Positions 1 through 64,000 of a stretch of DNA of 64,000 nucleotides are shown here, in pieces (position 1 is the first letter of the stretch; each line of letters starts with the position of its first letter). The notes below the pieces were generated by a model. That model worked only from the letters and a program-made list of their open reading frames with translations. It searched no databases and was not told the DNA's origin. The stretch is from Pyxicephalus adspersus (Eukaryota; Chordata; Amphibia; Anura; Pyxicephalidae): NCBI RefSeq assembly GCF_032062135.1, contig NC_092859.1, positions 124,493,806 through 124,557,805 on the forward strand, read 5' to 3'. The position numbers were made by a program, and so were the translations under genes.

Positions 1-526
1 GCTTTCTGTACAATACATGCATACCTGGATGGGGCCAGACGTCAAAGTATGTTTCCGTGACTTGCCTTAGGGAACTTTGCTGCTGTTTGCTTGATATAAA
101 CTTAACCTCTTTCTTAAGCTAAAGTTTATGCTGGTAGTTTTTTAATTAACTAACTATCAAATACGTATAAACAGTGCAAATAAATCTACAACAAATTAAA
201 CTTCTGTACACCTAAAAATGCTGACCTTGTTATTAAAGTGGAAATAAACTCAAAAAGAAGAAGAAATGAAAGTTTACTATGATAATGGGAACATCCAGAA
301 ACAATAATTGTGCCTATGTAGTACACTGAAAATTTATATTTTGATTTAAATTCCTCCTGAAAAATAGCTGTGAATGTCCTGATATGTGGGTTGCCTGGTA
401 CCACTGTGCCTACAGCCTCATTGCTGTATATCTTTAATGTGAGGTTCAGGCACTATACCCCAACTGAGAGAAAGTACTCAGATACTCCAGTATAGACTAA
501 ATAGTGATAACAAGTGACAGCACCAG
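1..526. other. AT-rich non-coding DNA
   Basis: No splice-flanked open segment, RNA gene or clear repeat boundary is visible. Short open frames here have no protein-like composition. Confidence 0.5.
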
Positions 527-1262
527 AATAAACATTAAAGGATATAGAAGACAAAAGAAAAAGAAGGGGCATTTTGGTAAACAGATTTTTTTATTTATTA
601 GTATTACAAAGTACAAAAGCAAGTAAAATTAGCAACATTGCTAGACAAAGTACATCTCTAACATAATGTAAACTGATGAGATTTGAGGCCGTCATCTCTT
701 TTCCTGACTCGTTTCAGCTTCCTTGAGAGATTTTTTTAGAGACTCTTACTGATTACAACACAATATTACAAGATAACAAGGGGTACAATGTGAGACATTG
801 TGTATTAATATAATTATGTAATAAATACAGGAAAATGAATAGTGACAATATTATAACTTTTATGTATATGGTGCTCAGAGCTAAAGTGAAATTAAATATG
901 AATAGAAACATAGTTATACCTGTAATATTTCTAGATGTAGGTAGGTTAATAATATCGATTTAGTGAATCAAGGATAATGATTAGGTTAGAAGAGAAGACA
1001 ATTAGAGTGAGAGGGTGGAAGTGCAGCCCAATAGATGATGATGTAATAGGTGGCTTTATAGGTGAAAAAAACAACAAAGGATATTGAAGTATGACATTAA
1101 TGACTTTTTGAGCTACGGAGCATTAATACCCTAAGTAGTTTTGAACTCTAAGTTATAACGAAGAGGAGTTTACACAAAATTACATAGATATATAGTATCA
1201 AATTAAGATATGAACAGTGTAACCTAGAAAAAAATATGTTCCTAATTTTACTTGCTTTTGTA

Positions 1263-2855
1263 CAGTGACGAAAAAAAAGTATTTGATCCCCTGCTGATTT
1301 TGTATGTTTGCCCTCTGACAAAGAAATGGCCAGTCTATAACGGTAATGGTAGGTTTATTGTAGGTGTGAGAGACAGAATAACAACAAAAGAACCTTCAAA
1401 AACCCAGTGCTCAAAAGTCAGAGCTTGATGTGCATTGTAATGACTGAAATAAGTATTTGATCCCTTCGCAAGAGATGACTAAGTACTTGGTGACAAACCC
1501 CTTGTTTGCAATCACAGAGGTCAGACGTTTCCTGTAGTTGGCCACCAGGTTTGCACACACACATTTTGTCCCACTCCTCTTTGCAGATCCTCTCCAAGTC
1601 AGTAAGGTTTCGAGGCCGATGTTTGGCAACTCGAACCTTCAGGTTTCTCCACAGATGGGATTAAGGTCTGGAGAATGGCTAGGCCACTCCAGGACCTTCA
1701 TGTGCTTCTTCTTAAACCATACCTTTGATGCCTTGGCTGTGTGTTTTGGGTCATTGTCATGCTGGAATACCCATCCACGACCCATTTTCAATGCCCTGGC
1801 TGAGGGAAGGAGGTGCTCACCTAAGTTTTGACGATACATAGCCCTGTCCATTGTCCCTTCGATGCGTTGAAGGTGTCCTATCCCCTTAGCAGAAAAACAC
1901 CCCCAAAGCAAAATGTGTCTGCCTTCATGTATGACGGTGGGGATGGTGTTCTTGGGGTCATTGGCAGCATTCCGCCTCCTCCAAACACGGCGAGTTGAGT
2001 TGATGCCAAAGAACTCAATTTTGGTCTGACCACAACACTTTCACCCAGTTCTCCTCTGGATCATTCAGAAGTTTATGGGCAAACTGCAGACGGGCCCGTA
2101 CATGTGCTGTCTTGAGCAGGGGGACCTTGCGGGCTCTGCAAGATTTCACGCCTTCACGGCGCAGTGTGTTACCAATTGTTTTCTTGGTGATTATGGTCCC
2201 AGCTGCCCTGAGATCATTGACAAGTTCCCCCCATGTAGTTCTGGGTAGCTTCGTCACTGTTTTCCTGATCATTGCAACTTCATGAGGGGAGATCTTGCAT
2301 GGAGCCCTAGACTGAGGGAGATTGACAGTTATTTTGTGTTTCTTCCATTTGCGAATTATCGTGCCAACTGTTGTCACCTTCTCACCAAACTGGTTGGAGA
2401 TAGTCTTGTAGCCCAGTCCAGCCTTGTGTAGGTCTACAATCTTGTCCCTGACATCCTTGGACAGCTCTTTGGTCTTGGCCATGGTGGCTAGTTTGGGATC
2501 TGATTGATTGCTTCTGTGGACAGGTATCGTTTATACAGGTACTGTAACAAGCTTGGATTAGAAGCACTCCCCTACAGAGGGTTCTCCCAATCTCAGCTCC
2601 CTACCTGCATACAGGTAAGACACTGGGGAAGCTGAAATCTTGCTGGTTAATAGGGGATCAAATACTTTTTTCACTCATTACAATGCACATCAAGCTCTGA
2701 CTTTTGAGCACTGGGGTTTTTGATGTTTTTTTTGTTGTTATTCTATCTCTCACACCTACAATAAACCTACCATTGCAATTATAGACTGGTCATTTCTTTG
2801 TCAGAGGGCAAACATACAAAATCAGCAGGGGATCAAATAATTCTTTACCTCACTG
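1263..2855 (-). mobile_element. Tc1/mariner element with long inverted repeats (IR/DR type)
   Basis: The element starts CAGTGACG and ends CTCACTG, and both ends abut a TA dinucleotide (1261-1262 and 2856-2857), the normal Tc1/mariner target. Terminal inverted repeats are about 200 bp (1263-1464 and 2653-2855). Each carries two copies of a short direct repeat around GTATTTGATCCC, one at the tip and one at the inner edge; this is the IR/DR layout of Sleeping Beauty-like Tc1 elements. The transposase is on the minus strand. The coding region is frameshifted, so the copy is not autonomous. It sits inside the right arm of an older element. Confidence 0.95.
1490..2482 (-). pseudogene. Tc1 transposase, broken
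   Basis: The frame opens at 2482 with [19 protein letters not shown], a typical Tc1 paired-like helix-turn-helix start, followed by a second DNA-binding region rich in Lys/Arg. The DDE domain begins normally through VLWSD, which holds the first catalytic Asp. The frame then stops at about 2015, where roughly four bases appear to be missing. Frame resumes at 1911 with [10 protein letters not shown] and reaches [10 protein letters not shown], the second Asp motif. At about 1639 a further deletion of about 7 bp removes the codons where the third acidic residue (the Glu of DD34E) should lie and shifts the frame again. C-terminal family sequence ([13 protein letters not shown]) follows in a third frame. 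The normal stop appears to be lost. It is non-functional as read. Confidence 0.9.
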
Positions 2856-3434
2856 TACTTAGTAACACTATTAAGTACAAAAGGCTATGTTTGCCAAAAA
2901 GCCCCTTCTTTTGCCTCCATCTTCTAAATATTCTAATGTTAGACTCAGGAGAATAGGAGTAATTTTGGTAATTTGATTACTTTATTATTAACTGTATTAA
3001 TATAGTGCAAATATATTCCGCAATGTGACAAAGTCTTTAGTCACCTCACTAACTGTCCCTTAGGGCTAACCCTTTAATATAGTGTAAACATGATTTTTTG
3101 AGGACCTTTCCCATTCTGTGTTTACAGCTGCAGTGGTAAAGACTAAAGGGGAAGCTGGAATACTTACATCACCATCACAGGAGGCCATGGGCTGCTCCTT
3201 CTGCACATGCATGACATAAAAATGCATAAAAAGGGCTTTCCTAGAAGGTAAAAACAAAAAAATGCTTGATCTCTCTGGGCACATGCATTTTTTTACATTT
3301 TCAGGAAGAAACGTCACCAGATCTCGCACCTGTGCAGTACAAGATCTTGTGACGTGAGCAGAACCAGGAACGAAGAAAAAAGAAAATAGTTGCATCAGCC
3401 CACCCTGGAAAGAAGGGAGAATTCAGGGCGGCAG

Positions 3435-3660
3435 GGACCTACTGGTCTGAATTATTATTATTATTATTATTATTAATAATAGTATTTATATAGCACCAAC
3501 ATATTACACAGGACTATACATTAAATAGGGGTTGCAAATGACAGACAGATACAGACAGTGACACAGGAGGAGGAGAGGACCGTGTCCAAAAGAGCTTACA
3601 ATCTAGGAGTATTCACCAATAAAGGTATTTTTTCAGGTGAAAATTACTTTTTAAAGGGGT
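3435..3660 (+). repeat. Dispersed repeat, ATT microsatellite plus 'gcaccaacatattacacag' unit
   Basis: An ATT-repeat tract (about 3451-3478) leads into TATTTATATAGCACCAACAT and ends near GAGCTTACAATCTAGGAG. The same unit recurs at 43869-44000 on this strand and at 43420-43555 inverted, which shows that it is dispersed. I recognise it as a common amphibian repeat but cannot name its class. Confidence 0.8.
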
Positions 3661-3694
3661 TCACTATCTGATCTCCTTACGATAGTCATATGTC

Positions 3695-3870
3695 AATAAC
3701 ACAATCTAAGGCCAACCTTGGGGGGAAGCCAATTACCTTACTGAATGTTTTTAGCATGTGGGAGGAAACCAGAGTGTCTGGAGGAAACCCACATGAACAC
3801 GAAGTGAACATCCAAACTGCATGTAAAGAGTGTCCTGTCACTCCCCAGTGCTGAGTAGCAAACACAATGC
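3695..3870 (-). repeat. Dispersed repeat with 'gtgggaggaaacc' motif
   Basis: It contains GTGGGAGGAAACCAGAGTG, GGAGGAAACCCAC and a tail around GTGTCCTGTCACTCC. This is the reverse of the repeat visible at 17085-17215, which reads as far as a GGGTTTTCTTTC-like block. The motif set is a very common fish and amphibian interspersed repeat. The copy is decayed. Confidence 0.65.
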
Positions 3871-3940
3871 TTGCAGCATCCTGGGCCAGCAAGGAAACCA
3901 ATCTATTAGGGATTTTCTAGTGGCAAGTACAACAACTGTC

Positions 3941-4220
3941 ATTCTATTTTTTTTAAACATAATAAACACTTTATTCATCACATAACAAAGGAATACAAGC
4001 AGTAAATACCAAAGTTGTTACATACATTAAATAACTGATTACAATAGCAACAATACCAGCAAAACTTCCTAATTCATGCAACCAGTCCTAGAGAACTCAA
4101 CCCATAAAGGTGAGGTAGTCATACAGGATCTTGTAATTGCATATAAGTTCTAATTCTCAACTCATTTTGCAGATACTAGTCTGCTTCTTCAGGAGTATAG
4201 GAGGTAAACATTCTAAATAG
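3941..4220. other. AT-rich non-coding DNA
   Basis: A poly-T/A stretch opens it (3941-3965). No gene is seen. It could be the tail of an inverted retroelement, but nothing specific supports this. Confidence 0.3.
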
Positions 4221-4227
4221 AATATAT

Positions 4228-4287
<60 letters not shown>
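4221..4287. repeat. (TA)n microsatellite
   Basis: Near-perfect TA dinucleotide run of about 67 bp with a single interruption (AA at 4240-4241). Confidence 0.97.
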
Positions 4288-4289
<2 letters not shown>

Positions 4290-4955
4290 GAATTGGTATA
4301 GACCTTTTTGATTCATTCATTACAATATGTGTATGATACAAGTATGTCACAAAAAACGTACATGCTAGCATCAGCACAGCCATAGATACTGCAATCAGAT
4401 ACTGCATGACCCATGTATAAAATATATATTCACACAAGTTTCAACTATGTAACTACCCATATCTCCGCAAGTGTTTCTATGTGTGCCACCTTGTGGTAAA
4501 AATGATGGGTCATCATGTCCTAAAGATGCATTGCATGTCAAATTCAGTGTCACTTAGATACTGCTATAGCTATAAAAACACTAATGACACTTCTTGACAG
4601 GCAAGTCTATTCAGATCTGTTTGTAAAGCACCATGACAATCTTGGAAGCATACTGCAGGTTTTAATGAAATATATTTTGCATATGTACTATATAATAATA
4701 TGCATACATTAAAAGTTGTATGCACATGACTGCACTACATGGAAAAAAAAAAACTTCTGTATAGTGTAATCGGCTTTGCTTGCAAACATCATACTAAAGT
4801 TTAATACGTAATATACATAAATATTCTGCAAAATGATCTCAAGGTAAATAGGCTAAAGTATGGAGGCTGATGAAGATCAAAATAATTAAAAAACTTGAAA
4901 AGTTATAATAAAGTTCAAAAGTATCTACTGCCTTTAGCAACCAATCAGATTCTTT
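4288..4955. other. Non-coding DNA
   Basis: AT-rich, with no supported feature. The open frames extending from the TA run are microsatellite read-through. Confidence 0.5.
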
Positions 4956-5152
4956 GGCCCTGATTTATTAACGTTCTCATCAGTGAAGCTGAGTAATTGA
5001 GCAAACCTGGAATGGATTTCCTAAAATCAAGCTATTTGTTAGCAAATGTTTTTAATCTTGGGCCAGATCCATTCCAGGTTTGCTGGATCACCCAGCTTCA
5101 CTGATGAAAGTGTATTCTCTCCAGCCTTGGACAACTTTAATAAATCAGGACC
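4956..5152. mobile_element. Palindromic MITE, copy 1
   Basis: The two halves are reverse complements: GGCCCTGATTTATTAA at the left end and TTAATAAATCAGGACC at the right end. Inside, CATCAGTGAAGCTGAG pairs with CAGCTTCACTGATGA, and TGGAATGG with CCATTCCA. Three further copies occur at 22366, 25856 and 27213. There is no coding capacity, so it is a fold-back or MITE-type DNA transposon. A TTT may be duplicated at the edges, but I am not sure of the target-site length. Confidence 0.85.
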
Positions 5153-6724
5153 TTTGTTTCAAACTGAGAAAAAAAGGAACTAATTAATTCCTACAAGCGA
5201 TGTCTCCAATTTGTTCTACTTCTATGTTCTAGTTTTTTTTTTTTTGCAGTTGTTATGCTTTGTTTACTAACACGACATTTGATGTTTTTTCTCTGATACA
5301 GAGTTGGACCTGGAAGTCAGCAGTTATTGCACAAGGTTGATAATTTGTAGGTGGGCTGTTATAAACTTCCTGGGACAATCTTTTTTTGCCAAGACCACCC
5401 AGATATATAAAAACAAGCTACAATGTTATGCTTTAAAGTATTGTTTGAAAAATGTCAACTGCTTTGTTATCTAACGATATAAAAGAATGTTCCCAATAAT
5501 ATTAACATACTCATAATTATGAATTACTACATTGGTACAGAACATTGGTTTCCCAACTTGGACCTTGGGCTGGCCATACACAGCAGTTTTAAGCAATTTC
5601 AACTAAGTTCTGTAGAACTGGCCAGATGGATTATTGAAATCTACCAGCACCATAAAGTCATGGATTGTTGTCTCGATCTGTTTAGTTGTTTTGCCAGTGA
5701 AAGCTGGTTGGAAGTTGCAGAACTTCTACTGGCATGATACAGACCACCTGCCACTAGTTTGGCATTTGTCCCAACATGACTTTTATAAACTTTATGACAT
5801 TTTTTTTTCTTTGCTCACAAACTGTATTTTATCACATCATTCTGTTCTGCTTTACATAAATAAAAAAATAGGAGTTTTGATGGGATTCACATTTGTAGCT
5901 CCTTCCAAGCAGCTCTAGTTTTAAATAGATATTGCATAGGTAAATAATAAACACTAAAATCGTTTAAATGATGCTGCAGAAGCAGACCTTTAATAGCATT
6001 TCTGAAACTTATAAATGATCATTACATTTTCTACAAGGAAAACAGAATTGGGTTTTTGATGAACCCATTATGAGAAAAACAAGAAGACTGCCATTGCTGA
6101 CCTCTTTAAGAATGCTATTAGCCTGGCTTTCATGTTGATGCTTTTACCTCATTATTTTCAGTCTCAGACCAGAAACAAGTGTGCAGTTTTGAACCTTTTA
6201 AATTTAATCTAATTTTTCAGTCTGCACACTCGAAGACAGCATTTTAAGATGCAGATCTCTCCAGGAAAAATGTGGCCATGGATATCCCATTGCTACACCG
6301 CATACATACCTGCACACTCTTACCTCGTAGGCAAGGCTGTCATTTCTTGACATTAATATTGTACATGTTCAGGGCAAACATACTCCATGTACAGACTGTA
6401 GTGTAGTGGCCCTCTGAGTCTTAGGGGCCCATTTATACTAAATGGGGGTCAGTTGAGTGCTGGGGTCCTCTCTCACTGACCCCTACTAAAATAATGGGAC
6501 CACCTTGAGATGTAAAATCTAAACAACACCCCGTTGTCGCCTGAACACCCCACAAGGGTTGATGGGCCAGTAATCCTAGTGACTACAGCACTCTTTGCTG
6601 CAAAGTGCTGCCAGATCCTGGGGTCACCCCTCCAGAGGGCGGACAAGTGAAAGTAGGTTTCTGTGTGGAAAAAGCTGGCGGCTCAGTCGTGGTAATGAAA
6701 TGCACCTCATGCAAGGCCGTGTCA
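5153..6724. other. Non-coding DNA with possible MITE remnant
   Basis: No gene is supported. Around 5565-5590 the phrase GGCTGGCCATACACAGCAG resembles the end of a frog MITE, but I cannot find a clear partner end. The stretch 6410-6720 is somewhat more GC-rich and may be a decayed LTR flank. Confidence 0.35.
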
Positions 6725-6890
6725 GTATTCTGATGAAAGGTCCAGGCTGGTGTCAAACAAGGTGGTATCGGTAACTGGGAAGAAGGTCAGAGCAGGTGGC
6801 AGGCAAGGCAGTGTTGGTAATCAGGCAAAAGTTCAGGGCAGGGGGCAGTAATCAGGCAGCAGGTCAGGGCAAGGTACAGGCTAGGCTTAT
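6725..6890. repeat. Decayed tandem repeat of Gypsy-LTR type
   Basis: Units of about 40-45 bp around GGTAATCAGGCA, GGTCAGGGCA and GGCAGGCAAGGC repeat about four times with heavy divergence. The same kind of purine-rich GGTCAGGGCAGGCAGCAGG tract is found as a 43-bp tandem repeat in the Gypsy LTR at 30288-30400. This is therefore probably an old LTR fragment. No gag or pol is adjacent. Confidence 0.5.
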
Positions 6891-8224
6891 GGCAGAGAGA
6901 GTCCCAAACACTAAAATAGCCTCTGCTCATTTAAGAAACTCTTTCTCCCTTGGCTGTGTCAGCGTGTGCATGACTGCTCTTCAAACTCAATTTTCAAATT
7001 TAGGTATCCCACATATGCTGCACTTGGACTGCGGATTTGGACTGCTTTTATGCTTAGACTGCATGGTTCCTAAACATGGCTAAGGTAACCAATTATAGTG
7101 TGTTTCTCCAAAAATAATCATTTAAACCTAAAAAAATCCTAATCCATACTAAAAATTCCATATGAATTTATCCACCAATCTGACCGGATTCAATCCAATT
7201 TGGACTTTTTATGTAACTTTTAAAGTAAACCATTAACTCTTAAAAACTGAAACCTTAATAAAAAATCTTAGACTACACATCATATTTACTGACCCCAACA
7301 CTAACCTAGCATAAGCCCAATAATTATCTGAAGTTTACACCAAGTACTTTTCCTGCATATTAACCTCACCCTGTAATGGGAGTATCTACACCAAATCCTC
7401 ACATCTCAATGTGACACATCCTTTAATGCCATAGTAAAGGCAATGGTCCATTTCTAACAGCATAAACATTTTAACCTGATCTCAAGAGTATTTCCAAAAG
7501 TTCAGTAAAGTCCTTAAAGTTTTTCCTTCATAGCTTGACACACTCTCAGAAAGCATGGGCTGTGTTGTGAAATGTTCTCTTCGGTTCCTAAGAGCTGGAA
7601 ATACATTTATTAAACCTCTAAAGAATATACCTTTTTACTTTCAAGTTACATCTGTCATTAGGTTCTTATTTTTTCATTTCTCCCTGACACAGAAAATAAA
7701 AGTTGCCAAGAGCAACAGGATGTCCAGTAATGCCGTACTTTCCAGTCTCTGACAGTTGGAGGAATGAATGGCAACACCCTGGGTGAAGTCATTGACTGTT
7801 CATTGCATAGCTGTGGCACAGAAATGAGAGGTCCTGATTGCCACACATACTGTTTATGGAAAATGAGTAGCAGATTCATCAAGTCCATCCAATTAGGTGT
7901 GTGTAACAAACTATATATTATAGAAGGGTTTTTTTTGCAGCTTTATAGCTGTTCCAGACCTTTTTATATTACATGTCTTTATGACTTTATATATGAGCAA
8001 CTTTTCCAACCAAATACGTTTCCTACACCTTTCACAGTTGTTAAAGTTTAAATTTAAAAACAAAAATTATAAATATTTCTGGGACCTCTGCATCATTCAA
8101 TATCTGTCAAGGCTCATAGACTTAATTAGGTAGAACTATACTTATTAAAAATTAATACTGGAAGCAGGTCCTTTTTTTGCAGAAAAAAAATGTTGTCACT
8201 TCTGCAATAAAACATATTTACTTG
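6891..8224. other. AT-rich non-coding DNA
   Basis: No gene or repeat boundary can be supported. Open frames at 7555-8051 overlap on both strands and look like chance. Confidence 0.45.
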
Positions 8225-8475
8225 TCTGCCTACAATTTTTTTTTAATAAACTTACCTCTCTATGCTCCAGCATTGGCATCTTCACCCAGTACTCTTCTGA
8301 GTTTGGGATCTGTAGCCATTGTCACTGGTTAGGCTGGGAACGACATAGCTCCTAAGCATGCACACGGGAGTTCATTCCTACAGGCAGGTATGCCAAGATC
8401 ATACACTAAGCTGCACATGCACATCTCAGAAGTCTTCTTTACTTTTTAAGTATAGTTCAGCTTTAAAGAGTGGAA
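8225..8475. repeat. SINE-like repeat ending TAGTTCAGCTTTAAAG
   Basis: It contains AATAAACTTACCTCTC, CATCTTCACCCAG, and GCACATGCACATCTCAG, and ends TATAGTTCAGCTTTAAAG. The same block order is seen with variants at 20390-20530, 43560-43868 and 63845-64000. It is a dispersed short repeat of unknown class. Confidence 0.55.
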
Positions 8476-8485
8476 GCTGGAGGGA

Positions 8486-8693
8486 GGCTTCTGGCATGGC
8501 TACTTGGCATCAGTCTGGCACCTATCAGCATACTATTCGGCTTCTTGCATAGCTATATGGCACTGTTTTTTTTATTACCACACTATTTAGCTTCTGGCAT
8601 GGCTATATGGCACTGGTCTAGCACCTATCAGCATACTGTTTGGCTTCTGGCATGACTATATGGCACTGGTTTAGCACAGATCAGCATAATATT
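8486..8693. repeat. 52-bp minisatellite, 4 copies
   Basis: Four tandem units of about 52 bp (8486, 8539, 8590, 8642) begin GGCTTCTGGCATGGCTA and contain ATGGCACTGG and TAGCACCTATCAGCATACT. Unit 2 is the most diverged and carries a T-run. The array lies directly after a SINE-like repeat. Confidence 0.9.
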
Positions 8694-10541
8694 AAACCAT
8701 AAGTGTGAATAAGAGAATTGTCACATTTCTGGACTTCTAAAAAAACTGTCTAAAGCCATAACTTTAGCCGTTTTATGTATGTATGTATTATGAAATGAGT
8801 TTGATCAAAAAATATGGCTAACACATTTTTCTGCAGCCACTTTGCTAGGTTGTTGCAGTTTTAGAGAGAGATCATTTTTAGTTATTGACCCTGCACAGGA
8901 CACCAGCTGAGCATAGTGATGCTTTTGGCTTTGTGACAGAGGCCCCTAATGACTCTTCCCTAATATTAGGTGTGTATATTGCTCCTGGGTGGTCTCTACA
9001 GTCATGAAAATAATCATCATATAAAAAATAATATTTTCTTTTTTATTCTTTAGATAGAACTTTAAATATTAGAATTTAATAATGCATTGAATCTCTAGAG
9101 CAATGGTTTGCAAATAACCCTAATCATTTCTTAGCATGAGCTCTTTTGTATTCTGATTAGTATGTGCCGCATAATTTTTGAGGCCCCTTTTGGAGGGTTT
9201 GCTTTCTTTTATTGATTCAGCCATAACATTTTTTCTTTTGCTCTTAATATTTGTGTTCTTTTGTATTTGACCTTGAACAAGACAATATGAACTATTGCAA
9301 AATGAAATATGACATCACTATCTACTAAAAGTTTATACAAAGATGTCAGTTAGATTTTATGCTATGATACCCAAATTGTACTATACATAATATTGGTGTT
9401 GGGTTCTATCAAAACAGACTGGCCTTGAGTTTAATCCGAATTGTGATGTAAATTATTCTAAAAAAATATTAGCTCTAAAATTCTTTCTTTATTCATGTAT
9501 TAATTTTCTACCCTAAAAATCCAGACATTTGGTAATTTAGCTGAATTTAGTAGTGTCACAATGACCATAAACACCCAGGGGTTATGCACACTTGCTGTGT
9601 AGCCTCGTACCTGTGAAGTGGAGCGGGTAAACCAAAACACATGTTTTCTAAAGTTGAGGAGGAGTCATTGGGGCGATTGGAGGCATTTATTAAACACCCA
9701 CCAACCACCCATCACAAAGTTTCACAGGTGGATTTCTTGTGATTGACCAAATTGTATATGCTCACTGTGTAATCACCATGTTATGCAGCAGTATGAACAA
9801 GTCTGTAGTTTTATCATGTTATGTCCAGTCTAGGAGCCACACTTACATGGACCCCCTGCATCAAGGAATTTGACCATTAGATGACTACTGTTCTGTAAAT
9901 ATTACTAGGGAGGCAGTGTCAATTTTGTTAGGTCTTCACAGCTTCTAAAAACATAATATAAAAAAATAACAGATTCAGCAATGGCCTAAGTGTAACTGGA
10001 AAAGGAAAAAGAGGCACTTTGTACAGTAGGGAGAAAGACAAACTCATGAAAACTCCTATCCTGCTTCAACACCGACATGAGTGTTTTCACAGCAATTCAT
10101 ACTAATTTATTTTTATCTAAGATTAATATCTGGTTAGGTGTTGGATTATAATTTGCTAAATAATAGCAGTCTAAATGTGGTTGTGCAGATACAGCATGCT
10201 AGAAATTTTAAAAAAGGAAATCCTTACACCTGGTTGTCTTTATTGATTATAAAATATTCATTTAAGTTAATGTATCACAATACGTATGGTTTGCCATCTG
10301 TCCTTGGTTAACCAGAACTCTTCCACTTCTCAGCCTCGGTCAGAGTAGAACTGGCTAATATGAGTGTGATTTCATTTTGGATGCAGACAGGTAGAGTAAA
10401 TGGATCTTCCAAAAAGAGTTGGTATAAACTGTTCTGATTTAGAATATTTTAAATATTGTCAGGTTTTAAGATTTTGATGACATATAACAACCAAGTCAGT
10501 TAATCAGTTACCCATCATTCATACCTACTGACCACCTAGAT
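8694..10541. other. AT-rich non-coding DNA
   Basis: Nothing supported. There is no open segment with convincing splice sites. Confidence 0.45.
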
Positions 10542-10685
10542 CAGGACTGTCCAGCTCTAGTCCTCAAGGGCCACATACAGACCAGGTATTCTTATAAAGC
10601 CATATTCTCACTCTTTGTATACCACGCCTTACTAAATGTGTTTGTAGATCCTGGCCTTTAAAGACTGTAGTCTGAACAGCCCTAA
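10542..10685. mobile_element. hAT-like MITE remnant
   Basis: The left end CAGGACTGTCCAGCTCTAG and following CCTCAAGGGCCACATA mirror the right end GGCCTTTAAAGACTGTAG and CTGAACAGCCCT. These GGGCCGCA-type ends match a very common vertebrate non-autonomous hAT element. Target duplications are not recognisable. Confidence 0.65.
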
Positions 10686-12400
10686 CCTTGATGGTCTTAA
10701 GAATATATGTGTACAGTCCCTGTAAAATAAACTATCATGAACAATGAAGTGTCAAGATGTTCACCTACAATTTGTCTGTGCTATAACTTAATATTATGTT
10801 TTTTAATACCTATATTGAATAACCTATAAGATTAAAGCCCAACTTGTTGTTTTAACCTATAAGATTAAAGCCCAACCCTTTTTGTTAGCACAATGCACAG
10901 TAACACAATACTAACTGATATGCTCTATAATGCAGGTGTTTTTGCCTTAGCTCCTTGGGGTGCAATTTCACAAAAATGGCAATGCAAAAAAACTTTATAA
11001 ATTATGTTCTGCTGCAGGCAAAAACTTTATTTTCCCCTAAACAGATTTTTATTATGCTTCATCATTGGATTTTTTTAAAGATATATTTGTAGTCATTTAA
11101 GTTACAGTAACACTGTAAGTATTTAAACCAAAATTAACATTTCTTTCATTAGGTTTAAAAGGGAGATTTTTGCTTTAGTGGACCAATATTTGCAATGGAG
11201 CATAGAAATCAGCGGGGAGTGATGTATTCTGAAATAATACCACATTAATAGGGTATGTTGTTGTTAGGAACTGACACCACATTATCCCCTTTTGCCTAAA
11301 TCATTAATCGTTTAGTGGTTAGTGTGTGTTCTTTCCTGACAGTAAACTTCCCATTTTCCATTCTCTTCTAATTTTACCTTGGAAGACTGCTGAAAATTAG
11401 TGTACCATGGACTCCTGTATAAAGAAACATCCTACTTCAGAAATGCTGGGAAAAAGTTGTTTTAAAAAATATACAATATGAAATCAATTGATTTAAGAAT
11501 ATAGTAAAAGGAACAATCTGTGTAAATATTCTCTTTAAATGATGCAGCATTTATGTTATAAATAACCTCTGATAGATGTAAACTTACAGTCTTGGGAAGT
11601 TTGAAACTTTATACAAGTCTGACTTTTTGTATTAATGTCACTGTTGCTGGGTAATTGACAGTGGGAAATAAGTGAATTAGGGATTATTTTGGAAAGTGTG
11701 TTTTTTATAAAAGTAAATGAAAATTCTTTCTGTCTCAGGTTGCACCATGCACTTATTGCTGTTTGTGTTTTTTTTTGTTTTAACATGCCTACCCTGCTCA
11801 TGCACTGCTCAATACTGGGGTTATATTGAAAATGTCCCAGTTTTTCAACTTTGCTAAATACATTTAGGGGCCATAGGTCTAAAAAAGAAGTAGTCACCTT
11901 GAAAATTAGAGAGACATAGAAGTGCTTTCCCTGAAGTATCCAAAGGGCTGCACAATAGCAGCATGTTTTAAAGCAAAACTAAAATTCTAGTTTTAAGATT
12001 ACATGATCAGGCAGTAGCCTACAGCTACATGGAGTCTACAGTCAATACTGATAAAGCCAAGAGGTAGTGGGGCGAGCACGCGTGGGCACACCATGCCCTC
12101 ATTCGGAATCGGCATTTATATAACACTGATGCACATGCGCTCACCATGAATACTACAGTTCCCCTTCTTCTTTTTTTACTACTACACCCCTGCATATAGC
12201 CCACTGACCTCTCTCTTACCTGCCTGGTCACTTTTTCTCCCCCATCAACCAGGACTTTACTGGTTTACATTTAAAAGACAATCAGTTAAAAAGTTAACAG
12301 CATCACACAAGTACAGAATTACCAAGCGCAGTTGGTCTGAACATACAAAGAAGAAAATATGCATTTGAATTATTAGATATACAATCACAAGAGGTAGATA
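10686..12400. other. AT-rich non-coding DNA with a small tandem duplication
   Basis: A 33-bp period duplication places two copies of AACCTATAAGATTAAAGCCC at 10821 and 10854. Nothing else is supported. Open frames at 11556-12231 look like chance. Confidence 0.5.
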
Positions 12401-12765
12401 TTATGGGGGAGTGTTTAAAAACTCCTGCTGGTAGAACCATGTGGCAGTGAAATTTTCCCCCATGCCCTTCATGTCAGCAGTAAGGTCTTCCATTGGCATG
12501 ATATAATTTACTGTTACAAACCACATTCCAATAGTCGGGGGAGATGCCTGTTTCCAAAGGACCGGGAAACAGGCCCCCGCCCCATTTACCAGGTGAGCAA
12601 GCACTGATTTCCGGTATATTTTCAGGGGCATATTGTTGTCGTATAGGAGAAAAAAAGCTGGGTCATCCGGTGACCAGATAGTCACTTAACCTGAAATCTA
12701 CCGTACCCCCCTCCAAAAATCCTGCAGGGCCGGGCCAAAGCCAAAACAGATGAAACAGTGATCCA
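12401..12765 (-). pseudogene. L1/Tx1-like LINE, ORF2 C-terminal fragment
   Basis: The minus-strand frame 12685-12401 reads like the last part of an L1/Tx1-type ORF2. It has a PDDPAFFLL segment, an HLVNGAGACFPVLWKQ block (family pattern: HLxNAArACIPxxWK) and then MEDLTA and a TATWFYQQ aromatic end. Upstream, frame-shifted remains of the pre-C-terminal region can be followed to about 12765. The reverse transcriptase and everything 5' are absent, so this is a 5'-truncated insertion. The subfamily differs from the next element. Confidence 0.75.
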
Positions 12766-12964
12766 GTTACCTGGTGTTTGGTCATTTTTTAATTGTTTTA
12801 CGTATTTTATATATTGTCCTGCCCATGTAGGCTCTTATTCTTTTTGCTACTTTTAAATAGATCAGTGTTGCTTTTAGATCTTACATATTATCTTTGAAGT
12901 AATATAAACCAGAGATCACAAAATGAAGTATGAAAAGAGAACCAAGGTATAAAAAATGTATATT

Positions 12965-14510
12965 ATTTTAATGATTAAATAACTATATCACCCTCTCCAC
13001 TTGCTGCATAAATTCCGTTCGGAATTCTTAAAATTTATTTGGAACAGTGACCCCCCCCAGTGTTAACAACTTTTTTCTCTGACTTCTAAAAGATAGAGGG
13101 GGCATAGCTTTCCCGGACCCAATATTGTATCACTGGGTAGTTCATCTAACCCGCTTGGTGGACTGGTGAAGACACCCAGCTTGAAGGGCTGGGTCAGACT
13201 GTAGGACACAATGTCCCCTGTAATGTTAGGTGTTGCAGCATGGTTCCCACCTGAGAACATTGCCAACCCCACGTCGCCATCCTCTGATAGATAAGGTGAG
13301 GCGCTTAAAGTGGTGATGAAGTATTTCCATGAAGTAATCCCAAAGGGATTGTTACATTCCCTTCCCCCATTTCTCCTATTATGGGGCACCCCAAGTTTGG
13401 ATTGGGAATAGCATTTTCCGAGCTACCCATTTTTCGCAACTCTCCACCTAGCTTAGCATTTAGCAACTTCAAATAGATCACTCCCTTCCTTGCCTAGATG
13501 CATACAGAAAGATACAATACTAACATTTTATCTCGTCCCTACCGTCAGCAGAGGACTTTAATTGTCCCCTCACCCCAATAGAAAGCCTGTGTGTCACTGG
13601 AGAGGTGTGCTCTCCCATATGTATAAATTACAACTGACTGCACGTGACTTCCCTGTGCCCAATTTCCTAGCCAAATGGGAGAGGGACCTTAACATTAAGT
13701 TTATGGAAGACCAAATAGACCTCATGCTATACTATGGGCATAAGGCTTCTATTGGTAACCAGTACCAAGAGACCAACTATAAATTACTTACTAGGTGGTA
13801 CAGAACCCCTGATCGGCTGGTAAAAATTTATCCGCACACAAGCTCGGTGTGCTGGAGTTGTGGTCATCACACAAGTACCTTTTTAAACATACTTTGGAAC
13901 TGCCCTGTTCTGGCCCTGTTTTGGGCGGGTGTTGCAGAAATTGTACAAAGATTGACAGGAGTGTCAATCCATGACAAACCGTAGCTTGCCTTGCTCCATA
14001 TGTTGGCAATATCGAGGAAACGCTATAAAAATTTTCTTCTGCGCCATCTATTAAACGCAGCCAAAGCATGCATTCCCCCACTGTGGAGGCAAACTGTTCC
14101 GTCAACTGTTCAACAATGAGTAACCAGGGTGAATGATATACAATGATACAATATGATCTGAGTGCAGACCAGTATGTACCTCGTTTTACTAGGATGACTT
14201 TAAGACTTCTGCGGATTATTTACGGCTGCTCCGCCCTCCTGCATAGGACCTTAGTGCTTGATGGGCTTTCCACTCGTCCCCCCCTTCCCTCTCCTCCCTT
14301 ATGTGTCCTCCCAACCTCACACCTTTTCTTCCTACTGCCGTCCAACTCTTACTATTATCTCAAATTTTTTCTTCCTTTTCGTTCCTATCTTCTTCTCCTT
14401 TCTTTCTTTTAATATTATCATTTAAATTCGGTGACCAACGAGACCTCAACAAGGTCATTTCGTTTTGATCTCAGTTTGACTATTAAATAAACTATTTACT
14501 TTGCCAAAAA
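12965..14510 (+). pseudogene. L1/Tx1-like LINE, 3' part
   Basis: The best frame is 13562-13984. It ends in a zinc-ribbon-like pattern, SVCWSCGHHTSTFLNILWNC, matching the Cys-Cys-His-Cys segment near the C terminus of L1 ORF2. A later frame (about 14040-14110) gives HLLNAAKACIPPLWRQ, the same block as in the inverted neighbour. Upstream (12965-13560) there are decayed frames of the post-RT region, including LEFLKFIWNSD-like remains. The 3' UTR appears to run to about 14510. There is no RT, endonuclease or ORF1. The two LINE fragments face away from each other. Confidence 0.75.
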
Positions 14511-17084
14511 GTAGCATGCTGTAAATTGTATTTATTTACTTTTTCTTTTCTTGTACATTGCTACAGTATTGTTTACCATATTTTTTGTTTGATTTTGTGA
14601 TACCTTCTACCTCTGATGGATTAAGTACTGTAAATGACTGTTTTGTTGGTTGCTAATAATAATAATAAAAACAAAATTACTATATCATACAAAAACAAAT
14701 AATACACACTTTTGCAAACTTTAGGTATGTCTTTAATGGGAAAAAGACTGTAAGATAAAATAAAAGGCGGTTGCAATAGCTCGTATTGCATAGGGAATTT
14801 CCCCTAAAGTCATTCCTGCAGCTTGCTTTGGCAAAACACTGTAATATATATAAATCTCTGTGGCCTAATATATATAGAATAAAATGTTTTACTATTTTCT
14901 GGACAAACATTTGAAAAAATACAACATAACACTGGCAGTATTTACTGCCCAACAACATTTTAGCACATATTGTGAACATATGTGCTGTAGATTGAATGTC
15001 TGATTCAAGGAAACACTATAATAAGATATTTTTTTTTATTGTTGCTTAATCCATGTAAGGTAGAAAATTTTAATTTATGTTAAAAGAACATTTTAGCAAA
15101 AAAAGTGGTCATTTCCAGCCAACATTAGCAGAACTGTATTGTATGTGTTGAGGCCTGCACTTTTTGAGAAACAAATCTTTGGCTGACCTTCAGTGCTCTA
15201 AATACTTGAACCAGACGGAGGACAAACAGGAAACTATTACTGGATTTTCGAAATCTGTTACTTCCAATTTCACTCGTTAAATTGTCCCTAGGTAATGAAA
15301 AGATCTTTAATATGACCCTGCCTAACTATGCTGCCCACATGTACAGTAATTGTCATCATCAACCCGCGCTACAAGGAGTGGGGTGATGTGAGGTGATGAG
15401 TGTTGGTGACAACTAATGCTGCCAGTTTGCAAATGCCTGTTAGGAACCTTATAGCTCTGTGTGCAAAAGGTGACACATACTGTAGTAGTGGAAACTGAAG
15501 TAACAGACTACTGCAATACATTGTTGATGTATGAAGGATGACAATGATGAGTGAATATGGTAAGCATTGTTATTTGTGGTGAAGGCTCTATGTCCATGTC
15601 CACGTCCAATTGTATGTTATTTCTAAATGACTACCTTAAGCAATTCCGATTGATTCAAACTGATAAAATCAATGAGTTAATTTTTAAAGTTAACATTGGG
15701 GTCTAAATTATGGAAATCTCTAAAATGTAAGTTTTTCATTATTTACCTAAATATGGACTGTACCACAGAGAGTACTTTAAATATAAAGTTGCAATAGTCT
15801 ACCACAATGTGGCCTTAAAGTTAAACCTAAAATTTCACTGTACATTTTAGATGTCCACAATTTTTTTTAAATATATGCCTGTTAAAAAAGCCACCTCATT
15901 CTTCGAAGCATACACAGTTTAGCCCTGTATTACTTCCAAGGGAGGAGGAAGGGACAGTCAACAAAACAAAGGTGTAAATATTAATTGGCGGAAGTTACAT
16001 ATACCAAAACAAAAACTGGCTCTAAAAACTTAGGTTTATCACCCAAATCTCCTGAAGGTTCCATAATTTTGCTTTCATCATCGATGGGAAAAATCTTGGT
16101 ACCTTAGTATATAATTTTCCTCACTTCAGCTAATGTTGTAAATTTCTTGGTTATAATTCTTTCCTTGATGTGACATCAGCTAGTCACAGTGGCTCACAGC
16201 TATGGCTATTCTTCGTAAACTATGGCTTCTACTTGTTTGTTTCAAAAAAGTTCTCTAAAATAACAATCCTTTACTAGATTTTTTGTGTCAATCACTCATG
16301 ACATACTGAATATATATTTTCTTTTTATTTAATCACTTTAGAATTTATTTCATTTTCCTTAGTAGTGGTTACTGATATATACGGTATAACAACAAAATAC
16401 TTAATGTCTTAGTGTGGATATTGGGTGGTGCATTATCCAGCTCCAGCAATACAGCACAGAGATCATGTTTCTCCAGTTTACCCTTAGGATAACATACAAT
16501 GTTTTCCCATACTTGCTATAGCAGTGAAAAATAATCTGCTCCGAAAAGAAATACCTCCACTTTTTTTTTCTTGACTCGTTTCCCAGCACATGACCCCATG
16601 ATCCAGATATAATCAGCAGCAATCAGGGTCATCTTATCACCGATACATTTTTCTGTAATAGCACTAAATTAGCTGATAAAGAGAAGTCAGAGGAAAGGAG
16701 CTGACATTTCCTTTCGCTGTTGTTGCTGTAAGATTGGTTCTCATCGATATGCTTTTATAGATTTACAAGGCCTCCCTATGGCACCATGTCCTTCATGTAC
16801 TAAAACATCTAGGCAATCATAGAGATCAAGGATACATTGGTGTGGACGAAGTATGACACTATAAAATAGTTTTCCAACTTTTGGTCCTGAATTTATACAA
16901 TATAAATAGATAGATAGATGAATATTCAATGAATGCATTAATCTTTTTAGTTTACAGGGGATTTAAATAAATTATAATAATGATAAAAAAGAATTCTAAT
17001 GCATTACTATGTATGAAGACATAAAAGGTACATATAAGGGGATTTAGGGCGCATTTGTAAATTCTAATTGGCAACTACACATAT
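14511..17084. other. AT-rich non-coding DNA
   Basis: A short (AAT)n run sits at 14655-14668 and a short GATA run at 16905-16919. No gene is supported. The region could be intronic, because a candidate exon follows at 17670. Confidence 0.4.
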
Positions 17085-17215
17085 TGGATAACATAGTGAT
17101 TACGTGGTTAACATTTCTGTCCTCAGGGTCTGGCTCTAGTTGCACATCTAGCACAGGATACAATCTGAATAGAGTGTCTTTGTGTCTGTATGGTTTTCTT
17201 TCACACAAATTAAAA
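17085..17215 (+). repeat. Decayed dispersed repeat ('cagtggttagcactt' type)
   Basis: CATAGTGATTACGTGGTTAA, CTGTCCTCAGGGTCTGG and GTGTCTGTATGGTTTTCTTT follow the order of a widespread fish and amphibian repeat. An inverted copy is at 3695-3870. The 120-codon open frame on the opposite strand (17406-17044) runs through this repeat and is best explained by it. Confidence 0.55.
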
Positions 17216-17669
17216 AATATTATATAGTGGCTTTCGGTTGTGAACACATTCAGTAAATAAGGTCTCATGTCTAATGCGGCAGGCCTTCGATGTATCAGTG
17301 TGCCTGCATTGTAAGTGATGAAGTTTGCAATAGACAAAATGCATGAATGGCAGAGAGAAATTGGTTTGGGGAACTGGTTTTCCATCATAGAGGAAAACAA
17401 GAACAAGATAGGTACTGCTGTCCTGCATGCCCCCTAAATGCCCCTAAATGGGTGGAGGGAGAGAATCACCCAAATATTTCCAGCTAGATAGTAAAGGTAC
17501 AATTTTTTTTTTTATCAAAAAAGGATACATTCTTCAATGTCCCCAGCAATGTTCCACATCACTCTGCATAATAGAAACATCCACAGTTCTGCTGTACTTT
17601 CAGTGCTCCAACAGTGAGAGCTGCAGCTCCCATTCAGTGATACATTTGTACTCCCCATTTTCTCTTTAG

Positions 17670-17839
17670 CTAATCACCAGCCATTCAAAGAATACAAACA
17701 CAAATTACTAAATGAAGGCTATGTCTCTAATGGCCAGGGCATTGGAAATACAGGGAAGCTGTACTGTTGGCTGTCACCAAGCTCTGGAGATTTCTACCAA
17801 TTGACAGGAACAGGAACATTGCTGGGAACTTTGGAGAAG
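17670..17839 (+). CDS. Candidate host-gene internal coding exon
   Basis: A pyrimidine-rich acceptor (CCCCATTTTCTCTTTAG) precedes position 17670, and a GT donor (GAGAAG followed by GTAACT) follows 17839. The 170 bp between have exactly one frame open across the whole segment: two leading bases, then 56 codons, so the exon enters in phase 1 and leaves in phase 0. The product starts NHQPFKEYKHKLLNEGYV, continues with NGQGIGNTGKLYCWL and SPSSGDFYQL, and ends GTLLGTLEK. Composition is globular and not repeat-like; Gly, Tyr and Trp are well represented against an AT-rich background. I do not recognise the protein. No partner exon in this window is certain; the phase-0 candidate at 29697 would be compatible. 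It could be chance or an old pseudogene, but both splice sites and the composition argue for a real exon. Confidence 0.6.
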
Positions 17840-18815
17840 GTAACTCTTTATGGAAAAACTATTTTTAGCATTTTTTATAACTATCAAAATATATAAAAAC
17901 ATCCTGGAGCATTTTTTATATTTAACATGCATTCATATAACAGCATTCTGTTTATCTGGGCCATTTTGCAGAATACAGGAAGACCTTTAAAATAATATTG
18001 AAAGGTTTTTCCCAATTTCAGGATTACATAGTGAGCATATGTACTTAGATGAATTCCCCTATACCATAGAGATGCAAATCTGTCATCGTGCACGAGATTA
18101 GGTATTCAGTATAAACCATAAATGTCCTGACCTGCAGACCACGTTTCTGACCGCATGAATGAGAACAGATTGTGTGCCCTTTATTCACAGAAGATTAGCA
18201 GTACTTGAGAATTCGGCCTCAGTAACCATAGTTACATTACCGAGGATGAACCCTACAATGTGTTCTCACAACAAATTACAAGGATGTAGCGCCCTTGATT
18301 TATAGTCATTGCAAACAACATGAAAGAAGATCTAGTTTTGTCTGGAAATTTACGATTCCAAACAAATATGTTTATGTGACCCCTTGCTAAACAGATATAA
18401 CTACGGTCATTGCACATTGCTGCACTCTACAAATCCTGTTTACTAAACATTTGCTCATTTACAATGGGTAGTAAGCAATGCTATTTTTTCTAAATGTGTA
18501 GGACCATGGGTAAATATTCAAGATTTAGAAGGGTTGAGATGAAACAACAAAGCCCAAGTGTTTTGGCTTTTCCTGCTTTTGAAGAACAGAAATGACTGAT
18601 AGGCCAGGTGTAGAAGAGCATGGTGAAGGTGCACAGCAATTCTACTTTTAGAATTGCATGTCTTTGGATGTTATAATATATGCCTGGAAAGTCACATGTA
18701 TTGGAGCTTACCTGTCTTGCAGAGATTGCTAATGTTTTATGGCCTTTTCCATAAAAGGCAAGTCGATCCAAATAATGAATGGAAGTCCTTTCTCATCATG
18801 TGGAAATGTTAAGTA
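17840..18815. other. Non-coding DNA, possibly intronic
   Basis: Nothing supported. If the exon upstream is real, this is intron sequence. Confidence 0.4.
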
Positions 18816-19146
18816 CCATATTTTTCGGACCATAAGACGCACTTTTTTTCCTCCTAAAGTGGGGGGAAAATCAGGGTGCGTCTTATGGTCCGAATGCAGA
18901 GGTACAGGGGCATATTTTTTTACTTACCTGTGTCCCCGCCGGTCCTCTGTCTGTTTTCCTCCTGTGTTCCAGCGTGCGGCACTTGTGCCCGCCCACGAAG
19001 GCGGCGCCGATTGATTTGATGAATGCTGATCGGCGCCGCCTTCGTGGGCGGGCACAGGTGCCGCACGCTGGAACACAGGGGAACACAGAGGAGGAACACA
19101 GACACTGGCTGCTGTCAGCCTCTGTCTGTTTTCCTCCTGTGTTCCA
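18816..19146. mobile_element. Tigger/pogo-like MITE, right end missing
   Basis: It begins after a TA with CCATATTTTTCGGACCATAA, a variant of the CCGTATTTTYCGG tip carried by the larger Tigger-like element at 60612. AAGACGCAC is followed by its inverse GTGCGTCTT 40 bp later. The body contains a very long hairpin (separate entry) and a 27-bp direct repeat (18944-18970 and 19119-19145). The expected CCGAAAAATACGG right end is not found; the sequence passes into an L1-like 3' end. It is non-coding. Confidence 0.6.
18961..19079. repeat. Long GC-rich inverted repeat (hairpin)
   Basis: The arms 18961-19011 and 19029-19079 are 51 bp each and match at 50 of 51 positions, with a 17-bp spacer. The arm includes GTGCCCGCCCACGAAGGCGG and GGCGCCGAT. 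It is rich in CpG in a CpG-poor region. It lies inside the Tigger-like MITE and resembles the internal hairpins of the element at 60612-63025. Confidence 0.95.
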
Positions 19147-19510
19147 TAAAGACTTCCAGTTTGGTCTCCAGCATGGAAATAACAGCTCTGGCGGAGGTAA
19201 CATCATCCTCAACCAGAGTGATCCGCTGTTCAGCGTTATGCCTTTACGAGTTCAGAACGCACATCGATCCTCGAACTGTTCCAATACTTCACGTGGTATA
19301 TCACAAATATATCTGGCTAATGCTCCACAGGATTTTCTATAGACTCCACTGGCTGATTCTGTGTTGTTTTTTGTTGACCAAAGTGTTATGAGTGTTCCCC
19401 CCTCCTCCCCTTATGTGTTTTGTTCCCCTATTGGCTTCAGATGTTTGATTGTATTTGTATTTTTGAAAATTATTAAAAACAATTTGAAAAACCAAAAAAA
19501 AAAAAAAACC
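19147..19510 (+). mobile_element. L1-like LINE 3' end with poly(A) tract
   Basis: Starts just after the MITE. An MEITALAEVTSS segment (from about 19172) resembles the MED/EELTA block that ends L1/Tx1-like ORF2 proteins. This is followed by a 3' UTR, ATTATTAAAAACAATTTG, and an A-run of about 16 (19493-19508). Heavily 5'-truncated. Its right flank is CCTGGAAGAC; I could not identify a target duplication. Confidence 0.55.
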
Positions 19511-20389
19511 TGGAAGACAATGGTTGACAACATGCCAAGGGACCTTGCCTCAGACAGGGCCAGATTTTTACTTCAATTCCCTGTAGGCTAGCTGTTTTGT
19601 ACCACCTGCCGTATTTAACTGTCTGGACCTATTAGGACACAAATAAAGTAACATGTCCTGGAAACAGAAGGCTTGGTGACACTATAGGTGGAGCACCTAG
19701 GACAATAACTAAAAAACAAGAGATTGGGTAAGATAGAAATACAAGCCCTGCCTACCTGTTTTTTTTCTGTGAAATTAGAAGGCCAAGAGTAATGATTCCG
19801 CCAAGGAGGCCAAGGAGGCCAAGAGTAATGATTCCGGAAATGGAGTCTGAGAAATGGCTACCACATCCAAGCAAGGCAGCAGCCAAGTTACTCACCAACT
19901 TTTGGTGACTCCAATCATTTCATCCCTGTAACAGCAATACATTTGAATGTCTGCCCTATCAACTTTTGATATCAGCAGAGAGCAGAATGACAGTGTCTGT
20001 GTTGTTTCTTTTCTGTTAAGTAGAAAGCTGGGGGAAGGACAAGTCCTGCAAGTTTTACCTAAATTCAGTAGAAGAACATCAGTTCTGTAGTCTAGTTGTG
20101 CTGTGTGTCAGAGCTGTGTAAATTTAGGGAATTCATTGACTGAAATTTGAATCCTTGAATCTATGACCCTGAATGATATTGCAGAGAAACATCCTTTTCC
20201 TGTAAAGATTACTATTTACTGGCATGAACTGCCAGAATTAATGTGCAAGAATTCAAAATAGCAATGTTACCATTGACTCTTTACGACCAGCAATGTCCCT
20301 TCTGCTATAACGACTCAAACCAGGTGTCAGATTGTGCTGAGTTGTGCATATAACAACGCCTGACAATCTTGGCTTCCTTTGTGTATGCC
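19511..20389. other. Non-coding DNA with short tandem duplication
   Basis: GGCCAAGAGTAATGATTCCG occurs twice (around 19781 and 19818), with GGAGGCCAAGGAGGCC between. No gene supported. Confidence 0.5.
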
Positions 20390-20530
20390 AGAAATGAATG
20401 AACTCATGTGTCATCCCAGCCACGCCATTCAAGAGGGCGGAAGATCATCTCCAGGAAGAAAAGAAGAAGGAAGATGACAGAGCCCTGGGACGGAACAGGG
20501 ATAGGAGAGTTTAGTTCTGCTTTAAGGAAA
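20390..20530. repeat. SINE-like repeat copy
   Basis: It contains GAAGATCATCTCCAGGAAGA and ends TTTAGTTCTGCTTTAAGG, matching the end of the copy at 8225-8475 and the inverted start of the copy at 43560. Confidence 0.55.
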
Positions 20531-22365
20531 GGAATGCTATAATCTTTCAGCATATATCATCATCTGTCTTGTAAAAAGTTCTTCATAAAACAGGAAATAA
20601 GGCAAAATCTTTCCAATGGAACCCCAGATAGCAATAGAGCCTGACAGGGGTTCTAACATTTCCCTATTCTATCCAAAAGTAAAAATCTGTTTTGGGTATA
20701 AATGCACTTTCAGACATGGTCATTGATGCAATGATTTCAATTCAAAATCTAAATGTCGTCTAAAATACCCACTGCTGCAAAATTGCTTTGGTTGTCTGTA
20801 GCAATCACAAAATAACTGGAAAGTTATGGTTATTTTCTAGGGGCTAAAACAACTCTAAAAGGTCAGCTTACATTCCAGAAATCAAAACATAGTTCCCAAT
20901 TTTCTAATGAGCAGTTTATCTGCCATTCCTGGGGACAGGAGAATGCAGAAATTGTTCAGTTGTACTGCTGCTGTGTCATCTGACAAGAATGCTCCTAATC
21001 ACAAGTCAACAGGGGAACAAATGTTTTTCTCTTTATAAGCAGCCCCCTCAAAGTGAAGCAGCTGTAGTGCTTACAAATCTCCAACTCTCACAGTTAACTA
21101 CTTTACTGATGTATGCAACTTGAAGGAAACCAATGAATGCGGCTTTGGAAACAATATCTGTTTTTTAAATCCCAGAGGCATTACAAATTGTGGTTGTTGT
21201 GTAAAATATTAAGTTGAGCACCATCACATCTCTTTGACATTTTCTTTTACCATGAAAGCATTCTTCTCTGTCCCATCCTTTGATGATCAACAGGAATATG
21301 CAGGAAGTGTCATAGCTTTGCAGAGATTTGCCTTTAGTGGACGGTTCTATGAAGTTGCTGGGTATGGTTTGATATTGAACAAACCAAACAGCACCAAAAA
21401 TATCAATTTGCCATTTTTCGTAACAGTGCACCACAACATAAGGTAGAACATTGCTGGTTTCTGTAATGTACTGCAATCCAACAACATGAACCTGCTCCTA
21501 GGTCTTTAACTATGCAAAATATATGCAACAGTTTCTTTTTTAGTATTTGGACCCCTGCAGCTGCAGGGGTTTTTACTAAAACACATAATGGGAATACTGT
21601 TGGAATAAGTCGCATATTGTTGAAACCCAATTTTAAATCAGCAGAAAGGTCCTATTGCAGATTTTATATCAAATTCTTACTCATGTTTCCCATTTAGCAT
21701 TAGCCTATTGTGTGGCAAAATTGATAAATATCCCCTCAACTGTTCTGCAGCTCTTTATATAAAATAAGGCCAGTACAATGACAATATAATGCCTTTGATC
21801 CTTTTTACATGAATGCTGGATGCAGAAAAAACACTACCATTTATTTAAATGTGTAAAGTTACAGACACAAAACAATGTTCCATTCAGCAACACTCCCTTT
21901 TAGCAGCATTCACTTTGGTGCAAATTGTGCTTAGTTGTATTACAGTTTTGCTTAAAATGCAGGTTACCACACCCAAAGTGCATTATTAAACTTTTTTTTA
22001 ACACTTTGTGTGATGCAAAAGACTGGTGTAACCATGCACTATTGAAATATTAGGGTTGATCAAAGGAGCATAGGCTGTTCACTCTTTGAGAATGGCTTCT
22101 TAGATGAAGAGGTTGATATAGTTAACGGGACCTCTGCTTTTGGAAGAAAATCACCAGAAGCATCAGAATATATATCTGACTATCCTCCTCTGATCCAGCA
22201 TCAGCAAGGCATTTTTGCTTTTTTATTTGAGAAACTGCCACTCATAGCAGTTTCTTAAATGCTAAGACCACCTGGCACCAACAACCATATCACATTCAAA
22301 GACACTTAAATCATCATTCTTCCTCATTCTGTTGCTCAATTTTAACTTCACCTGGTTTTCTTAAG
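20531..22365. other. AT-rich non-coding DNA with a 20-bp perfect palindrome
   Basis: ACCCCTGCAGCTGCAGGGGT at 21551-21570 is a perfect palindrome, flanked by looser TTAGTA and TACTAA. Open frames at 21165-21630 on both strands overlap one another and give no recognised domain. Confidence 0.45.
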
Positions 22366-22589
22366 GGGGCTGATTTATTAAAGCTCTCCAAGACTGGATA
22401 AGATACACTTTTGTCAGTGAAGCTGGGTGATCCAGCAAATCTGTAATGGATTTGCTCCAGGATTGAAAACATTTGCCAACAAAAAGCAAATGACTTTAAA
22501 GAAATCTTTTCCAGGTTTGTTGGATCACCCAGCGTCACTGATGAAAGTATATCCTCTCCAGTTATGGAGAGCTTTAATAAATCAAGCCC
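22366..22589. mobile_element. Palindromic MITE, copy 2
   Basis: It has the same ends as copy 1: GGGGCTGATTTATTAAAGCT on the left and AGCTTTAATAAATCAAGCCC on the right. GTCAGTGAAGCTGGGTGATC inside is mirrored by GGATCACCCAGCGTCACTGA. Confidence 0.85.
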
Positions 22590-23930
22590 AACAAGTTGCT
22601 GCCATATTTTTTAATATTTAAATATTTGCATTAACAAGTACTTGAATAAGTGTATCTAATACAGTGTCTAAGTGTATATCAATATATGTATAAACTGTAT
22701 TCATGATAGGGGGTGGAGAGGCTGTTTAATTACAAGAGAAAAGGAAATGTTGCTCATAACAACATTACTTTATTTTAATTTTAATGATTTAATGAATCAG
22801 CCTATTTAGGAAGCAGAATTGTAGATGAGGACAGATCAAAATTCATAAATGATTTGAGAATGAGAAAAAAAGGAAATAGGATACAAAAAGGACCATATGT
22901 TGGAGACAGAACTGTGGAAACGTGGAGGATGATATTGATGCTTCTTGGCTCAGTCTATATTAGCTCTCCTACGCACCTTTTCTGCCAGTCTGTACTCTGG
23001 CTCGCCATTCATTGCTTATTAATACTCATATTACATCCATAACTCTCTTTAAAGAATATAACAAATGTGTGCCCATAAATGAGTGTTCCAGAGGCAGTTT
23101 TCCTGCATCTCTTCTCAGCTCGCTCAGACAGTAGAAGGGTATACTCAGACATATAGTTCCACAGCAAGCAGAGCAGCCTGTTGTAGATAATGATACTTAA
23201 GGATAGGATAAGAGAAGATTGGGGTTGAAAAATGGCAGAATTAAACCAAGCAAGCTAAAAACTACAGACAGGCATGGGACAAGTGGGAAGAGTACAACCT
23301 AGTAGCCAGAAAAGAAAGGGAAGAAATGTGCGTGGGGACACTATGATTGTCTAACCAGGAAAGATATTTATGTATCGATAATTTCTACAACCATGTTTTT
23401 TTTTATTTAAATGATGAGACTGATAGCACTTGCTGATGATTCTCAGAGACTTTTCCAGAGAAGTTGGATGGGTACCTAAAATATGCCAATCATGAGAAAT
23501 ACGTAAGCTTTCCTCACTGCCTTAAAACGTTTCTGATGCCTTGGCATATATTTTCCTCTTCTCATGACTGATGTATAGTAAAGCCCTGGCAGTATTAGAT
23601 AATCTGACAGCTACTTGATTTAATGGCAAATTTAACCCAGTGTGTTAATAAAAAGAAAGTGTTCTCTCTGCCGCAAACAGGTTTATACAACAGATCAGGG
23701 CGATCATATATAGAACATTTGATCTCATGTTAAACATTTTTGTTTATTCCCTATGTTAATAAGAAATACTATCAGTGATAATATATATGCCTATAGTGTC
23801 ATGGAATGAAGGATTGCAGGGTTCTGTGTATCACCAACAGTGGGGAGAAGACTCTTGCAAAGATGCATGCCCCTGCAATGCCTGGTCCTATCCAGAATGA
23901 TACAGATTTAACATTGTTGAAGGCACTAGA
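22590..23930. other. AT-rich non-coding DNA
   Basis: Nothing supported. Confidence 0.4.
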
Positions 23931-24218
23931 GCAGCCTTTCAAAACCCTTTTACCTCTAAGGAACCCTTGAAATAATTTTCAGGTCTCAGAAAACCCTTAT
24001 ATATATTGGGAGTAAGTTGGGAAAAAACCATGTTAAATCGGTGGCCAGTGGAAAGATACCAGGGCAACTACATTTAAAGGTGCCTTTTAAAATAGACTCA
24101 AAATGATGTTGGTCCCAGAACTTTACTGACACCATGAAATGGGAGTCCAATTAGCCATAGTTAAATGAACTCTGGATGAAACATGGGGTTCCACAGGAAC
24201 CTGATTGAGATTAGCTGC
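23931..24218. mobile_element. hAT-like non-autonomous element, copy A
   Basis: Ends GCAGCCTTTCAAAACCC and GGAACCTGATTGAGATTAGCTGC are imperfect inverted repeats. The interior has AAGGAACCCTTGAAATAATT and GGTTCCACAGGAACC. Related copies lie at 46053-46295 and 46740-47030. I found no clear 8-bp duplication. Confidence 0.6.
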
Positions 24219-25855
24219 ACTACAGTATCACATCATGGATTAGCTAGTGTTACGATTACAACAGGACTAGAATCAGGTAACAAATCCTGAAATATTAGTA
24301 AAATGAGGACAGCCTAGAAAGCAGGGCTGGCAATTGACAAGCATAGTCAAAGAAGAAGCAGAAGGTTAACGCAAGTGGCAAGAAAAAAAAAAGACTAATA
24401 CCACGCTTGTTATAACCAGAAGCAATCGGTAGTAATGTATTTCAAGGATAAGCCAAATGCTTGAAAAAAAATTGTAAGAAAATAGGTCCACAATTTACAC
24501 ATATGTATCAGGTCAGAATACAGACTTCATTGATCAGGCAATTGCTGAGTGCTTTGAAACCTGATTTAAGGTCTACCGCTTGAGGTATACCTTGATGTGT
24601 GTAGCTATAGCATAACCATATCGCTGTGCTGAAATCATCCAGAAAATGTAGTAAGTGTGCATTTAGACACAGTGGGCTTTATTTAATATACAAAGTCTAC
24701 AGGACATTTTAAAAGCTCTAAGCTGATCATTACCTATATTTTCCTAATTCTCAGAATAAATCATCAAATTAACTTAAAATTATATTTTTCTGTCATGGTT
24801 ATGAAGGCTATCAAGACAGCTTTTGAGGCCACAAGCACACACATGTGGCCATTCATGGCTTATGGACTATGGCACATTTGAAGTATGTAGTGAGTAAAAA
24901 TATAGAATATTATTTCTTAACAAAAAACAAACCTGTATATTCATAATGATGATTTAATAAGTTCCACATAGTAGCATTTTACCATGAAATGGGGTTTTAC
25001 TTCCCTGGTGGAACTATTTTTAGATCCAGAGCTTTGTTGTTTGGAAACACACTTCCTTTAAATGGGAGTATGCTTCACAATGCTTGAAAAAAAAATATTA
25101 AGGAAATGTTCCATAGATATGTTGCCAGTCTCTATATTTTCTCCTCCCAGTAATATTGCTAAAATGGAAGTAATTATATTACAGGCAAGCATTTTAGAAT
25201 TCATTGCCGTAATATTTCAAGAGCAGATTCCTGCATTTGTACAGCTTTTTAGTGTTGCAGAAAGCTCCTCAAAAAACATTTTCAGCTTGCATTTGGCAGT
25301 TTGTAACGTTTTATGAAAGAGAACACAAAATCAAGTGCAAATAAATGCAATATTTTATTAAGAGCCCATTTAGATTGGTGCAGTGCCCTAATAGACTATT
25401 GTTATATAATGTTATAAAATGGTGCTCTTTATGTTGTGTGTTGCATTAGGACAGCCTATTGAAAATGAATGGATTGCCCCTATAATGCCAAATGTGAATA
25501 AAAATGTCCTTTTTTTCTAATACATTAATGTGCAAAGCAGTGCACTACAATGCCAGTAAATTGCCATAGTATGTTAGAGTGTCATTTGGAATGAATAGCA
25601 CTTTACTGCAGCAGCATATGTTATATACAAATACATGCTTCCACAACACAAAGGTCTAAATGGTACTTCACTGAAAAAGAACAAAAGATGGTAAACGTTT
25701 CTTGTTTGCTTCTTTTGGGTTTCATAAAAAATACAACTGAATCTTTGTGTTATATCTGTTTTATAGATACAAACAAAACAAGAAGGAGAAACTTAGTAAT
25801 GCTTCCCGAAATCCAGTGCTGTATTTTGCATTCTACAATCTAATCTTCAACAATG
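24219..25855. other. AT-rich non-coding DNA
   Basis: Nothing supported. An acceptor-like TGTTTTATAG at 25758-25767 is followed by a 25-codon open stretch that ends in a stop; too weak to call. Confidence 0.4.
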
Positions 25856-25911
25856 AGCCTGATTCATTAAAGCTCTCCAAGACTGAAGAGGATACGGTTT
25901 CATCATTGAAG
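25856..25911. mobile_element. Palindromic MITE, copy 3 (truncated)
   Basis: Only the left end remains: GCCTGATTCATTAAAGCTCT, CCAAGACTGAAGAGGATACG, then CATCATTGAAG. Confidence 0.75.
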
Positions 25912-27212
25912 AGATAAAGGAAAATAATCCAAAAACAGGGAGGATGAAAAACAAAGGTAGTGTGAGGGAATAGAAAAACAGTCAAATTTCCATTTGTCCC
26001 CATTTTTACCTATTACTTTCTCACACAATATAAATGTTAACCTGATAAAGTGTCCCCATGAATCTTTCCATGAATCTTTAAAGTAGATCTGACCAACATT
26101 TATATTATTGATACACTAATTCATAAATACACTTTAATAAATCTGTTTTTATACATTGAACTATAGTAGGAGTAGTCAGTTGCTCCATTCCGATATGGTT
26201 TAGGATGCTTTATATAATTTTGAGCCCAGATTAGAGGATCCACAGCAAATTTTTTCTTTGTGCTTGTTGGTGGCTCCTGAAGCTCTGGATAGCTCCTTTT
26301 CAGATCTCCTTTCCTTGCTCATCTTTTTGCTGTCCCCCTTAATTCCTAATATAGCCATGACTCCTAATAATTCTATGTAAACCATGACTTCTATTCATGG
26401 AAATATTCTTTGTTTCTATAAAATCCTTTCTGAAAGTTCATAGGAAGATATACTTTGAGGTCCATGCTTTATAAAATTCTTCATCTGTTTTTTAACAAAG
26501 TGACAAAGGGTTTTAACTCATCTGCTCTAATTTTTCTAAAATGGGCAGCTCATGAAAGAATGATATGACATATCATATTAATAATATACTCCCTCATTGT
26601 GTATAATGAATATTGTGTTACAATTTCTACAGAACTTGGCTCAACCATTTAATCTCATCCTCATTATCAGTACAACCCTGGCTAGTTTTACTTAACACCT
26701 TGTGCCACAACTGAGAGCCTAGCATTACCTTGCACTGGAAACTATCCAAAAATTCCAATGCTGATAGCTATTTGTGCCCATGTGTCAAACCAGATAAGAT
26801 AAACCTAAAAACTCCACACAAAAGTCAAATAATTTGTCTTAATAAAAAAAGAACATCATGCTTTCTAAATTTAGCTACATATGCTATGGATTTACCTTGG
26901 ACATACTGGAAGGAGAGGAGCAGGGTGCGGTCCAGCATTACATGCAATTGGCCTGGAAAAGCATCGGATTTTGGCCTGGATGAAGAAGATCATTTGACAG
27001 TAAAGTAGTTGTTACTGTGTCACCAGCACATAATAAAATCTTTTAAATTATATTATACCTCATCTCACTTCCTGCTAGTAAATATTCCCACATGTATAGT
27101 TTCTATGATTTACTGAGGTGCATACCTTACTAGACACGGTGCATTGTAGATGATACTTACTTCTATCACTGAATTATGCATTCTGTTCTTTCTTTTGCAG
27201 AGAAATCACTTT
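25912..27212. other. AT-rich non-coding DNA
   Basis: No convincing gene. The minus-strand frame 26385-26200 is Lys/Ser/Glu-rich but lacks good splice sites, so I leave it uncalled. Confidence 0.4.
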
Positions 27213-27390
27213 GGGCCTGATTTATTAAGACTCTCCAAGGCTGGAGAGGATACACTTTGATCAGTGAAGCTAGGTGATCCAACATACCTACAATGGATCT
27301 GGTCCAGGATTCAAAACATTTGATAAGAAATAGGAAATAGAGAAATCCATTCCAGGTTTACAGGCTTGGAGAGCTTTCATAAATCAGGTT
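27213..27390. mobile_element. Palindromic MITE, copy 4
   Basis: GGGCCTGATTTATTAAGACT on the left and AGCTTTCATAAATCAGGTT on the right, with an internal deletion relative to copies 1 and 2. It follows directly after a CTTTTGCAG acceptor-like string, which I take as coincidence. Confidence 0.8.
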
Positions 27391-29696
27391 TGTTGCAGTA
27401 CTGTATCAGCAGATGACCTTTGTGATTCATTAAAATAGACATTATATTTTGGTGCTGATACCAGAATGTGCTGACCTCATTAATGATAAGTAGACAACTT
27501 ATTTAGTCTTGTACCTATGCTGCCATTGCAAGTTTTAAAATATGGTTTTCGGAACCACTCAGGTTTCAATACACCGGAGACACACTGTTTAGTAGTTTTG
27601 ACAGACTGCAAGTGCAAAGTATTTTAGATACTAAATTGTGGCCAAGCAAGACCAGCAATGTTAGCTTGCACATATTGGGGGCCCTCAAATGGACTAGTAG
27701 TATAATATGATAAGTAGATCTCATTAAGGATTTTCTGCTTGTTGGAGCTTTTGGATATTTGGGAGTCCAACTTGCATTTCTGCAGTACTGCATTCATTTC
27801 TCTGCCCAAAACGGCCATGTACCTTAAATGCTCAAAGTGATGTTGTATTATTAACAGTCTTTTGAAAAAAAGAGTTTTCCACAGCTATATCAGATTCAGG
27901 GTTTCATTTTTGAATTTTTAACTGGCAAAGGGCACTTTACTTACCGGTAAATGGTAGCTAAATGCATTCTAAAACATGCATGCAAACTAAAACATGGTTT
28001 GGTTATTAGGTAGTCAGGAGTGCCTATACAAGTCATCAGGTCTGTGGTGTACTGACCAATATTCTTTAGAAGCCAACTTAAGGAAAAAATGTCTATTGGT
28101 CTTCATCTTACAGTCACAGGCCAGAAACTATAAACAGTTGGTGCAGATCATGCGGTAGATAAATCATCTTCCAAAACTTGAATTATTAGATATTAAGGCT
28201 GTCCGAGCTTTCTAATACTTGTGTTAGCAAATCCTTTTCAGAATATGACCAACCATGACTTTGACTCACTGGTGCAAGAGAACTAAAAACAAAAAACAAT
28301 AATTCTTACCAGACACAGTAAGAATTCACCAAAGAATCTTAACCTAATGTTTCAGTACCAGTAAGTGGTAACTATACCAGAGAAGTCTTCTTCAATTTGG
28401 GTCCATTCACATCAAGGCCCTATGGTTGTGGTGAGTTAAATGTTTGTGTTTTCACAGGATTGTGATAGGACAGCCGGGTTGAAAGGCTCCAAACATATGT
28501 TCAGACAGTTAATTCGCCCTAAGTGCCAATTAATGATTAACCCCTAGACAGCTCATATTATATATATGTATATATGCAAAAGTGTTGCTTGTAAAAGCCA
28601 ATGAAATTCTAAGCTACTGTCTGGATGACATCATGACTAAAATCTTATATATTCTGTTTTATGAATTTCCTTGTTACTGAACTAAACTATAAAACAACTG
28701 GAGATCCTGTTTTCTTATCTTCAGGAATAACCCGCTCACTAAAATATTGAATTATGTTACTGTAGCACCTTTTACGAACAACTACCATTTATTATTCCTT
28801 TCATATGGGCATGGGGACCCTGTAAATAATTTTCTTTCTGGTTGCAATTGTGCTGAAAGTGTATTGTATTTGGTCCATCCTTTAATGTCATATATTTCTT
28901 TTATTTTATGCTTTTTTATGATCTTTAATGTGGTAATCTGGATAGCAACATATATAGGCTTTTTCAGCTCCCCATTTATTTAAGGGCATTATACATCTCA
29001 TCCAAATGTCTTCATTACAAGGCTCCCACTGCATAACAACTGGGAAAATTAACTGCAAAGCTGATCAAAGTTGATTTAAAGGCAGGACTGAGATGACTGT
29101 AAAAGTCAAAGTCTTGCTGAATTGTGGAATGTCCCAAGAGATCTTCGGTTCACAATAAAGAAACATATTTTTATTTGTCAATATTGTTTGAAATAATTTA
29201 TATTTCACAGGGGTACAAAAATATAACGATGGGAAGTTTAGCATTACTTTGCAGATGTACATAACGTGTGTGTATATATCTTATTAAGGGAAGAAGGGGA
29301 GCTTTCTGTAAAATAACTTTAAATCAGTAGGAAAATCATTATATTATAGACGTGAGTGACATTGAGTGGTCCTGTAACCCAATGTTCAACCATTCTGCCT
29401 ATAATTACATCACAAATAACATTCCATAACAGGCAATGAGATCATGAAAACAAATTGAAGGCAGCTGGGAATTGTTAATGTGAACCCAAATAAAGCATAC
29501 TTAGAGTTTTTCTTATTGATTTACTGTCTCGAGTCAAATATGTAGAGGGTAAAACAGCAACAAGAAAAGCATCATACTATAAAAAAAAATCTGTTTCCAG
29601 TTTTATGTAATGTTACATAATTGGTTTAAGTCTCCCTAGTTCATCTATCAAGTCACAATGATTAATAAAGTCATTTTGTTTCTGCTTTGCTTAAAG
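27391..29696. other. AT-rich non-coding DNA with one uncalled open segment
   Basis: From a CTTATCTTCAG acceptor-like site at 28725 the + strand is open for about 85 codons to a stop at 28983. It includes a hydrophobic run (SYISFILCFFMIFNVVIWIA). The length is not exceptional for this base composition and I do not call it a gene. AATAAA occurs at 29154. Confidence 0.35.
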
Positions 29697-29828
29697 GAAA
29701 TGAGAGTCTGTGGACAGATTTCTAAGAGACATATTGATGGATATAAGCTATCTCATTTAGGTCACATGACAACAAATTCATTACAAAAAAACATAGAGCA
29801 CTGTATGTATACAGGAAAATTAGTTATG
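29697..29828 (+). CDS. Weak candidate coding exon (44 codons)
   Basis: A TTTCTGCTTTGCTTAAAG acceptor and a strong donor (ATG followed by GTAAGTAG) bound 132 bp. Only one frame is open, in phase 0 at both ends; it includes KRHIDGYKLSHLGHM and ends YTGKLVM. The phase matches the exit phase of the candidate exon at 17670-17839, so both could belong to one + strand gene across a 12-kb intron. I recognise no family, and 44 codons could be open by chance. Treat as a hypothesis. Confidence 0.3.
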
Positions 29829-30142
29829 GTAAGTAGTTCTAGTCAATAAACATGCTTTTTTATCAAGCAACCAAATAGATAATGGTGCCATGTACAAGTT
29901 AAATGTACAGCCTTTAGTTTACACAGCCCCAGTTTGCAAGTTCGCAAGTCCATTGATGCAATCAATTACAGCCATTTAAATGTTCTACACATTAAAAAAA
30001 TGCTGGACATTGTAGGCTACATGTGTTACTAAACAAAACAATCTAAAAAAATACTGAACAGATTTAAATATTTCCTGTACATTATATTTCATCTTTAATG
30101 GTTTCTGAGTCAACAGCCAGCCCAAAATCTTTAGAGAACTGA
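29829..30142. other. AT-rich non-coding DNA
   Basis: Nothing supported. The last 40 bases before the Gypsy element (CAGCCAGCCCAAAATCTTTA and on) loosely resemble a unit of the minisatellite found on its other side. Confidence 0.4.
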
Positions 30143-30147
30143 GGTAG

Positions 30148-30650
30148 TATATTGTGATCTGGCGCACAAACAACTACCAACACCAGGAATCCTTTCAACA
30201 AGTTTTATTACGAAATCCGGAAACAAGCCAAGGTCATACACAAAGGTCAGTCCGATAAAGTGTGGTACAAGTTGGTGAGCCAGAGGCGTAGTCAGGAACA
30301 ATCTGAGGTCATGGCAGGCAGCAGGCAAGGGTAGTCAGGAACAATCTGAGGTCAGGGCAGGGAGAAGGCAAGGGTAGTCAGAAACAAATCCAAAGTCAGG
30401 GAAGGCAGAGTTCATGCAAGGTCAAATATCAGTCCAGGTCACTGCAGGTAAAGTCCAAACTGGTGATGACACAACAAAGGTTAACAGGATAAACCAACAC
30501 AAAAACACACCCAAGCACACTGTTACACAGAGGCTAAAACAGGCAATGGTGAAATGGACAGGGTCTGATTAAATGGGCAGAGTGCCCAATAACCTTGCGC
30601 CACCTGACGCTATTTGATTGGGGGAACAACTACACTGAATCCTCTGTGGC
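30148..30650 (-). repeat. 3' LTR remnant of the Gypsy element
   Basis: The stretch 30412-30650 is a direct repeat of 32892-33128. Shared blocks include CATGCAAGGTCAAATATCAG, CACCCAAGCACACTGTTACA and GCGCTATTTGATTGGGGGAA. The outer part (30148-30411) has no counterpart in the other LTR. It contains an AATAAA signal on the minus strand (about 30207) and the 43-bp tandem repeat. The first 350 bp or so of the LTR are missing here, where it passes straight into the end of pol. Confidence 0.85.
30288..30400. repeat. 43-bp tandem repeat inside the LTR
   Basis: Units at 30288, 30331 and a partial one at 30374 begin GTAGTCAGGAACAATCTGAG and continue GGCAGGCAGCAGGCAAGG. Confidence 0.92.
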
Positions 30651-30689
30651 TGAACCCCTATCTGCTGCAGTGCTCTCTCCCACGCCCAC

Positions 30690-31480
30690 GCCACGCCCAT
30701 GAACGAAGAGATCCTGGTGGAGGAATGTTCTGTATTGTTATATGCCACCTTCGCAAAGGGGAGATAGTCTGCCCTTTCCTCCTGGCATCCGGACACATTG
30801 GAAACTTTGGATATACTGTTCCAACGACTGGTTGGTCTGTTCCGTTTGGCCATTCTTCTCGGAGGGGAACCCTGGCAAAAAGGAGAGTTCGATGCACAGT
30901 TGGGCACAAAACTCCCTCCAGAACTGTGACACAAACTGAACCCCCCGGTCCGAAACAAGATTCTCTGGAGCCGGAACCGTGGAGACGGAACCAATGGAAA
31001 ACTAATAAATCGGCCAATTCCTTGGCTTAGGCCAACTTGGGTAGTGGTACGAAATGGGCTTGTTTACTAAAGCGGTCAACCACGACCTAGACTACCGAAA
31101 ACGCAGAGGACCATGGAAGGTCTGTGATAAAGTCCATGGATGTTTGGGTCCATGGAGCCAAAGGAATGGGCAGAGGAAGCAGAGTGCCGGAGGGAGTGGA
31201 ACGGGGCAATTTACACCAAGCTCAGACTGGACAGGAGTGAACATAGGATTCAACATCAACTGACATGTGGGGCCACCAAACATGTCGTCTTAATAATCCA
31301 AGGGATTTTTTTAACTCCTGGGTGGCCAGCAGTCTTGGAGACATGTAATTGTTGAATCACCTTCAGGTGAAAATGGAGGGGAACATACAGACGCCCTTCA
31401 GGTTTTCCAGGGGGGTGGTCAGTTTGGAGGGGGGACAAGAAGTTCATCAAATTTTCCAGTAGTGATGGGGTCTGCAGTGC
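30690..31480 (-). pseudogene. Gypsy integrase, broken
   Basis: A zinc-finger His pair (HVSKTAGHPGVKK) and a CPV remnant of the Cys pair open the domain. A frame-shifted MDFITDLP-like segment carries the first catalytic Asp. Next come NLVSDRGVQFVSQFWREFC, with the second Asp, and NGQTEQTNQSLEQY, with the Glu. At least three frames are needed to read it. Family knowledge: integrase inserts the cDNA into the host chromosome. This copy cannot produce the enzyme. Confidence 0.85.
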
Positions 31481-31555
31481 AGACACCATGAATTGTGGCA
31501 GCAAGATGGGGCTGGGGCACGGTTCCGGAAGGGAAAAGGCTTCTGGGAAAACAAG

Positions 31556-32906
31556 GGACAGGGCATCGGCCTTAACATTTTTTGAACTTGGTTTATAGGT
31601 AAATTGAAAATTGAACCTCGTGAAGAACAGGGCCCAATGGGCTTGGCCGGAGTTAAGACGTTTAGCCCCTTCGATGTACTCCAAGTTCTTGTAGTCAGTA
31701 TAAACTGTCACGGGGTGTTCTGCCCCTTCCACCCAATGCCTCCATTCCTCAAATGCCCATTTAACCCCCATAAGGTGTCTAGTGCCCACATCGTAATTAC
31801 GCTCAGCTGCAGAGAACGTCCGGGAAAAGAAGTCACAGGGGTGCAATCTCTCCGGTTTCCCAGAGTACTGGCAGAGCACTCCTCCCACGCCTATCTCCGA
31901 GGCATCCACCCCTATGATAAACAGGAGAGTGGGTACAGGATGCACCAATATGGGTGTACAACAAAAAGGCATCTTCAGCGCTTCAAAGGCTTTGCATGCC
32001 TCCGGGGTCCATTTAGAAGAGTCCACCTCTTTTCTGGTGAGGTTTGTAAAAGGGTGGAAAATAGGGGAGAAGTTCTGGATAAACTTCCTGTAAAAATTGT
32101 CAAAACCGAGGCTGAAGCGCTGAAGACCCTTGAGGTCAGTGGGTTGCGGCCACTCCAGCACTGCTGAGACCTTGGTTGGATCCTTGGCCAACCCGTGGTC
32201 TGACAGAATATACCCTAAGAAAGCAACCTCACGTACCTCGAAGGCGCACTTCTCCAGTTTTGCACAGAGGCAGTTCTCCCGGAGTTTCTGGAGGACCTGG
32301 AACACTTGGGTTCTGTGGAGGTGAAGATCAGGTGAGTAGATCAAAATATCATCAAGATATTTTGACCACCGGGGCATTACAGAGACCAAAGGGCATTACC
32401 TGGTATTCAAAGTGCCCATCCCTGGTAGTAAAGGTGGTCTTCCATTCATCACCCTTTCGGATGCCGATTAGATTGTAGGCCCCCTTTAAATCAAGCTAGG
32501 TGAAGAATGGGGCCCCATTGACCTGAGAGAAAAGGTCTTCCATTAGGGGCAGGAGATACCGATTCTTTACAGTAATTTTGTTCAGGCCCCTAAAATTAAT
32601 ACAGGGCTTCAGCCCACCATCCTTCTTCTCCACAAAATAGAAGCCAGCTCCCACAGGGGAAGAGGATGGCCAGATGAAACCTTTCTCTAAGTTCTCCTGG
32701 ATGTACTCTTTCTGGGCCTTTATTTCTGGACCGATTAAATTAAACAAATGATCCCTAGGGGGCATGGTTCCCGGGAGCAATTCAATGGAGCAATCGTAGG
32801 GCCGATAAAGTGGGAGTTTGTCAGCTACTCGAGGGCAAAAAACTCCAGAATACTCCCGGTAAGACTCGGGCATTTTTCTGCCATCTGGAGGGAAGGCACA
32901 GTACAT
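31556..32906 (-). pseudogene. Gypsy reverse transcriptase and RNase H, broken
   Basis: The stretch 32906-32496 encodes the RT fingers (PYDCSIELLPG, KGFIWPSSSP, FVEKKDGGLKPC, LNKITVKNRY). A stop at about 32496 interrupts just before LDLKGAYN, the first Asp motif. MPFGLCNAP follows, then a small deletion, then YLDDILIYS (the YxDD motif) in the long frame ending at 31256. RNase H is marked by VDASEIGVGGVL, VYTDYKNLEY and ADALS, and the TDYK segment carries the expected Asp. The RT reading starts only about 20 codons inside the LTR-pol junction, so protease is gone. Confidence 0.9.
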
Positions 32907-33476
32907 GCAAGGTCAAATATCAGATGGGTAAAGTCCAAACTGGTGACCACACAACAGAGGGTTAACAGGGTAAACCAACACAAGAACGCACCCAAGCACA
33001 CTGTTACACAGAGGCTACAACTAGCAATGGTGCAATGGACAGGGTCTGAATAAATGGGCAGAGTGTCCAATAACCTTGCGCCACCTGGCGCTATTTGATT
33101 GGGGGAACTACTACACTGATTCACCTGTGGCCAATTGGCCGCAGGGGATTCAAACTAAATATGTCCCGCCCTGCAGGGGTGCAATATTTCCCATCCCAGG
33201 GGTCCTTCCAACAGGAACCCTGGGACATGCTGTGCTGTGCACACCTGCAGTAGTGCTGAGGGCGTGAGCAGCACTGTCCACGTCCACAGGAATGCTGGGG
33301 AGGCCGTTAGCCGAAAAGTAGTTCGGCCAGAACGGATCCCTCTGCCGGGGCAAAGAGATGCGCTGCGAGCAGGGCAGCGGCAGCCTAGGCCACGCTGCCT
33401 GCCACACCGCTCTCTTCCAAGCCGCCCGCTATCCTGGAGGACACAGCGGGCTCGCTGGCCAGGTAAGTACCTTACA
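32892..33476 (-). repeat. 5' LTR remnant of the Gypsy element
   Basis: Starts (minus sense) TGTAAGGTACTTACCTGG at 33476 and runs to 32892, where it joins RT-coding sequence directly. The short string GGGAAGGCA is present at this junction and at the matching place in the 3' LTR, which suggests that the deletion used short homology. The outer 350 bp are GC-rich (33150-33470) and have no counterpart in the 3' LTR copy. Confidence 0.82.
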
Positions 33477-33483
33477 GGTAGAT

Positions 33484-33907
33484 ATATAAAAAGCCTGAGT
33501 CTTCAGTAATCCTGGACAGCTAGTTACACAAACCCTGGGCTTCCACATCTCTCAGACCATATAAGCCCTGGGACTCTTAAACCCATAAACCAAGCAAACC
33601 CCTGGCTATAAACCAAGGAACCCAAAAAATCTTAGGTCTTCAGATTTCTTAGGCTTCTCAAACCTTGAGTCTTTGGAATTCCTAAGCAGATAGCAAAATT
33701 TACAAGGGTGTCCAGAGCAATTAGGCAACCAACTACACTTACCTGGGTCTCCAGAATGATTCTGCTACAAAAACTCTAGGTCCCTATGTATCTTAATCAT
33801 TTATAAAAACCAAAGGTCCATGGAACTCCTGGTCTACACAAACTCCTGGTCTACACAAACCCTGGCTCTCGAGAGCTCCTGACCAGTTGGCTACAAAAAA
33901 TACTGGG
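33484..33907. repeat. Degenerate 40-bp minisatellite, left part
   Basis: About ten diverged units follow the pattern CTACACAAACCCTGGG, TCTCCAGAAT, CTTAGGCAGCCAG. The array continues after the LINE at 37529-37800, which shows that the LINE landed inside it. Confidence 0.85.
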
Positions 33908-33908
33908 T

Positions 33909-36900
33909 CTCGGGGGTGCTCACGAGCCGCGATCCAAGATGGCTGCATCTCAAACGAGCTCTGTGACTCCCGAGTGTGGAGCTGCCTTAGCAAGCGGGAT
34001 AAGCTGGTCTTTGTACTCACCCAGGCTGCAATCGTCTGCACTCCATTTCTACCCCTGATGGGACCCAGGAGTTATTTGAACATCTACAATTGTGTTCCTC
34101 TTCATCAGTTCCCCCAGCGCAGTCGCAGCCATCTCCCTTATCCCTCAACTTATCCCTAAGGGTCCATCTCCCTTATCCCTCAACTCTCAGGGTTCTGAGT
34201 TTGTATCCGGTGATAATGTTTAACCTACCAAATAACTACTTAAATGTGCTGTTTTTCTTAGGTTAGGTCTACCATAAGTTAACAGTCAAGATGTTTGTTT
34301 AGTGCCTTTTCTAGTGATATTTTGATGAGTATCTTGATAGCATTTTTTCATTTGTTTTCATGCTGCTATGTAAGGGTAGGTACAATTATGTATTTTTGAC
34401 CAAAGCCAGTTTTGCCACACACACTTGGGAGTGTCTAGCGTTCCCCTCAATAGTTCTTGTCCATGTGCAAGACCGGTTTCTGCCTTGGCAGATATAAGTA
34501 CACTTATGGTGCCAGTGGCTCCATAAGTTCTGTTTTCTTGTTCTTTTTTATTGTCTTATTCCCTTTTTGTGTTTTATGGATAAGTCATGCAAGTAACATG
34601 AGGATGTACCAGTTGTATTCTGCGGAAAATGTATATATTAGCATGGTCTATGTGCTCTGCTCTTACTGTATGCCATGGTTAGGTTGTGTTTATGGTGGTG
34701 ATATATCACATTTGTGTTAGAAAGATCAATAAAGTGCCTACCCTCATAATTAAATAGAATATCTTTGATTATATGTTCTGTATGTCATGGCTGACACTAA
34801 TATCATGATTTTATCACACAATGACCAGGGTCTAAATTCCCCTTCTAAAAGAAGGAAGGCTTTTAACTGGTATTCGTCTGTGAGGGCCCACATTTTAGGT
34901 CTGCAGGAAACACAGTTTTCAGTTTCCTCTCGCCCTAAATATTTCCATAAATCCTACCCACAAATATTCCAGGCATGCTTTTCGGAAAAGAAAAGGGGTG
35001 TCTTAACCGGTTTCCATAGGTCTGTCCCCTTTTGCTGCAATTTTGAATTGGCGGACCCTACAGGCCCCTATCTAATACTTCAGGGTAAATTGTATGATGT
35101 AGATGTCACCATAAATATTATGCTCCCAACTCCCATCAATTGTGTTTTTTTAAACACCTTTTTTCTGTAATTGAAAAACATGCAATGGGCACACTATTGA
35201 TGATGGGGGATTCAAATATAATTATTGACCCCAAGCTTGACCATTCATCTAAAGCAAGCTCTGGTTCTCAGGCATTTGACTCTAGCTTACCCCCTGGTTT
35301 TTCTGACCTTTTAACACGCTATCAGTGGATTGACGTTTGGAGGGATCCTAACCCTACCATTGGAGACTACTCACTTTATTCTGCAACACACAGTAGCTTG
35401 ACCAGAATTGACCATATATTTGTACAACAACAATTTCTGCCACAGGTTTCCAAATCAAAAATTTGATAACCCCATGGTCTGACCATTGCCAAATAATGGC
35501 CCAGTGTAACTCATCGGTCCCTAAATCAGGTGTAGTCCACTGGCATCTCAACGATGCACTACTTTCTTCTCTCAGGGTGGCCAAGGAAATTGAACAGGCA
35601 TTGACCCAATATTTTGATATTAACAGTTCCTCAGCTGAGTCCCAGTTTAGGCTTTGGGACGCCCATAAGGCCACGTTGCGTGGGGCCAAGAATTTCACTA
35701 CCCAATTTGATCCGTGTGCTTAAGATGTTTGCCAGAGTGATCAATGAACAGAAGTCGGTGGCCTTAAATGTGACTTTATCTGATCAGCTGTGTACTACCC
35801 TTCAAGAGGAATTTCTGGTGTGGGCGCCATCCCATCTGTATTACCTAGGTACTAATTCAACCAACAAATGTACAACATTATTATCCACTAATTACCATTC
35901 TTTATTTCTCCATTTAAAGCAGTTGATGAACAAATGGGAATCTCACCCTATTTCTTGGGTGGGTAGGATTAACTCTGTCAAAATGACGATTCTCAAACAA
36001 AACTGTTGTACTGCTTTAGGACACTCCCGGATCAGGTTCCTATGCACATGCTAAAAGTGTTTCAGAAGGTGATTTTTTCCTTTATCTGGAACAATAAAAA
36101 GTCACGCATAGCCCGGAACACTTTGTACGCCCATAAGCGCCATGGAGGGTTGGGGGTTCCCAATGTCCTAAAGTATTATCAGGCGGCTCAAATAGCCCCA
36201 CTGACCTGCCTGTTTGCTGGCACTAAAGCCCCATCTTCGGTTCAATTGGAAGGGGATTTAGCCTTTCCATTAGATACATGTTCTCTTCCTTGGCTTCCCC
36301 ACAAGCAACGACCTAACTCTATGAGTGTTCATTTAAGACAAATTCGCAAAGTATGGGATGATATCAGGTATTCAGCAGGTTTTATGTCTCCACATCTCCC
36401 ACTTCTCCCTATCTAAAGAAACCCTCTCTTTCAGCCCGGTCTGGAATCCCCTGAAGCCTTTAATTGGTGGATAGCCCACAATTATGGAACGGTTTTCTCT
36501 CTCCTAGGGAGGCGTTCTATTCTCAGTTGGGAGGAGATTCGTGCAGCACATCAAGTCCCGAGTACTTTGATTTTTCCGTATCTACAATTGAAACATTGGC
36601 TTGATTCTCTAACTAGAGGGGCAGACTTACCGGTCAAATTGACCGCAACTGATATCTATATTGTATGCTAAACTGTCGGAAGTCACCCGGGCTTCGATGC
36701 ATTTTTACAAGTCACAGTGGGAAAGAGATTTAGATTAGAGCAGATGAAGAATGGTTCAATACTTGGGCGAAAATGGCTAAATGCTCGACAAATGTACTAA
36801 CCATGGAATCCGCTTTCAAAGTTATATTGCGGTAGTACATGGTACATCCAAAATGAAGCATATTTTCCCCATGATATCTCAATTATGTTTCTGAGGGTGT

Positions 36901-37528
36901 CAGGAGCGAGGTACGGACTCCCATATTTGGTGGTCCTGTCCTTCTGTTATTAGATTCTGGATTAGAGTGTTTCGCTTGCTGAGTGCTGTTTTCTCAAAAC
37001 AGGTACGTAGGGACCCGTGGGTAGCCCTCCTGCAATTTAAACCTTCTAACCTTTGTAATGTTCAATTCCAATTGTGTGTACATATATTGATTGCAGCAAA
37101 ACAAACCATGGGGAAACACTGAAAAAGTCAAGCTACCCCATTTTTTTAAGTTTCAAAACACATAGACAATACATTTCTTACTGAAAAACTTTTCAGTGTC
37201 CTGAATGATTCACAGGAAAAATTTTCAGCTTTTTGGGAACCTTGGCAGCAATATTCTCTCCCAAATGTGCAGTTGATGTGACAACCCTCTAGGTAGGGAC
37301 TATGTTTTAACTAGTGTTCTACACAATATATTCCTGGAGTTTTCCCTTTCTTTTCTTCTTTTAATTTATTTGTATTGTTATTGTTTTCTTTTTCATTTGA
37401 AGTTGCACTGGAAATTTTCTTTTTGTATGTTTAGTGTTGTGCTATGGCTTCTAATACGCACATTGTACTGTATCTCTATTTTGTTATGCAAAATTTGTTT
37501 AAACAACCTTAATAAAAACTATTGATAC
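33909..37528 (+). mobile_element. L1/Tx1-like LINE with 15-bp target duplication
   Basis: CAAAAAATACTGGGT is present at 33894-33908 and again at 37529-37543, so the insertion boundaries are exact. The A-rich start of the duplication fits L1-type nicking at a T-rich site. The 5' region begins with CTCGGGGGTGCTCACGAG and contains CAAGATGGCTGC (about 33935), perhaps the start of ORF1, but no ORF1 frame survives. ORF2 runs from about 34787 to 37280 with a large internal deletion. The 3' end is ACCTTAATAAAAACTATTGA with no poly(A) tail. The element is defective. Confidence 0.92.
34787..37280 (+). pseudogene. LINE ORF2 (endonuclease plus C-terminal part; RT deleted)
   Basis: The apurinic endonuclease domain can be read across three frames with its motifs in order: QGLNSPSKRRK, LQET, GDSNIIID, SLTRIDHIF, SDH (about 34787-35490). 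A linker follows (FRLWDAHKATLRGAKNFT). At about 35715 the sequence jumps to the post-RT region (VALNVTLSDQLCTTLQEEF, LYYLGTNST). The whole reverse transcriptase core, including the expected [F/Y]xDD motif, is therefore missing. Downstream, FIWNNKKSRIARNTLYAHKR and HGGLGVPNVLKYYQAAQIAP match the L1 post-RT domain. A Cys/His segment and a weak C-terminal end follow to about 37280. Several stops and frameshifts. Confidence 0.9.
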
Positions 37529-37800
37529 CAAAAAATACTGGGTTTCCAGAATGCTTGGGCTACACAAACCATTAGTTTCCAGAGCTGATAGGTAACCATC
37601 CACATAAACCCTGGGTCTTCCGGGATCTTAGGCAGCCAGCTACAAGAGCCCTGGGACTCCAGTGATCTTATGCAATCAGCTACACTGTCCTTATACTCCA
37701 GGGTTGTTGGACAGCCAGCTACACAAATCCTGCATCTCTGATGATCTTAGGTAGTCTGATACACAAAAATAGGGTCTCTAACATTCTTAGCCAGAGTGGA
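37529..37800. repeat. Degenerate 40-bp minisatellite, right part
   Basis: Six or seven units with GGCAGCCAGCTACA, CCCTGGG, TCCAGTGATCTTA. It continues the array at 33484-33907 after the LINE. It decays to unrelated sequence by about 37800. Confidence 0.82.
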
Positions 37801-37909
37801 GGAAAGGGGACTTTCAGGAATGCACACAGAGGTCAGTTGGTGTGTGTGGAAGGAGGTTTTGAGCAGAAGTAAAAATGGAAAATGTTAAAGACGCAGGAGA
37901 GTTCACAAC

Positions 37910-38287
37910 TGTCACACTTACCTCTTCCGCACTAAAGCGCAGACGCCTCTATCCTGGGCCTGCGGGCAGTTCTGACGCTGGGCGTGCCTCTGTTTCCACG
38001 CAATTCCATCCAATCTGCTGGCCAATCAGAAAATAGCCTCTTGACTAGCCCCAGCCTTCCTCGACTATCTTTCTGCTTTGTGATTTGGTACCATGTTTTG
38101 TCAACCTTGGTGTGCCCAAGGACCGGCAACCTGGCAGTAACCAGCGGCACAACATCCTCACCATCGGAGGCTCTGGAGATGACCTGGTTACTGCTTAGAC
38201 TCTGCGCCTTGGCCCTTCTTAGGTTCTCACACCACCTCAGTGCAAGCCGTAGCGCCCCCTAGTGGTCCTGTCTCCCCAAGCATGACA
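37910..38287 (+). mobile_element. Solo LTR (Gypsy type)
   Basis: Starts TGTCACACTTACC and ends AAGCATGACA, so it has TG and CA ends. ACAAC precedes (37905-37909) and follows it (38288-38292) as a 5-bp duplication. At 378 bp with no internal coding region it looks like the product of LTR-LTR recombination. It contains GCGCCCCCTAGTGG (38252-38265), a good CTCF-type sequence on the minus strand. Orientation is inferred only from the likeness of the start to the other Gypsy LTR. Confidence 0.8.
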
Positions 38288-38292
38288 ACAAC

Positions 38293-41200
38293 AACTGACA
38301 TTTCAACAATGTACAAGTAACATACAATATACCAGGTGTGCCCTGCATGTTTAGGGTTATGTAAAAACAAAATATTAACTGACACTTGTTAATTTAGCCT
38401 TATTACAGACGAAATACTAGTAACTAGCAGCTGCACAAAAGTGGGTGTGAGAATGCATTTGTCGGATTTCTAAGTGAATGGAATATGAAGTATTTTTGGA
38501 ATCCTTTACATGGAGAAATATGGAGGCATATTTTTTCCATGCTGAAATTGCTAGTAACCTGGCTGTCTCTTTGCAGCAAATAAAATCAGAACAAAGCCAG
38601 CATTCTTGATATGACTACTCCCCTCCAATGTATTGAAACTAATAAATAGTCAAAACTAACATGCCACTAATCTTGAAAAATAGGAAATGGCAGCGCTCCT
38701 GTTTTTCTTACTGCAAAATTCTAATAAGACTAGCTAAAGCCCTGCTCTATACACTATATTATTTTCAGCAACCCAAAGCTAAAACTTTGTAAAAAGTTGG
38801 TTATGGTCAATGTCCATATAATTTTTTACTGCAGTCTGTGAATCTGTGTATGTGCGTGCATGGCAATGTAGCAGTATTCTTTTAAACATATATTGCTTTT
38901 TCCCTCTTTCTCTTTTCTACTTTGTTAACTCAAATAAAAGAATGGGAAGTACGTCTGCATATCTGCAACAGTTTTATTTGTAAAGTTTATGCATTCTAAA
39001 CTGTTTAATAAAAGGTTTACTGTGCTCCTGTTTAGATTGCTCCTAATTTCAATAATTAAATTTGAAGGTTTCTATTATATAAAGTTTTAAATTTTTTTTT
39101 TGTATGTTTTTTGATTTATATGTTCTCTTGATTTATTTTAACACAGTGCATCAAAGTGAAGTGTTAAATACTGTATTTTACTAATTTTACATCTAGAAGA
39201 CACTGATAAATGTCCCTCTTGCAGGTATAAGACCCATGTGATTATACCATACAGAAAGTAAAATAAATCATTTTTTTAGATCTGGTTATATTTTCAGAGC
39301 TTTAATCATATTCCTTAGTAAATCTCCAGAGCTTTGCACTCTTCATGCTCTTACATGCTGATGCTGAGCCTGGAGGGAGAGTCTAGTATGACACCACAGC
39401 AACTTTATGTTCTGACAATTATTATTGCTACCAGTGAGCTTCCATAGAAACTATACACAAAGACACCCGGAGCTACACATCTGCACGGTGTCTCCTACAC
39501 AAAAAAAGCTGTAAAACTATTTAGAGTTTATTCAGTAATGAAATATGTAACCAACCATTAATTTATTTTACCTAATACCAGTTTGGTAGTTGACTAGATC
39601 ACATAATGTTATCAGGAGCTTGTTTCCAGATATTTGTTTTGAAATGGATGCAATAACATGAATGCTTCTTATAAATAGTTTGCAAATAAGTATCCATATT
39701 GCTCACTATAAAACAAATTTTTTCATATTTTTGTAAATCCATACCTGTATAGACCAGTATGGGCCAATTCACAATATTGCAATATTATTCTAAAAGGTAG
39801 CCATCTGTGTATCGTGGTGTGCAGTGTTGAGAAAAAGGTTACAGGTGCATTAAAACTGAATTGCCTGAAATAGTGTAACACATGTGCATTAATGTGTATG
39901 TTATCTCACTGCAACAGTGTGAATACACTTTAATAGAATCTATAGGTGCAGCATCGGCTTGTTCAAACTGGGGGGAGGTTAAGGTGCAGTTACTGCTTCC
40001 TAACACCCATGATCTTAACATGTGGCAAAGTGTTTCATCCATGGCCACTCATTGGTAAAGAATGAGGGTAGTGAGTGGTTCAGTACCATCCACTGTAAAT
40101 TGTATAATACTGGTCCATTACGAACCTGTGTAGCAGTTGGCCAAGTGGCTGGAAAGGTGCTGAGTGCCAGAAGGTGCCTGGGAACCACTGTTTCCATCCT
40201 TAATAAATGAAAAATGTATAGTGTTTTTTTAACCGCACCACAAATAATCTGTAGGGAGTCCCCTTACCCCCTCCTAAATCTTGTTAAACACATATCAGAT
40301 TGCACAAAAATGGTTCCTAAGGCTTAGCAAGGACAAGGGGTGTAATTATCAACATATTAGTTTTATTGTACAGGGACATTATTAGGTAAATTCCTTTGAA
40401 ATTATTTTTACATTGTGATATTTATTTTTTGTTAATAGTCAAGCTTTACATAATATTTGTAGGACTTGTAATCTTATAGCATGTTTAAGGCTTTTTGAAG
40501 TAGTTTCCCCAAATTGCACTTAATACAGGTAACCTTGTGCTGAATACAGCTGTACATAGCACCTGCTTCCTGTGACACATTACCATTGTGAGCTGCCAGC
40601 TTGACACATTGTCATGAATTCTTTAATCTCCTTACCACCAATATAACAAATGCTTTGAAGTTGCTGCTGGATGTTAACATACTGTAGTCTGCCATGGACT
40701 GTTAACATTCTAATCCTGGTGGATAAATTACCAACGTGTGATTACATTCCCATGATACATCAAGGCTGCAGCTAGTTCCCACACACTGCAACAGGTGCAA
40801 TAGCAATAACAATCATATTAAAGTGCAATTCCAGGCAGCAAGTGAAAGTCATTAGTGAGCAACACTATGCAGAAAAATCAGAAGGTTTACCCAACTTACC
40901 CTAAAGCGTCAACGTCATAGGAGAAGTACAGGGACTGCCATTGCTGGCCTTTCAAAACATATATTTGACTTATTATGTCTTGCTCTAAGACCTAATCTGG
41001 ACTTCACTCTCCTTTAACAGATGCCTCTCTTGGATAGGCTGTTCTAGATGACACAAAATCTGGCGACTGACGTGATGATATACATGACACTATCCACATC
41101 ATTACACTGTCAGTGCATGCTCATGGACCAAGGTTGTGATGTCCTGAACTTACAGCCTATTCTCAGTCTTCCAGTTTAAGAGATGCTGGGAAGATCAAGA

Positions 41201-42988
41201 GTGAAGGTGAGTATTGCAGCTTGAAAACTGTCATGACTGACTGAATAAAAACTCCTTCCTAAAGGCTAGATTTGAACTGTTTACCTGTAGGTTATAATTC
41301 CAAAGAAACCTTGATTAAAGCAGTAGTCTATTTTATATTTAAAAAATAATACTCTTAGTAAATAGCATGATTTCAGTATATAGGGCCAGTCTCCTCTCAT
41401 TTTCAAATGTCTTTATTTTCTTTAATCTACTTAAACAATATGTTTTTGAAATTCATATATTTATGTCTTTGCTTTGCAGTTTATGTGATACTTGTTATAG
41501 GATCATTGAAGTACTATAGGTTAGCTAAGAAGACCCCAGCTTTGAGGCTGGGTTTGGCTAACTGAAACCCTAAAACCTCAGAGCCCCCTGTAATGAACCA
41601 GGGACAGAAGACAATGTTGCATATTGATAAGAATGTTAATAACAGATCACCATTGATTGGTTTTCCATTATTTAAAATCTTATTGCCAGTTCTATAGTGC
41701 TAGAACTATACAAAGGCAATCAGATTTGGTATAGTGGTTATAAATGTTTTAATTTCTGTACACTAATTACCCTGAATAGGTAATCAGAACCTCTGTTCCC
41801 TTCAAATTGGCTAAAGTTTGAAAAGCAATCATGGCAAAAGTGAAAATAATGTTTAGAAACTTTGCTAATTTCCATTCACAAGGTGTTCAAGTGGCTAACA
41901 CTGACATTCTGCAAAGTTTATAAATGCAGTAGTAGTAGAATTGTGGCTTATGTCATCTGATCACCACAGTTATGAATGGGGTGTGCACACTATTATAAAA
42001 GAAGTAAGTGAATTTGCCTGGTGATTCTTGTCATTGACACCTTTATAAATGGTCCCCAATGTGTGAGGACCAAGTAAAGCTTCACTTGCAGACTCAAATA
42101 CAAAATTATAAATATGTAATATTTCACGTTTTACAATTGTATTTTTCAGCCCTGAACATAGCTAATACATTTACCAGATCATAACATATTGTGCAATTTT
42201 AGTTTTTGTTTCACAATGACATAAATCCTTGTTTGTGTAATATAGGTAACAGTGCTGTGATGTTCTATAATAAAAGACATCATGCATTCAGTTCATGCAT
42301 TACTATTGTACATTGTGACAATTTACATTTTTTTTGTGTTATGTTTAAACTGGTAAAGTGATGTACGCACTGGTGTGACATGGTGATGTTTATTCTTAAT
42401 GGTCCCTCAATGCAACTTGCCAACACACTCATGTGCAGCGCATCACAACACATGGGTGCAATACTATGTGTTTTTTTTACGCTATGTCACTATACTACAG
42501 ATTCCCTAAGGCAGTTTGGCAGCAGGACCCAAGGCTAGTTCTGCACAGGGTCCCACTGATGGCTATATTCATCACTGTCTACATATATGTTTTTCATTCT
42601 GTTGCCTGAAAAATACTTGTTATACTATGTTACCTTTTACTACTCTTGATGCAGAAAGCACATTGGCACAGAAGAACTCACATGAGCTGTGTTATGTGTA
42701 GTGTATAGTTGTCAGCACTTTCTAAAGCTTTGTTTCCAATATTATATTAATGCAAAAAAACAACACTGGACATGCCATGCATTGGTACACTGGGTTGCCT
42801 TGTACTCCTAAGGACAGGTTCAGATCTGCCTCCAAATTGTGCAATCCTGCATGCCTTCCTATGGCTGGCACCTTGCCAGCCACTCAGGCACCCACATAGC
42901 AGAACCAGTGCTGGACATTTGACACCTCTATGGGCCTGCCACAGGTCAGGGGTTTAGTCATAAAAAACAAATAGAGCGGCATGGTACG
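38293..42988. other. Long AT-rich stretch without supported genes
   Basis: I see no element boundary or convincing exon. Small open frames at 39839-40210 and 42516-42957 overlap on both strands. A GTGAGT donor-like site at 41208 follows only about 40 bp of acceptor-bounded sequence. The 42770-42960 stretch is more GC-rich, perhaps the edge of the repeat that follows. Confidence 0.4.
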
Positions 42989-43307
42989 TGCCTGCCCCAC
43001 TACACCCCTGCCTGTGCCACTCAAAGGGGAAGACACCTCCCCCATAGTGACGTCATGATATCAGAACCCGTCCACTCTCCCGTTGCAGGTCTGAGCTTGC
43101 AATGGGAGAGTGGGCAGGTTGTGTTCAGAGACATCCCACCAACCTCCCTGAGCCTGCAATTCAATACAGAGGACATGGCCCGCGGCTCTGGTCAATGCAC
43201 CCCCCCCCCAGCGGGGTCCTTCTCCTGAGCTCTGGACCACCAAAGAATTCTTTGTAAAAAAATGGGGGCACGGCGTTGCCACCCATGCCTGCCCCACTAC
43301 ACCCCTG
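42989..43307. mobile_element. hAT-type repeat between 22-bp direct repeats
   Basis: TGCCTGCCCCACTACACCCC followed by TG is identical at 42989-43010 and 43286-43307. Between them lies sequence related to the MITE at 49590-49848: AAAGGGGAAGACACCTCCCC, GTGACGTCATGAT, CAGAACCC, GAGCCTGC, GGACATGGCCCGCGGCTCTG, GGACCACCAAA. The 22-bp repeat is far longer than a hAT duplication and may itself be the tip of another repeat. Confidence 0.6.
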
Positions 43308-43419
43308 ACACAGGTGCCATATAGGTTTTTCTGAAAAGCAGCTGTCCCAGGTGGGAGGAAGCACTAAATGCACTGAAACCTCAATGCAGGTGGGCCTAAT
43401 GGGAATTCCCCTCCTAATA

Positions 43420-43555
43420 TGTACTACACTCCCCCACTTCATTGATTGTAAGCTGGGGTCCTTTTCTTTTCCCATGTCATTGTTTGTGCAAACCCTATTT
43501 ATTGTATAGTGTTGTGTAATATGTTGGTAATTTATAAATAAAGGTTAATAATAAT
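43420..43555 (-). repeat. 'gcaccaacatattacacag' repeat, inverted copy
   Basis: GATTGTAAGCTGGGGTCC, then TAGTGTTGTGTAATATGTTG and TTTATAAATAAAGGTTAATA are the reverse complement of the unit at 3435-3660. Confidence 0.7.
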
Positions 43556-43559
43556 GACA

Positions 43560-43868
43560 CCTAAAACAAACTTAAATCAGAACTAAACCTGTTTTTAAAT
43601 AAGATTGTAATCAAGCAGGTCATTTATCGCAGAAAGTAAATGTAATGTATCTTCTGCAATAAGATACCCTTATCTGCCTGTATTTTTTTCAAATACATTC
43701 ACCTGTTTTGTTGCAGGCACTGACAACATTTTCTATTTCTTCGTCCTGATTCTGATCCATCTTGAATAGAATGCATGCGCGTGGGTGTTCCTTCAGTCCC
43801 AGCAGCCTTAGAGGAAGCATCCTGGGATTGTCTGATGAGCTGCACATGCGCAGCACAGCGTTCTAATA
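43560..43868. repeat. SINE-like repeat copy
   Basis: Starts CTTAAATCAGAACTAAACC, the inverse of the end of the copies at 8225 and 20390. Contains CTTCTGCAATAAGATACCC, GATCCATCTTGAATAG, and GCACATGCGCAGCAC. Confidence 0.6.
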
Positions 43869-44000
43869 ATATTAAAAAGCATTTATTTAGCACCAACATA
43901 TTACACAGTGCTGTACATTAAATGACACACCGATACAAACAATGACACAGGAGCAGGGGAGGACCCTGCCCTGAAGAGCTTACAATCTAAAAGATTTAGG
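43869..44000 (+). repeat. 'gcaccaacatattacacag' repeat, direct copy
   Basis: TTTATTTAGCACCAACATAT and ACACAGTGCTGTACATTAAA lead to GGACCCTGCCCTGAAGAGC and TTACAATCTAAAAG. It faces the inverted copy at 43420-43555, with a SINE-like repeat between. Confidence 0.8.
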
Positions 44001-44439
44001 CAAAAAAGGCAGCAATCAGACAGGTGTGTGTGATTTCTTGTGGAAAGGACATCTCTCTTCTGCAATAATGAGCCTGCTTAACAGCTTTTTTTTCCTGCTG
44101 AACTTCAGTGAATCACAGTTCATCAATGCCTGTTGCCCCTTTAAAATCCCCACATGCATTTGATTTCTGCATGTGCTGCATTAGGCTGCCCATTCAACTA
44201 AATTTAATTCAACACATGGCAACAAACCCATGTGTTTTTAGAAAGGAGTGCACAGCTGTAGTAGGATCACTGCCCAATACTAGTTATGTAAAAACATAGT
44301 GATCTAGAAATGTTTCTGACAAAAAAACAAATAGTTTCTATCATGAAATGCACACAAGAGATAGAGTATAGGAGGTAAAAAGAAAAAAATACTAAAGTAA
44401 TAAAGTCTATAAAGTTTAGAGCCTGCACTGCGATTGTCC

Positions 44440-44720
44440 TGCTTGCTGTTATACTTTTCGTCCAGCAGGTGGCGGCAGAGAGTCCGCTGTCTCCGCACAG
44501 CGCTGACATGTCCCACACATGAGCGGTGAATGAGCAGTGCCGGGACCGGGCTCCATGGACACAAGTTCCTCTTTCCCAAAGCGTGCAGTTGCCAAGGAAC
44601 TGAAGTGAACCTGCATGCGCTTTTTTCGCCCGTATCTATCTCCCCCGTTGGAGGGACTTACTCGGACCCGGGGGGGCTGCTGTTCCACTCCTGTAAACTT
44701 GGAATTTAATTGGGCAGCTT
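44440..44720 (+). promoter_or_regulatory. CpG-rich promoter-like segment
   Basis: About 15 CpG dinucleotides fall within roughly 230 bp, against a CpG-poor background. Motifs visible: a CTCF-type CCAGCAGGTGGCGGC (44462-44476), an X-box-like GTTGCCAAGGAAC (44588-44600), an NRF1-like GCATGCGC (44613-44620), and several G/C runs. No TATA box is evident. A short ATG frame (MDTSSSFPKRAVAKELK) from about 44553 could be an upstream frame if transcription starts before it. The segment is not recognisably part of any repeat in the window. A splice donor downstream suggests transcription on the + strand. Confidence 0.6.
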
Positions 44721-44792
44721 GCAGCTTGTGAATTGGACTTTCTGGAGAATCCTAGTCAGGGGCTCCATAACCTGAGAGTGGCTGCAGGACAG
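44640..44792 (+). other. Putative non-coding first exon (5' UTR) with donor
   Basis: GGCTGCAGGACAG is followed by GTAATG at 44793, an acceptable splice donor, 150-200 bp downstream of the CpG-rich core. No long frame crosses it, so it would be untranslated. The start is a guess. The minus-strand frame 44688-44449 is Pro/Arg-rich, as expected from GC-rich DNA, and I do not call it. Confidence 0.4.
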
Positions 44793-45015
44793 GTAATGGG
44801 GGGTATTTGGGGGTGTTCAGGCCTTGTGCACCCCTATATCTTATATTACTACTTCTGTGCCTGGAGAGTTTATATTTACTAATATTAATATTATATAAAC
44901 CTCTCATTATTATATGCATCTAATGAATTATTATTCCCTTTCCAGGCAGAGGTCTCATTCAGTTTGTTTATGTAATATATTGTGTATATTAATATATTGG
45001 TCTTTGAGCATTGCA

Positions 45016-45089
45016 GTTGCCCTTGGTAACCACATTGGCAGTTCTGTTGCAGCTGCGCAGTTTCATGTGGTGCAGTTGCTATTGGTAAC
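45016..45089 (+). promoter_or_regulatory. Two RFX X-box-like motifs
   Basis: GTTGCCCTTGGTAAC (45016-45030) and GTTGCTATTGGTAAC (45075-45089) fit or nearly fit the RFX pattern GTNRCC-N(0-3)-RGYAAC; the first fits it exactly. They are 59 bp apart in the same orientation and share GCAGTTGC and TTGGTAACCA. They lie 220-300 bp after the putative donor, in intron 1 of the putative gene. RFX proteins control ciliary genes and MHC class II genes, among others. Confidence 0.55.
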
Positions 45090-46052
45090 CAATTTAAGTC
45101 TGCACCTGCTTTATTTTACTATTAACACATGCATGTAATATTTGACACATATAGGAATCATAGCACTTTTTGATTTAAAAATTTGCTCTTTTGTGTACCA
45201 AATAGTTTTTCACATTATAGTAGTAAAATGGTGATATTTGGGGTGCACACCTGTCAGGTAGGTGTCTCCTGGCCCCTCTGGATCTGAAGGATCTGTAGTG
45301 ACACAGGGATGGTGTGTGCTCTGTATTACCTGGCTCTGTCTTCCTCCTGACACATTGCAGGTAAAGGCGAGTTGCGTTGCTCCAGGGCTCAGTGATAAAT
45401 CCTCAGATTAAAAAACTGTCTGCAGAAGGCTGGGAGTCTGCGCACGTCTCATTTTCATTTACCTGGAAGAATGTTTTCTGTACAATCCGCCAGCACGCAT
45501 TGTTGTAAATCAGGAATTGCAGATAAAGGCCAAATCAAGTGACAGGAAATTCTCAGAAAGATGAAAATCATAATGATTTATCCCCAAGGAGGAATGTTCT
45601 ACTCCCCGGCAATGATTCACTGTGGGGGGATTCATTCTTTAGTTATTTATGAGATTATAGATGAGTGAATGTTGCAGGTAGATGAACCGTCAGGCTGATT
45701 TACTAAGGTATGGTACGAACCTGTCTCCAAATATGAAACCGATGGCAGGGGAATTAATTAGTTTAGATTTCGCAGCATGTGATTGGATGTCTGTGTTCTT
45801 CAAACTTCATCTTGCTTTACACTATGATAAATTAGTCCCATCATGCATGAGGATGTCAAACTTGGCTCTGCGTTGCTTGGTAAAATGAAGGGAAACTACT
45901 TTATATTTATTTAAGAGTGTTTACATATGGAAGATGTGTGCTTATTTGATATCAAGTGGTTGGAATTCTTTTGATGAAGAAAATCATGAATCTGCATTCT
46001 GATTGGATGTCACAAGAATTCAGATGTTTTGCTGGAATCATTGTGGTTGTAA
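45090..46052. other. Non-coding DNA, possibly intron 1
   Basis: A repeat-like block with GCTGATTTACTAAGG and ATGATAAATTAGTC ends lies at about 45692-45838. No exon is convincing. Confidence 0.4.
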
Positions 46053-46295
46053 CCTAGCCTTTACCTTTTTACCCCAAAGGAACCTTTTAATTTTTTCCAG
46101 GTCTTGAGGAACCCAAAACCAGTTCATTGGGTGTCAGTGGAGTAAATGCCCATTACATTAGTGGTAGCTGAGGAAAATTTTCATTTTATGGCACCCCAAA
46201 AACAGAATAAATGATCATCTACAACTCAAGGAACCCCCAGCAACCTCTAGAGGAGCCCTATGGTTTCGTGGAAATCTGGATGAGAGTGGCTGTTG
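46053..46295. mobile_element. hAT-like non-autonomous element, copy B
   Basis: It shares CCAAAGGAACC, TTTTTTCCAGGTCTTGAGGA, CCAGTTCATTGGG and GGAACCCCCAGCAACCTCTA with the copies at 23931 and 46740. Ends are diffuse. Confidence 0.55.
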
Positions 46296-46739
46296 TAACC
46301 ATTTGCTATTGTTTTATAGGGTTTGGTTGAAACTGACTATTTTGAAGCTCTTTTTATCTTAGGCTACATATTTCAGGTGATGATGAGGATGTTCAATTAC
46401 ACAAGTGGATTTAGTTTTAAAGGGGTAAAGCTTTTGAGGCCATCAACAAGATCTTACCAAATCTCAGTTTTGTAACCTAGAACCACCATGCAGCCAGTCA
46501 AATCATTCCGTCTATTCTCAGTGTTTTCCCCAGTGCCTTTTAGCCAGGTGCACCACCAGCCCTTTTGGGTAACCCCCTGGCTGTCTTTTGGTGGTTACTG
46601 AAAAGTTGGGTCACAATACAGGGGTCACCACCCTTCTACAGCTTGCTCTTCTCAACCAGCTTTAAAAACATATCCAGTGAGAATACTGGGCTTGAAATTT
46701 TCTTTAGTCAGAATCTTTTCAAGTAGTAAAGCCAGAATA
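46296..46739. other. Non-coding DNA with a probable MITE remnant
   Basis: From 46520, CAGTGTTTTCCCCAGTGCC and AGCCAGGTGCACCACCAGCC resemble the left end of a common hAT-type MITE. The right end is not clear. Confidence 0.4.
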
Positions 46740-47030
46740 TGGATCACCCTTTTTAAATTTGTTTACTACTGAGGAACCTATAAAAATATTTTCAGTTCCC
46801 ATGAAACTCTTCTAAAACCAGTTTATTGGGGGCCAGTGGCAAAAAACACCTAAACTGGTGGTTTTATAAACATCTAAAAATATAATTGCATGCAGCTGGC
46901 GCTACCATATGGTGTTGCCCCCCCCCCCCCCCACAGAACTATGCAGAATTCATCAAATGGGTGGTTAATCATTCACAGTTTGAGGAACCCCTAGCAACCT
47001 CTGTAGGATCACAGATCGGGAATGGTAGAT
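46740..47030. mobile_element. hAT-like non-autonomous element, copy C
   Basis: CTGAGGAACCTATAAAAATA, CCAGTTTATTGGGGGCCAGT and GAGGAACCCCTAGCAACCTC match copy B in order. It contains a C-run of 15 (46918-46932). Confidence 0.55.
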
Positions 47031-47109
47031 CTAGATTTTACTTTTACTACTGGGTCACATTTACCCATAGCACCACCTGTTAAAAATATGGATATACTTA
47101 TCTGTCCAG

Positions 47110-47502
47110 TAGGGATGAGCGAGAATGCCTCTGACATTCTCACGAAAATTTCTTTGAACTTCTGATGGGTCCGCAAAATTTCAGCGAACCGATTTTGCTG
47201 ACCGATCAGAAGATTAAGGAAATCATTACAGGAAGAGTACCGCAGCTGCAATCATGAATGCAGCCGTGGGAATCCTCCTGTGTGTGATCCCTGGGCACTA
47301 GAGGTTAAATGAGGGCAAGCACACGGCTTGCATTCATTCATTTATGATGAGCACAGCTGCGGGACTTTTGTGTTCCTGCAGGTCTCAAATTCAATCTCGA
47401 TGGCTGAATTTACACAGGCCGTTCTCGCTTACATGTTCAGTAAGTGAGAATGGCCCGATTCGACGCAAGATTCAATTTTAAAATTTTGCTCGCTTATCCC
47501 TA
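47110..47502. mobile_element. hAT-type MITE with 8-bp duplication CTGTCCAG
   Basis: CTGTCCAG stands at 47102-47109 and 47503-47510. The ends TAGGGATGAGCGAG and CTCGCTTATCCCTA are inverted repeats, and the next 30 bp also pair loosely (GAATGCC, CATTCTCAC). There is no coding region. Size 393 bp. The 8-bp duplication points to the hAT superfamily. Confidence 0.92.
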
Positions 47503-47510
47503 CTGTCCAG

Positions 47511-49359
47511 GGTTCCATGTATTGAAGAGTCACTGCTTTTTCTATCCCCTGCTGCTGGAAGTATTTCTACCAATCAAATACTTGCTCCCTTTCCAACTTG
47601 ATGCAACCAACAAATTGTTTAGGAGCAGTAAAGTTGTGGGTTTTCAACAGATATCACTTACCTTATTCAGTAAAATTGGTCCTGTGGTGACGGGGTACTT
47701 AAAAGCAAACAGTGGTATCACCAATGTTCCTGCTCCTGCATAGTTTTACCTAATAAAGGAGGAAAATACTTGATATGTGTACCTGTATCAGCATATCAGC
47801 TGTTCATATTTACTCTTCCTTCACCATTTAGGCCTGAACATGAAAACATGTATTCTATTGCATTGTGTTACATTGAGCAATGTCTACTGGTAGCCATAAA
47901 TATCATGATAATTACTCTATCCAGTTGAATTGTGAAAGCATCATCCCTACATCTGGGTACCTTTTCATAGTTGTATATCTTTACATGTTGTATACATTAT
48001 GTTGTTTACCTATGTTATCCAGGGCTAAAACATGTTTTAAATTAAGTGCGTAAGGGTTATATTTTTTGACTACTTTTATTGCCCCCACTGCGGAGATTCA
48101 TACTTTCTGTTGGTTCTGGTATAGAACGTTAAGAAAAACCCAGAAATGTACTATTGCAATGGGAAAACTTGTTTTACAGCCATCCATGAGGGATTTTACC
48201 CTCACTTAACATGTAAATTGCACTGCTTAAAAATACTAAGCAAGCTCTGGTAAAGCTAAGTAAGTGATATTTCCCCAATAAGACACACCACAACTAAAAA
48301 GAATCTTGATGGCTTATAGATACCTTGACTCCTGTATATGCTATATGCTCACCTCTGTTTTCCTCTAAATGAAATAGAAGCCATTCAGTTCATCCTTTAA
48401 ATTTTCCCCTTACAATGTCCACACAGTTTGCTGTGATTTACTTTCTTTGGAAAATCTCTGAGTGTCCATATGGTCAAGTATAAATGTTTAGTCTCTCTAG
48501 ATATGTTTAGATTCATCAAACATTAGAATTTAGCATTAAAGAACTGAAGCGCATCAGAGTCACTGCTGTATCCTTTACACTTGTGACAGCCTTAGTTGAC
48601 ATGTCTAGGAGGCAGGAGACATCGTTCATTGTTTGATTACCTAAAACACTGAGTAGGTCAAAGATCAACAAGACCTCAGGGGCTCTGCATTTGTCTTATT
48701 AGAAGAGAAGAATTCAAAAATAACATATCTCATCCCAGATTTAGGACAAGTGCAGCAGCATTGATGGTGTTGGTTATTGTTGGACCTTTTTAATCCTTGG
48801 TGTAGGTACTTCCTAACAATAGTATTAGTCAATATATGTGAAGTATAAATTGCTCAGTTTAATGGGGTGCAATCTTGAAAGCCATCCTGGGATTTTCCTA
48901 TGCAAGTTTTCTATGCATTTTATATTTGCTTGCCTATTACCTTCCTTGTTCTGCTAAGGGGGTAAATAAATTGAATGAGTACTTCCGGGGATAATGAGGC
49001 TGTGACTCACTCCCATTCCTCTTATGTGATAGCGCTGGTAAATAGCCAGGGCTGGTCCTTTGGTGGGGAAGACATTCCTTGTGTAAGCTTGCTATGCCTT
49101 GGAGCTTACTCATGGCTCCTTTTTACACTTCTGTATTGATCAGAAGGTGAGTCAATTAAAATTTTGTATGTTCAGCTTGTGGGGCATCGGAGCAAACCAC
49201 TGATTTATTGGCAGCAATCTGCCAATATTTCATCCAATATTGTCGGGCTTAACAAATCAGAATCAGTTTGTTTGGCAAGTTTTGTGTGTGGATCAGACGA
49301 GAAATCAGAGGGGAGAGCCTAGTAACCAGAATTTTACATAAGTTTTTCTTATCGTCCAG
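47511..49359. other. AT-rich non-coding DNA
   Basis: Nothing supported. The block at about 48990-49150 is less AT-rich but shows no boundary or frame. Confidence 0.4.
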
Positions 49360-49439
49360 ACAATGCAAGTTACCAAGGAAAAGTTGCAGTTACTTCATAT
49401 GTCGAAAGATGTGTACTTGCTAACCAAACTATGGTTCCT
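49360..49439 (+). CDS. Weak candidate coding exon (80 bp)
   Basis: The acceptor TTTTTCTTATCGTCCAG and the donor CCT followed by GTAAGT flank 80 bp. One frame reads NASYQGKVAVTSYVERCVL and ends ANQTMVP, entering in phase 1 and leaving in phase 0. A second frame is also open, which weakens the case. If real, it could be a downstream exon of the gene suggested at 44.6 kb. I do not recognise it. Confidence 0.3.
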
Positions 49440-49589
49440 GTAAGTTTGTGATTATGCATAGTGGCTTTTTTTAAATAAGGTTTCACCTTAAAGTTTTATA
49501 TACAATTTTTTTTTTAAGCAATAGGTTTAGAGCAGTTCTCTTGTTTACGGATTTTGGCAAAGAAGTCTGCATGACTTGCCACTCTAGAT

Positions 49590-49848
49590 CAGTGGTCGCC
49601 AACCTTTTCGGACCCACGGACCACTAAATGCATGGACTCCAGGCCGCTCATGCACGGGGAGCTGGGTGTCATTTAAAGGGGAAGAAACTTCCCCTTTAGT
49701 GATGTCATGATGCCAGAACCCACCCAGTCTCTGGACAAAACCCGCCCACTTTCCTGAGCCTGCGATCCATACGGGGGACATGGTCCGTGGCTCTGGCCAA
49801 GCACTGGACCACCAAAATTTTTTGCAAACCACCATTTGCTGACTGGTG
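49590..49848. mobile_element. hAT-type MITE with 8-bp duplication CTCTAGAT
   Basis: CTCTAGAT at 49582-49589 is repeated at 49849-49856. The ends CAGTGGTCGCCAACC and TTTGCTGACTGGTG are imperfect inverted repeats. The 259-bp body (GATGTCATGATGCCAGAACC, GGACATGGTCCGTGGCTCTG) is related to the repeat at 42989-43307. Confidence 0.92.
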
Positions 49849-49856
49849 CTCTAGAT

Positions 49857-50312
49857 GATTGTGTACTGAAAGGAGACTCTAATGTAGTTGGCCAAGGGTG
49901 TGTGTGGCAACTCTGAGCCTGTTCCTATTCAATAGTGACAAAACGCTTTGGGAATTAGTCCACCCACAGGTATATGAAAGTTACAGATCAAGGCTGATGA
50001 GTTATTTACCCCTGGCTACCAGAACCTTTAGAACTTGGGCTAGAGCAGAGATTGTCAAATTACTAGGTAAGGAGGACATCAACTGCAGCTCCTACCAAAT
50101 AATATATCGGGTACGCTAGGGAGGTCTGTCATAAGCTTCAGACATACCAAAGGACATGATGGACAGATATTGTGCACAATTTCATAGTCTAGGTTGGGGA
50201 CTGGAGACCTGCAGAAGACAGTGACACGAGGCAGGTAGAGATCACTGATATTCTCTTCACAAATCAGTGCTACTTCTCTACTACAGTTTTCTGGGTTCTA
50301 ACAGACCCACAG
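49857..50312. other. Non-coding DNA
   Basis: A + strand frame (49898-50119) is open for 73 codons, but its splice contexts do not give a consistent exon. Not called. Confidence 0.35.
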
Positions 50313-50562
50313 TAAGGCTGCATACACAAAAGGGTGAGGGATGAATGAACAAGTGCTGTAGACACCATTCTGCTCTAGGGAAAGGGGAGGGGGGGAACCT
50401 GAACAAGCGGCACCCTGCAGTGCCTGCCTCCTTTCACCTGTATTGCAGTCATTCATCGTTAGATGACATAAGTGTTCTCTGTACGCATATCAGATTCTTA
50501 ACAGAGATTAGCCCAACCGTTCATATCAGACAAGAATCATCTGACTTGTATAGATAGCCTAA
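50313..50562. mobile_element. Decayed Harbinger-type MITE
   Basis: TAAGGCTGCATACACA at the left and TTGTATAGATAGCCTAA at the right are mutated forms of the AGCTGCGTACACAC ends. The body shares the GGGGAGGGGGG tract, AGCGGCACCCTGC and a C-rich segment with the sharper copy at 53239-53569. Confidence 0.65.
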
Positions 50563-51052
50563 GGGTCAAATATCTACATGTGACCCTTGCATATCCGGGT
50601 AGGCACCATGGCATTTGTGAGATCCACATTAGCGGGTAGTTTACCACTTGATCTTGTAAAAATGTGTAATATATGTATAAATGTATATTATATGTATAAT
50701 GTAAAAAAGTATAATATATAAATGTAAGAACATCTCCAGCAAGTACAGAAAATACTGCATTTCTCGCAAGATGAATATACTGGGGAACGCATTTTTTGTT
50801 GAGTTAAATCTTACACTTGTTTTTTTACTAATTTTTTGGTGGTGAATTTAGAAATTATTCCAGTTTTTTTGCTTTCACATCCAGGTTTTACAATACTGGG
50901 TACACACATTTCTGTCAAAAAACATACTAATTTTACATTCAATGAAAAAATATTGAAATATTAACTTGAATGTACTGCTTATTTAGTTTTTAATGTTCAT
51001 ATAAAGAATTTAAACTTAAAGGTAAACATCTGAAAATAATTTGGGTAGGCGG
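50563..51052. other. AT-rich non-coding DNA
   Basis: No features. Could include the 3' flank of the broken gene on the minus strand. Confidence 0.4.
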
Positions 51053-51510
51053 TTAAAGTAAAAATTTACTCTTATAGATTTTCCTGGAGTGTTCAGTTTT
51101 AGGACAATCCCGCCGGATGCTCCAACAATAGTCAGCCATCATATGTACATCCCATCTACCCTGATACCCTCCTTCCCTGACCTTCAAATCTTGGTGGAAT
51201 TGTTCACCTTGCTCATCACTGATTGCACCAAGGTTTTCCAGGAAGTTAGAAAGATGGCTATGCGGAAAACGCACCTTGATGCTCATATTGCAATCAAGTA
51301 TTTTGTAGCGTTCCAAAAGTTTCTGGACAATTTCTGTGTAATTATTTGCTCGTGTGTTTCCAAGAAAGTACTTGCCAATGGCTTTGAATGATAACCAAGC
51401 ATTCTTTTCGACTTCTGACGTTGTCCTAATTAAATGTTCATCTTTGATGAGCTGCCGTATCTGTGGACCATCAAACACACCGGCCTTTATTTTTTCAAAT
51501 GACAGGCTAG

Positions 51511-52595
51511 ATAATTTTCCTTGTTTTGTTTATGTTCATTTTGATAAATCACCAATTTAGACTTAAATTCTAATCAGGTGCCACATCCCAGATAATAATC
51601 TTAGTATGTATGTGGAAATTCGAGTTGACAGGACTTTTTAGGCACCAAAAATGTGAAAAAAAACGTAACTTTTATTTTCTCCATAAAAAATATAAACATT
51701 TTTTTAAAAACAATTTATGAAACAGTAAATGAGTGTACAGTAAAACAGTATATTTCAATTGCATAATCTCACATATATGACATTATAAGGGTCTCACACT
51801 TGTAACATTTTGACGAGTTTCACTGACTTGTCCGCTTCTTCAGGAAACAGTTGTAATGACTGGTGGCTTGCGATTGACATCAAACAACACTATAAGTGGA
51901 TACCGCCTCCATATTGAGCACAGTTAACTGAGTAGAAAGGAACAGTAGCAGTGTAGCAGGACACCAGATCAAAAAGCTTGAAACAGAATATAAAAGCAGG
52001 TACGCCTGCAGGTATCTAATTGGTGATAGGTATTACTTAAATAGTATTTGTCATTTAATTACATGTGATCCCCGATTGTATATATCTATATTAACAGGAG
52101 CCAGTGCATCAGTGGGCAACACATCAAGCCTTAAACATTACCCATGTTATTCTTAGCAATACTAAAAATACATTTATCTATAATTAGAAAAAGTTTTTTG
52201 GTAAAAATTATTTGCCAATACTGCCATGATAGCAAAGTGAATAGTAATCTTTTTCTTGGTTCCTAATAAAAAGTGTAAAAATCTGTGCAAAATCTGGAGG
52301 AGGTATACTCTGATAGTGTTGTTTGATGTCAATTGCAAGCCACCAGTAACCATAACTGTTTCTTGAAGGAGCGGACACAGCCGCGAAACCCGTCGAAAAT
52401 GTTACAAGTGTCAGACCCTAATCATGTCATATATGTGGGACTATGCAATTGAAATATTCTTTTTATTGTACGCTCAGTCCCTGTTTCAGCATAAATTGTT
52501 TTTAAAAAATGTTATATTTTTAATGGAGAAAATAAAAGTTACGTTTTTTTCATATTTTTGGTGCCTAAAAAGTCCTTTCAACTCAAATTTCCACA
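51511..52595. mobile_element. Element with 300-bp inverted repeats, inserted in the Cys-rich gene
   Basis: The left arm 51611-51910 (TGTGGAAATTCGAGTTGACA onward) and right arm 52296-52595 (ending CAACTCAAATTTCCACA) are inverted repeats for about 300 bp; each includes TTGACATCAAACAACACTAT or its inverse. GACAGGCTAG occurs at 51501-51510 and 52596-52605. On the minus strand it falls in codons for the SLS of a continuous protein segment, so it is the target duplication or close to it. On the left, 100 bp of unrelated sequence lies between the duplication and the arm, perhaps a second insertion. There is no coding region. Superfamily unknown; a 9-10 bp duplication would suit a Mutator-like element. 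Confidence 0.8.
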
Positions 52596-53238
52596 GACAG
52601 GCTAGGAAATGCCAAAATGAGGTACTTGAAACAGTCTCTTTCAGTTGGCAAAGCATTAAAGAACTGTTTCATCAGACCTAGTTTCATGTGCAGAGGTGGC
52701 AGTATAATATTCTCTCTATTAACAAGTGGCTCATGTAAAATGTTTTGATCACCTGGTTTTAGGGCAGATCATTGAGGCCAATTCCTTTCCACCCAAGCCA
52801 CCCACTGCCAAATCACTCAACTCATGCTGATCAAATCCCTTACAAACAGAATTCTCCTCAACGTCAAACTCCCCATGATTGTTGTCACCTAGTTCATAAC
52901 CATAATCATGTTCTTCAAGAGAGAGTAATGTAACGAAAAACGGAACTGGGATTTCATCTGAATGAGCCACTGGGGGTATAGCCAGCTGATGGTAGACTAG
53001 GATACTCTGTTACATTTATTTTTTTTGTTATATCCTGAAGTTTTCACAATATAAATGTAACAGTCACTGAAATGATCTCCTGGCTTTCGCCAAACCATAA
53101 GTATATCAAATGGCATCTATCACGTGTCCCCTTTGTTTACATCAGTAAACCCTCGACACACTGTTTACACACCTTATGAGGGGTCCAAGACTTATCTTGA
53201 TCATCAAGTTTAACTGTAAAATATGCCAAATTGGCTTA

Positions 53239-53569
53239 AGCTGCGTACACACCTGCAATTTTTCTCGTTGGAAAGGATCTTTCACGATCCTTTCCAACGA
53301 GAAAAGACTGCACGATGCATGAACGATGCTGTACATACAGCACCGTTCATGCTCTATGGAGAGGGGAGGGGGAGAGCGACGGAGCGGCACCCTGCTGCGC
53401 GCTCTGCCCTTCCCTTTCATTAGGATCGGTCGTCGTCCATCGTCCATGGATCCGCCAGGACGGTCGTCGGACGATGGACGACGACCGACTGTACACACGG
53501 CAGATTTTCGCCCGATAATTGGCCGATACCGATTATCGGGCGAGAAAAATTTCCCGTGTGTACGTAGCT
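53239..53569. mobile_element. PIF/Harbinger MITE with TTA duplication
   Basis: TTA at 53236-53238 and 53570-53572. The ends AGCTGCGTACACAC and GTGTGTACGTAGCT are inverted repeats. Inside are further inverted pairs (CTCGTTGGAAAGGATC with GATCCTTTCCAACGAG; GTCGTCGTCCATCGTCC with GGACGATGGACGACGAC). It shares ends with the transposase-bearing element at 57495-58501, so it was probably mobilised by that family. It is inserted inside the broken Cys-rich gene. 331 bp. Confidence 0.95.
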
Positions 53570-53694
53570 TTACTCTACAAATGTGCTGATGTTTGCTCTT
53601 TGACTGGGAATGATGAAACTGCCACAGATAACAGATAACAAAATGAATCAGGGTTGTTTAGGCACTTACGACGAGAAACAGCAGAGCCAGACAT

Positions 53695-54849
53695 GATCTG
53701 AAAGAAAGAAAATATGTGTGTAAGTAGAAAAGTAAATTTTGCTTATTCACTAGGTAGAGCAGTGCACAACTTCTAACCACACTGTCTTGCATGTAAATAA
53801 ATAGCCTATACAAATCCACGCTACAGTAATCGCAATAATAAAAGCAGTAGGGAAAAAATTGCAATCAAATACAATAAATAAGTAAAACCAGTTTATCTTC
53901 AAGCAGAGAGGTCCATTACTTTGCTTTTATGTTGACAACGTTTCAAAAGCTTATCTATGTTAAACTAACTTGTGCAAATATGATCTTACTATATTGCTTG
54001 TGCTGTTTAAATACTGTTCTTCAATAAGTAGTAAGTAAAAAGGACAGTGAATGTGAACAATTAGAATGGTCTGTATGCTAGGCCTTACAAAGATGAATGC
54101 TCCTGAACATTGATCTTTGCACCTTAAACTTACATTTTTCAGTAATTGTGAGGGATACTTGTCAGGCATCAGCATGCTGTTTGCTTTTTAGAACCAAAGG
54201 GAAACCATCATGCATTTGCTTTCTAAATAGGATATTAAAATGCAAGTTTTAAATGAAAAGATATATGTATAGTACTAATACTGTGCTGTGCTGTATTTTC
54301 AGGTTGCTTTTACAGGCATCCAGCATTCCAGAAAACAATACTAACAATACAAACTACCTTCCTATTACACACCAAAAGGTCCAGCCTGTTTGCACATTGG
54401 TCTGCCTTTGTATTAAACTTATAACCAGAATGATAACAAAACTGCACTACCAAAGATATTCCCAACCTAAGCTTTTGAAGGTTAATGGGAATAAAAGAAA
54501 CCGAACTGCTGTCTAAGATAAAGCAAGTGAGGAAGCATTTCATGCCAAGAAAAAGTAACAAGGGCTAACTTAAAGCCCCCGGAAGTTTACTTTAAGGTTG
54601 CTCATAGAGCCAGAACTCCCAAGTTTTGGAGTGTAAGTTGAGCTGCAATCTTGCTCCTGGTCTTACATGACCTCCAGGAAGAAGCATGACATTGGCACCT
54701 TCCTACCGGACCTTAGCGATATCTGTAGGCACATGGTGAGCAAAAGGAGCTATGTGGATTAAGCACAGAAATAGGCAGGACAAGACCTGTTGGGAGCAAA
54801 ATCACTAGTAGTAGGCATGCCTCAAGAGTGTAGTAGTGTATGTAAATAT
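53695..54849. other. AT-rich non-coding DNA
   Basis: A + strand stretch from a TGTATTTTCAG acceptor-like site (54301) is open for about 70 codons to a stop at 54516, but its composition is not protein-like. Not called. Confidence 0.4.
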
Positions 54850-55270
54850 GGTTGGGCAAGATGGTGCAGGTGATTAGAGAGGACATGATAATTAGGTTAA
54901 GTTAACTGTGAGAAGGCATGTTGGTGGGACTGACTTAGAGAGGGTGTGATGTTGTAGGTAAGATGGAGTTAGTGTGATATTGCAGGAGATTGACAAAGAG
55001 TACACCAATACCAGTTAACAAAGGAGGGCTCATTGTTGCAGGTTCCTGGGTAGGGCACAACAGTTTAGCAATGCATATGGCTGGGGAATGATGTGGAAGT
55101 TTAGGTGATTAGGGAAAGGCACTGTGGTGCGGGTTATTGGTCACAGTGTTTTGGTGAACTGAGGTGGATGCATAGGTGCAGATATCTAGGGCATGGAGGG
55201 TGGTGGTTTAGATGAATGGGGGAGGGCACTGTGATACAGATGACTGGGTTGGGATAGTACAATATTTGCC
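54850..55270. repeat. Degenerate minisatellite
   Basis: Roughly ten diverged units of about 40 bp, with recurring GATGTTGCAGGTGATT-like phrases and GGGAGGGCACTGTG-like phrases (for example 54900, 54945, 55110, 55215). It is purine-rich on this strand. Unit edges are blurred. Confidence 0.65.
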
Positions 55271-57491
55271 AGGTCAATATGAACATTAAACGAGGACACC
55301 CAGCATGTGTGTTACATCAGCTGAATGCAGTAAATATATATACATTTTCATATAACAATATGAGCTCAATACAAAAGGCTATTATACTATACACAGCTGT
55401 GTAATAGATCACATTAATATTTGGTTATACATGGTGTTGTATAATGTAAGATATGAATATAATTGGCTGTTTTATTTTACACTTCTATGTGTCATAAATT
55501 AGCTATATATAGTAGATGCCCTGTATATAACTCTCCATACAAAATCACTGTGTGCCTCCAGATATATTATCAGGTCAAGACTTCTGGACCCTAAATTTTG
55601 GAAAGATGTGTTCCCCATGGAACTGCCAATGTACTGCAACCGATGCCTTCTTTGTGGCTAAAATCTTCAAAGAACCTCCAAAGAAGCATAGGAAGTTTAG
55701 CGCTTCTTAGAGTTTTCATGACGTTTACAGGATAAAACGGCATTAATTAGGAGTGCCAGTTTCCCTCTAGTTCCTGCCGAACTCCATGTGTTACAGGACA
55801 CTGACATGTCCTGGAGATCAGAAAAAAGATCCACTGAGCATTCTGGAGGAACACAGTGGATGGACTCTCAATAAGTATCCATTTTCTTTTTTGTGACTGG
55901 AGGAGCCATGTGGCAGTACCACCAGTGGGAAGTTTGTCATCTTCTACAGGTATGCTTCTTTTTGGAGGTCTTTCATTTATTGACAGGGTCACATCATCCA
56001 TCAAAAAGGAAAATTTCAGAGCTCCCTCTAGTGGTTGATCTACAAATCTCTTTATTTAGTACAATCCTAAAAATAAGGAAGAGCAATCTGAGAAAACTTT
56101 CTTTTCACATGAAAATGACTTCAAATTAAAAAATACAGTGATATGACACAAAATTATGATATGACCTAGTACACTGACCCAAAAATTGTGCTCAGTACAA
56201 ATAAACTGCTTTCTCTTTACTGTGAAGCAGTTCATCTATTTGCCAGCAGGGGGAACAGATCACCATTAGTATGTGAACATAATTTAATTTTATTGCTTTG
56301 TTTTTTTTCTCTGTGTGATTTTTGTAACTTTCTCTTCAGCATTTCATTCACTTGAGTAGGTAAAGCAAATTATATCTTTAAGAAAAAAAAATCAGTAAAT
56401 TTTGACAGCAGATTAGGGTAAAAAAAAAAGATGTTAAGTTTCTTTTTGTTACAGCTGCGGAGACAGCTGTTTTATTTATTTATTTTTTTACCAGGTTTTA
56501 TGGAGGTTAAAATGTGAGCTGACATTTTCATGCCATAGCCAGAAGTGCTTACTGACATTGTAAAGTAAAATGTCCATCTCACTTTACAGTTGTCGGTCAC
56601 CTTCTCTCTTTCTAACACCAGAGTGAATACAGTGGTATATTACCCTGAAAATACCACAGAATTCACTTTAAGATTAAACAAAATGAATTCTGAGCATGTG
56701 ATATTGTACCCGATATAGGACATGTTTATTAAATAGTGTCTGGGAGGCTGTGGAAAGAATTGATTTTAGATTCAGAGATCGTTTTATCACAATTATCAAT
56801 AAGAATAAAGAAATATTTGGTATACATTATGGTTAAACATCAATTACTTCTATTATTCCAGATTTGTACATGTATGAAGAATATCATTTAATTAAGTCCA
56901 AACTCTGGGCTTTATTTCTTTTTTCTTTATTTAAACCTTTCTTTATTTTTTTGTATTAGGTGTTTTGGAAGGCTTCAAACTTGCCTTGGGCTATTCTCTT
57001 TATCTCTGTTAAACGGATCATCCTGGGGCTGAGAATCATGAAAGCTTAGTGCAGGTGGCAGGGTCTCTTTGAGCACATATCAGGGTTGTATTAGATCTTC
57101 AATGTTAAAACTGATTGTGGACAGATTGGGAAGTAGTCAGGATTTTGCAGTTTTGAACCAAAAGTGCTAAGATTACTTCTGGATTCAAAATACACAGGGG
57201 AGATCGGTAACAAAATTTGGTAATTGATCTCCTATAGCTTTTTCTCCTGACACCCTTCCTATTGGTCCAAGCCAGGTCAAGAACGGACAGGTGAGCCTCG
57301 TGGAGGGGCAGTCATGTGGCAGTGTGGTATGTTCCTGAGCATGTAGATAATATTGGGTGGCCTAAATTACTTCTAAAATATAACTGTGAAAAACATTTTA
57401 ACTCCTGGCTACTATGGCAGCCAATGTTTTCCTTTAATGCTATTGCAGCTGCACTGGTATATTCGTGACAGCAATGAAAGCAACTTGCGAC
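55271..57491. other. Mostly non-coding DNA
   Basis: At 55747-56038 several frames on both strands are open at once, which suggests a repeat rather than an exon. GCTCCCTCTAGTGG (56021-56034) and CCAGCAGGGGGAAC (56243-56256) resemble CTCF sites in divergent orientation. Nothing else is supported. Confidence 0.4.
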
Positions 57492-57730
57492 TTAAGCTGC
57501 GTACACACGTCCAATAATTATCGTAGAAACGAACCACCGATTGACCAAAAATCGTTTTAAAAAAAAGTGCAGACGCCGACAAACGAGGATAGTCATTGGA
57601 CATGAACGACCGGCACGGCGGATCTGATTGGACGAAGATCGTTCACTATCTATTGTGTGTACGGTCGTTCAGTGATCGTGCATGTCTCGAGCATGAACGA
57701 ACGTTCTCTACAGGTGCTTCACTGTATTGT

Positions 57731-57733
57731 GTT

Positions 57734-57792
<59 letters not shown>
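57731..57792. repeat. (GT)n(AT)n microsatellite
   Basis: TGTGTGTGTGTGTG passes into a TA run of about 46 bp. It lies exactly where the Harbinger transposase frame ends. Confidence 0.97.
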
Positions 57793-57793
<1 letters not shown>

Positions 57794-57799
57794 CTTCAT

Positions 57800-58240
57800 G
57801 TACTCAACTTTCATGCAGTCGATAATTACTGCACATGTCTTGGGGATGATATGACCCATTGCTTGCAGTGAGATCCCAGTGGAGAACTTCATGTCCTGCA
57901 GAGATCTTCCAGTGGCAAGGTATCTCAGGGTGGCGATCAACCTGTGCTCAGGTATAATGGACTTCCTCATGAAGGTATCTTGTTTCTGCAGAAAAGGTCC
58001 AACTGCAGAAAGTAATTGCTGGAAACAGACATCTGACATACAAATATAATTCTTGTAGTCATCTGGGAATGAGTGGCGCAGTTCCCGTAGCAGATTCTCA
58101 TGTGAAATGTTGTCTCAGTCCAACAACCAATTCTTACACCACATTTGCCGCTTCTTCTCGATGTCCTCCTCTTCAGCACTAAGCAGACTCATCAAAGCAA
58201 GAGCTGCTTTCTTCTTCCTTGAGAACACTTTGAAGGGCAT
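57800..58240 (-). pseudogene. Harbinger transposase, N-terminal part
   Basis: From about 58240 the minus strand reads VFSRKKKAALALMSLL, then IEKKRQMWCKNWLLD and a stop. It continues as a clean frame 58039-57800 with FQQLLSAVGPFLQKQDT, MRKSIIPEHRLIATLRYLAT and FSTGISLQAMGHIIPK. These are the helices before the nuclease core in PIF/Harbinger transposases (DDE_Tnp_4 type). The DDE catalytic residues lie beyond the truncation and are absent. Confidence 0.85.
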
Positions 58241-58504
58241 ATTGCACAGAGAGACAAAGGAACAGTGTGGTGAATGTTGTTCGTTTGACCTGATCGTTCG
58301 TACACACTATTCACTTCCGCTAGTGCACGTCACTTCCTGTATCAGTCAAACGATCGCATCTATCATGTGTGCAATATCGTTGAACGATCGTGTCGTTATC
58401 TGCATGTACAGGATCGGTGCTATACGATTGTTCAAAGATATCACGCCGGATCGTTGGTCGTTCGTTTACCAATGATAATTATTGGAAGTGTGTACGTAGC
58501 TTTA

Positions 58505-60609
58505 GGCTTTAAACATTCTGCTAGTGACTGGAGATGCCTTCCCTAAAGCTGTATGGGAAGATAGTTCTGATAACCCCTTGGGGATCACTCATGTGAGTAC
58601 CATGCCGCTTCCTTCAGGATAGGGAAGCACTGTATGGTTCATCATGGCACCTCCTGATATAACCAACAAAAAAGCTGCTATGCTACTGTGCTCAAACCTC
58701 CAATTTCTTAAGACCACTTGATCTCTCCTCCTATTTTTTTTGGCTATCATGCTGTATATCTTATCTGGAAAAATTCCAGCAATCAAGAGAGAATAGATCA
58801 TCCAGGAAACAAAATCATCCTCTAGACAAAAGAGAAGATAAGTATCACCCTTTAAATACTCCCCTTTATATCCAAACACAATTTCTTTGCAGCTACTTCC
58901 TGTCTATTTGAACACACTCCGCCAGTATATCATTTCCCTGTGTGGTCCGATTGTGACAGTAGCAGGACATGGCTGTGTAATATGTCCTGACACAGCTGCT
59001 GTTGCCACCATATGTGTCAAACTGACAAAGATGGAGCTCATTTGTAAAACAATTGTCGCCCCATAACAGAAGGTGCTTAAACAAGGACCTTAGTGATAAG
59101 ATCACCAGGTATTATTTTATTGAACGCTGCAAAGTAAGACATTTTTAAAATTATAATAACATAAAAAAGCCTATAAATTAGTTTTTTGCCGGGGTTTAAA
59201 TCTACGACAAGCTTAGTGATATATTCACCTATCATATCCATGGCAAACAGACTTTAATCTGCTTTTCTTGGCATTGGGGATTGCACCTGTGGGTGGGTGC
59301 ACGTATGGCTGTAGCTCCAGCTTCCACTTGGTTCTACCATCACACTGCAGATCACCAGGGTATATACAGTGTCTTTTCCTGCAAAGCCAGACATTAAGCT
59401 TTTCTACATTTTTAACTGCTTGAACAGTAAAAGGATTATGTTGGAGACTCAGCTCTTTGCCAATTACATGCACAATTTCAACTGCCTCAGGCTGACACTT
59501 GACAGACGTTTATCCTGCATCATGGAATGTATTAATTATAGTTTTGCCAACCATTTCAACATTCTTTTTAAAAAAGCTTTGTTTTTAATTATGATGGACT
59601 GAAAAAGTAAAATAAAATGTTACCGGTTTATTGGTATCTTGTGTACATTACTAGGATAGCCCTGCCAGTGACCTGTGTATGATATCCCAGGATAGCCCCA
59701 CCAGTGACCCTTGGTTGGTTGATGCTTCTGAACATTTAATTTTCTGTTTAATAATTATATTTGTGCATAAACAGGTCAGCAGTTCCTGAGGTGAAAGGAT
59801 TTTTGTAATCTGAAAACATGAACTTGACAGTAAAGCTGATTTTAAGACCCTTTAATAAATTATTGGAATAAATCTTTGTATGAGTATAGTCTACCTACTG
59901 CAGAAAATACTGAACTAATGACTGCAGAAAATATTGAACTAATGACAAAAAATATTCATCAGCACTAATTACTAGAGCTTTTAATACATCTGTCACAATT
60001 ATAAAGTGGCAGTTTGCATGATAACAGAATACAGTTTGATAGATATCGTTCACTACTTTGATATTGGTCATCAACAACGGCCACAGTGAAGATTAGTGGT
60101 GTTTGTTTCAAACACTTTGATTTCCACTATCATCACAATTTTTTTTTTTGACATAATTCAAGTGAAGGAGTCATGAATGCCAAATGGCAAAAATAGGCGA
60201 CCTATTATAACAATCATACATTATAACAATAATAATAATAGAGTTCCCCTATTTCACAGATGGACAACAAACCTGAAACATCAGTATGCAGGTTAGAAAA
60301 AAAATACTTTATAGCATTAGACTGTATTTGTGTTTTAGTAGTATTGTTTGCATTGTTGACCCAAGGACAAAAATTAATAATTGCATGGATCTGAAGTCTT
60401 ACAGCAATTCCTAGTCCTGGCTTACTGTATGCCCCTTGCCCTTACAACTGAGAAGCCCAAAACAACTGAGAAGCCAGTAATATGGAGGAGCTGTGTTTAA
60501 CTGTAGAATGTCTCCTATTGAACTTAATTACCAATTAGAATTTAAAGCTATTCACTGTGGCAAAAACAGTTGAAAGCTGTTTTTTTAACAAGCTGGTCCA
60601 TCACATGTG
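58505..60609. other. AT-rich non-coding DNA with short duplications
   Basis: A 24-bp tandem duplication (ACTGCAGAAAATACTGAACT at 59897, repeated at 59921) and a looser pair around GGATAGCCCTGCCAGTGACC (59654 and 59691). Minus-strand frames at 58589-59105 have no recognised domain. Confidence 0.45.
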
Positions 60610-61112
60610 TACCGTATTTTCCGGCGTATAAGACGACTGGGCGCATAAGACGACCCCCAACTTTTCCACTTAAAATATAGAATTTGGAATATAATCGCCG
60701 TAAAGGACTACCCCTCTTCCAACGCACATCAAATAAAAATTAAAAAACATCAGATTTGATTTCAATATGGTAATTTTAATTCAAATGCTTATGACATGCA
60801 TGTACTTTACAGAAAAACTGTCACTTATAAACATAAGGCTGTTTTTCATCAAACATGTAAACGTAAACCAGTACATTAAACTTTTCCTAATTCACTCTAA
60901 AGCTGAATGGAAGGATAAGACAATAAACCCATGGGAGCTGCCATGCTGTTTGTTTTCTAAGCTGTCAACCCACTGGAACTGATGATGATAGAAGGAAAAA
61001 AAAACAATAGAGAGAGAACAAGTACCCGGCAAGTCCCTGGTGAGTTAGCAACTCCCATCATAACTGCAAGCTACGGTATTTTTACAGGTTTTGCTATCGT
61101 GACAGTTTCCCT

Positions 61113-62433
61113 TTAAAAGCCTTCAAAATCCTCCTGTTCATCATCTGATATCATAAGTACATCAATGACATCTTGTGATACATTTGTAAGGCAGTCATCG
61201 TATGAATTGAATTCCGTATCAGATGGTGTGGTCTCAGCTTCATCTTCCTCTTCATTTCGCCACAAGTAGTCGTCCTCCATACCATCTAATGAATTTGATA
61301 TTCCACACTTCTTGAAAGACTTGATTACAGTTTCTGCATCAATATTATTCCAGGCTTTTATGACAAACCTCCACAAAACATCCAACTGTGGAGCACGCAT
61401 GTTTCCTCCTTTTGTAAATGACTTTTCGCCGCTAACCATCCATTCATTCCACTGTTCTCGAATGCGGTCTTTAAATGGCTTGTTTAGGCACACATCCGGT
61501 GGCTGTACCAATGATGTCAATCCTGCAGGAATAACTGCTGCATCTGTCTTTAGTCTTGCAAGCCTTTCCTTGGTGCTGGGAGTTAAATGAGCCCTGAACA
61601 TATCCCACACCAGTAGACTACGTTTTTGAATAAGTCCACCTGGTCGCCTGCTCTATATATTATCAAGCCATAGCTTTATCCCTTCTTCATCCATCCAGCC
61701 TTTTTCATTGACGTGTACAAAACAACCAACAGGGAACTTTTGAGTTTTGGCATTGATTTTCTTTTAAAAATAATCATTGGTCTCAGTTTGGCACCACCAG
61801 CTGTGCATCCTAGTACCCCTGTAAAACTGGACTTCTCATGTCCTGTTGTTTTAATTAAAATTGTTTTTTCACCTTTTTGATGGACAGTTTTATTTCCAAC
61901 CATATCAAAATTCATTGGAGTTTCATCCATATTTCCAATACTACTTAACGCATAGCCATGTTTAGTGCCCTGTCGTATTATGTATCGATGAAAACTATTT
62001 ACTTTGCTATCAAGATCTGCAGGTAATTTTTGGGCAATTTTCGTCTTTTGCCTCAGTACCATATTATGCCTTCCCATGAATCTAGGTACACCAGGATACA
62101 GTGGCCTTAAATCTGTTGCTGTGATCTGGGTTAGATTTGGCCCACTGAAGTGCAAACAAACGTATTTGATTTCCTGTCACTACATAACCATTTTGGCGAT
62201 GCTCATTCACCATGTCTGCTACTTGTTTTTCGAGTTCTGGCCAATGTGGGGTGCCTCTTCTTAATGCACACTGACCCCTCGGCATACTCTTTAATGCTTT
62301 TTCATTTGCTTTCCAGTTATGAACCATCTTTTCTGTTACTCCATATTGTCTTGCAGCAGCGCAGTTCCATGGCAAAGTTTACAACTTTGAGTTTAAAACT
62401 GGCTTATTTCTTTCTTCTTGCTGGTGCGGCCAT
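61113..62433 (-). pseudogene. pogo/Tigger-like transposase (POGK-like), broken
   Basis: Start assigned at 62433 (MAAPARRKKEISQF). A stop and frame change follow almost at once. Then CAAARQYGVTEKMVHNWK and RGTPHWPELEKQVADMV give the CENP-B/pogo-type helix-turn-helix domains (62375-62082). The second frame (62155-61676) carries MDETPMNFD with catalytic Asp 1, then KTTGHEKSSFTGVLGCTAGG. The third (61610-61113) carries WDMFRAHLTP with Asp 2 and SLVQPPDVCLNKPFKD with Asp 3; I count 35 residues between Asp 2 and Asp 3. An acidic tail ends at 61113. The Asp-Asp-Asp triad and the VCxNKPFKD segment match pogo-type DDE_1 transposases and the domesticated POGK protein. A stop near 61770 and frame changes make it non-functional as read. 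Confidence 0.9.
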
Positions 62434-62575
62434 GATGGGGTTTGGACTGTTGGACTTTACTGTATGAACAGGTACAGATACAGACCAACAACCAGCCAAT
62501 CGCATCAAGTGATGTACCTTACAGGCGACTGGCTGGTCGTTGTATACAACTGCTTTGATTGGTTAGAGTGGTCTG

Positions 62576-62659
62576 CCAATTACTGTACTGTTCCTTCTGC
62601 CTCTCAGATCTCACTATTGTGCGAGATCTGAGAGGCAGAAGGAACAGTACAGTAATTGG
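62576..62659. repeat. Perfect 37-bp inverted repeat (hairpin) in Tigger leader
   Basis: The arms 62576-62612 and 62623-62659 are perfect reverse complements around a 10-bp loop. The arm begins CCAATTACTGTACTGTTCC. A second pair, GCAGCTTGCTTCCCCTTGCT at 62831-62850 and its inverse at 62917-62936, lies 170 bp further on (24-bp arms). Confidence 0.96.
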
Positions 62660-63027
62660 AGGAGGGATAAAGGAGGAGGTAAGAGGCGTGTACAGTGGCA
62701 GCCTACACGCCTCTAAGGCGCGCTCCACACTAAACCCGAAGACCCGCAGCCCTCCGAGTTGAATGGGCGGGTTCTGGTGGAGAGCCAATCCAGGCTCACG
62801 TTCTCCTCCTCGAGGTACAGGAAGATGTGTGCAGCTTGCTTCCCCTTGCTTCATACTCCCCGCACAGAGCGGGGACTCGGCCGGTGCACCCCCCACCATA
62901 TGCGCCGGACATATGAAGCAAGGGGAAGCAAGCTGCAGGTAAGTACCCGGCCTATAAGATGACCCCCCGACTTTGGCACAGATTTTTCGGGGTTAAAAAG
63001 TCGTTTTATACACCGGAAAATACGGTA

Positions 63028-63844
63028 CATCAGCATCTATCAATTTCTTTTTGAAGTATGCAGTAACTCTTTGCAGTCTGTCTTTTATTAGTTGTATTAT
63101 GTTAGATACGAGACATTGGATCATTGAGGGTTACAGCATATTACACATTTTTGTGATGTCACGGGATTGCACCATGTTGTAATATTTTTTTAATTGTGGA
63201 GTGCTGACCAATAAAGTGTAGTGCTCTCCTAGCTGTATTAAACCATACAAGAATGCTGCAGAGTTACTGTCTATCCACATTTGACAAATGTTTGTTATGT
63301 TTAGTAAATAGTTGTGTAGATCTAGACCAGATGCTGGAATAGTACATAGAAGTTGGATATTTCCTGGCTGTATGGCCCTCTCTTTAGTCCAATTGTATGA
63401 TTAGAAAGATTTGTTCTGTTGGATATATACAGTGTACAGTTCTTTTTTTTAAGAATTTTTAATATTGTCAAAAGGTTTTATTTATGTAATTTATCTAGAA
63501 ATGAAAAAAGTTTTTTCCCTCTATCATATAAGTATTGAATTGAGCCTTCCACCCTGTGGGGTTCCTGTACCCCTCCCTAAGCCACCTACTCTTAGTAGGT
63601 GAAACATGAATATAAGATTATCCTTATCCTATCTTCTGCCTGTGGTGCCTATGCAAGGATGACATGACTTTCCTACTGGGAAGATTCCTGAGCAGTCAAA
63701 ATTTCATGAGAAGACACTTAGCAATGGTCTGGACTTGGAATTTAACAGAAATCTTTTGTGTACATATTTCACTAACCCAAAATGGATGATTTAAGGAAAG
63801 GAGGAGGAGGAGGCAGGAAATGTATGTGTACTTTACATTGTAGT
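63028..63844. other. AT-rich non-coding DNA
   Basis: Nothing supported. Confidence 0.45.
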
Positions 63845-64000
63845 TAAAGAAGAACTTAACTGAAAAGTGCCTAAAAAAAAAAAAATACACTTGCCTTCAA
63901 TCCCGCAGGGCAGTCTGATCCATCCGGGAGTGTTTTGCATCATGTCCTGCATCCGTCCTGTGCCGCCATCTTCTCCTGTTCTTCCTGGTTCTTCATCCTA
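63845..64000. repeat. SINE-like repeat, cut by window end
   Basis: AAGAACTTAACTGAAAAGTG, an A-run and CACTTGCCTTCAATCCCGCA, then GCCGCCATCTTCTCC, follow the order of the copy at 43560. It continues past the window. Confidence 0.5.

Follow-up and report, generated by a model that had tools for sequence, protein, structure and literature searches.

What is the interrupted Cys-rich protein at 51053..53694 of this 64,000-nucleotide stretch of the Pyxicephalus adspersus genome, hereafter the window? The original prediction saw in it an unnamed family, possibly an undescribed mobile or domesticated one. We consider the feature to be a degenerate and no longer mobile copy of a DNA transposon of the Chapaev3 type from the CMC(T) clade (CACTA-Mirage-Chapaev-Transib), a reading to which we give a probability of roughly 0.9. 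Elements of this type are remote relatives of RAG1, an enzyme of the human immune system.

Using full-length relatives as tblastn queries against the window, we found all blocks on the minus strand and in a single order, as expected for one interrupted protein. The remnant of the element spans 53858-50778 and therefore includes the interval first proposed but runs past it on both sides. The first block, aa 6-19 of relative P0344 at 53673-53632, is weak alone (E 0.048, or 0.008 with P0320), and it is supported by DNA, as window 53858-53570 is 87.5 % identical to the genome copy L009 (E 5e-101). It is followed by the zinc part (aa 38-121 of P0320 at 53265-53015), a linker (aa 132-194 of P0320 at 52982-52809, 4e-17), the part with PPLHMKLGLMK (aa 350-435 of P0344 at 52795-52538, 3e-18) and the C-terminal part (aa 412-564 of P0344 at 51514-51059, 5e-46, or 3e-51 with P0337). 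The start described as Cys-x8-Cys reads CLNNPDSFC and has to be corrected to C-x7-C, and the second Cys pair was recovered as VCKQC at about 53172-53158. In the direction of the coding strand, the window contains:

53570..53858, minus strand: 5′ part with the untranslated region, a pyrimidine tract and AG just before the ATG, and the coding start with CLNNPDSFC (87.5 % identity to L009, 85.5 % to the copy L015)
53238..53569, no strand assigned: inserted element of 332 bp with 30-bp inverted ends (87 % complementary) that splits the N-terminal zinc domain; recognised by its inverted repeat and by L009 being contiguous at that point
52806..53237, minus strand: N-terminal coding part in a disrupted frame, with the remaining portion of the ZAD-like zinc domain (VCKQC) followed by the linker (tblastn to aa 194 of P0320 and P0337; 84 % DNA identity to L009)
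52805..52806, minus strand: junction of a deletion of about 461 bp, where element positions 824 and 1286 of L009 adjoin
52597..52805, minus strand: core coding part with the LH motif (PPLHMKLGLMK; tblastn 3e-18, 86 % DNA identity to L009)
51511..52596, no strand assigned: inserted element of 1,086 bp with inverted arms of about 315 bp (about 86 % alike); recognised by the arms, the junction letters and L009, which is contiguous and has the site once
51053..51510, minus strand: C-terminal coding part, closing with the stop codon and containing EQGEQFHQD, in which the last catalytic Glu lies, as well as MMADYCW (open frame 51056-51529; 332 homologs; tblastn 5e-46 to 3e-51)
50778..51052, minus strand: 3′ untranslated part and 3′ end of the element, the terminus being reached as in 18 of 21 sequences

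The copy is dead, as had been stated. Compared with L009, the deletion at 52806/52805 takes out aa ~195-349, and with them the C(2)C pair and two catalytic residues (the first and the second Asp), and the first His of the H(4)H motif is an Arg (VRFPHSHL). The first ~110 bp of the element, terminal repeat included, were not found upstream in the window: five of six comparisons remained below the maximum of 100 shuffles, while the sixth (with the copy L018, other strand) scored 43 against a shuffle maximum of 42. Because the 5′ end and two catalytic residues are lost and two insertions are carried, this copy can neither move nor make an enzyme. At the DNA level, it is for the most part 84-88 % identical to L009 and L015, with a single piece of 28 bp at 96 %, and 77-89 % identical to the copy L028. 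The pyrimidine tract and AG upstream of the ATG recur in most of eight aligned copies and, judging from sequence, could be the end of an intron; two exons are described for the Chapaev3 elements Merrow and Garfield (PMC4079192).

The two inserts have features of their own. The 1,086-bp insert is flanked on both sides by the 10-bp direct repeat CTAGCCTGTC; its arm starts with TGTGGAAATTTGAG... and about 120 bp of extra sequence lie beyond the 3′ arm. The 332-bp element (53238-53569) combines short inverted ends with inner palindromes. A stretch 78 % identical to it lies in L009 at 7153-7407, and short pieces occur in L015, L024 and at 50340-50418 of the window.

The family was predicted to be multicopy, and this holds for the frog's own genome. 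The search of the 1.44-Gb assembly gave 9,872 candidates, of which 150 were scored, and all 150 matched, the window included. As the longest open frame among them has 354 aa, none of these 150 places is intact, and the intact copy that the original prediction proposed to look for was not recovered there. Twenty further copies were read out of the 149 non-window places; the choice was not random but guided by score and by long frames, and the selection used a 3′ query, which favours the 3′ coding part. The copies share a 3′ boundary, mostly ~250-300 bp past the last codons (598 in L027, which has an insert). The 3′ terminus is reached, with no more than one base left unaligned and a score exceeding those of the shuffles, in 18 of the 21 sequences including the window (all except L013, L016 and L019). 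L027 was omitted from the 3′-end alignment on account of the insert before its 3′ end, and GTG closes 15 of the 17 printed ends. The exceptions are L012 and the window, whose copy ends in ...GCGTTCCCCAGTA (GTA) while most others read ...CAGTG. At the other side the element begins with CACTGGGGAACAATTTTGAAC..., with CAC in 9/11 printed copies (not in L023 and L026); no 5′ end was accepted for nine of the 21 sequences, the window among them. The 69-nt 5′ string was present at 99-100 % identity in all 40 scored places, the best 40 of 1,652 candidates. Fourteen of these 40 carry it without any difference, though the window copy is ~12-23 % divergent from those it was aligned with; the genome may contain derivatives whose ends are younger. 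Two copies without evident large inserts measure 2,219 bp (L028, which contains a run of N) and 2,237 bp (L009), and five copies with both ends are shortened to 909-1,705 bp. Internally shortened copies are common among cut-and-paste elements.

Twelve copies with both ends could be examined for target-site duplications. An exact 3-bp duplication flanks eight of them, against 3.2 in shuffled pairs (P 0.0014), and in the stricter set without L012 and L014 the count is six of ten against 2.7 (P 0.012). The contrast to the shuffles is modest because the target site itself is narrow, being A+T-rich. The duplications read TAA, TTA or TAG; that of L012 is ATA, and the ends of this copy are uncertain by 1-2 bases. 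TAA or TTA stands in the left flank of 8/12 copies and in the right flank of 8/12, with an A before the duplication in 12/12 and a T after it in 11/12. L014 was counted despite a score of 40, below the shuffle maximum of 44, since its first 19 bases are exact. L017 was left out; its 5′ match scored 38 against 36 in 20 shuffles, but starts at base 9 and lies 4.6 kb off. A 5-bp duplication, the type made by Transib and RAG1, was seen in none of the 12 copies, which argues against a Transib element. The family is mobile, as the original prediction had suspected.

The 3′ coding part is present in 21/21 sequences and only about half of the others extend over the 5′ part of a full copy, as would be seen for a retroposed or retrotransposon-borne gene with 5′ truncation and a fixed 3′ end, although the 3′ query favours such a pattern. 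However, the short copies L010, L014, L022, L026 and L012 (L012 and L014 being doubtful) retain the 5′ end and lack inner parts, the family has inverted ends and 3-bp duplications, and no poly(A) or simple-repeat tail was seen after CCCCAGTG. We regard retroposition as extremely improbable, and a retrotransposon origin was rejected on the retention of both ends in short copies. A cut-and-paste transposon of the Chapaev3 type remains the preferred reading.

Regarding the protein, the C-terminal block found 332 relatives, and searches with relatives of 276 aa and 483 aa gave 3,157 and 2,669 matches, of which the best 120 each were listed. Among the matches listed, the named vertebrate and tunicate hosts include frogs (Pyxicephalus, Eleutherodactylus, Ranitomeya), the reptile Rhineura and the tunicate Clavelina; the others include spiders, insects, crustaceans, a horseshoe crab, the leech Helobdella and the sponge Oopsacas, which bears out the predicted wide spread in invertebrates. 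Full-length members have about 560 aa, mostly 525-600 aa among the matches listed. The catalytic D, D and E and the C(2)C, LH and H(4)H motifs are each found in 108 or 109 of 109 relatives at every position. Two records deserve separate mention. P0144 from Chionoecetes opilio, named pyruvate dehydrogenase phosphatase regulatory subunit and carrying PF01571, matches the transposase over 99 % of the query and is probably a gene-model fusion. P0337, a full-length member, is assigned to a Pseudomonadota metagenome bin and is probably animal contamination.

The family was also said to be unnamed, and in the libraries scanned it is. No Pfam family reached its cut-off in the proteins scanned with cut-offs given, the blocks had no NCBIfam match at cut-off, and neither the C-terminal block nor a 47-protein profile matched PDB sequences at threshold; the scan of 47 members against Pfam yielded weak hits only. 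Among the matches listed, all names are "uncharacterized", "hypothetical" or "unnamed", with P0144, which bears an unrelated gene's name, as the one exception. These results would fit a so far undescribed family, mobile or domesticated, that has no relation to known transposases, yet the ends, target site, motif set and fold agree with a published group, and the longest frame of 354 aa in the 150 scored places gives no sign of a preserved host gene. We find the undescribed family very improbable. Domestication was rejected, no long open frame being present among the 150 places, and so was a virus's own gene, as no viral contig was found: two and five pattern matches in viral contigs were obtained and none was confirmed. 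The Chapaev3 element Garfield_MB has been reported inside an insect bracovirus, as a passenger transposon (PMC4079192).

Structure prediction of the relatives, suggested along with the original prediction, gave a RAG1/Transib-like core. In the structural comparison, the predicted catalytic core of the model resembles RAG1, Transib and ProtoRAG (BbRAGL) over ~350-370 residues at 10-15 % identity. Transib and RAG1 are matched nearly equally in the best rows, and other HzTransib entries score 11.8-12.9.

We use the label Chapaev3 because published descriptions of this group agree with the element in its ends, target site and motif set as well as in the length and the predicted RAG1/Transib fold of the protein. 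Chapaev3 makes TWA duplications between A and T, Chapaev elements have CAC and GTG termini and the motifs C(2)C, LH and H(4)H, and Garfield_BM measures 2,289 bp with a protein of 556 aa (PMC4079192). The claim that the blocks belong to no known transposase is thus overturned by these hallmarks, and the original prediction had itself named assignment to a named transposase as its refutation; the assignment is drawn from them and not from a profile of the Chapaev3 family or a comparison with Chapaev3 reference sequences, so that "Chapaev3-type" should be read as a putative placement. DUF1280 (PF06918) is the Pfam family assigned to Chapaev (PMC3985635). It matched none of the 47 members at E <= 1, and therefore we file the element under Chapaev3 and not under Chapaev proper. 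DUF1280 was not found in the frog's own genome either, a result of little weight as control genomes also gave no match.

An origin in another CMC(T) branch (EnSpm/CACTA, Transib, Plavaka or an unnamed one) is unlikely but the most serious alternative. C(2)C and H(3-4)H unite the whole clade, which comprises EnSpm, Mirage, Chapaev, Transib and others, CA..TG ends are common to most of it, and EnSpm/CACTA likewise has CAC..GTG ends with 3-bp duplications (PMC12730594); the near-equal structural matches to Transib and RAG1 and the absent DUF1280 match point the same way. On the other side, the A/TWA/T target is described for Chapaev3, the LH motif is listed among the features of Chapaev, and Garfield_BM has a similar length (PMC4079192). 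Moreover, Transposase_21 (PF02992, EnSpm/CACTA) matched 0/47 members at E <= 1.

Read as a Chapaev3-type transposon, an intact element would be ~2.2 kb long with a single transposase of ~560 aa. The transposase may act as a dimer, perhaps joined through its N-terminal ZAD-like zinc domain, and would bind the CACTGGGGAAC... ends. Its RNase H-fold core (D263, D317 and the last catalytic Glu at 513 or 516, P0344 numbering), to which the RAG1-like zinc site of C(2)C and H(4)H would belong, would then excise the element, and re-insertion at A/TWA/T would create the 3-bp duplications.

The ZAD-like N-terminus is the part that merits specialist attention, as this domain is similar to one that until now was known from gene regulators of insects. 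Four zinc cysteines in the pattern C-x2-C ... C-x2-C (C17, C20, C61 and C64) are conserved in every one of the 109 relatives that has a residue there (95/95, 96/96, 107/107 and 107/107). The zf-AD family (PF07776) scored 15, 16 and 17.3 bits in P0344, P0320 and P0336, below the Pfam cut-off of 28 bits, and gave no hit in P0337 and P0231. It was the commonest hit of the 47-member Pfam scan (23/47 at E <= 1, best E 7e-4). THAP and BED factors took domains from transposons. Tentatively, and with somewhat less than even confidence, we suggest that Chapaev3 transposases start with a genuine ZAD. The N-terminus of a RAG1-like transposase and the ZAD found in insect C2H2 factors and in vertebrate ZNF276 would then have a common origin: the large ZAD-ZNF family would have acquired its dimerisation domain from a transposon, or a transposon would have captured a host ZAD. 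Our literature search, including the available parts of PMC9810180, PMC7655104 and PMC10547256, returned no such link. If it holds, a very large class of insect transcription factors would gain a testable origin, and Chapaev3 would become a ZAD-bearing cousin of RAG1.

The observation that drew attention to this locus was real, and as an undescribed system it is explained by an old, dead Chapaev3-type copy. What had been a candidate novelty thus becomes a transposon of known type and, for the most part, an ordinary finding. It also explains a large set of "uncharacterized" animal proteins (the 3,157 and 2,669 matches), which have no Pfam family of their own among the matches listed; a Pfam model for the Chapaev3-type transposase would tidy many annotations. 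No report of Chapaev3 in amphibians was found, going by titles and the beginnings of abstracts. The main text of PMC4079192 contains no occurrence of "amphibian", "frog" or "Xenopus", those of PMC12822217 and PMC10794172 none of "Chapaev", and PMC11008031, in its available part, deals with a hAT element.

Among known systems, the element is most like the Chapaev3 group of Merrow, Garfield and Conan, with which it shares the A/TWA/T target, CAC/GTG ends, a size of ~2.2-2.3 kb, a ~560-aa transposase of the DDE type with C(2)C, LH and H(4)H, a spread over invertebrates and vertebrates, and deleted derivatives (PMC4079192). Chapaev sensu stricto (DUF1280) and EnSpm/CACTA (Transposase_21) belong to the same clade, judged by motifs and ends (PMC12730594), but neither Pfam family matches any of the 47 members at E <= 1. 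RAG1, Transib and ProtoRAG likewise share the C(2)C and H(3-4)H motifs (PMC12730594), whereas our element lacks the 5-bp duplication, carries one gene in ~2.2 kb and has a different N-terminus. In contrast to the ZAD of Drosophila C2H2 factors and ZNF276, its N-terminal domain is below the Pfam cut-off and sits on a transposase, without a C2H2 array.
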